A stretch of DNA of 35,155 bases from Patescibacteria group bacterium (GTDB taxonomy: Bacteria > Patescibacteriota > Minisyncoccia > Phycocordibacterales > UBA918): contig WFTF01000030.1 in the NCBI GenBank assembly GCA_015485575.1, positions 1 through 35,155 on the forward strand, read 5' to 3'. The notes below the pieces were generated by a model. That model saw only the letters and a program-made list of their open reading frames with translations, was not told where the DNA came from and ran no database searches. Shown here in pieces: positions 1-35,155 of the stretch (its first letter is position 1; each line of letters opens with the position of its first letter). The translations under genes were made by a program, and so were the position numbers.

Positions 1-1704
1 TCAGGGTACCTGTTCTCCGTGGCAGCTACATTTTTGCCCGCGATTGAGGTTGAGTTTTATCTGGAAATATCAACGCTTATTTGGGTGTTACTTTTTGGTC
101 ACTACTTGGAAGCAAAGTCCGGAGCGGCAGCTGGTAATGCGCTGGAAGAAGTGGCAAAACTGCTACCCAAAAAGGCACATAAGATAGTAGAGGGTGTGGA
201 AACTGACGTTGCGGTAGAAAACCTCCAAGAGGGCGATCAGGTGTTGGTGAAGCCGGGGGAGAAAATCCCCGCTGATGGGCGTATTGTTGCCGGAACGGCA
301 AATGTGGACGAAGCGCTTATCAGTGGAGAGTCAAAACCGATACAAAAGCAGGAAGGAGATGACGTGGTTGCGGGCTCCATTTGTCTGGATGGGTCGCTTA
401 CCGTACAACTTTCAAGAGTGGGAGAGCATTCCACCATCGGTCAGATTCAGCAACTTATTACGCAAGCACAGCAAACGAAGCCGAATTCACAACGAATTGC
501 CGATAAGGCATCCGCGGTATTGACAGTCGTTGCAGGTGTGACTGCGCTGTTGACCATTCTGGTATGGTCGGTGCTGCTGGGGCAACCGTTTATATTTGCG
601 CTCACCCTTGCCATTACGGTATTAGTTATTGCTTGTCCGCATGCGCTGGGGCTTGCAATCCCTACGGTAACTACCATTACGACATCACTTGCTGTGAAAA
701 GCGGTTTTTTCATCAAGAACTTAGCAAAGATTGAAGTGATTAAAAAAGCGGACTATGTTGTGTTTGATAAAACAGGAACATTGACCACCGGAGTGTTTGG
801 TGTTTCAGATGTGGTACCAACCGGAGGTATGAATGAAGAGGAGGTGTTGCGTATCGCCGCTTCCCTTGAGCAGCACTCATCACATATTATCGGCGTATCT
901 ATTGTGGAACATGCCCAACAGCAGGGGGTGACCTTAGGTGAGATTGCACAATTTAAGAACATAGCGGGTAAGGGTATACAGGCATCACTTGATGGGCAGA
1001 TCTACTTCGTGGGCAATAGCAGATTGATTGACGACGCGGGTATCGATTTTTCCGATACCGAGCATGTCTATGAGTCGTTATCGGAAAAAGGAAAAACCAC
1101 CATCTTTGTAGCAACGCAAGAGAGAGTGGTTGGATACATTGCACTGTCGGACACTATAAAGCCGGAATCGTACACGGCAATACAGCGTTTGCATGATATG
1201 GGTGTAAAAGTTGCCATGCTCACCGGAGACAATAAAGAGGTTGCGAAAGGGGTTGCGCAAGAGCTCGGTATTGATACCTACTTTGCGGAGGTACTTCCTG
1301 AAGATAAATACACTCATGTGAAGTCATTGCAAGATCAGGGCAATGTCGTCCTAATGGTGGGTGATGGTGTCAATGATGCGCCGGCACTGACACAGGCCGA
1401 CGCCGGTATCGCCATTGGTGCGGGAACAGACGTTGCGGTAGAGGCGGGGGATGTGGTGCTCACGCGTAACAATCCGGAAGATATTGTGCGATTGATTATA
1501 TTGTCAAAGAAGGTGTACACGAAGATGATACAAAACTTGGTATGGGCACTGGGATACAACATCGTGGCAATCCCCGCCGCAGCCGGTGTGTTTGCGTACT
1601 GGGGGTTCTTCTTGCGCCCTGAAATTGCAGCATTTGTCATGAGCTTATCAACGGTGATTGTGGTGGCAAATGCGATGCTCTTGAAGCGAATTAATTTGGA
1701 ATAA
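1..1704 (+). CDS. copB: Copper-translocating P1B-type ATPase, CopB-like (CPH motif), 5' truncated by window edge
   Basis: Frame is open from base 1. TGES-like ISGES, ACPHALGLAIP (CPH, CopB-type), DKTGTLT and GDGVNDAPAL motifs present. Confidence 0.9.
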   Translation, partial: SGYLFSVAATFLPAIEVEFYLEISTLIWVLLFGHYLEAKSGAAAGNALEEVAKLLPKKAHKIVEGVETDVAVENLQEGDQVLVKPGEKIPADGRIVAGTANVDEALISGESKPIQKQEGDDVVAGSICLDGSLTVQLSRVGEHSTIGQIQQLITQAQQTKPNSQRIADKASAVLTVVAGVTALLTILVWSVLLGQPFIFALTLAITVLVIACPHALGLAIPTVTTITTSLAVKSGFFIKNLAKIEVIKKADYVVFDKTGTLTTGVFGVSDVVPTGGMNEEEVLRIAASLEQHSSHIIGVSIVEHAQQQGVTLGEIAQFKNIAGKGIQASLDGQIYFVGNSRLIDDAGIDFSDTEHVYESLSEKGKTTIFVATQERVVGYIALSDTIKPESYTAIQRLHDMGVKVAMLTGDNKEVAKGVAQELGIDTYFAEVLPEDKYTHVKSLQDQGNVVLMVGDGVNDAPALTQADAGIAIGAGTDVAVEAGDVVLTRNNPEDIVRLIILSKKVYTKMIQNLVWALGYNIVAIPAAAGVFAYWGFFLRPEIAAFVMSLSTVIVVANAMLLKRINLE

Positions 1705-1710
1705 GGTGCT

Positions 1711-1881
1711 ATGAGTGATACATCTATCAGCCTGTACTTCTTTGCTCTGGCACTGGCATATCCGGTGTATATCGCTTTCATCGGCCATGCCCCCGACTTG
1801 ACCAATGTGACAATTGAGATTGGGTTTGTCGCTATCGCGGTCTTTTACCACCTCAAGTCCCGGCGGGATGGTGGTAGATAG
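1711..1881 (+). CDS. Small hydrophobic protein (56 aa), hypothetical
   Basis: Read from sequence: MSDTSISLYFFALALAYPVYIAFIGHAPDLTNVTIEIGFVAIAVFYHLKSRRDGGR*. Starts 6 nt after copB stop; below the length cutoff of the ORF track. Confidence 0.5.
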   Translation: MSDTSISLYFFALALAYPVYIAFIGHAPDLTNVTIEIGFVAIAVFYHLKSRRDGGR

Positions 1882-1913
1882 TATGGGCAGCATAGAACAA
1901 TGGTATTAGTGTA

Positions 1914-2198
1914 ATGAGTAAAAAACAACATATGAAAACCTATACATTCAAAATGGGGTTGGTGTGGGCAGGTATATCAATAGCTTTTTTCTTCCTCTGC
2001 ATGGCATGGGGTTTGCTATTGACTGATCCGACACTGCAAACACTGCATCGTAATTTGTTACAAATTGCATATCCCGGATTTAGTATGAGTATCGTGGGAG
2101 CAATCTTTGGTTTGCTTTGGGCAACAGCGTATGGATTTTTCTTCGGAGTACTATTTGTTTGGCTGATGAAGGTATGCTGTGTACATAAACACTCATGA
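1914..2198 (+). CDS. DUF5676-like two-TM membrane protein
   Basis: 94 aa, two TM segments, pattern resembling DUF5676 proteins often found with metal-resistance genes. Start could be 1932. Confidence 0.6.
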   Translation: MSKKQHMKTYTFKMGLVWAGISIAFFFLCMAWGLLLTDPTLQTLHRNLLQIAYPGFSMSIVGAIFGLLWATAYGFFFGVLFVWLMKVCCVHKHS

Positions 2199-2205
2199 AC
2201 ATGGT

Positions 2206-3321
2206 ATGGCAGGCAGTAAAGCACTTATTGAGCTACTTATAAAAGATACCGGCATTCGCATCAACGGCAGTCGTCCGTATGATATACAGGTGCACAATGA
2301 GAGGTTTTACGATGTGGTACTGAAGCGAGGTTCTCTGGGGTTGGGAGAAACCTACATGCGCGGATGGTGGGAGTGTGAAAAGTTGGATGAGTTTTTCACA
2401 CGTTTGTTGCAGGCAAGAGTTGAAGACAAGATTAAGACCGATATGCTGCTCAGCGCAAAGCTCTTTTTGCGAGCGATTACCACCATGGGTCGGAAATTAC
2501 ATGCATTTGAGGTTGGTGAGAGACACTATGATGTTGGCAATGAGCTATACATGAAAATGCTGGATCCTCTCTTGTGTTATACCTGCGGGTATTGGAAAGA
2601 TGCGCGCACCCTAGAGGAAGCGCAACGGGCGAAGCTCGATTTAATCTGCAGAAAAATAGGACTCAAACGTGGACAGCAGGTGCTCGATATAGGTTCCGGA
2701 TGGGGCAGTTTTCTGGGGTATGCGGCACAACACTACGGGGTACGGGCAAATGGTATAACGGTTTCAAAGGAGCAAAAAGCTTTTACTGACAGACGGTATG
2801 CGCAGCTTCCGGTGGAGGTGCAGCTGCAAGATTATCGTGATGTAGAGGGAACCTATAATCATGTTGTGTCCGTGGGCATGTTTGAACATGTAGGATATCG
2901 ATACTATCGTACGTTTATGAAGACGGTACATCGAGTGTTGCAGGATGACGGACTCTTTTTGCTGCATACTATTGGAGGGAATACATCAGTGTACGGGACG
3001 GATCCCTGGATAGACAAATACATCTTTCCAAACGGCATGCTTCCTTCTGTTGCGCAGATCGGCGCTGCTACGGAAGGATTGTTTGTGATGGAAGATTGGC
3101 ACAATTTCGGTGCTGATTATGACAAAACTTTGATGGCGTGGCATGCGCAGTTTGAAGCGAGGTGGGACTCACTGAAAGATACCTATGATGAAGTATTTCA
3201 TCGTATGTGGCGATACTATCTTTTAATGTGCGCAGGATCATTCCGTGCACGGAAAAACCAATTGTGGCAAATCGTTTTTTCAAAAAGGGGAGTATCCGGC
3301 GGTTACTGCTCGGTCCGTTAG
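2206..3321 (+). CDS. cfa: Cyclopropane-fatty-acyl-phospholipid synthase family protein
   Basis: YDVGNELY, CYTCGYW, LDIGSGWGS (SAM binding), SVGMFEHVG, FLLHTIGG motifs of the CFA synthase family. Internal ATG chosen over the GTG at 2179. Confidence 0.85.
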   Translation: MAGSKALIELLIKDTGIRINGSRPYDIQVHNERFYDVVLKRGSLGLGETYMRGWWECEKLDEFFTRLLQARVEDKIKTDMLLSAKLFLRAITTMGRKLHAFEVGERHYDVGNELYMKMLDPLLCYTCGYWKDARTLEEAQRAKLDLICRKIGLKRGQQVLDIGSGWGSFLGYAAQHYGVRANGITVSKEQKAFTDRRYAQLPVEVQLQDYRDVEGTYNHVVSVGMFEHVGYRYYRTFMKTVHRVLQDDGLFLLHTIGGNTSVYGTDPWIDKYIFPNGMLPSVAQIGAATEGLFVMEDWHNFGADYDKTLMAWHAQFEARWDSLKDTYDEVFHRMWRYYLLMCAGSFRARKNQLWQIVFSKRGVSGGYCSVR

Positions 3322-3369
3322 TATGCTGTTTGCACAGGTGTCGGTTTATATGTTGGGCAATAAAGATGT

Positions 3370-3777
3370 ATGATGAGTTGTATGAAAAACAGAGTCCTCA
3401 TCGTTATCTACACCTTCGTTTTTCTGGGTGTGCTGTTTGGTAGTTTGTTACACACGGTCTTTGACGGTTCCGTTGCACATGCGGCATGTCCATTTCAGGA
3501 GGGGGAGGTTACGGTTTGTTCCATGAATGCGCTGGATCATATTGCGGTGTGGCAAAGTAATTTTCTTGCAACCATTACACCGATAGTGTCCGTGCTTGTC
3601 GCTGCAGCCGTGCTTTTGCATGCGGCGCGCATTCCGCACAGGATTCCCATAGACGCGTTACGAAAAGCAATTCTTTCAGTCTGGCTTTCCCGACTGCGTG
3701 TGCCACAGACACTCCTTTTTGCACAGTACCTGCAAGTTTTGTTTGCGAGGGGTATTCTTCACCCAAAACGCTTTTAG
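3370..3777 (+). CDS. Hypothetical membrane protein with CPF..CSMN...DHI..W motif
   Basis: Two TM segments with a Cys/His/Trp-containing loop (ACPFQEGEVTVCSMNALDHIAVWQSNF). No firm family call. Confidence 0.55.
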   Translation: MMSCMKNRVLIVIYTFVFLGVLFGSLLHTVFDGSVAHAACPFQEGEVTVCSMNALDHIAVWQSNFLATITPIVSVLVAAAVLLHAARIPHRIPIDALRKAILSVWLSRLRVPQTLLFAQYLQVLFARGILHPKRF

Positions 3778-3850
3778 GTTGGTCAACGTATATGTGGAAC
3801 ATACGTACTGCATATACCAGATATTAACCGTATAAAATACAAAACAGATC

Positions 3851-4708
3851 ATGAATAAAATAATAAGCAGCACCCTTTTTGCTGGAGTGTTGCTGCTGGC
3901 GGGTGGTGGCTTTTACTACTTGCAGACGCAAAAACCCCTGCCGGACAGTGTGACAGAGGTGCCCGAACATGCCGATGCGCTTGCAGTAAATGAATTGAGC
4001 CCGGCACAGGTGATACAACGTATACAATCGGGTGATCCTGTTGTACTGTTGGATGTACGAACAGCGGAAGCATATGAGGTGTTACATTTGCAAGGTGCGC
4101 TCTTGCTGCCGATATCCGATATATCACAAAACACTCTCCGTGGAATCGGGTTAGGTGAGGATAAGAAAGATGTAGAGATTATTATATATGGTCGCAGTGC
4201 TACAGGTGGTCAAGCTGCATACAAGATTTTGGAAGTACTGGGCTATACAAACCTCAAAGTGCTTTCCGGTGGCATTGTGCATTGGGCAGAAGATTCGTAC
4301 CCAATGACCGAAACCGGTGCATACACGGGACCGTTGACCAACAGTCGCAACAAAGTTGAAATACAGGCGAAAGAGGGTCCGCAGATGGTGCTGAGCGACA
4401 CCTTCTATGACTTTGGAGGAGTGCCACAATATGGAGGTAGTGTACAAACAGAGTTTACCGTCACCAATGCCGGTATTGATACTTTAGTAATCGGAGATAT
4501 TACCACCAGCTGCAGTTGCACCTCCGCTTTTATTTCAGATACTTCTCTTGATTCGGGGGAACGTGCGACTCTGACGGTTATCTTTGATCCAAATGTGCAC
4601 AAAGAGCCGGAAGATGTGTTCACCCGTACCGTGTTCATACCAACAAATGATGCGGATACACCGGAAGCGGAAGTGACCATACAGGTTGATATTTTAGAGG
4701 GGGTTTAG
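3851..4708 (+). CDS. Membrane-anchored/exported rhodanese-like domain fused to DUF1573
   Basis: N-terminal hydrophobic anchor, rhodanese fold signature (VVLLDVRTAEAYEVLHLQGA ... LSGGIVHW), C-terminal DUF1573 motif (TTSCSCTSA...GERATLTVIFDP). Confidence 0.8.
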   Translation: MNKIISSTLFAGVLLLAGGGFYYLQTQKPLPDSVTEVPEHADALAVNELSPAQVIQRIQSGDPVVLLDVRTAEAYEVLHLQGALLLPISDISQNTLRGIGLGEDKKDVEIIIYGRSATGGQAAYKILEVLGYTNLKVLSGGIVHWAEDSYPMTETGAYTGPLTNSRNKVEIQAKEGPQMVLSDTFYDFGGVPQYGGSVQTEFTVTNAGIDTLVIGDITTSCSCTSAFISDTSLDSGERATLTVIFDPNVHKEPEDVFTRTVFIPTNDADTPEAEVTIQVDILEGV

Positions 4709-4750
4709 CAATGCACGCACGTATTATTCAAAAATTAAGAAAAGAAGTGT

Positions 4751-5227
4751 ATGAATGGAAAAATAACTACGATTGTTATAGGACTTGTCTTCATCAGTGG
4801 TTTGGCTCTGCTGTTCGTTGGTTTGCTACCAAAACAGCCCGAAGTGCAGCGCATCGTAAACGCTCCACTGCAGGTTGAGCCACCAGACTACAATTTTGGC
4901 ACTATTGACATTAAGGGAGGGGATGTGCAGACTGATTTTTTAGTTATCAATGTCGGAACTGAGCCGGTGATCGTATCGCAGGGAACTACCAGTTGTGCCT
5001 GCACCTCGGCATCCTTTGACGGTGTGGATTTTGGGATGCATACAAAAATGGAACAAAGTGTTACCATAGAACCAGGTGAAAGAAAAACACTCACTGTAAC
5101 CTATGACCCCTTTTTCCATGGTCCAAACGGAACAGGGAAGGTGACACGTGAGGTTATCTTAAAAACCAATTCTGTCAGCACTCCCGAAGTGCGGGTGCGC
5201 ATAAAGGCAGACGTTATAAACAGTTAG
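4751..5227 (+). CDS. Membrane-anchored DUF1573 domain protein
   Basis: N-terminal TM; NFGTIDIKGGDVQTDFLVINVG and TTSCACTSA...PGERKTLTVTYDP. Confidence 0.8.
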   Translation: MNGKITTIVIGLVFISGLALLFVGLLPKQPEVQRIVNAPLQVEPPDYNFGTIDIKGGDVQTDFLVINVGTEPVIVSQGTTSCACTSASFDGVDFGMHTKMEQSVTIEPGERKTLTVTYDPFFHGPNGTGKVTREVILKTNSVSTPEVRVRIKADVINS

Positions 5228-5236
5228 AACAAACAT

Positions 5237-5521
5237 ATGTCAGAAGAAATACAAAATAACTCTGTAACGCAAGGGCGTGCAGATACAACAGAAACTTCCG
5301 CTCAGGCAGTGGCAGCTTCGCACCCTGCGCCGGAGAACTCACGTACACAAAACATGCTTGTGGCGATTATGGCGGTACTGGTTATTATGGCTGCGGTACA
5401 AGTGTTTCAAACACAGCAATTAATGGCGGCAGTGTCCAGCGGATCAATTAAAGCGGGTGCCACACAGCAAACACAGGGGTCCGGACTTGGTATACAAAGT
5501 CAAGTGGGAGGTTGTGGCTAA
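5237..5521 (+). CDS. Single-TM hypothetical protein with C-terminal GGCG
   Basis: 94 aa, hydrophilic N-terminus, one TM (MLVAIMAVLVIMAAVQVF), Gln/Ser/Gly-rich tail ending QSQVGGCG*. Confidence 0.6.
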   Translation: MSEEIQNNSVTQGRADTTETSAQAVAASHPAPENSRTQNMLVAIMAVLVIMAAVQVFQTQQLMAAVSSGSIKAGATQQTQGSGLGIQSQVGGCG

Positions 5522-5535
5522 TCCCTAAACAGAGC

Positions 5536-6291
5536 ATGACTATTACACTAGATTCAAAAAAATTGTTCCAGGGGCTGTTATTTGTATTGCTGGCGTTGTA
5601 TGGAGCAAATATATTTATCATTGGGAAGCTGTCAGCTGCGTTGATTGATAAACCTATTGAACTTTCGTTTGTAACCATTGCCGCTCCTGAAACAGACTGT
5701 GCGGTGTGTCCCGAACCAAAGAGGATTATAGATATCATTGATCAATCACATAACGTCACATACGACACCACCGAGTTGGATTCAAATAGTGCGCTGGGGC
5801 AGAAGTATATTGATCTGTATGGCATAGAAAATCTGCCCGCAATTATTGTATCAGGTGATATTCAAGATGAACGCATTTTAGGTTCATGGAAGTCCTTTGG
5901 TGCTCGCGTGGAAAAGGATCGTGTCATTATAGATGCGCTGGTACCGTCGTATAACTTGGTGGAAGGAAAAACGCGAGGTGTGGTGGAGGTGTTACTCTTG
6001 CGTGACTCCACTTGTGTGAGCTGCTTTGATGAAAAAGCATATCTGAATATTCTGCAACGGTTTGGGGTCGTGATAGGAAAAACAGCGGTCTACGATGTGG
6101 AATCTACTGAGGGTAAGGAGTTAGTGGAGAAGTACTCCATACAGAAAGTTCCCACCATGCTCATCTCACCTGACATAGACGCCTACCAACGAGTGATGGA
6201 CACTTGGAATCAGGTCGGTACCATAGAGTCTGATAACTGGCTTATTCTGCGAGAGGTGCAAAAGATTAGTCCCGAATACCTCACATTGTAG
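5536..6291 (+). CDS. Membrane-anchored tandem thioredoxin-fold protein with two CxxC motifs
   Basis: TM anchor, then two repeats: DCAVC...NLPAIIV and TCVSC...KVPTMLI (CxxC plus cis-Pro-like pattern). Start at internal ATG. Confidence 0.65.
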   Translation: MTITLDSKKLFQGLLFVLLALYGANIFIIGKLSAALIDKPIELSFVTIAAPETDCAVCPEPKRIIDIIDQSHNVTYDTTELDSNSALGQKYIDLYGIENLPAIIVSGDIQDERILGSWKSFGARVEKDRVIIDALVPSYNLVEGKTRGVVEVLLLRDSTCVSCFDEKAYLNILQRFGVVIGKTAVYDVESTEGKELVEKYSIQKVPTMLISPDIDAYQRVMDTWNQVGTIESDNWLILREVQKISPEYLTL

Positions 6292-6297
6292 TTGCTA

Positions 6298-7770
6298 ATG
6301 TATGAAAAAATTATGAAAGAGGTAAAAGATATTGTACAGAATACGTTTACGCTGTTACGTACCGGGAAAAACAGTATATTGTTTCTAACGAGCCTATTTC
6401 TCTTTGGCGGTTTGCTGTCGTTTTTCTATGGGCTGTTTACCATTCCCGTACCGGGTGGAGTACTCGGGTTTTATCGTATGGAAGAACCAACCGCTTTTGA
6501 GTACGGGTATCTGGTGTTCTCAGCGGTAGTGTCAGCACTTATCGTGACCATTACCGTCCATGCAACACGTATCAAAATAGACGAGAGGGTAAAAGGGAAG
6601 GGGGCGTCCGCACTGGGGCTAACAACGGGTATATTTGGCGCGGTGTGCCCTGCATGTCTTGGTATTAACTTTCTTGCGTTTGGTAACGTATTTACCACGC
6701 AACTTGCCTTTTTGATTCCCTATATTTTTTGGATCCAGCTTGGTGGTATAGTGCTTCTTTCGGTGGGACTCTACCTGGTTGCCAAGAGTGCGTACACCAA
6801 AGAGTGCTTGGTGTGTACAGTACAGACAGGTCCGCAAAATGCAACGCCTACAGAAGGGGAGCGTACGACCACAAATATGTCCGCCATGTCCGCATCGGTA
6901 AGCCCATCTTCCGGGTTTCAAAAGTTGCTTCCCGCGGTGCTGCTCTTTGTGCTGTTTGTCTTTGTCTACCAGGTAGGCAATATGTACGCACAAAATACCG
7001 GAAATGCGAGAGGGGAGACTTCAGGAAATATCTTAACCACCGAAGATGGTCGGAAAATAGATATAGAAGAGGTGATTCAGAAAGTGACCCCCGATGAAGG
7101 ATTTCAGACGCAGGTGCGCTGGGGGGATGTGGTGCCGAAAATGATAGAAACGGGTGTACTTGATCCGCAAAAATTGGAAACGATATTGAAAAACCGCTAT
7201 GGGCAGGAGATGAAGCCTGAGTGGCGTGCGGTGCTTGCGGGAGAAGATATACCGCTGTCCATTGATAACGATAACGCGGTGTTTATGATGTACATGCTTT
7301 GGGCAATGGCAAAGCATAACCAAAATCAAATACTTGCAGATAGTCCCATTGCAAAGTATTTTGAAAACTACGATATTGGTGTGGGGCGCGCGGGATATAA
7401 TGACACTCCACTGCTGGCCTTAAATCCAGAACAGCAGGCGCTTGCAAAACGTGTCGCGGAAAACGCCTATCGCCCGTGTTGTGGAAACTCAACAGCGGTG
7501 CCTGATTGCTCACACGGATATTCCGCACTCGGGTTGGTACAGCTTATGGCATCACAAGGATTCTCAGAAGAGGAAATATTTGACACTTTTGTGAAGTTTA
7601 ACTCCTACTGGTTCCCTGAGACATATATCAAAAACGCACTCTACTTTGAGATTACGGAAGGTCTTTCGTGGGAGGACGTAGACAAAAAACTTGTTGCAGG
7701 GAAAGAGTATTCCACACTCCGAGGTTCTTATAAGGCGAAGAATTTCTTAAAACAGAACTTCGGTATTTAG
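6298..7770 (+). CDS. Polytopic membrane protein with CPAC motif and C-terminal Cys/His-rich domain (PCYCGC-like)
   Basis: Several TM segments, GAVCPACLGIN, ECLVC, and C-terminal RPCCGNSTAVPDCSHGYSALGLVQLMASQG...FWFPETY-like region. Confidence 0.6.
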   Translation: MYEKIMKEVKDIVQNTFTLLRTGKNSILFLTSLFLFGGLLSFFYGLFTIPVPGGVLGFYRMEEPTAFEYGYLVFSAVVSALIVTITVHATRIKIDERVKGKGASALGLTTGIFGAVCPACLGINFLAFGNVFTTQLAFLIPYIFWIQLGGIVLLSVGLYLVAKSAYTKECLVCTVQTGPQNATPTEGERTTTNMSAMSASVSPSSGFQKLLPAVLLFVLFVFVYQVGNMYAQNTGNARGETSGNILTTEDGRKIDIEEVIQKVTPDEGFQTQVRWGDVVPKMIETGVLDPQKLETILKNRYGQEMKPEWRAVLAGEDIPLSIDNDNAVFMMYMLWAMAKHNQNQILADSPIAKYFENYDIGVGRAGYNDTPLLALNPEQQALAKRVAENAYRPCCGNSTAVPDCSHGYSALGLVQLMASQGFSEEEIFDTFVKFNSYWFPETYIKNALYFEITEGLSWEDVDKKLVAGKEYSTLRGSYKAKNFLKQNFGI

Positions 7771-7814
7771 TGTGAATGATGTAGCAATTGATTAATCGTT
7801 TATAAAATAAATCT

Positions 7815-8264
7815 ATGAAAAAACTATTTGCACTACTGTTCATGATGTTTGTAATGCCGATAGCCATAGTGTCGGCACATGGATCGGCTCCTGATACGCC
7901 TGATGCATCTGAAGCGGGTATGATGGGGGAGGGTATGATGAGTCAAGAGATGCAAGACTTGATGAAGACCTTTTTGATGAATGGGTCCCTCTCTTCAGAA
8001 GAAGCTGATCGCATGGTGGCACACATGCAAGAGATGATGAAAATGCACCAAGGCGGTGGTATGGGTATGATGGGGATGCAACAAGGTGATCAAAGAGGAT
8101 ATATGGCAGGTGGTATGATGAATAATGATCTTGCAGGCGGCATGATACCGTACTGGGTCTTTCACATAATGCTCTGGGTCACGTTGGTGGTTTGGTTGTT
8201 GGTCGGGTTGGTGTATCTTTTGCAGAGCACAATAGCAATCAAGAGAAAGCGTGTAGCAGAGTAG
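7815..8264 (+). CDS. Exported Met-rich protein, possible copper binding, C-terminal TM
   Basis: Signal-like N-terminus, AHGS, repeated MM/MxxM (MMGEGMMSQEMQDLM, MGMMGMQ), one C-terminal TM. Confidence 0.6.
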   Translation: MKKLFALLFMMFVMPIAIVSAHGSAPDTPDASEAGMMGEGMMSQEMQDLMKTFLMNGSLSSEEADRMVAHMQEMMKMHQGGGMGMMGMQQGDQRGYMAGGMMNNDLAGGMIPYWVFHIMLWVTLVVWLLVGLVYLLQSTIAIKRKRVAE

Positions 8265-8400
8265 TGACTGCTTGTATAGTGGGGTTGACTTAAAGACAAT
8301 GAGAGAACGTACGCATATTATCTTGTGCGTGCGTTTTACGTTTTACGTATGTGCACATAGGCAGTTCTTCTGTTTTTTGCGTTTTGTTATACTAAGGGGC

Positions 8401-8721
8401 ATGAAAAAGATTTTAAATATATTTTTTGTTGTTCTCGGTATCATTTTCTTTATAAAACTTTTAGTGATGGGTGTGATGTGGTATCTGTTTCCGTCTGATG
8501 CCACACCTCAGGAGGTGATGGATAAAAACCCGTTATTGTCTGACACGCAAGAAAAAGCGTTGGATCGGTTGGGGATTGATCCGGCAAGTATTCCAACGGA
8601 AATAACCCCCGAACAGGAACAGTGTTTTGAAGATGCTCTGGGTGCCGATCGAGTGAATGAAATTAAAGCCGGTGACGCTCCAACCGCTACCGATTTCTTT
8701 AAGGCAAAAAGCTGTATCTAG
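8401..8721 (+). CDS. Small membrane-anchored hypothetical protein
   Basis: ATG at 8401 preferred over 8272 start; MKKILNIFFVVLGIIFFIKLLVMGVMWYLF... with two Cys near the C-terminus. Confidence 0.55.
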   Translation: MKKILNIFFVVLGIIFFIKLLVMGVMWYLFPSDATPQEVMDKNPLLSDTQEKALDRLGIDPASIPTEITPEQEQCFEDALGADRVNEIKAGDAPTATDFFKAKSCI

Positions 8722-8828
8722 TCACGTTGTTATACACGCGTGTCCATGAATAAAATATAGATATGGGGGTATACTGTGTATGTTGACGATGACATTTTGT
8801 TGTCGCTTATAAGCTAATATATTTTACT

Positions 8829-9233
8829 ATGCAGATAATGAAAAAATATCTGCCCTATATTCCGCTACTGCTTTTGGCGTATTTGTATGCTAAACACGCA
8901 TCGGGAGTGTTTTCGCCCGAGGAAGCAGCGGAATACGCAGAAATTGTGGAGACCTTGGGGTTTGGGGCCTCAGTAACCACTGCGCTCGTTTGGGGCGTGT
9001 TACCTCTTGACGGAAGTGTGGCGGTACTTTTATTGTTTGCCAATAAGATTTTCCGAAATTTTCCTTGGGACTTTCTCTTTTTGTGGGCGACACTCTGGCC
9101 ATGGGTACCTCGTTTGATTGCGTATCGTGGAGGTGTTGATGGCGAGATGTGGCTTGGAGTGGTGGTCTCTGCCTTGGCACTGTTGTCTTGGTATCTGTAC
9201 AAAAAGAAAAACGCAGTCTTTTTTGTCAAGTAA
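8829..9233 (+). CDS. Hypothetical multi-TM membrane protein
   Basis: 134 aa, hydrophobic, followed by a strong terminator-like hairpin. Confidence 0.5.
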   Translation: MQIMKKYLPYIPLLLLAYLYAKHASGVFSPEEAAEYAEIVETLGFGASVTTALVWGVLPLDGSVAVLLLFANKIFRNFPWDFLFLWATLWPWVPRLIAYRGGVDGEMWLGVVVSALALLSWYLYKKKNAVFFVK

Positions 9234-9251
9234 TTGACAGGACGGTCCTTT

Positions 9252-9279
9252 CAAACCGCAACAGTTTGGTTGCGGTTTG
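9252..9279. terminator. Terminator-like hairpin
   Basis: CAAACCGCAAC-AGTTTG-GTTGCGGTTTG, 11-bp perfect stem just after the stop at 9233. Confidence 0.6.
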
Positions 9280-9327
9280 TCTGCGCATCAGTGTGCTACA
9301 CTACGAAGATAGTAGATTTAGTAAAAT

Positions 9328-9750
9328 ATGAGTTGGGCAATATACGCACTTTTATCCGCTTTTTTCGCTTCACTGGTGGCTATTTTTGGAAAAATAGGAG
9401 TGAAGGATGTGGATAGTAACTTGGCGGTCGCCATCAGAACGGTCATTATAGTCTTCTTTGCATGGGGTGTGGTCCTGCTGCAGGGTAATGCGGGTGATCT
9501 CTTCAAAATATCCCGCTATTCTTATACGTTTATTATACTGTCCGCTTTTGCAACAGGATTGTCATGGATGTTCTACTATCGCGCACTGCAATTGGGGGAG
9601 GTTGCCAAAGTTGCTCCCATAGATAAGATGAGTATCGCGCTTACGGTTATTCTTGCGTTGGTATTTCTGGCTGAGAAACCAACCTTGGGAACTATTCTGG
9701 GTGCGACCTTGGTAACTGCGGGTGTGTTTATCACCATTTTTGTGAAGTAG
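9328..9750 (+). CDS. EamA-family single-domain (about 4-5 TM) transporter
   Basis: MSWAIYALLSAFFASLVAIFGKIGVKDVDSNLAVAIRT...LAEKPTLGTILGATLVTAGVF, typical EamA repeat. Confidence 0.8.
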   Translation: MSWAIYALLSAFFASLVAIFGKIGVKDVDSNLAVAIRTVIIVFFAWGVVLLQGNAGDLFKISRYSYTFIILSAFATGLSWMFYYRALQLGEVAKVAPIDKMSIALTVILALVFLAEKPTLGTILGATLVTAGVFITIFVK

Positions 9751-9777
9751 GTGACTCACGAAAATCGTGCAGTACAT

Positions 9778-9810
9778 ACACACCTAGGTCATCGGATGAC
9801 CTAGGTGTGT
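9778..9810. repeat. 16-bp perfect inverted repeat with 1-nt centre
   Basis: ACACACCTAGGTCATC-G-GATGACCTAGGTGTGT; no long T-tract follows. Confidence 0.75.
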
Positions 9811-10047
9811 GGATTTTGCGGTGCGGTGCCAGTGGATTGTGTAAAGGGGTGGTGTTATGTATACCTAGGTGGTTGCTTGTTATGAGGTGTCGCAATAGAA
9901 ATTATAGAAAGGAAAAGGAGTTTATTTTTATTTCGATTTATTAAAAGAAGGCCATGGGAAGTAGGTTGTGGCGATATATCGCACTACGTTGAGGGTGTGG
10001 TATAGTATCTTTCCAGAGATACCAGCTTACATATAAACCACAAGAAT

Positions 10048-10461
10048 ATGAAAAAGGGATATAAAGTAAACATTGAAAAAGAAACCGTTGAAAATACTAA
10101 CTTTCGTAAGGTGCTCTATACCGCCGGGCACAGTCAGTTGGTATTGATGTCACTGCAACCAAATGAAGAGATAGGATTGGAAACACATACGGAGAATGAT
10201 CAGTTTTTTCGGTTTGAATCTGGAGAGGGAAAGGTGATTATCAACGATACTGAATATGAGGTGGGTGATGGAGATGCGGTAGTGGTGCCTGCCGGAGTGC
10301 AACATAATGTTGTGAATACTTCAAACACAGATCGTTTGACGCTGTATACTATCTATTCCCCTGCACATCATAAAGATGGCGTGTTACATGCCACAAAGCA
10401 AGAGGCTGAGGAGGCGGAAGAGCGGGGAGATGAAGAGTTTGACGGTGTTACCACCGAGTAA
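10048..10461 (+). CDS. Cupin-domain protein
   Basis: GLETHTENDQFFRFESGEGKVIINDTEYEVGDGDAVVVPAGVQHNVVN cupin motifs. Confidence 0.85.
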   Translation: MKKGYKVNIEKETVENTNFRKVLYTAGHSQLVLMSLQPNEEIGLETHTENDQFFRFESGEGKVIINDTEYEVGDGDAVVVPAGVQHNVVNTSNTDRLTLYTIYSPAHHKDGVLHATKQEAEEAEERGDEEFDGVTTE

Positions 10462-10486
10462 ATATATAAAAGCGTCCGCTCTGCAT

Positions 10487-10515
10487 AATCTACAGTCTAT
10501 ACCAGACTGTAGATT
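10487..10515. terminator. Terminator-like hairpin
   Basis: AATCTACAGTCT-ATACC-AGACTGTAGATT, 12-bp perfect stem after the cupin gene. Confidence 0.6.
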
Positions 10516-10589
10516 ATTTGATTTGTCAAAAAGAAAGGAGTATCATGGTGGTACGTGAGGATTAGTGGATAAGGATATCTTGGAATAGT

Positions 10590-13166
10590 ATGAATGTAGG
10601 AAAATTGACGGAAAAATCACGTGCAATTCTTGAAGAGGCGATACAGGAAGCATATGAATACAAGCATCAGTATGTGGATCCGCTGCATGTCTTGAAAGCG
10701 ACTCTGACGGTACCGGACACCATTGTTGCTCCATTGCTGTCTGCCTCTGATGTGTCATTGGAACAAGTATTGCAAGATGTGGAACGTGCACTTGAAGGCA
10801 TGCCCAAGCTGGAGCATGCGGCAAATCCCCAACTGACGCCTGCCTTGGTAAGTATTTTCAGACGTGCAGACAAGGAAGCGAGTGCCATGGGTGATCAGTA
10901 TGTAAGTGTGGAGCATATCTTTTTGGCACTGGGGCATAACGAAGGGGCCGCGCGTGATCTATTGGCAACATACAGCTTGCTGCCCGCACATATTACGAGC
11001 AAAATAAATGATTTACGAGGATCTATGAAAGTAACTGATCAAAATCCGGAGGCGAAACAGAACGTGCTGGAGAAGTATGGAGAGGACTACACCGCACTGG
11101 CACAAGATGGGAAGCTGGATCCAGTTATCGGACGCGATGAAGAAATTCGGAGAGTGATGCAGGTACTCTCTCGACGTACCAAAAACAATCCGGTGCTCTT
11201 GGGGGAGCCGGGGGTCGGTAAAACGGCAATTGTGGAAGGATTGGCACAGCGCATCGTTGCAGGAGACGTGCCTGAGTCGCTGAAGGGTAAACGACTTATT
11301 GGGTTGGAGATGGGCTCTCTACTGGCCGGTGCGAAGTTTCGGGGTGAGTTTGAGGATCGACTAAAAGAGGTGCTCAAAGCGGTTGAGCAAGAAGAGGGTA
11401 AAATAATTCTCTTTATTGATGAGTTGCATACGCTGGTAGGCGCCGGAGGTGGAGAAGGTGCGGTGGATGCCGGAAACATGCTCAAGCCGCTTTTGGCTCG
11501 TGGTAAATTGAGGTTGATCGGTGCCACCACACTCAATGAGTATCGGCAGCATGTGGAAAAAGATGCCGCGTTGGAACGTCGCTTCCAACCTGTGTATGTT
11601 GATGAACCTGATGCTGAAGCAACACTGGCTATCTTGCGGGGCTTAAAAGAGAAATATGAGATTCACCATGGGGTGGAAATTACCGATCCGGCACTGGTGG
11701 CTGCGGTTCGTCTGTCCAACAGATACATTACTGCCCGCAAGTCTCCCGATAAGGCGATTGATTTGATTGATGAAGCAACCTCGGCAATTAAAATGCAGAT
11801 GGAGAGTATGCCAACACAGCTGGATGCACTCCATCGACAAATTGCGCAGCTGGAGATAGAGTTGCAGGCACTGAAAGGAGAAAAGGACGCACAGAGCAAG
11901 GAGCGTAAAAAGAAAATTGAGGAGAAGCTCGCTTCACTCAAGGAGTCCTTCACCGCGCAAAAGACACGCTGGGAGCAGGAGCGCGAGATGATACATCAGT
12001 TACGTGAGTATGCAAAACAAATTGATGAACTGCGTATTGAAGAAGAGCGGGCGGAACGTACCGGCGATTATGATCGTGCGGCAAAGATAAAATACGAAGA
12101 AATCCCTTCTTTGGAATCAAAAATAGCCGATACGCGAAAAAAATTGGATGCCATTCCCGCTACAGAGCGTATCATCAAGGAGGAGGTAACCGAGGAGGAT
12201 GTTGCGCAGGTAGTGGCTCGCTGGACGGGTGTGCCGGTACATCGTTTACTGGAAACGGAGGCGGAACGCTTGTTGCACCTGGAAGAACAGTTGCACCTGC
12301 GTGTCATTGGGCAGGATGAAGCGGTGACGAGTGTGGCAAAAGCTATTCGCCGTTCACGCGCAGGATTGAAGGCGGGCAACAGACCGATTGGTTCTTTTCT
12401 CTTTTTGGGTCCAACCGGTGTGGGAAAGACGGAGCTGGCTAAAGCGCTTGCATCGGAAATGTTTGACGACGAAAAAGCGATGATCCGCATTGATATGAGC
12501 GAGTACATGGAGCGTTTTGCTGTCAGCAGATTGGTGGGTGCTCCTCCCGGCTATGTGGGCTATGAAGAGGGGGGACAACTTACCGAGCCGGTGCGCCGGC
12601 GACCGTATGCGGTGGTGCTGTTTGATGAAGTGGAGAAGGCGCATCCCGACTTCTTTAACATTTTACTGCAGGTGCTTGATGATGGACGCTTGACCGACAG
12701 TCAGGGTCGGACCGTGGACTTTAGTAATACCATCATCATCCTTACCTCCAATCTTGGCAGTGAGTTTATGTTGGAGATTAAGGATAAAAAAGAACGGAAG
12801 AAGAAAGTAATGGAGTTGGTGCAGAAGACCTTCCGTCCCGAGTTCCTCAATCGTCTTGATGACATCGTACTCTTTGACGCTATTGATGAGAAGATGCTTA
12901 AAGAGATTGTTGACGTACAGTTATCAAGCATGCTGACATTAGTTAAAGAGGAAAAGGATATCAACATCTCATTAACCGATAGAGCAAAAGAGCAGCTCAT
13001 TAAGGAGGGGTTTGATCCCGCATATGGAGTACGGCCGTTGAAGCGTACTATTCAAATGCGTATCCTTGACTTGCTTGCGGAAGCCATCATAAGTGGGGAG
13101 GTGCAAGAGCATAGTGAGATAACTATTGATGTCAAAAATGATGCATTTTACATTGTGCAAAAATAG
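10590..13166 (+). CDS. clpB: ATP-dependent chaperone ClpB
   Basis: Full-length two-AAA+ protein with Clp_[31 protein letters not shown], coiled-coil middle domain, [21 protein letters not shown]-like region. Confidence 0.95.
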
Positions 13167-13178
13167 TGATGTATACCT

Positions 13179-13604
13179 ATGAGATCCTTTATCCCTAAAA
13201 CACAAAAAATTGTTGCCACTTGTGTATTAAAGCAGGGTGGCAAAGTGTTGCTTTTACGAGGGAGAGCTCTCGCGGGCGATTGGTCGGACGTTGCCGATAC
13301 CGGATATTTTGACTTGCCGCGCTTTGCGGTGGGTTTTAGGGAGGACCCGACACTGCTTTTAACACGACGACTGTTGTCGCATTTTGGACAACGAATTGAT
13401 CATATATCCGTTCTTGGTGTTCATCAGTGTATGATTGATGCTGATACGGTGCAAGAGTTTGAGATTGTGTATCGGGTTACCGGTGAGGGCGTTACTGACG
13501 ATATGGAGAAGGAAGGGGTGTATTTCTTTGCAGACATGAATACGGTGCATGAATATATGCTGCAAGATCGGTACCAAATGATACAGAGATACCTGGATAT
13601 GTGA
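13179..13604 (+). CDS. NUDIX-like fold protein with degenerate NUDIX box
   Basis: VATCVLKQGGKVLLLRGR...GYFDLPRFAVGFREDPTLLLTRRLLSHFG; overall NUDIX layout but no REXXEE. Confidence 0.5.
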   Translation: MRSFIPKTQKIVATCVLKQGGKVLLLRGRALAGDWSDVADTGYFDLPRFAVGFREDPTLLLTRRLLSHFGQRIDHISVLGVHQCMIDADTVQEFEIVYRVTGEGVTDDMEKEGVYFFADMNTVHEYMLQDRYQMIQRYLDM

Positions 13605-13619
13605 GACTACAGATACACA

Positions 13620-13649
13620 CAAAACAGCACCTTGTGAGGTGCTGTTTTG
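13620..13649. terminator. Rho-independent terminator-like hairpin
   Basis: CAAAACAGCACC-TTGTGA-GGTGCTGTTTTG. Confidence 0.7.
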
Positions 13650-13696
13650 GTGTATGCTTAGTACAGTTGCATCATTTTTGCGTGTACTTTTTTACT

Positions 13697-16084
13697 ATGG
13701 AACATATAGAACATAAGGGGCTCAGTCATCAGCAGGTAGAACAGCTGCGCCGCACTTACGGTTTTAATGAGATACCGGAAAAAACGGAGCATTTTTTGCG
13801 TCGTCTGTTCAAAAAGGTAAGCAGCCCCATACCGCTGATGATTGAAATTGCACTGGTGTTGTCACTGGTGGTACAGCGCTGGGAAGATTTCTTTATTATT
13901 CTGTTGCTGCTGTTGGTAAATTTGTCCGTGGATTTATTCCAAGAGCAGCGTGCACATTCTGCGTTGCAGGCATTGAAGAAAACACTCGCACCAACCGCAA
14001 TGGTAGTGCGTGATGCTATTTTGCAGGAAATAGATGCACGAGAATTGCTCCCCGGGGACGTGGTAAAGATGAACATAGGCAATGTGGTGCCTGCCGATGT
14101 GCGCATACTGGATGGGACGGAATTGCTGGTTGACCAATCAGCGGTTACCGGAGAGTCGCTCCCGGTTACCCTTGGTGAGGGGGATGTGTTGCTAACCGGT
14201 TCAATTATCCAAAAAGGAGCTGCCTATGCGGAGGTGGTGGCAATCGGGAGGGATACCGCCATGGGAGAAAACATAGCTTTAGTGGCACAGGCGGAGTTAG
14301 AGCAAGAAAGTCATTTTCAGCAGGCGATTATACGCATCGGAAAGTTCCTGATAACCCTTTCAAGTCTTTTGGTGGTCTTTACCACGGTCGTTTTAATTTT
14401 GAAAGGGGAGGATGCACTTGAAACATTGCGCTTTGCGCTGGTTCTTGCAATAGCGTCTATTCCCGTTGCACTTCCCGCCGTCTTGTCGGTTACCATGGCC
14501 ATTGGGGCGAATTTGCTTGCACGCAGACATACCATAGTGAGCAATTTTCGCGCTATTGAGGAGCTTGCCGGCGTGAGTCATTTGTGCGTTGATAAAACAG
14601 GGACGCTCACCAAAAATGAAATTGCCGTTTCAGAACCGATTTTATATCAAGGTCACACAGAAGAAGAGTTGTTTGTATTTGCCTATCTCGCGTTGGAAGA
14701 TGGTGAGCGGTCGCCTATAGAACGAGCGGTGCACGCGCATGTGCTGCAACACGGGCACGATAAGCTCGCTTCCCAATATGTCGTGAAAGAGTTTGTTCCT
14801 TTTGATCCGGTGAAGAAAACCACCGAAGCACTGTTTGAGCATGATGGGGAAGAGGTGCGTATACTTATGGGAGCTCCGCAAAAGGTTGCTGAACGTTGTC
14901 ACAATAGCACCTATCGCAAAAAAGTATTGTCTGATGTTGACGCGCTGGCCTCAGATGGTTTTCGCTCGCTTGCTGTTGCCGTTGAAAGGTCTGACGAGTG
15001 CTTGCCGGTGGGGATCATTCCACTGATGGATCCTCCTCGGGAAGACTCCAAGCAGGTTATTGAGGACTTAAAACGTCGTGGCATTATCATTAAGATGCTC
15101 ACCGGAGACAATATGGCAATTGCTCGGTACATAGGAAAAATACTTAATATAGGCACAACTGCTGTTGATCGCGCAGGGTTGAAGCGAAGTGGGGGTACTG
15201 CTGATGCTGCGGTGATACATGATACTGCCATTTTTGCGGAGGTGGTGCCTGCCGATAAGTTTCGTATTGTAAAGACGCTGCAAGCGGCGGGAAATATTGT
15301 CGCCATGACCGGTGATGGGGTTAATGACGCACCGGCGTTGAAGAAGGCCGATGTGGGAATTGCGGTGTCGGGCGCGACACCCGCTGCACGTTCTGCTTCA
15401 GACCTTATCCTATTGGATAGCGGTTTGTCGGTAATAAAAGAAGCGGTGGATCAGGCACGTAAAACGTTTGGGCGCATGCAGGCGTATGCCACGTTTCGGA
15501 TTGCGGAAACTGTTCGTATTGTGTTTTTCATTGCACTGGCAGTTTTGATCTTTGATTTTTCACCACTGTCTGCGGCGATGGTTATTCTATTGGCATTACT
15601 CAATGATATTCCTGTACTTGCCATTGCCTACGACAATGTACCTGTACAGGAAAAACCGGTGCGCTGGCAGTTGTCTGAAACACTTGCGGTAGCGTTTGTG
15701 TTGGGTATTACGGGACTTGTTTCGTCGTTTCTGCTCTTATATTATCTGAACCTATCAGGTTGGGAAGTGGCACTGATTCAAACGGTATTTTTTGTAAAAA
15801 TGGATGTGGCGGGACACTCAACACTGTACCTTACCCGTACGGGAGAAAAGCATTTTTGGGCACGTCCATTTCCGTCTCTGAAGTTTTTTATTCCCGCTTT
15901 TTCATCACGTTTGATTGGCAGTATTATCGCGTACTTTGGTATCTTGATGCCGGCTCTTCCTCTTTCCGTGATTGCTTGGATTTGGGTGTACGCAACCATT
16001 TGGTTTGTACTCAACGATCAAATCAAGGTAACTATGTATAAGCTACTGAGGCACTATCGCAGTAAAAAGCATCAGAGATCATAG
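13697..16084 (+). CDS. P-type ATPase, P3A (plasma-membrane H+-ATPase) like
   Basis: VTGESLPVT, CVDKTGTLTKNEI, MLTGDN, MTGDGVNDAPALKKADVGIAVSGAT; short N-terminus and lack of metal-binding domain. ATG at 13697 preferred over 13601. Confidence 0.85.
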   Translation: MEHIEHKGLSHQQVEQLRRTYGFNEIPEKTEHFLRRLFKKVSSPIPLMIEIALVLSLVVQRWEDFFIILLLLLVNLSVDLFQEQRAHSALQALKKTLAPTAMVVRDAILQEIDARELLPGDVVKMNIGNVVPADVRILDGTELLVDQSAVTGESLPVTLGEGDVLLTGSIIQKGAAYAEVVAIGRDTAMGENIALVAQAELEQESHFQQAIIRIGKFLITLSSLLVVFTTVVLILKGEDALETLRFALVLAIASIPVALPAVLSVTMAIGANLLARRHTIVSNFRAIEELAGVSHLCVDKTGTLTKNEIAVSEPILYQGHTEEELFVFAYLALEDGERSPIERAVHAHVLQHGHDKLASQYVVKEFVPFDPVKKTTEALFEHDGEEVRILMGAPQKVAERCHNSTYRKKVLSDVDALASDGFRSLAVAVERSDECLPVGIIPLMDPPREDSKQVIEDLKRRGIIIKMLTGDNMAIARYIGKILNIGTTAVDRAGLKRSGGTADAAVIHDTAIFAEVVPADKFRIVKTLQAAGNIVAMTGDGVNDAPALKKADVGIAVSGATPAARSASDLILLDSGLSVIKEAVDQARKTFGRMQAYATFRIAETVRIVFFIALAVLIFDFSPLSAAMVILLALLNDIPVLAIAYDNVPVQEKPVRWQLSETLAVAFVLGITGLVSSFLLLYYLNLSGWEVALIQTVFFVKMDVAGHSTLYLTRTGEKHFWARPFPSLKFFIPAFSSRLIGSIIAYFGILMPALPLSVIAWIWVYATIWFVLNDQIKVTMYKLLRHYRSKKHQRS

Positions 16085-16221
16085 GTGTATAAGTGGCGGT
16101 TTTCAGACAGGTTGATACCTCTTGTGGTGCGAATATATACACGTATATCTATATCCTGTGGCTAACAAGCACTTCCAAGACAGAGAAAATATGATAAGGT
16201 ACGTTTGTGCAACATAAATAT

Positions 16222-16986
16222 ATGAATAGAAAAGTAATCATCAGCCTGGTTATACTTGCAGTTGTTGGTGCAGGTTTATATATAGCAGGTAAAGGTGCAC
16301 CCGGCACCAATACAGATACCAACATTTCACCAAGTGTGGCAACTGGAGATCCTCTGGAGGCGACACTGACGTTTTATCAAGAATATTTAGCAATCGCACA
16401 GGATCCGTCTGTGGATCCAATCGCTTCCTCGTTGGTGCAGGATAGTCGTTTATCAAAACAGGTACAAAGCTATATAAAAGAGGCGCGTAGCAATGGCGTG
16501 ACGGTAGACCCGGTTTTATGTCAGTCTGAGATACCGGAAAAGGTGCGCGCTAAGGAGATATTTGCAAACGACACGCAAGCAAAAGTGCAAGTTCTAGGTC
16601 GCGGGTCCACTGGGAAGACACCCGAGCAGGCTATGGTGACTCTTGCTGTTGTAGACGGGCAGTGGCAAATTCAGGAGATTGCTTGTCTTTTGGGTGAAAG
16701 TGCACCGGAGCGAGAGTTCACCTTTGATAGAGAAGGGTTTTTACTGAAAAGTGTGCCACCTCCGTTGAATCCGGACTACTGGCACTTGGTATTTGAGGAA
16801 AATGGAGAAAAGGGACATACCGCACCACTTTTCTTTGATGGCAACAGCACCTGTATTGCATTGGATGGTACGGAAAGTGTCTGCGACGAAAGTACGTTTA
16901 CAGATGCGACAAAGGCACGGGTACAGGGCAATATGACTGAAGTTGGAGTAGAGGTGGTACGTGTCACCTTCTTACCAAAGGAATAA
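16222..16986 (+). CDS. Exported/membrane-anchored hypothetical protein
   Basis: N-terminal TM, then soluble domain (DPLEATLTFYQEYLAIAQD...); possibly DUF3828-like. Confidence 0.5.
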   Translation: MNRKVIISLVILAVVGAGLYIAGKGAPGTNTDTNISPSVATGDPLEATLTFYQEYLAIAQDPSVDPIASSLVQDSRLSKQVQSYIKEARSNGVTVDPVLCQSEIPEKVRAKEIFANDTQAKVQVLGRGSTGKTPEQAMVTLAVVDGQWQIQEIACLLGESAPEREFTFDREGFLLKSVPPPLNPDYWHLVFEENGEKGHTAPLFFDGNSTCIALDGTESVCDESTFTDATKARVQGNMTEVGVEVVRVTFLPKE

Positions 16987-16997
16987 TGTGGATACAT

Positions 16998-17026
16998 AAA
17001 AACTCCTTCGTAAAGAAGGAGTTTTT
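16998..17026. terminator. Rho-independent terminator
   Basis: AAAAACTCCTTC-GTAAA-GAAGGAGTTTTT, directly after the stop at 16986. Confidence 0.8.
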
Positions 17027-17069
17027 GATTATGGTCTTGTATATGGTGTGATCATGATAGTATGCATGC

Positions 17070-17687
17070 ATGTACGGGGTAGATGTCGCAAGGATACGCA
17101 CTGATGATTTGGATAAGAAGGTGATTGCATACGCTAAGCAGCATACGGGCGTATCGGTACTTGACTGCGGTTGCGGGGGAGGTGGATTGGCGCGGCATCT
17201 GGTTGCATGTGGTGCGTTTGTAACGGGAGTGGATATAGTCAATTATAGTGATGCTTTTGCACGGATACGTCGAGAGTGTGGCTATACACGTTCACAGCTG
17301 CACTTTGTGCATACAGATATGACAGAGATCGGTGAGACCAGATACGATGTCGCCGTGCTCCAGCGAGTGTTGCACTATTTGCCATATGAAAGGGCATTTC
17401 AATTTTTAGTGCATCTACAAGGGTTGTTGAAACATACCCTCTATATTTCTGTCAGTGGACTGGAATCTGACATTGGAAGAAGGTATGCGCATGCAGACAA
17501 GCCACTTTTGGACCGTTTCTGTGTACTGGATCCGTTGGGTGCACGGACATTTGGTATTTACAAACCACTATGCCTTTACACTCCCGAGGAGTTTATAGTC
17601 CTGCTTGTGCAAAGCGGTTACGATATAGAAGAGTGCTGGGTATCGGCATTTGGAAACATAAAAGTGGTATGTAACGTATCTACGTAG
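17070..17687 (+). CDS. Class I SAM-dependent methyltransferase
   Basis: VLDCGCGGGGLARHLVACGAFVTGVDIV SAM-binding motif I and YDVAVLQRVLHYL. Confidence 0.75.
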   Translation: MYGVDVARIRTDDLDKKVIAYAKQHTGVSVLDCGCGGGGLARHLVACGAFVTGVDIVNYSDAFARIRRECGYTRSQLHFVHTDMTEIGETRYDVAVLQRVLHYLPYERAFQFLVHLQGLLKHTLYISVSGLESDIGRRYAHADKPLLDRFCVLDPLGARTFGIYKPLCLYTPEEFIVLLVQSGYDIEECWVSAFGNIKVVCNVST

Positions 17688-17819
17688 CGTTATGACTCAA
17701 AAACAGCTTCCATGGCGACATCTGTGGTAGAATGTATTAAGCCATGAACAGAACTGCGAGAATACTTCTGGACTGACGAAAAGCGGGGTTATTACTTACA
17801 CTAAAAATCAAGATATATT

Positions 17820-18779
17820 ATGAACATGAAAAATATAGTCATTGCAGTAGTTGCTCTTTCGTTGTTTGTGGGAGGGTTATTTGTTTTTACACAGCAAGTT
17901 ACCTACAACAAACCTGTTTTGGACACGAATAAAGAAAAGCAAACCAAGGAGCCAACAGAGACTGCCACAACCCAAACAGAAGAACGCCAGTTCACAGACC
18001 GTGAGAATGATACCGTTACCTCACAATCACAGGAGGATAACAGCAGGGAGGTTATCGGTACCTCCGCGGGAGGCAATGATATCGTCGCCTACCACTATGG
18101 CTCGGGAGATACGGAGCTACTGTTCATTGGAGGTATACATGCTGGCTATGCGCCAAACACGGTGTTAGTCGCTTATGAGCTTATGGACTACTTGGATAAT
18201 CCCGACGTGATACCCGACGGGGTACGGGTGACGGTGATTCCGACACTAAACCCCGATGGACAAAAAGAAGCACTGGGGACTGCGGGCGCATTTACGCAAG
18301 CTGCAATACCGCAAAATGCAGGCAGTGATGCAACAGGTCGCTTCAACGCAAATAAAGTGGATCTTAACAGAAATTTTGACTGCGCGTGGCAGTCAAAGGG
18401 GGTGTGGAGAAATACACCGGTCAGCGGTGGAATTGCGGCGTTTTCCGAGCCGGAATCAGCAGCACTGCGTGATTATGTGTCACAAAATAAGCCGGATGCG
18501 GTGATTGCCTACTACGCGGCAGCGGGAGGTGTGTATGCCTCTACTTGTAGTGGCACGGTTGATCCAGAAACCATTACTCTAATGCAGCGCTATGCGAATG
18601 CTGCCGGCTATCCCGCACAGGAAGAGTTTGATTACTACGAGGTGACGGGGGATATGGTGAATTGGTTTGCAAAACAGGGTATCCCCGCAATCAGTGTCTT
18701 ATTGTCAGACTACACAAACACCGAATGGTCAAAGAATAAAAAGGGTGTTGAGGCTGTATTATCCCTGTTTTCTCGCTAG
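17820..18779 (+). CDS. M14 carboxypeptidase-like protein, likely catalytically dead paralog
   Basis: TM anchor; IGGIHAGY, IPTLNPDG, DLNRNFDC, FSEPESAALRDYV retained; metal Glu, second His and catalytic Glu positions substituted relative to the downstream paralog. Confidence 0.75.
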   Translation: MNMKNIVIAVVALSLFVGGLFVFTQQVTYNKPVLDTNKEKQTKEPTETATTQTEERQFTDRENDTVTSQSQEDNSREVIGTSAGGNDIVAYHYGSGDTELLFIGGIHAGYAPNTVLVAYELMDYLDNPDVIPDGVRVTVIPTLNPDGQKEALGTAGAFTQAAIPQNAGSDATGRFNANKVDLNRNFDCAWQSKGVWRNTPVSGGIAAFSEPESAALRDYVSQNKPDAVIAYYAAAGGVYASTCSGTVDPETITLMQRYANAAGYPAQEEFDYYEVTGDMVNWFAKQGIPAISVLLSDYTNTEWSKNKKGVEAVLSLFSR

Positions 18780-18784
18780 AGTAT

Positions 18785-19693
18785 ATGTCTGCAAGAAACG
18801 TACTGATTATACTTGGCATTGTTGCATTGGGGGTGTTGCTTTGGTTCTTGCGTGACAGCACGACGCAAGATATCGCACCGGAAGCATCGGTGCCGGATAT
18901 ACAAACTGAATCTGATGCAAAAGTTGAGCCGGTCTCTACGCAAGAGGTGATAGGAAAATCGGTGGCGGGGCGTCCCATAGAGGCGTACTCTTTTGGTACC
19001 GGACCAAAAGAGTTGTTGTTTGTTGGCGGTATGCATGGCGGATATGAGTGGAACAGCGCGCTTTTGGCGTATACATTTGTGGACTATTTTCGCGCAAATC
19101 CGGATGTGATTCCCGAGGATGTGACCGTACGTATTATTCCCAATATAAATCCCGATGCGACATTTCGCATAACTGGCAAAGAGGGGCGCTTTACAGCGTC
19201 AGACATACCTTCTGAGGCGGACCTGGCACAGGCGCGTTTCAATGCAAACGGTGTAGATCTAAACAGAAACTTTGACTGTAAGTGGCAGCCACAAAGTATG
19301 TGGCGAGGCAGGGTGGTCAGTGCGGGAACGTCTGCTTTTTCCGAGCCGGAATCAGCAGCGTTGCGTGACTATGTTGCACAATACACACCGGAGGCGGTGG
19401 TGTTTTGGCACTCACAGGCAAACAATGTCTACGCTTCGGAGTGTGAAGAGGGTGTGCTACCACAGACGCTTGTGGTGATGCAAACCTATGCTAACGCTGC
19501 AGGGTATGGGGCGGTACCGAGCTTTGACGCGTACCCGATTACCGGGGATGCGGAAGGGTATCTGGCGTCCATAGGTATACCTGCGGTGACGGTGGAGTTA
19601 CAGAATCGTACCTCCATTGATTGGGATAAAAACCTCGCCGGAGTAGAGGCACTGTTCGCACTGTATACCAAACCAAACACACTTGCCCGCTGA
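18785..19693 (+). CDS. M14 family zinc carboxypeptidase-like protein
   Basis: TM anchor; GGMHGGYEWN, IPNINPDA, DLNRNFDC, VFWHSQANNVYAS, AVTVELQN. Confidence 0.8.
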   Translation: MSARNVLIILGIVALGVLLWFLRDSTTQDIAPEASVPDIQTESDAKVEPVSTQEVIGKSVAGRPIEAYSFGTGPKELLFVGGMHGGYEWNSALLAYTFVDYFRANPDVIPEDVTVRIIPNINPDATFRITGKEGRFTASDIPSEADLAQARFNANGVDLNRNFDCKWQPQSMWRGRVVSAGTSAFSEPESAALRDYVAQYTPEAVVFWHSQANNVYASECEEGVLPQTLVVMQTYANAAGYGAVPSFDAYPITGDAEGYLASIGIPAVTVELQNRTSIDWDKNLAGVEALFALYTKPNTLAR

Positions 19694-19710
19694 ATCTGAC
19701 CGGGTCATAT

Positions 19711-19749
19711 AAAAAACACGGAAGATGCGTAGCATCTTCCGTGTTTTTT
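19711..19749. terminator. Bidirectional terminator between convergent genes
   Basis: AAAAAACACGGAAGATGC-GTA-GCATCTTCCGTGTTTTTT, 18-bp perfect stem with A- and T-tracts. Confidence 0.9.
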
Positions 19750-19761
19750 GTGATTGCACGG

Positions 19762-21042
19762 TTATGTTGCAGGCACGAAGGTAAGTGCTTTCCCACGCTT
19801 GTTTCCGCGACCGGTGCGGCCGATGCGATGGATGTAGTCCTCAAAGGTGTTTGGCAGATCGTAGTTGATTACATGCGTGACGTTGTCTACATGAATGCCC
19901 CGCGCGGCAACGTCGGTAGCAACCAATACGCGTGCGTGACCGCTCTTGAAAGCTTTAAGCGATCGCTGTCGTTGTCCATGACTTTTGTTTCCATGAATAG
20001 ACTCCGCTTTGATGCCGTTTTGTGTCAGCTCCTTGGATAGCTTTTCAACACTGTGTTTCATAGCCCCGAAGATAATCACGCGCTTCAGCTCATCATTTTC
20101 AAACAGCTTTTGCAAAGTGGCGAATTTGTCGTGATGTCCATATGTGACCACATCTTGTTCTATGCTGTTGGTGACCTCTTTTTTCTTCACAGAAACGGTC
20201 ACCGGATTGCGCAGAAAGTCATGGACAATCTTTTGCGCATCACGATTCATGGTTGCGGAGAAAAAGAGCGTCTCACGATCTGTTGGGGTCAAGGATAAGA
20301 TACTCCGCATATCATGAATAAATCCCATATCAAGCATACGGTCGGCTTCATCAAGCACGACCGTAGTCACCTGTGAGGGGTCATACTTTTTCTGGCGTAT
20401 CAGGTCCAAAATACGTCCCGGTGTGGCAATCACAAAGTGATTTTTACGGCGTAGTGACTGTATCTGAGGGCGTATGCTCGTACCTCCCACACAGACTGTT
20501 GAGTAGAGTTTGCAGTTTTTTGAGAGCTTTTTCAGTTCATCTTCAATTTGTATTGCTAACTCACGCGTCGGTGCGAGAATGAGTGTCTGCCGAGCGTATT
20601 CCTTGAGTGTTTTCTCAATTAAAGGAATGAGAAATGCGGCGGTTTTCCCGGTGCCGGTCTCGGCAAGTCCGATAACATCACGTCCCTCAAGAATTTCGGG
20701 AATAATCCGGTCCTGAATGGGCGAGGGAACTGCAATACCCATATCGGTGATGGTGCGTACCAGGCGTCCAGTAAGGCCAAAGGTGCTGAATGTGTGTTTT
20801 GGTGTATAGACTTCCTCTTGCAGTTCAACGGGATTTTTATTTATAAACTGTGAGGGGTCAAAGGTGGGCATGATGCGTCCACTTCTTTTACGTCTGGTAG
20901 ATCTTTTCTGTCCTCTATGGCGTCTGCTATGAGTATTTTCCAAAGCATATCTTCCATTTGAACGAGTGTGTGAACTTGAAAAACGTCGCCGCGCACCCGA
21001 ACGAGAGCTGCTCCGACGAGGTCGGTTTTTTGTTGTATCCAT
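19762..21042 (-). CDS. DEAD-box RNA helicase with N-terminal Arg/Ser-rich extension
   Basis: AETGTGKT, PTRELA, VLDEADRMLDMGF, FFSATM, HRIGRTGR. Alternative internal start MPTFDPSQF at 20871. Confidence 0.9.
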   Translation of the reverse strand: MDTTKNRPRRSSSRSGARRRFSSSHTRSNGRYALENTHSRRHRGQKRSTRRKRSGRIMPTFDPSQFINKNPVELQEEVYTPKHTFSTFGLTGRLVRTITDMGIAVPSPIQDRIIPEILEGRDVIGLAETGTGKTAAFLIPLIEKTLKEYARQTLILAPTRELAIQIEDELKKLSKNCKLYSTVCVGGTSIRPQIQSLRRKNHFVIATPGRILDLIRQKKYDPSQVTTVVLDEADRMLDMGFIHDMRSILSLTPTDRETLFFSATMNRDAQKIVHDFLRNPVTVSVKKKEVTNSIEQDVVTYGHHDKFATLQKLFENDELKRVIIFGAMKHSVEKLSKELTQNGIKAESIHGNKSHGQRQRSLKAFKSGHARVLVATDVAARGIHVDNVTHVINYDLPNTFEDYIHRIGRTGRGNKRGKALTFVPAT

Positions 21043-21183
21043 TTATTTTGTATAGTTACGAGAAACGCGCGTTCCTCGGATGGGCGTGCAGGTAGTAATA
21101 TTCAGAGGAGTGTATCATCTGCAGCTTTTTGAGCCCGCACGTTTCAAAAAGGTGCCCATACAATAATACATTCACAGGAAAAG

Positions 21184-21558
21184 TCAATAGGTTTCTTGTG
21201 TCCGATTCAATATTGAAGCAAAAAGGGGGCGAGTATCCACGTGCCCGTATTGGTTGGATTGCGTATCCCCCTTCTTAACGGATAGGTATAGAAAAAACGC
21301 AAAGTTTATGTAGGGAATAAACATCAACAAAAACCACCAACCGCTCATGTCAAGATCGTGCAATCTGCGCACTGTGAATAATATTTGTGGAATGGTGGAT
21401 AACAGCAGTATAAGCATGAGTTGATTGAACATGCGATATCCAAAACCATTACTCATCACCACAAGGGCAAGTATCACTACCGTGCCGGCGATCAATAACT
21501 GCGCGAGTATAAAGTTTCTGCGACCCATTCTGCCTTTTAAGGGATGTTCGTAGTACAT
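21184..21558 (-). CDS. DUF805 family membrane protein
   Basis: HPLKGRMGRRNFILAQL...VRRLHDLDMSGWWFLLMFIPYINFAFFLYLSVKKGD. Confidence 0.85.
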   Translation of the reverse strand: MYYEHPLKGRMGRRNFILAQLLIAGTVVILALVVMSNGFGYRMFNQLMLILLLSTIPQILFTVRRLHDLDMSGWWFLLMFIPYINFAFFLYLSVKKGDTQSNQYGHVDTRPLFASILNRTQETY

Positions 21559-21633
21559 AACGGTATAGACAGTATACACTATCTCTTCTTTGAAGTGGGG
21601 TCGGTCTTGCCACCTAAAAGCAAAACACCGTAC

Positions 21634-21894
21634 TTAATCGCTTGCTAAAATTTTTATAGCTTCTTCAATTTGTGTTTCCTTTGCTTTTTTGGGGAGTGCT
21701 TGACAACGGTGTATGTGTTCAAGCACATATTGCTCACTGACCCCCTTCAGTGCGCTGCGCGCGGCCTTTACTTGACTGATGAACGCTTTACAGTCCGTAT
21801 TGGTGCTATCCTGCAGCATGCGCCTGAGTGCTTGTATTTGCCCCTCTGCGCGATTCAGACGGTTGATTAGTTTTTTCTGCGTTTCTCGTCTCAT
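21634..21894 (-). CDS. csoR: CsoR/DUF156-family metal-sensitive repressor
   Basis: LINRLNRAEGQIQALRRML...DCKAFISQVKAARSAL...LEHIHRC; Cys...HxxxC ligand pattern of copper-sensing CsoR. Start ATG read at 21894. Confidence 0.85.
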   Translation of the reverse strand: MRRETQKKLINRLNRAEGQIQALRRMLQDSTNTDCKAFISQVKAARSALKGVSEQYVLEHIHRCQALPKKAKETQIEEAIKILASD

Positions 21895-21925
21895 TTTTAT
21901 ACGATAGCATATGGGCTTTACTTTG

Positions 21926-21943
21926 TATACCCCATGGGGTATA
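21926..21943. promoter_or_regulatory. Candidate CsoR operator
   Basis: Perfect 18-bp palindrome TATACCCCATGGGGTATA in the csoR/efflux divergent intergenic region. Confidence 0.8.
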
Positions 21944-21952
21944 TTAGTGCGC

Positions 21953-23554
21953 ATGCATATACGAACCATATCATACAAAAAAGTGTTATTTTTCGCTGGT
22001 GGCGTCGGAACGATTTTATTGTTGTTATATTTATTCTTGTTCCAGGCTGCCGCTGTACCAGCACAAAGTGCGATGACTGAGCCGGAACTCTATACCGTCC
22101 GGGCGAGTACGACACTGCCTCTTCCTGTGTCCGGTACAGTGTTGGCCACATCTGAAGTGGTGTTACGTGCGCAAACGGCGGGAACAATTGGTGCGATTTA
22201 TGTAACCGAGGGGCAAATGGTATCTGAAGGCACCTTACTGATTGCGCAAGATGCACCTGTTTTGGCGCAGTCTTTGGAAGTGCAAAAGGCACAAGCGAGA
22301 CTGCAGGAAGCTGCACAAGAAGCGCAGGTTGCGGCACAACAATCGGCTCGGGAGAAGGCAGAGGTGCTCTATGGCGGTGCACTGACGCAAGAGCGCTTGG
22401 AGGGTGATGCTGCGGTAAAGCGTATTGATGAACAAATACAACAGCTTTTGTCAGCTCTGGATGCCGCAGTTTCGAATACTGCTGCCGCTTTGGATTTTTT
22501 GGATGTAAATCGCAGTTACTTATCTGCTGAATCATACGCTACTTACCTGGAGACTGTGACAGCTCTCTACGGTGCTCAAGTGCCACAGTTTGGTACGTCA
22601 GTGAGTTATCGCGATCTTGGTTCGGGTACTGTGTTGCGGCAAATTGCCGAAGCTCAACAGGCTGCTGCTCCAAATGCAGACACTGTATTGCGCCTTGCCA
22701 GGGAGCTTGATGTCCAGATGCAAAAATTACAATCGGTGTTTATTGACAGCGAAGATTCATTTTTTGATCAACGGGTGTTGGATGTACAGAGTGGGACGTA
22801 TGCACAGTATTTATTACAGCGTACGGCCATAACGACATCGCAAGCACAGTTACGCAGCGGCGTGTCAGCTTTGCAGACACTGCTTGATGCAGCAATGGAG
22901 ACTCAGGAACGTTCCGACAGACAACATCGCCTGGCACAAATAGACAGGTTGGGAGCGGAGACGCAAGAAGCATATGCACGAGAAGTCGCCACGTATACAA
23001 ATAACGTCAATCAGGCGCAGTTGGGTGTGGTGCGTGCGCAGTACGGTCTTTCACGCAACTTTTCTCCTTTTGATGGTGTGGTGCGTGACGTATATGTGGA
23101 GCGTGGTGAGTATGTGCAGCCAGGCAGCGCACTTTTGAGTTTGTATGATGTTTCCGGATACGAATTGTCTGTACGGGTACCTGCTGATGTGTCGGACCGC
23201 CTTGCCCAGGGACAAGTATTTTTGGTAAACGATATGATTGCGGGCTATGTAGACCGATTTTCTCCCATTTTGAAAAACGGTGGTGTCACCGTATACATAC
23301 AACTGCTTCCCGATATTGCAAGAGTTGGAGAGGTGCTATCAGGTACGCTGCTGCTTGATGTCTCTTCGCAGGAGTTCATATATGCGATACCTAGAGCATA
23401 TATTGATTTCACCAACACCGGCCCGGAATTGCTCGGCTTGTCAGGAAGGCGTTATCCAGTACGTATCATGCAAGATATGTCCGATCTGCTGTATGTACAG
23501 AGTGTAGGTGAAATAGGTGAAGCATTGCAACCAATGCCCCGCATTAGACTGTAA
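21953..23554 (+). CDS. HlyD-family/RND periplasmic-adaptor-like protein
   Basis: N-terminal TM, VVLRAQTAGTIGAIYVTEGQMVSEGTLLI biotinyl-lipoyl-like half, coiled coil, FDGVVRDVYVERGEYVQPGSALLSL second half. ATG at 21953 places the operator upstream. Confidence 0.85.
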   Translation: MHIRTISYKKVLFFAGGVGTILLLLYLFLFQAAAVPAQSAMTEPELYTVRASTTLPLPVSGTVLATSEVVLRAQTAGTIGAIYVTEGQMVSEGTLLIAQDAPVLAQSLEVQKAQARLQEAAQEAQVAAQQSAREKAEVLYGGALTQERLEGDAAVKRIDEQIQQLLSALDAAVSNTAAALDFLDVNRSYLSAESYATYLETVTALYGAQVPQFGTSVSYRDLGSGTVLRQIAEAQQAAAPNADTVLRLARELDVQMQKLQSVFIDSEDSFFDQRVLDVQSGTYAQYLLQRTAITTSQAQLRSGVSALQTLLDAAMETQERSDRQHRLAQIDRLGAETQEAYAREVATYTNNVNQAQLGVVRAQYGLSRNFSPFDGVVRDVYVERGEYVQPGSALLSLYDVSGYELSVRVPADVSDRLAQGQVFLVNDMIAGYVDRFSPILKNGGVTVYIQLLPDIARVGEVLSGTLLLDVSSQEFIYAIPRAYIDFTNTGPELLGLSGRRYPVRIMQDMSDLLYVQSVGEIGEALQPMPRIRL

Positions 23555-23559
23555 CAGCT

Positions 23560-26500
23560 ATGTCCGATTCCACTCACACTTTGAATATCATTGGTCGTGT
23601 CAGTCACTTTTTTGCGTCGCATGGCCCACTATCGGTGTTGATTTTAATGACAGCTGTTTTGTTTGGTTTTATAGCGTTTGTGGTGACTCCCAAGCAGTAC
23701 AATCCTGAGATAGTGCGTCCCGCTTTTGCGCTTTCCATGAGCTATCAAGGCGCAACACAGGAGGAGGCGATTGATCGTGTGGTCTATGAGCTGTTGGAAA
23801 AAATTGTAACCGTCCCCGGAGTTGAGGATGTGTATACGACTGTTACCGATGAGGCACGTATTCAAACTACCGTTATTTTTGAAGTGGGTTATGACACCAC
23901 ACAGGCTAAGGTGGATTTGCTTGCACAAATACAGCAGCATCGCTATCTTGCTCGCGGTTTCATATCGGAACCAAACGTTATTGAAATCAATCCCGAAACC
24001 ATTCCGGTGTTGCAAGTGGCGTTTTCTTCACCCACACTTGCGGGAAATGAGCTTCGTCGGAAGGTGCAGCGTCTCGCACAGTCTATCACCGGTATTTCTT
24101 CAGTGAGTGGCGTTGAGGTGTTGGGGAGCTATGATCCTGCAGTGATTGTGTTCCTCAATCCTTCTAAAATGGGTGAGTATGGCATCACACAGGAAATGAT
24201 ATTGCGTACCGTACAACAAAGTCAGGTACGGTTTGTCGGGCAGGGTTTTTCCGGTGCAGCACGCAGCGTATCCTTTGTGTTTGATGGACGTGCCGATTCT
24301 GTATCAGACATTGCACAATTGCAGATTACACCCGAACTGCAATTGCGTGACATCGCCTCGGTATTTATGGGTGCCGCTTCCAGCCGGTCGTATGTATTCT
24401 ATAGTGAAAAAGAGCAAGAAACCGCAGAGGTGGTTATGCTTTCCGTTGCGAAGGTAGAGGGGAGCAGCGCTCCTGAGGTGACTCGCGCAGCACGTTCCAA
24501 AATAGATACTTTACTACAAACAGATGAGTTTGCTGACATACAGTACAGCGTGGTAAGTGATGATGGGGTGGTGGCGAATCAAGAGGTTATGGGTCTGACA
24601 AAAAATCTCATCACCTCTGTAGTGATTGTGGTGATGGTCTTGTTGCTCTTCCTATCATTTCGTGCCTCAGCGGTGGTGTTTGTTGCTATCCCCCTAACAC
24701 TCTTGATTGTGTTTGGTATCGGATACCTGTTTGATCAGACTATTAATAGAATCACACTGTTTGCACTTATTTTGTCGCTGGGTCTTTTGGTGGATTCCGC
24801 GATCGTAGTGGTTGAAAATATTTATACACACCTGCGCCGTGTAAGTGCGGAGACTTTTGCGGCAACTCGCCAGTTGGTGGTTGCAGGTGCGGTAAATGAA
24901 ATAGGTGTAGGTATTTTGTTGTCTACGGTTACTTCGGTGATTGTCTTTCTGCCTATGCGGTACATCACCGGTATGATGGGGCCGTATATGGGTCCGATTG
25001 CATTTTTTGTACCTGTGGCATTGTTGGTATCACTTTTGGTTGCCATTGTGGTAACTCCATTTGTTGCAACATATGTACTGAAAGTATCTGAAACAAAAAA
25101 TCCTTTGTCACAATTTGTGGACAGAGGTATGCGACGTATTACACGATATTACCGACGTTTGCTGACATACATTTTGTACAACTCGCGGGTGCAGAAGTAT
25201 CTGCTGCTTGGAGCTTTAGGTATGTTCATACTGTCCCTGCTGTTACCACTGACCGGTTTGGTCCACTTCCAAATGCTGCCACGCGCCGATCGTGATCAAT
25301 TCTATTTATATATAGATGCACCGGTGAATACCTCCATACCGAAAACCAGAGCGATTGCACAGGAGGTAACCCTTCTTCTTATGGATGACCCAGATGTGCG
25401 CAGTGTGCAGCAATTTGTTGCTCAGGCACCCATTGTGGACTTTAACGGTATGTTCAAAGGTGCGCAAAACAGGAATCAACCTTCACAGGCGACATTGCGT
25501 GTAAATCTTACTCCGAACGGTTTTCGATCTCGTTCCTCTACCGATGTGGTAACGGACTTACGGAAACGTGTGTGGGAGGTGTACCCCGACTACGCACCGA
25601 TGCTACGTTTCATGGAGGAGCCCCCGGGACCACCGGTGAAGGCGACGTTTGTCGCAAAAGTGAGTGCGGAGAGTGTGCAAGGTGCACGTCAGCTGGCTTA
25701 TGAGGTATTTAATATGTTGCCCAAAGTACAAGGTGTGGTTGATCGCTACATTGAGGAAGATGCTCCGGTGGAGAGAGTCGTATACACACTCAACCAGGCA
25801 CGGGCACGTGCCTACGGCGTATCTGCGCAAGAGGTGAAAACCGCATTGCAGTTGATAAACGGGCCGCTCACGGCAACGGAGTATATCAGTAGCGATGCGG
25901 GAGAGTTTACACCCGTTTTACTGGAGTTCTCTCAAGAGAATGTTGATGCACCGTCCGACATTGCATATCTCTCCGTTTCCGCACAGAATGGAGAGAAGAT
26001 ACCACTACTATCCCTACTGGATGTTTCTTATGAGCAACGCCCCTCTTTTGTTTCTTTTGATGGGAACACACCTGTTGTATATGTAACCGGCGAGGCGCAA
26101 GGACACCCGATAGTATATGTGGTACTGGAGAGTATGAGCAAACTGCTGCGTGGCAATCTTTCTGATTACACGGTTACCAATTGGAATCTATTTTCCATGA
26201 ACCTTGAGAATGCAGAGGGAGAGGAGTTTACAATACAGTGGGGAGGAGAATGGGAGATGACACTTGAAAACTTCCGTGACCTTGGTATTGCCATGGGGGT
26301 TGCGTTGCTGCTGGTATATGCGGTTTTGGTCGCTCAGTATAACTCGTTTAGCAAACCCGCATACATATTGGTAACAGTACCATTGGGACTTATCGGTATA
26401 TTGTGGGGATTCTTCTTTATGGAGACCTTCTTTGGGGTAACACTGACTGCAACAGCACTGATTGGTTTTATTGCTCTGATTGGTTTGGTGGTTAATAACG

Positions 26501-26763
26501 CTATTATTTATCTTGAGTACGTACAGCAGCGAGAGGGTGCCGGTGTTGCATTGCGTGAAGCACTGATTGAAGCAGGGTCGGCACGGCTGCGTCCGATTTT
26601 CCTCACGTCACTGACCACCATTTTGGGCAGTCTTACCATTGCCGGTGACCCGGTATGGTCTGGTTTGGCATGGGCGATTGTGTTTGGGTTATCGCTCTCA
26701 ACCATACTCACACTGGTGATATACCCCACTTTGTTGGTATACTTTTATCCAAATAAAACGTAA
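23560..26763 (+). CDS. RND efflux permease (AcrB/HAE-like)
   Basis: 1067 aa; LGLLVDSAIVVVENIYTHLRR (TM4), IGLVVNNAIIYLEYVQQREG (TM10), two large extracytoplasmic loops. Confidence 0.92.
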   Translation: MSDSTHTLNIIGRVSHFFASHGPLSVLILMTAVLFGFIAFVVTPKQYNPEIVRPAFALSMSYQGATQEEAIDRVVYELLEKIVTVPGVEDVYTTVTDEARIQTTVIFEVGYDTTQAKVDLLAQIQQHRYLARGFISEPNVIEINPETIPVLQVAFSSPTLAGNELRRKVQRLAQSITGISSVSGVEVLGSYDPAVIVFLNPSKMGEYGITQEMILRTVQQSQVRFVGQGFSGAARSVSFVFDGRADSVSDIAQLQITPELQLRDIASVFMGAASSRSYVFYSEKEQETAEVVMLSVAKVEGSSAPEVTRAARSKIDTLLQTDEFADIQYSVVSDDGVVANQEVMGLTKNLITSVVIVVMVLLLFLSFRASAVVFVAIPLTLLIVFGIGYLFDQTINRITLFALILSLGLLVDSAIVVVENIYTHLRRVSAETFAATRQLVVAGAVNEIGVGILLSTVTSVIVFLPMRYITGMMGPYMGPIAFFVPVALLVSLLVAIVVTPFVATYVLKVSETKNPLSQFVDRGMRRITRYYRRLLTYILYNSRVQKYLLLGALGMFILSLLLPLTGLVHFQMLPRADRDQFYLYIDAPVNTSIPKTRAIAQEVTLLLMDDPDVRSVQQFVAQAPIVDFNGMFKGAQNRNQPSQATLRVNLTPNGFRSRSSTDVVTDLRKRVWEVYPDYAPMLRFMEEPPGPPVKATFVAKVSAESVQGARQLAYEVFNMLPKVQGVVDRYIEEDAPVERVVYTLNQARARAYGVSAQEVKTALQLINGPLTATEYISSDAGEFTPVLLEFSQENVDAPSDIAYLSVSAQNGEKIPLLSLLDVSYEQRPSFVSFDGNTPVVYVTGEAQGHPIVYVVLESMSKLLRGNLSDYTVTNWNLFSMNLENAEGEEFTIQWGGEWEMTLENFRDLGIAMGVALLLVYAVLVAQYNSFSKPAYILVTVPLGLIGILWGFFFMETFFGVTLTATALIGFIALIGLVVNNAIIYLEYVQQREGAGVALREALIEAGSARLRPIFLTSLTTILGSLTIAGDPVWSGLAWAIVFGLSLSTILTLVIYPTLLVYFYPNKT

Positions 26764-26774
26764 TCAAATAAAAT

Positions 26775-27020
26775 ATGAATAAATACATACACATGAAAGG
26801 TTCGGAAGAGGGAGTGTTGCTTGAAAATATACCCGTACTCAGACAGGCATTTGTGGTGGCGTCACTGCTGATTATTGTTGGTGTGGTATGTGGGTATTAC
26901 ATCAGTGCGTGGTTCCTGCTTCTTCCGTTGCTGGTGTCCGGCGGGTTGCTGTTTTCCGGTTTGGTTGGCTGGTGTCCTATGGCACTGATCCTGCAAGCGA
27001 TGCCCTGGAACAAAAAATAG
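26775..27020 (+). CDS. DUF2892-like small membrane protein
   Basis: EEGVLLENIPVLRQAFVVASLLIIVGVV...LLFSGLVGWCPMALILQ pattern. Confidence 0.65.
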   Translation: MNKYIHMKGSEEGVLLENIPVLRQAFVVASLLIIVGVVCGYYISAWFLLLPLLVSGGLLFSGLVGWCPMALILQAMPWNKK

Positions 27021-27037
27021 CCACACCAAAGCCACAT

Positions 27038-27068
27038 AAGAATCACCACTGGGTGATTCTTGTTTTTT
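27038..27068 (+). terminator. Rho-independent terminator
   Basis: AAGAATCACC-ACTG-GGTGATTCTT followed by GTTTTTT. Confidence 0.85.
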
Positions 27069-27093
27069 CAGTTGCAGGTGATAGGATGCTTTG

Positions 27094-27837
27094 ATGATGA
27101 CGTTACTTGCTGTACTGGGCCTTGCAGCCGTTTCGCTTGTTGGAGTGTTTTTCTTCGGTAAAAATGGTCATCTAACGGGAACACAGAGGTATATTCTGCC
27201 GTTTACCATCGGTGCATTTTTGACGATTGTATTTGTTGAATTGATACCGGAGACCCTACAGGCATCAGCGAACTATGGACTGTATGCGGTGCTTGCTGGT
27301 TACCTGCTTTTTTATATGCTTTCCATTGTATTGCGTACCTATCATCATCACCATAATCGGAATGCAGCTGGCGATACTTGCGCTGCGGATAAGGCAACGG
27401 CACTGCTCTTGCTCTGGGGAGATGCGGTGCATAACGTTACCGACGGGGTGGTTATTACATCTGCGTTTTTGGTGAATCCGACAGTGGGATGGGTGACGAC
27501 AGTTGGTGTAGCGTTACATGAAGTACCGCAAGAAATTGCAGAGTTTGGAGTATTGCGTGCTGCAGGATATTCCACTCGGAAGGCGGTTGTTTTCAACTTT
27601 ATGTCAGCGCTGGGTGCGGTACTTGGTGTACTGCTGTCATTCTTTTTTATGAACTTTGCCAGTGCGTATACATGGGTTTTAACCGGTGTCGCTGCCGGAA
27701 ACTTACTGTACATTGCAACTTCCGACTTGCTGCCGGGTGTACATAGGCAAGCACAAAAAAACAATACCTTTTTTACCGCATTTTTTATGACTCTTGTGGG
27801 TACACTAACCATGCTTGGGGTTATTGTACTGCTGTAG
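27094..27837 (+). CDS. ZIP-family metal transporter
   Basis: HNVTDGVVITSAFL and VALHEVPQEIAEFGVL signature; His-rich loop YHHHHNR. Confidence 0.9.
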   Translation: MMTLLAVLGLAAVSLVGVFFFGKNGHLTGTQRYILPFTIGAFLTIVFVELIPETLQASANYGLYAVLAGYLLFYMLSIVLRTYHHHHNRNAAGDTCAADKATALLLLWGDAVHNVTDGVVITSAFLVNPTVGWVTTVGVALHEVPQEIAEFGVLRAAGYSTRKAVVFNFMSALGAVLGVLLSFFFMNFASAYTWVLTGVAAGNLLYIATSDLLPGVHRQAQKNNTFFTAFFMTLVGTLTMLGVIVLL

Positions 27838-27916
27838 TCTGAGAATATCTTATAATTTGTGACGTACGGTATCTGTATGTAAAAACAGTACGCACCAAAA
27901 AAGTACCCTTCAAATA

Positions 27917-28798
27917 TTAGTGGTCGCGAGTATAGTGATGGTGTGCTTTGTTGAGTATGTATTGAAGCGTATCTCTGCAATAATTACTTCCCGCAACCGC
28001 ATCTAGCTTTTCCCATCCCGGCTGCCAGTTTAATTCAAGAAAGAGCGGTTTGCCATTTTGAAGCAGTATATCAACGCCTGATATGTCCGCACCGAATTTT
28101 TCCGCCACCAGCCCCCCAAAATCCAAGAGCATATCTTTATACTTTTCTTCGGTGGGGACTATTTGTCCACCGGTATGTAAGTTTGCACGAAAATCATTCT
28201 TACTCGGTATTTTTTTATATGATGCAACCCCTTTGTTCCCGAGTGTGTAAACACGGTATTCATCTGCCCCCTCTATAAACTCTTGGTAGAGATACGCATC
28301 TTTCTTTTTGTGCGCTCTAAAGGCCTCCAGTTCTTCCGATGAGTGTATGAGTGCCACTCCATTTCCTTTTGACCCATCATCCGGCTTTATGACAAAAGTG
28401 TCACCGAGCACCTCTCGCACGCGTGCGTAGTTAAATCCTCCCACATATATGCTCTTTGGCTGGGGGATTCCATAGCGCCCGGCAAGCAGAGATTGCCTTG
28501 TTTTTTGGTGCATGTAGGCATGCCGAGCAACACCGTTTATATAAGGTATGTTTTTTTGCCGTAATATATATGACAATTCCTTTATGATGGGTCCCCGCAT
28601 GCCGGTCCGGTAGTACACAATATCGTAAGAGCAGATTTTTTGTACGAGTGCACTGCTTGCAAAATCCGCAAGATCAATGTGTGTGAAGGTGATTTGCTCA
28701 AACTGTATATCGTGCCGCGCAGCCATCGCCTGCAGATCTTGCATGGATGGTCCATTGAGATTGGTAATCACTCCAATAGAGTACTGTGTGTGTTCCAT
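27917..28798 (-). CDS. RimK/LysX-like ATP-grasp ligase
   Basis: FVIKPDDGSKGNGVALIHS, YLYQEFIEGADEYRVYTLG, GADISGVDILLQNGKPLFLELNWQPG. Confidence 0.8.
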   Translation of the reverse strand: MEHTQYSIGVITNLNGPSMQDLQAMAARHDIQFEQITFTHIDLADFASSALVQKICSYDIVYYRTGMRGPIIKELSYILRQKNIPYINGVARHAYMHQKTRQSLLAGRYGIPQPKSIYVGGFNYARVREVLGDTFVIKPDDGSKGNGVALIHSSEELEAFRAHKKKDAYLYQEFIEGADEYRVYTLGNKGVASYKKIPSKNDFRANLHTGGQIVPTEEKYKDMLLDFGGLVAEKFGADISGVDILLQNGKPLFLELNWQPGWEKLDAVAGSNYCRDTLQYILNKAHHHYTRDH

Positions 28799-28970
28799 AA
28801 TAGGCTGTATTTATACCATATAAGTGGTGACCGACCCAGTTTGTCAAGGGTTGATTTTGATAACTTGTGTGTTGCTGTTCCATAAGAGAGTCTTTTTATA
28901 GTATGCTTTTAGTCTCGGAAAAACAGTGTATTGCATCATCGGTGCCGCCGATGTCCCTGTAGAGCATTAT

Positions 28971-30302
28971 ATGAAACAACGGAACAAGAACATCATACTC
29001 TTTGTTATGACTTTTTATCCGCGCTATGTGGAGCATATTCGTGCATTTACCAAACAACATGGGAAAAAGTATCGTACTATGGTGCTATGGGATTCAAAAG
29101 TGAAAAAGAGTGAGGCGGTACAGAAGGGGATTTCCATGAGCGATATTTTTGTTGAATGTGATTTTTCAAAACCGTGGAAGATCGCAGAGGCGTTACTGCC
29201 TTACCAAAAAGAACTGCTGGCGGTCACCTGCCGCACCGAGCAAAATATTTCTCGTTTTGCACAGGTAATCCCACATGTACCGTATTTGCGCACACCAAGC
29301 ACAGAATCTCTGAAGTGGGCAACCGACAAGTATGAGATGCGCAAGCGTTTACGGCTGTTTGATGCAAAAAATACCCCTGTCTTCACTTGGGTAAAGGAAA
29401 ATACAAAAAAAGAAAGAAGAAGGGTCATTGAGAAGGTGCAGTTTCCCATGATCGTCAAGCCTGCAAGTTTGGCAGGCAGTCTTTTTGTAACCATCTGCTA
29501 CCACGAAGAGGAGTTGGAAAAGGCGCTACGGACACTCTTCAAGAAGATAAATACCGCATACGCAAATGATAATCGCAAGGAGGTGCCGAAGGTAATTGCG
29601 GAAGCGTATATGGAGGGCAGTTTGTACTCTATTGATTCCTATGTCAATTCGCGTGGTACGGTCTATCACTGTCCTTTGGTACAGCAAAAGACCGCACGTG
29701 AGATTGGACATGATGATTTTTATAATTACCTTCAAATTACCCCGACAGCACTCAAAGCGGCAACTGTAGAAAAAGCTCAAAAGGTTGCTGAAAATGCCAT
29801 TCACGCACTTGGGCTTCGCAGCGTCACCGCTCACGTTGAGTTGATGAAGGTGGATGATGAGTGGAAGGTGATTGAGGTGGGACCACGCTGCGGGGGCTTG
29901 CGCGACACCCTGTATGGACTTAGTTGTGATATTAATCACACTATGAATGATATTGCCATTCGTATCCCCAGAAAGCCAATTATTCCAAAAAAATGTAAGG
30001 GCTTTTCCGCATACCTCAAATATTTTGCCGATGCCGAAGGAGTGATCACAGAAACAAAAGGGATTAAGAAAATAGAGAGTTTGGAGTCATTTCAAAAGAT
30101 TACCGTCAATAAGAAGGTGGGGGATCGCGCCGTGTTTGCGCGCAACGGCGGACGTGCCATTTTTACCACTGTTTTGTATAACGACGATCGATCCAAGTTG
30201 TTGGCAGATATACGGAGACTTGAGAAGATGGTCAGTGTCACTGTACAAAGAGCCCGTGCATTGAACTCCAAAAAGAACGACACACAGATTAAAAAGAAAT
30301 AA
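28971..30302 (+). CDS. ATP-grasp domain protein (carbamoyl-phosphate synthase/carboxylase-like)
   Basis: FPMIVKPASLAGSLFVTICY, IAEAYMEGSLYSIDSYV, VTAHVELMKVDDEWKVIEVGPRCGG. Confidence 0.8.
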   Translation: MKQRNKNIILFVMTFYPRYVEHIRAFTKQHGKKYRTMVLWDSKVKKSEAVQKGISMSDIFVECDFSKPWKIAEALLPYQKELLAVTCRTEQNISRFAQVIPHVPYLRTPSTESLKWATDKYEMRKRLRLFDAKNTPVFTWVKENTKKERRRVIEKVQFPMIVKPASLAGSLFVTICYHEEELEKALRTLFKKINTAYANDNRKEVPKVIAEAYMEGSLYSIDSYVNSRGTVYHCPLVQQKTAREIGHDDFYNYLQITPTALKAATVEKAQKVAENAIHALGLRSVTAHVELMKVDDEWKVIEVGPRCGGLRDTLYGLSCDINHTMNDIAIRIPRKPIIPKKCKGFSAYLKYFADAEGVITETKGIKKIESLESFQKITVNKKVGDRAVFARNGGRAIFTTVLYNDDRSKLLADIRRLEKMVSVTVQRARALNSKKNDTQIKKK

Positions 30303-30317
30303 TCCGCATGATGAGTT

Positions 30318-30358
30318 ATACCAAAAGCTCTCACCCGTCCGGTGAGAGCTTTTGGTAT
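30318..30358. terminator. Terminator hairpin
   Basis: ATACCAAAAGCTCTCACC-CGTCC-GGTGAGAGCTTTTGGTAT, 18-bp perfect stem. Confidence 0.75.
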
Positions 30359-30368
30359 TATATAGCCA

Positions 30369-31151
30369 ATGATTCGTACGCGTGACCTGGTTTTGTTTGT
30401 TGTATCTTTGGTTTTTCTGCTGTCTGCATTGTCGCTGACTGTGGTGTCTGATAAGCAAGACATACCCACGGGTACTCAGTTTTCTCTACAAGAAACAGTT
30501 GCCGTACCTGTCGAGGGTGCTGAGGTGAGTAGCGTATCACAGTTGGATAGAGCTTCGGTGATTGCACGTTTGAAAGAGAAAATACAAAATACCTCACTGA
30601 TTATCACACCGCAACCGAGTGTTGTCTCAGACACAGAGGAAAGCACTTCCACACTCACAGCACAAACAGAATTGCAGGCATGTACCTATCCTGACGACGC
30701 GCTTGCAGTGGTTCCCAAATGGCCGCTTTCGGGAGTGCAAGTAATAGTCCAAGAGGGTGCACGGCTTGTTGTGTTTGAGGAAACGGCAACCTTACCCGCG
30801 CAAAGTGGCAGTAGTACACAGACAGCACCTACGGTGAGAAAAACGTTACTGCAGATGCCACTACAGCCGAAAAAGCTGGCACAGAGTGTGTGTGTCCCCA
30901 GTGAGGTTATTGGTGTATCACTTGACGGATTACTGTTGTTTAATCGGGATATGCGATTTTACCGCAATGTGCCGGAAGAGACACGTATTGGCTATGCGCG
31001 CGACGGATTTCCCATATATGGAGTCTATGAAGGGGAAACCGATGCCTGCGGAGGATATGAGCACCCAAGCGGCTACCGCTATGTGGTGTCAAAAGATAGA
31101 GATTATGTAATAGGTTGTTTTGTCGCTTCGCCCGCAACATTTGATTGGTAA
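30369..31151 (+). CDS. YHYH-domain-like exported protein with divergent YHYH motif
   Basis: N-terminal TM; IGYARDGFPIYGVYEGETDACGGYEHPSGYRYVVSKDRDYVIGCF. Confidence 0.65.
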   Translation: MIRTRDLVLFVVSLVFLLSALSLTVVSDKQDIPTGTQFSLQETVAVPVEGAEVSSVSQLDRASVIARLKEKIQNTSLIITPQPSVVSDTEESTSTLTAQTELQACTYPDDALAVVPKWPLSGVQVIVQEGARLVVFEETATLPAQSGSSTQTAPTVRKTLLQMPLQPKKLAQSVCVPSEVIGVSLDGLLLFNRDMRFYRNVPEETRIGYARDGFPIYGVYEGETDACGGYEHPSGYRYVVSKDRDYVIGCFVASPATFDW

Positions 31152-31154
31152 GCT

Positions 31155-31865
31155 ATGGCAACACTTATTCTGGACATAGAAACCGTTGGTGAGGATTGGG
31201 ACGAATTGGACAGTGTGACACAAAAAGCACTTACACGGTGGGTTGCGAAAACCGCACGAACTCAAGAAGAATACCAAGTACTCTTGGATGACATACGGAA
31301 TGGTTTGGGATTTTCTCCATTAACCGGATATATGGTAGCTTTGGGAGTGTATGACTTAGAACGCGCACAAGGTGCGGTGTATTATACCGGAGCGGATACC
31401 GGCGTAAGTGAGCAGTACGGTGACTTTGTACTGAAGTCATGCAGTGAACTGCAGATGCTCACGGAGTTTTGGGATGCGGCTCGCAGCTATGACACATTTG
31501 TCACCTTTAACGGCAGGTGTTTTGATGCTCCTTTTTTGATACATCGTAGTGCCATACTCGGTGTGCACCCGACAAGAAACTTGATGGAGGGGAGGTATCC
31601 CTATCTGCAAAAAACGGTGCGCCATATAGACTTGCAAGACGAACTAACCTTTTATGGCGCTATGCAGCGAAAGGGAAATTTGCACCTGTTTTGTCGCGCC
31701 TATGGGATTGCAAGTCCGAAAGAACAAGGGGTGTCGGGGGACGATGTTGCGGAACTTTTTCGCCGGAAAAAGTTCCGCGACATCGCCGTATACAACGCAC
31801 ACGATGTGCGTGCCACTACCGCACTCTATGAAAAATATACGCGGTACTTTATACTACAATCGTAA
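31155..31865 (+). CDS. Predicted 3'-5' exonuclease, DEDDy type, ribonuclease H fold
   Basis: LILDIETVG, FVTFNGRCFDAPFL, YNAHDVRATTAL. Confidence 0.75.
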   Translation: MATLILDIETVGEDWDELDSVTQKALTRWVAKTARTQEEYQVLLDDIRNGLGFSPLTGYMVALGVYDLERAQGAVYYTGADTGVSEQYGDFVLKSCSELQMLTEFWDAARSYDTFVTFNGRCFDAPFLIHRSAILGVHPTRNLMEGRYPYLQKTVRHIDLQDELTFYGAMQRKGNLHLFCRAYGIASPKEQGVSGDDVAELFRRKKFRDIAVYNAHDVRATTALYEKYTRYFILQS

Positions 31866-32496
31866 TGAAACAAGTTTTACCACTGCTGGCAGATTGGGCA
31901 AATGGTTTTTCGCACTATTGTTTGTAGCGGAGATAACCGACACACAACTGGTATGGTGGTATATACCGATTGCAATACTGTTCTCGCACACACCTGACGT
32001 GGATACGCTGCCCGAACTGTTTCATCGCAAAAAAGTTGCCGCTTCCTCTGCTTTTGTTTCCGACCACAGAACCTTTCTACACTATCCGATTATCTCCCTG
32101 CCTTTTGGCATTGTATCGGGCTTCCTATTTGGTTTTTGGGGATGGGTGTGGTGTGTAGCACTCATCCTGCACTTGTTAAACGATCTGTATGGTACCGGTT
32201 GGGGATTGCCGCTTTTATGGCCTGTAAGCACCCGTCGGTATAAGGTGCTTGGAAGACGTGTGAATCGGCTAAAGTATCTGTTGCAGCAGTCCGGACAGTA
32301 TCAGCGCCTTCCACACAATGAGCGGAAGCTTTGCTTTGCTGTGTCATGGAGTGCAAAAGAGCTACCCGAGTATATACAAAAATGGGGCATGGAGGACTGG
32401 ATAGAGAAGATATATATGCGCCTGACATGGATAAGTGGTATTGAGTATCTGCTCTTTATCGGCGCATGTGTATTAGTACTGCGTTTTTTCTATTAG
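31828..32496 (+). CDS. Membrane-bound metal-dependent hydrolase-like protein (YdjM/DUF457-like)
   Basis: ILFSHTPDVDTLPELF, DHRTFLHYPIISLPFG, LHLLNDLYGTGWGLPLLWP. Start uncertain; true start may lie downstream near 31893. Confidence 0.6.
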   Translation: MKNIRGTLYYNRNETSFTTAGRLGKWFFALLFVAEITDTQLVWWYIPIAILFSHTPDVDTLPELFHRKKVAASSAFVSDHRTFLHYPIISLPFGIVSGFLFGFWGWVWCVALILHLLNDLYGTGWGLPLLWPVSTRRYKVLGRRVNRLKYLLQQSGQYQRLPHNERKLCFAVSWSAKELPEYIQKWGMEDWIEKIYMRLTWISGIEYLLFIGACVLVLRFFY

Positions 32497-32524
32497 AAAT
32501 GAGTATACTTTGGGCATGAGTGTG

Positions 32525-32547
32525 TTTCCAAAAGATTTTTTATGGGG
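32525..32547 (+). repeat. Direct repeat copy 1 (23 bp) of GH1 N-terminal coding sequence
   Basis: TTTCCAAAAGATTTTTTATGGGG, identical to 32659-32681, 134 bp apart. Confidence 0.9.
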
Positions 32548-32551
32548 TGAG

Positions 32552-32635
32552 AGAGGTCTGGGAGACCTTTCGCAAGACTTTGCCAGCTATTTTCTTCAGA
32601 AAATAGCGACAAAGTGGACAGTCTCTGTAAGAGAC
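32552..32635. repeat. Three consecutive hairpins
   Basis: AGGTCT-GGG-AGACCT (32554-32568); ACTTTG(CCA)GCTATTTTCT-TC-AGAAAATAGC(GA)CAAAGT (32577-32615); GTCTCT-GTA-AGAGAC (32621-32635). Confidence 0.8.
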
Positions 32636-32646
32636 AGCATTATAGT

Positions 32647-33870
32647 ATGAGTATGAAATTTCCAAAAGATTTTTTATGGGGAGCAGCAACCTCTTCCTAT
32701 CAGGTTGAGGGGTTTAACGAGAACACCGACTGGGCACAGGCGGCAAAACAGGGGAGAGTGCCGTATGCGGGACGTCTTGCCGATCACTATCATCGGTATG
32801 AGGAGGATTTTGATATTGCGAAAAAACTGGGGCATAATGCCCACCGTTTTTCCATAGAGTGGGCGCGTATTGAACCGCAGGAAGGCGTGTTTGATCAGGC
32901 AGAGATTGAGCACTATCGGCAGGTGTTGCGCGCATTGCATGCGCGCAACATCACTCCCATGGTGACACTGTGGCATTTTACGCTGCCGCTGTGGTTTTCC
33001 GAAAGTGGCGGGTTTGAGCGTAAGGATGCACCGGTAGTTTTTGCGCGCTACTGCGCACATGTGGTGCGTGAACTGGGGGATTTGTGTACACACTACGCCA
33101 CCATGAATGAGCCCAATGTCTACGCTTCCAACGGTTACCTGCGCGGTAGCTGGCCTCCATTTAAGCGCTTTGCGCTGACCGATATGGTGTCTATTACCAA
33201 CTCGGGACGAGGGTATAAAGCGCGTGCGGAAAAGAGTATCAGCGCTTTGTTTCTGTACAGAAAAGTAATGCGTACTCTTGCAGAAGCCCATAACTGTGCA
33301 TATGACGCCATCAAAAATGTTGCGCCGGAGAAAAATGTCAGCGTGGTGAAACATGTCATTTATTTTCATGCAAACCGGAACCCGTTTAACATGTTACGGT
33401 CATGGGTTGCCAATCAGCTATGGACACATGTATTTATGCGTCGCACCTTTCACAAGTGTGACTCTATCGGCTTAAACTACTATTTTCACAAGAAATTCGG
33501 AGACACAGAGGTGTGTGAAAAAACCGATATGGACTGGGATATATATCCGCAAGGATTGTATGATGCACTGCGCATGTTGTGGAAGTATAAAAAACCACTG
33601 TATGTCTCTGAGGCAGGCCTTGCAGATGCACAGGACAGATATCGTGCCGCGTACATTCAAACACAGGTGTCCGCAGTTGAGAAAGCATTGTCGGAGGGTA
33701 TTGATGTATTTGGGCATATGTACTGGTCTTTGATAGATAACTACGAGTGGGCGCTTGGTATTGATAAGAAGTTTGGACTGGTGGAGATTGATTACCAGAC
33801 GTTGGAAAGGCGCATTCGCCCCAGCGCCTGGGTCTATGCTGATCTGATTAAGAAGCATCGCAAAGACTAG
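32647..33870 (+). CDS. Glycoside hydrolase family 1 (beta-glucosidase-like)
   Basis: FPKDFLWGAATSSYQVEG N-terminal signature, TMNEPNVY acid/base, YVSEAGLAD nucleophile region, C-terminal GH1 tail. Confidence 0.9.
   Translation: MSMKFPKDFLWGAATSSYQVEGFNENTDWAQAAKQGRVPYAGRLADHYHRYEEDFDIAKKLGHNAHRFSIEWARIEPQEGVFDQAEIEHYRQVLRALHARNITPMVTLWHFTLPLWFSESGGFERKDAPVVFARYCAHVVRELGDLCTHYATMNEPNVYASNGYLRGSWPPFKRFALTDMVSITNSGRGYKARAEKSISALFLYRKVMRTLAEAHNCAYDAIKNVAPEKNVSVVKHVIYFHANRNPFNMLRSWVANQLWTHVFMRRTFHKCDSIGLNYYFHKKFGDTEVCEKTDMDWDIYPQGLYDALRMLWKYKKPLYVSEAGLADAQDRYRAAYIQTQVSAVEKALSEGIDVFGHMYWSLIDNYEWALGIDKKFGLVEIDYQTLERRIRPSAWVYADLIKKHRKD
32659..32681 (+). repeat. Direct repeat copy 2 (23 bp), inside the GH1 gene
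   Basis: TTTCCAAAAGATTTTTTATGGGG. Confidence 0.9.
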
Positions 33871-33920
33871 TGTGGACAGAAAGTACGGAAAAAGCGTACA
33901 AAAAGTGGGATAATACGTTC

Positions 33921-34853
33921 ATGGCTTGGCTTTTACTTGCTGCCGGCGGGCAATTTTTGAATGCAATTGTGGCAGTGTTGGATAAATATATTGTCACCGA
34001 TGAGAAGGTGCTACCTCGTCCGTTTGTGTATGCCTTTTACTCTTGTTTAGTGACCGCTTTTTGGGTTGTTGTTTACATTTTTGGGTTTATCCCGGGGTTG
34101 AACACTCTGGGTGTGCCACGCTTTGAAAATGTGCAGGCGCCGTCAATTCAAGTGGTGGGTATGTCTTTTTTGGCGGCATATACATTTTTTATGGCACTGG
34201 TGTCAATGTACACCGCCCTAAAAGAGGGGGACGCGTCTGACGTCATGCCAGTTATCGGTGCGATATCGGCACTGTCAGCCTTCGGTCTTTCCTACTTGCT
34301 TCTGGGTATCACACTCTCCCAAAACTTTATATGGGGTATCGCCTTACTTATTGTAGGTACGCTACTGGTGTCCCAGATTCACTTTACCAAAACATTGGTC
34401 CTGCACACGGTCCATAGTGGGTTGTTTTTCGCTTTGCACTACATTGCCATGAAGGGACTCTTTCAAGAAACTTCTTTTGATGATGGGTTTTTCTGGTCGC
34501 GTGTTGGGTTGGTTGTCTTTGCACTCTCTTTGCTTCTTATCCCCGCATATTATGAGAAAATCAAACGACAAACAAAAAAGACCACCAAAAAGAGCGGGCT
34601 GCTTGTGGTCTTTGCAAAGGTGTTGGCGGGAGTGGCGGCCTTTACACTTTTGAAGGCGACAGACATGGGTGATGTGACAGTGGTGCAGGCACTGGATGGG
34701 TTAAAGTATGTGTTCATTATCATATTGAGTATTGCATTTGGACGCTTTCTTCCACAAACTGCAGGTGAAAATCAGTGGAACGCGCAGATTATTTTGCGGA
34801 AAGTTCTCTATGTAAGTGTTATTTCCATCGGGTTTGTGATGTTGTTTGTATAG
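33921..34853 (+). CDS. DMT/EamA-like 10-TM transporter
   Basis: Hydrophobic multi-TM protein, MAWLLLAAGGQFLNAIVAVLDKYIV..., DVMPVIGAISALSAFGLSYLLLG. GTG at 33870 is an alternative start. Confidence 0.7.
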   Translation: MAWLLLAAGGQFLNAIVAVLDKYIVTDEKVLPRPFVYAFYSCLVTAFWVVVYIFGFIPGLNTLGVPRFENVQAPSIQVVGMSFLAAYTFFMALVSMYTALKEGDASDVMPVIGAISALSAFGLSYLLLGITLSQNFIWGIALLIVGTLLVSQIHFTKTLVLHTVHSGLFFALHYIAMKGLFQETSFDDGFFWSRVGLVVFALSLLLIPAYYEKIKRQTKKTTKKSGLLVVFAKVLAGVAAFTLLKATDMGDVTVVQALDGLKYVFIIILSIAFGRFLPQTAGENQWNAQIILRKVLYVSVISIGFVMLFV

Positions 34854-34856
34854 TGT

Positions 34857-35155
34857 ATGAAACGGTACTTGCGTAAAAAATGGTTGCTAGTCACACTAAG
34901 TGCGGTTTTGTTACTGGTACTGCTCATCGGAGTACTTTCGTACAAGCCAAAGCCGCAGCGCATTACTTACGGCATGTCGTTTAATACACTCTATGCGCGG
35001 GAGTTGGGTTTGGATTGGAAGGAAACTTATGACGCTATTCTGGAGGACTTGGGTGTGCGACAACTGCGGCTTGCGGCACACTGGCCCATGGTTGAGCCCA
35101 TAGACGACGTATACAATTTTGAAGAACTTGACTATCAAATAGCAAAGGCGCAAGA
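34857..35155 (+). CDS. Membrane-anchored glycoside-hydrolase-like TIM-barrel protein, 3' truncated by window edge
   Basis: Read from sequence: MKRYLRKKWLLVTLSAVLLLVLLIGVLSYKPKPQRITYGMSFNTLYARELGLDWKETYDAILEDLGVRQLRLAAHWPMVEPIDDVYNFEELDYQIAKAQ... Confidence 0.55.
   Translation, partial: MKRYLRKKWLLVTLSAVLLLVLLIGVLSYKPKPQRITYGMSFNTLYARELGLDWKETYDAILEDLGVRQLRLAAHWPMVEPIDDVYNFEELDYQIAKAQ

Follow-up and report, generated by a model that had tools for sequence, protein, structure and literature searches.

A candidate extracytoplasmic thiol-disulfide cassette linked to soft-metal export in Patescibacteria

Contig WFTF01000030.1 of a Patescibacteria group bacterium (assembly GCA_015485575.1), analyzed over its whole length of 35,155 nucleotides (the window), carries five consecutive genes, A to E, which on balance probably form an extracytoplasmic thiol-disulfide module serving the export of a soft metal, most likely copper. 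The genes lie on one strand with spacers of 6–42 nt, and a Met-rich exported protein, F, follows directly (Table 1). A sequence-only reading had described this close packing, the membrane anchoring of all five products, the cysteine motifs of C (GGCG), D (CAVC and CVSC) and E (CPAC and CC...DC.HG), and the position of F. All of this was borne out: a hydrophobic N-terminal segment is predicted in each of A to E, with about five in E. That reading left a further motif of E, ECLVC, unlisted, and it treated E as a single polytopic protein. E is polytopic, but it is a fusion of two domains, E_N and E_C, and in other genomes the C-terminal ectodomain, E_C, usually has a gene of its own.

Table 1. 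Features of the cassette and its upstream surroundings, in window coordinates.
Feature	Coordinates	Strand	Basis or remark
P1B-type metal ATPase, intramembrane CPH, 5' end off contig	1..1704	+	TIGR01525 576 bits
Small membrane protein, two Cys past first membrane segment	3370..3777	+	cluster profiles
A, anchored rhodanese-DUF1573 fusion	3851..4708	+	Pfam, alignment
B, anchored DUF1573 protein, CAC motif	4751..5227	+	Pfam
C, single-TM mini-protein, flexible tail, VGGCG terminus	5237..5521	+	alignment, tail scan
D, anchored tandem thioredoxin-fold protein, CAVC + CVSC	5536..6291	+	alignment, TIGR02187, PDO structures
E, whole gene	6298..7770	+	E_N + E_C fusion
E_N, polytopic, intramembrane CPAC, Cys at cytoplasmic end	6298..6990	+	alignment n=16, hydropathy
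E_C, extracytoplasmic helical domain	7000..7770	+	alignment, AlphaFold2, Foldseek
F, Met-rich exported protein	7815..8264	+	homologues in 6/61 E_C loci

The conserved neighborhood extends past A to E and includes the P1B-type ATPase and the small membrane protein upstream, the latter with homologues in about 20 of the 61 E_C loci. The membrane motif of the ATPase reads IACPHALGL, and its His-rich N-terminus is supplied by a contig that overlaps window positions 1-399 at 98.5%. A CcdA-type protein is also encoded on a contig overlapping the upstream end of the window.

Comparison of neighborhoods showed that the idea of the five genes as one conserved set holds in part. C, D and E stand together in four genomes, this one and three others. 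Since they share 37–72% identity in other lineages, keep their order, and the VGGCG terminus of C is invariant in all four aligned sequences, this arrangement is more than chance. A and B usually pair with a free E_C gene. The five-gene order is not fixed: exactly A-B-C-D-E was found in this genome only, where two modules, A-B and C-D-E, meet. In a genome of the same genus, A-B-E_C is followed by C-D-E. DUF1573 genes lie at most seven genes from E_C in 43 of 61 loci, and DUF1573 occurs in 20/24 genomes with E_C compared with 9/122 without it, a difference whose Fisher probability of 4e-14 overstates independence because the genomes are related. It is improbable that A-B and C-D-E are independent thiol modules that merely happen to be neighbors within a metal island. 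The nine genomes with DUF1573 but without E_C would agree with such independence, as would two loci (L032 and L033) with C-D-E but without A-B; nevertheless, A-B with E_C is the usual arrangement, and the two modules share a central component because E_C is the C-terminal half of E.

A Gly-rich tail with a single cysteine ends 58 of 62 E_C proteins. The four without it, E of this genome among them, form one clade and are exactly those with a separate GGCG protein C; tail loss and gene C in this fused clade are one evolutionary event. Among 8019 open reading frames, 61 have a Gly-Cys terminus, and all 61 are in the cassette or directly adjoin it. In a divergent version, D and MVGGC mini-proteins adjoin a CxxCC..CxC.H domain homologous to E_C, with CcdA, CsoR, DUF411 or a P1B ATPase close by in most cases; a search for this divergent family on plasmids found none. 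The neighbor of C, protein D, matches TIGR02187 in two stretches (E 1.3e-6) at 27.9 bits, below the cut-off of 185, and PDO structures at E values of about 0.005-0.03.

In E_N, residues C115, C118, G127 and C171 are invariant across 16 aligned sequences. Hydropathy and the positive-inside pattern place CPAC within the membrane, with a conserved cysteine at the cytoplasmic end. The AlphaFold2 model of E_N (pLDDT 70) gave no useful Foldseek match. E_C is marked by the motifs RPCC.N...PDC.HG...LG and WF and occurs in 24 of 146 genomes of the order, in 36 of 380 genomes of the phylum, and on Burkholderia plasmids; none was found on the viral contigs searched. Neither Pfam nor NCBIfam has a model for this ectodomain, and sequence searches against the PDB returned chance-level matches only. 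Proteins of the PCYCGC or CYCXC family (PF13798) are exported and Cys-rich, with closely spaced cysteines and a following histidine, which made the family a lead for E_C. We rejected membership in this family, since neither E_C nor the divergent CC proteins match PF13798; across 12 genomes that encode E_C or the divergent family, nothing scored over the cut-off, and these loci gave no match.

CcmH is a non-thioredoxin reductant of cytochrome c maturation. When the E_C model (AlphaFold2 pLDDT 93.6) was searched with Foldseek, the CcmH domains 2hl7 (probability 0.75, rmsd 1.8 Å over 61 columns) and 2kw0 (probability 0.63) were the only local matches of notable probability, both weak with E > 1. 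An hhalign comparison was colinear over 75 columns with a probability of just 3%; it pairs the CC region with the CcmH motif LRCxxC, placing Arg at the first motif cysteine and Cys at the second. CxxCC is retained in the divergent family. The CcmH/NrfF model PF03918 did not match any of 26 E_C members at E up to 10. These comparisons suggest a weak local resemblance of the predicted structure to CcmH, a three-helix-bundle thiol reductant in which the second cysteine attacks (PMC3884852). It is scarcely credible that the cassette consists of assembly factors for cytochrome c or a haem-copper oxidase, as CcmH, CcdA and SCO do elsewhere. The local CcmH-like fold match, CcdA neighbors and cupredoxins would agree with such a role, but we rejected it because the cytochrome c synthetase family PF01578 is absent from all 23 E_C genomes searched and COX1 is present in one of the 23.

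The surroundings of E_C point to metals. At least one metal-handling gene is present in 47 of the 61 E_C loci, most of which are copper-type islands; the other 14, some on short contigs, have no metal gene near. Neighbors include P1B metal pumps (38 loci), CsoR-family regulators (22), CcdA-like proteins (20), cupredoxins, DUF411 and HMA. Many loci encode a 259-aa protein that Pfam does not match and that is called CcdA-like from its paired cysteines alone. Of 23 genomes of the order, 17 have E_C no more than about 6 kb from a heavy-metal ATPase that passes the family cut-off, and such ATPases number just 1-3 per genome. The neighboring pumps carry CPC in 21 cases and CPH in 20. Among the CsoR-family regulators, about ten loci have C-H-C and about thirteen C-H-H, which leaves room for a metal other than copper. 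E_C also occurs in fusions: a 1037-aa protein combines a P1B ATPase with E_C, an extra transmembrane segment putting E_C on the extracytoplasmic side; a CPxC membrane domain is fused to E_C in ten loci and to the divergent domain in one more; and two genomes encode a rhodanese-E_C fusion with the active-site cysteine. On a Burkholderia contaminans plasmid, an E_C homologue lies directly 3' of a P1B ATPase in an island with CueR, CcdA, SCO and DUF411, and in Paraburkholderia a plasmid-borne homologue likewise lies in a metal island. The plasmid gene encoding E_C in Paraburkholderia fungorum is WP_028197075.1.

Because the neighbors and one fusion partner in relatives are copper-type pumps, reducing power is probably exported for copper handling. 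We infer the direction of electron flow, the order of transfer, the metal and the final substrate as follows. Cytoplasmic reducing equivalents would cross the membrane through the CcdA-type protein, the CPAC of E_N, or both, and pass to the tandem thioredoxin-fold carrier D. A flexible Gly-Gly-Cys arm, provided here by protein C and in most relatives by the C-terminal tail of E_C itself, could hand them on to E_C. This CcmH-like domain, with its CC and DC.H, may then, together with the DUF1573 proteins, reduce or protect metal-handling cysteines on the extracytoplasmic face of the P1B ATPase. It is rather unlikely that the cassette relays metal itself, with CC..DC.H and the Gly-Cys arms binding Cu(I) and exchanging it with the P1B pump, the CxC sites of DUF1573, the Met-rich F and cupredoxins, while the thioredoxin parts merely keep these sites reduced. 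In favor of this route are a P1B ATPase with E_C fused on its outer side, the soft-metal ligands (CC, CxC, GGC and Met-rich sequences) and the neighboring DUF411, cupredoxin and HMA genes. However, the two CxxC thioredoxin folds of D and the recurring CcdA-type conduits fit electron transfer, and Foldseek found no known copper-chaperone fold for E_C.

The assignment of A as a rhodanese-DUF1573 fusion stands by Pfam (rhodanese, E 2.7e-14, PF00581 at 53.9 bits against a cut-off of 22.2; DUF1573, E 4.8e-16), as does that of B as DUF1573 (E 2.8e-13); for PF07610, A scores 59 and B 50 bits, over the cut-off of 26.1. In this genome the rhodanese of A has lost its catalytic cysteine. The alignment reads YGRSATGG where three orthologues have YCRSGARS, so a glycine takes its place, and the only two cysteines of A lie in the CSC motif of DUF1573. 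Persulfide had been one of the suggested cargoes of the relay; its passage through A is therefore unlikely here. More generally, it is very improbable that rhodanese-loaded persulfide or sulfane passes along the cysteine sites: rhodanese is fused to DUF1573 and to E_C, relatives retain the active-site cysteine, and DsrE genes lie near the Paraburkholderia homologue, but this cysteine is missing from A and profiles detect rhodanese in just 7/61 E_C loci.

The earlier proposal of an undescribed extracytoplasmic thiol cassette is thus upheld as conserved and soft-metal-linked by C-D-E in four genomes, DUF1573 co-occurrence, fusions and copper-type islands. Searches of the literature on DUF1573, on PCYCGC and on CcmH combined with copper found no description of it. 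Tentatively, the cassette could be an envelope machine found throughout Patescibacteria and spread laterally. In it, a new CcmH-related domain would use a detachable Gly-Gly-Cys swinging arm (cis tail or trans mini-protein) to pass electrons or Cu(I) between itself, a tandem thioredoxin carrier and a P1B pump, which would make it the first copper-linked thiol relay so built. Cells with streamlined genomes of 0.8 Mb, the size of the Patescibacteria-type genome to which this window belongs, devote as many as ten genes to the module. E_C homologues in Burkholderia plasmid copper islands are annotated merely as "hypothetical protein". The thiol-disulfide reading offers a testable function for DUF1573 and for an ectodomain family outside Pfam and NCBIfam, and the natural cis/trans swap makes the role of the arm directly testable.

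How does the cassette compare with known systems? By Pfam score, A and B belong to DUF1573 / OS_HP2 (PF07610, NF041425), to which A adds a rhodanese without its catalytic cysteine and the locus a context of E_C and a metal pump. A selenoprotein form of DUF1573 with a UGC motif is predicted, and a redox role is therefore suggested (PMC13188914). D, which has two CxxC motifs and is membrane-anchored, scores below the cut-off of the protein disulfide oxidoreductase model (TIGR02187). As best we can read it by analogy, the cassette may work like CcdA-CcmG-CcmH or Scs, but from different parts. With CcdA/DsbD-CcmG-CcmH (System I) it would share a conduit through the membrane, a carrier of thioredoxin fold and, as the last reductant, a helical protein that is not a thioredoxin; in contrast, the E_C genomes searched are without cytochrome c machinery. 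Where CcmH has LRCxxC, E_C has RPCC and DC.H, and it also has a Gly-Cys tail and a metal-island setting. ScsC acts as a disulfide isomerase and also binds Cu(I) (PMC8900818, PMC5524982). The Scs proteins (ScsABCD) are envelope thiol-disulfide proteins for copper tolerance, a role the cassette may share; no Scs protein was recognized among its parts, which are described instead as DUF1573, E_C, the Gly-Cys arms and tandem thioredoxin folds.

All five genes of the window's cassette (A to E), which the sequence-only reading had proposed as a candidate extracytoplasmic thiol/redox cassette, are present on the same strand with close spacing. The contig belongs to a 0.8-Mb genome of Patescibacteria type, with named loci of Candidatus Andersenbacteria and Zambryskibacteria among its relatives. 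In Pfam, A matches rhodanese and DUF1573, and B matches DUF1573; these are the two DUF1573 genes of this genome. The rhodanese domain of A has lost its catalytic Cys in this genome. The tandem thioredoxin-fold protein D gave weak matches to glutaredoxin/thioredoxin, and the mini-protein C and the membrane protein E gave no passing match. The exact order A-B-C-D-E was seen in the window only; C-D-E recurs in a genome of the same genus (G013) and at loci L032 and L033. G013 carries A-B-E_C followed by C-D-E (E_C is the C-terminal ectodomain of E), and L032 and L033 carry C-D-E without A-B. Beyond the genus, C-D-E has its closest relatives in the latter two, both from SZUA metagenome bins. Since they represent different lineages, and their E proteins are 60–62% identical to that of the window, these sequences suggest lateral transfer.

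A search with E among 146 relatives identified this protein as a fusion. E_C is also encoded separately in about 22 genomes, as a ~300-aa protein with its own membrane anchor, and the N-terminal CPxC membrane domain also occurs as a stand-alone protein. E_C contains invariant RPCC.N, DC.HG, LG and WF residues in alignment and matches no family in Pfam or NCBIfam; 36 genomes of a phylum-wide sample of 380 carry it. The CPxC–E_C fusion is found in the window, its three C-D-E relatives and six more genomes; two genomes fuse E_C to a rhodanese of the active-site type, and one encodes a P1B ATPase, an extra membrane segment and tailed E_C in a single 1037-aa frame. Given this extra segment, E_C is predicted to sit on the metal-release side of the pump. 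These fusions link the cassette parts to one another.

Through D we detected a second, divergent version of the cassette. In ten genomes, tandem thioredoxin proteins and mini-proteins ending in MVGGC adjoin a CxxCC...CxC.H protein, and CcdA, CsoR, DUF411 or P1B genes are close by at most of these loci. The CxxCC...CxC.H profile aligns with E_C (hhalign probability 91%, E 1e-6). Thirteen genomes out of 362 from the phylum carry this family; its overlap with D is partly circular, because the ten genomes behind the profile were selected at D loci.

A Gly-rich single-Cys tail ends 61 of 8019 ORFs from E_C and related loci. All 61 encode E_C, C-like mini-proteins, divergent CC proteins, or a thioredoxin-fold protein directly adjoining these. 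A GILT/DsbA-like protein with such a tail adjoins a divergent CC protein (Table). Fifty-eight of 62 E_C proteins have a Cys within the last 12 residues; those of the window, G013, Andersenbacteria and Zambryskibacteria do not, and gene C with an invariant VGGCG tail accompanies these same four. They form one clade with full support, so that the change between tail and gene C was one evolutionary swap, not several.

Table. Coordinates of individual features
Feature	Location	Strand	Remark
GILT/DsbA-like thioredoxin-fold protein	L164:8976-9806	-	AGGCGG tail
GILT/DsbA-like thioredoxin-fold protein	L165:4200-5030	+	AGGCGG tail
Exported protein, 154 aa	L179:3641-4105	-	CC, C..C, CNC, C..C motifs; flanked by DUF411-like and DUF302-like genes
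Cyclopropane fatty acid synthase (Cfa)	window 2179-3321		
CsoR-family regulator	window 21634-21978	-	CsoR profile match; distant from cassette

Neighbourhoods were counted at 61 E_C loci assembled from genomic DNA. Close to E_C we found DUF1573 (43), P1B metal ATPases (38), CsoR-family regulators (22), CcdA-like proteins (20) and cupredoxins (16). Cfa genes are near E_C at five loci, twice in L033. Among the 146 genomes of the order, DUF1573 is present in 20 of 24 with E_C versus 9 of 122 without. Of 23 E_C genomes, 22 encode one to three heavy-metal ATPases that score above the family cut-off, and comparison of positions places one within about 6 kb of E_C in 17 of 23. The neighbouring pumps carry CPC (21) or CPH (20) membrane motifs. 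Both are used by copper pumps, and CPC is also common to Zn/Cd pumps.

A second contig of the window's genome (C57, L179) overlaps positions 1–399 with 98.5% identity, from which we infer that the two join. C57 extends upstream with the His-rich start of the CPH ATPase, CcdA, a CsoR-family regulator, and DUF302-like and DUF411-like genes, placing the assembly break inside the P1B ATPase gene. Its CcdA is 67% identical to that adjoining E in L032 and L033. The window's own gene set is larger than the one first noted. An exported protein (Table) is an additional Cys-rich member of the C57 island.

Outside the phylum, tblastn located E_C homologues of 36–38% identity in Burkholderia contaminans and Paraburkholderia fungorum; both are plasmid-borne and retain a Cys near the C-terminus. 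The former (WP_027810704.1, annotated "hypothetical protein") lies directly 3' of a heavy-metal ATPase; the island also contains CueR, CcdA, thioredoxin, DUF411 and SCO. Around the latter are P1B ATPases, HMA proteins, a MerR-type regulator, thioredoxin and CcdA, and a mer operon lies farther away.

The AlphaFold2 model of E_C is helical and confident (pLDDT 93.6). Foldseek returned no global match; the CcmH domains 2hl7 and 2kw0 were the only local matches of notable probability, and profile–profile alignment with CcmH is weak and colinear over the motif. CcmH is a three-helix thiol reductant in which the second Cys attacks (PMC3884852). E_C retains this second Cys but has Arg in place of the first. 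A test for CcmH membership was negative, and we treat the relation as resemblance. A protein annotated CcmH on a Cytobacillus plasmid (L177) has PPGC...DYC in place of LRCxxC and is possibly intermediate between CcmH and E_C.

A role in cytochrome maturation is unlikely, since cytochrome c synthetase was found in none of the 23 E_C genomes and COX1 in one. The cassette is a conserved envelope thiol module linked to soft-metal export, and the metal served is most likely copper. The module is apparently undescribed: our literature search outside subscription journals found no account of it. In mode of working, it may be likened to CcdA-CcmG-CcmH and to Scs.
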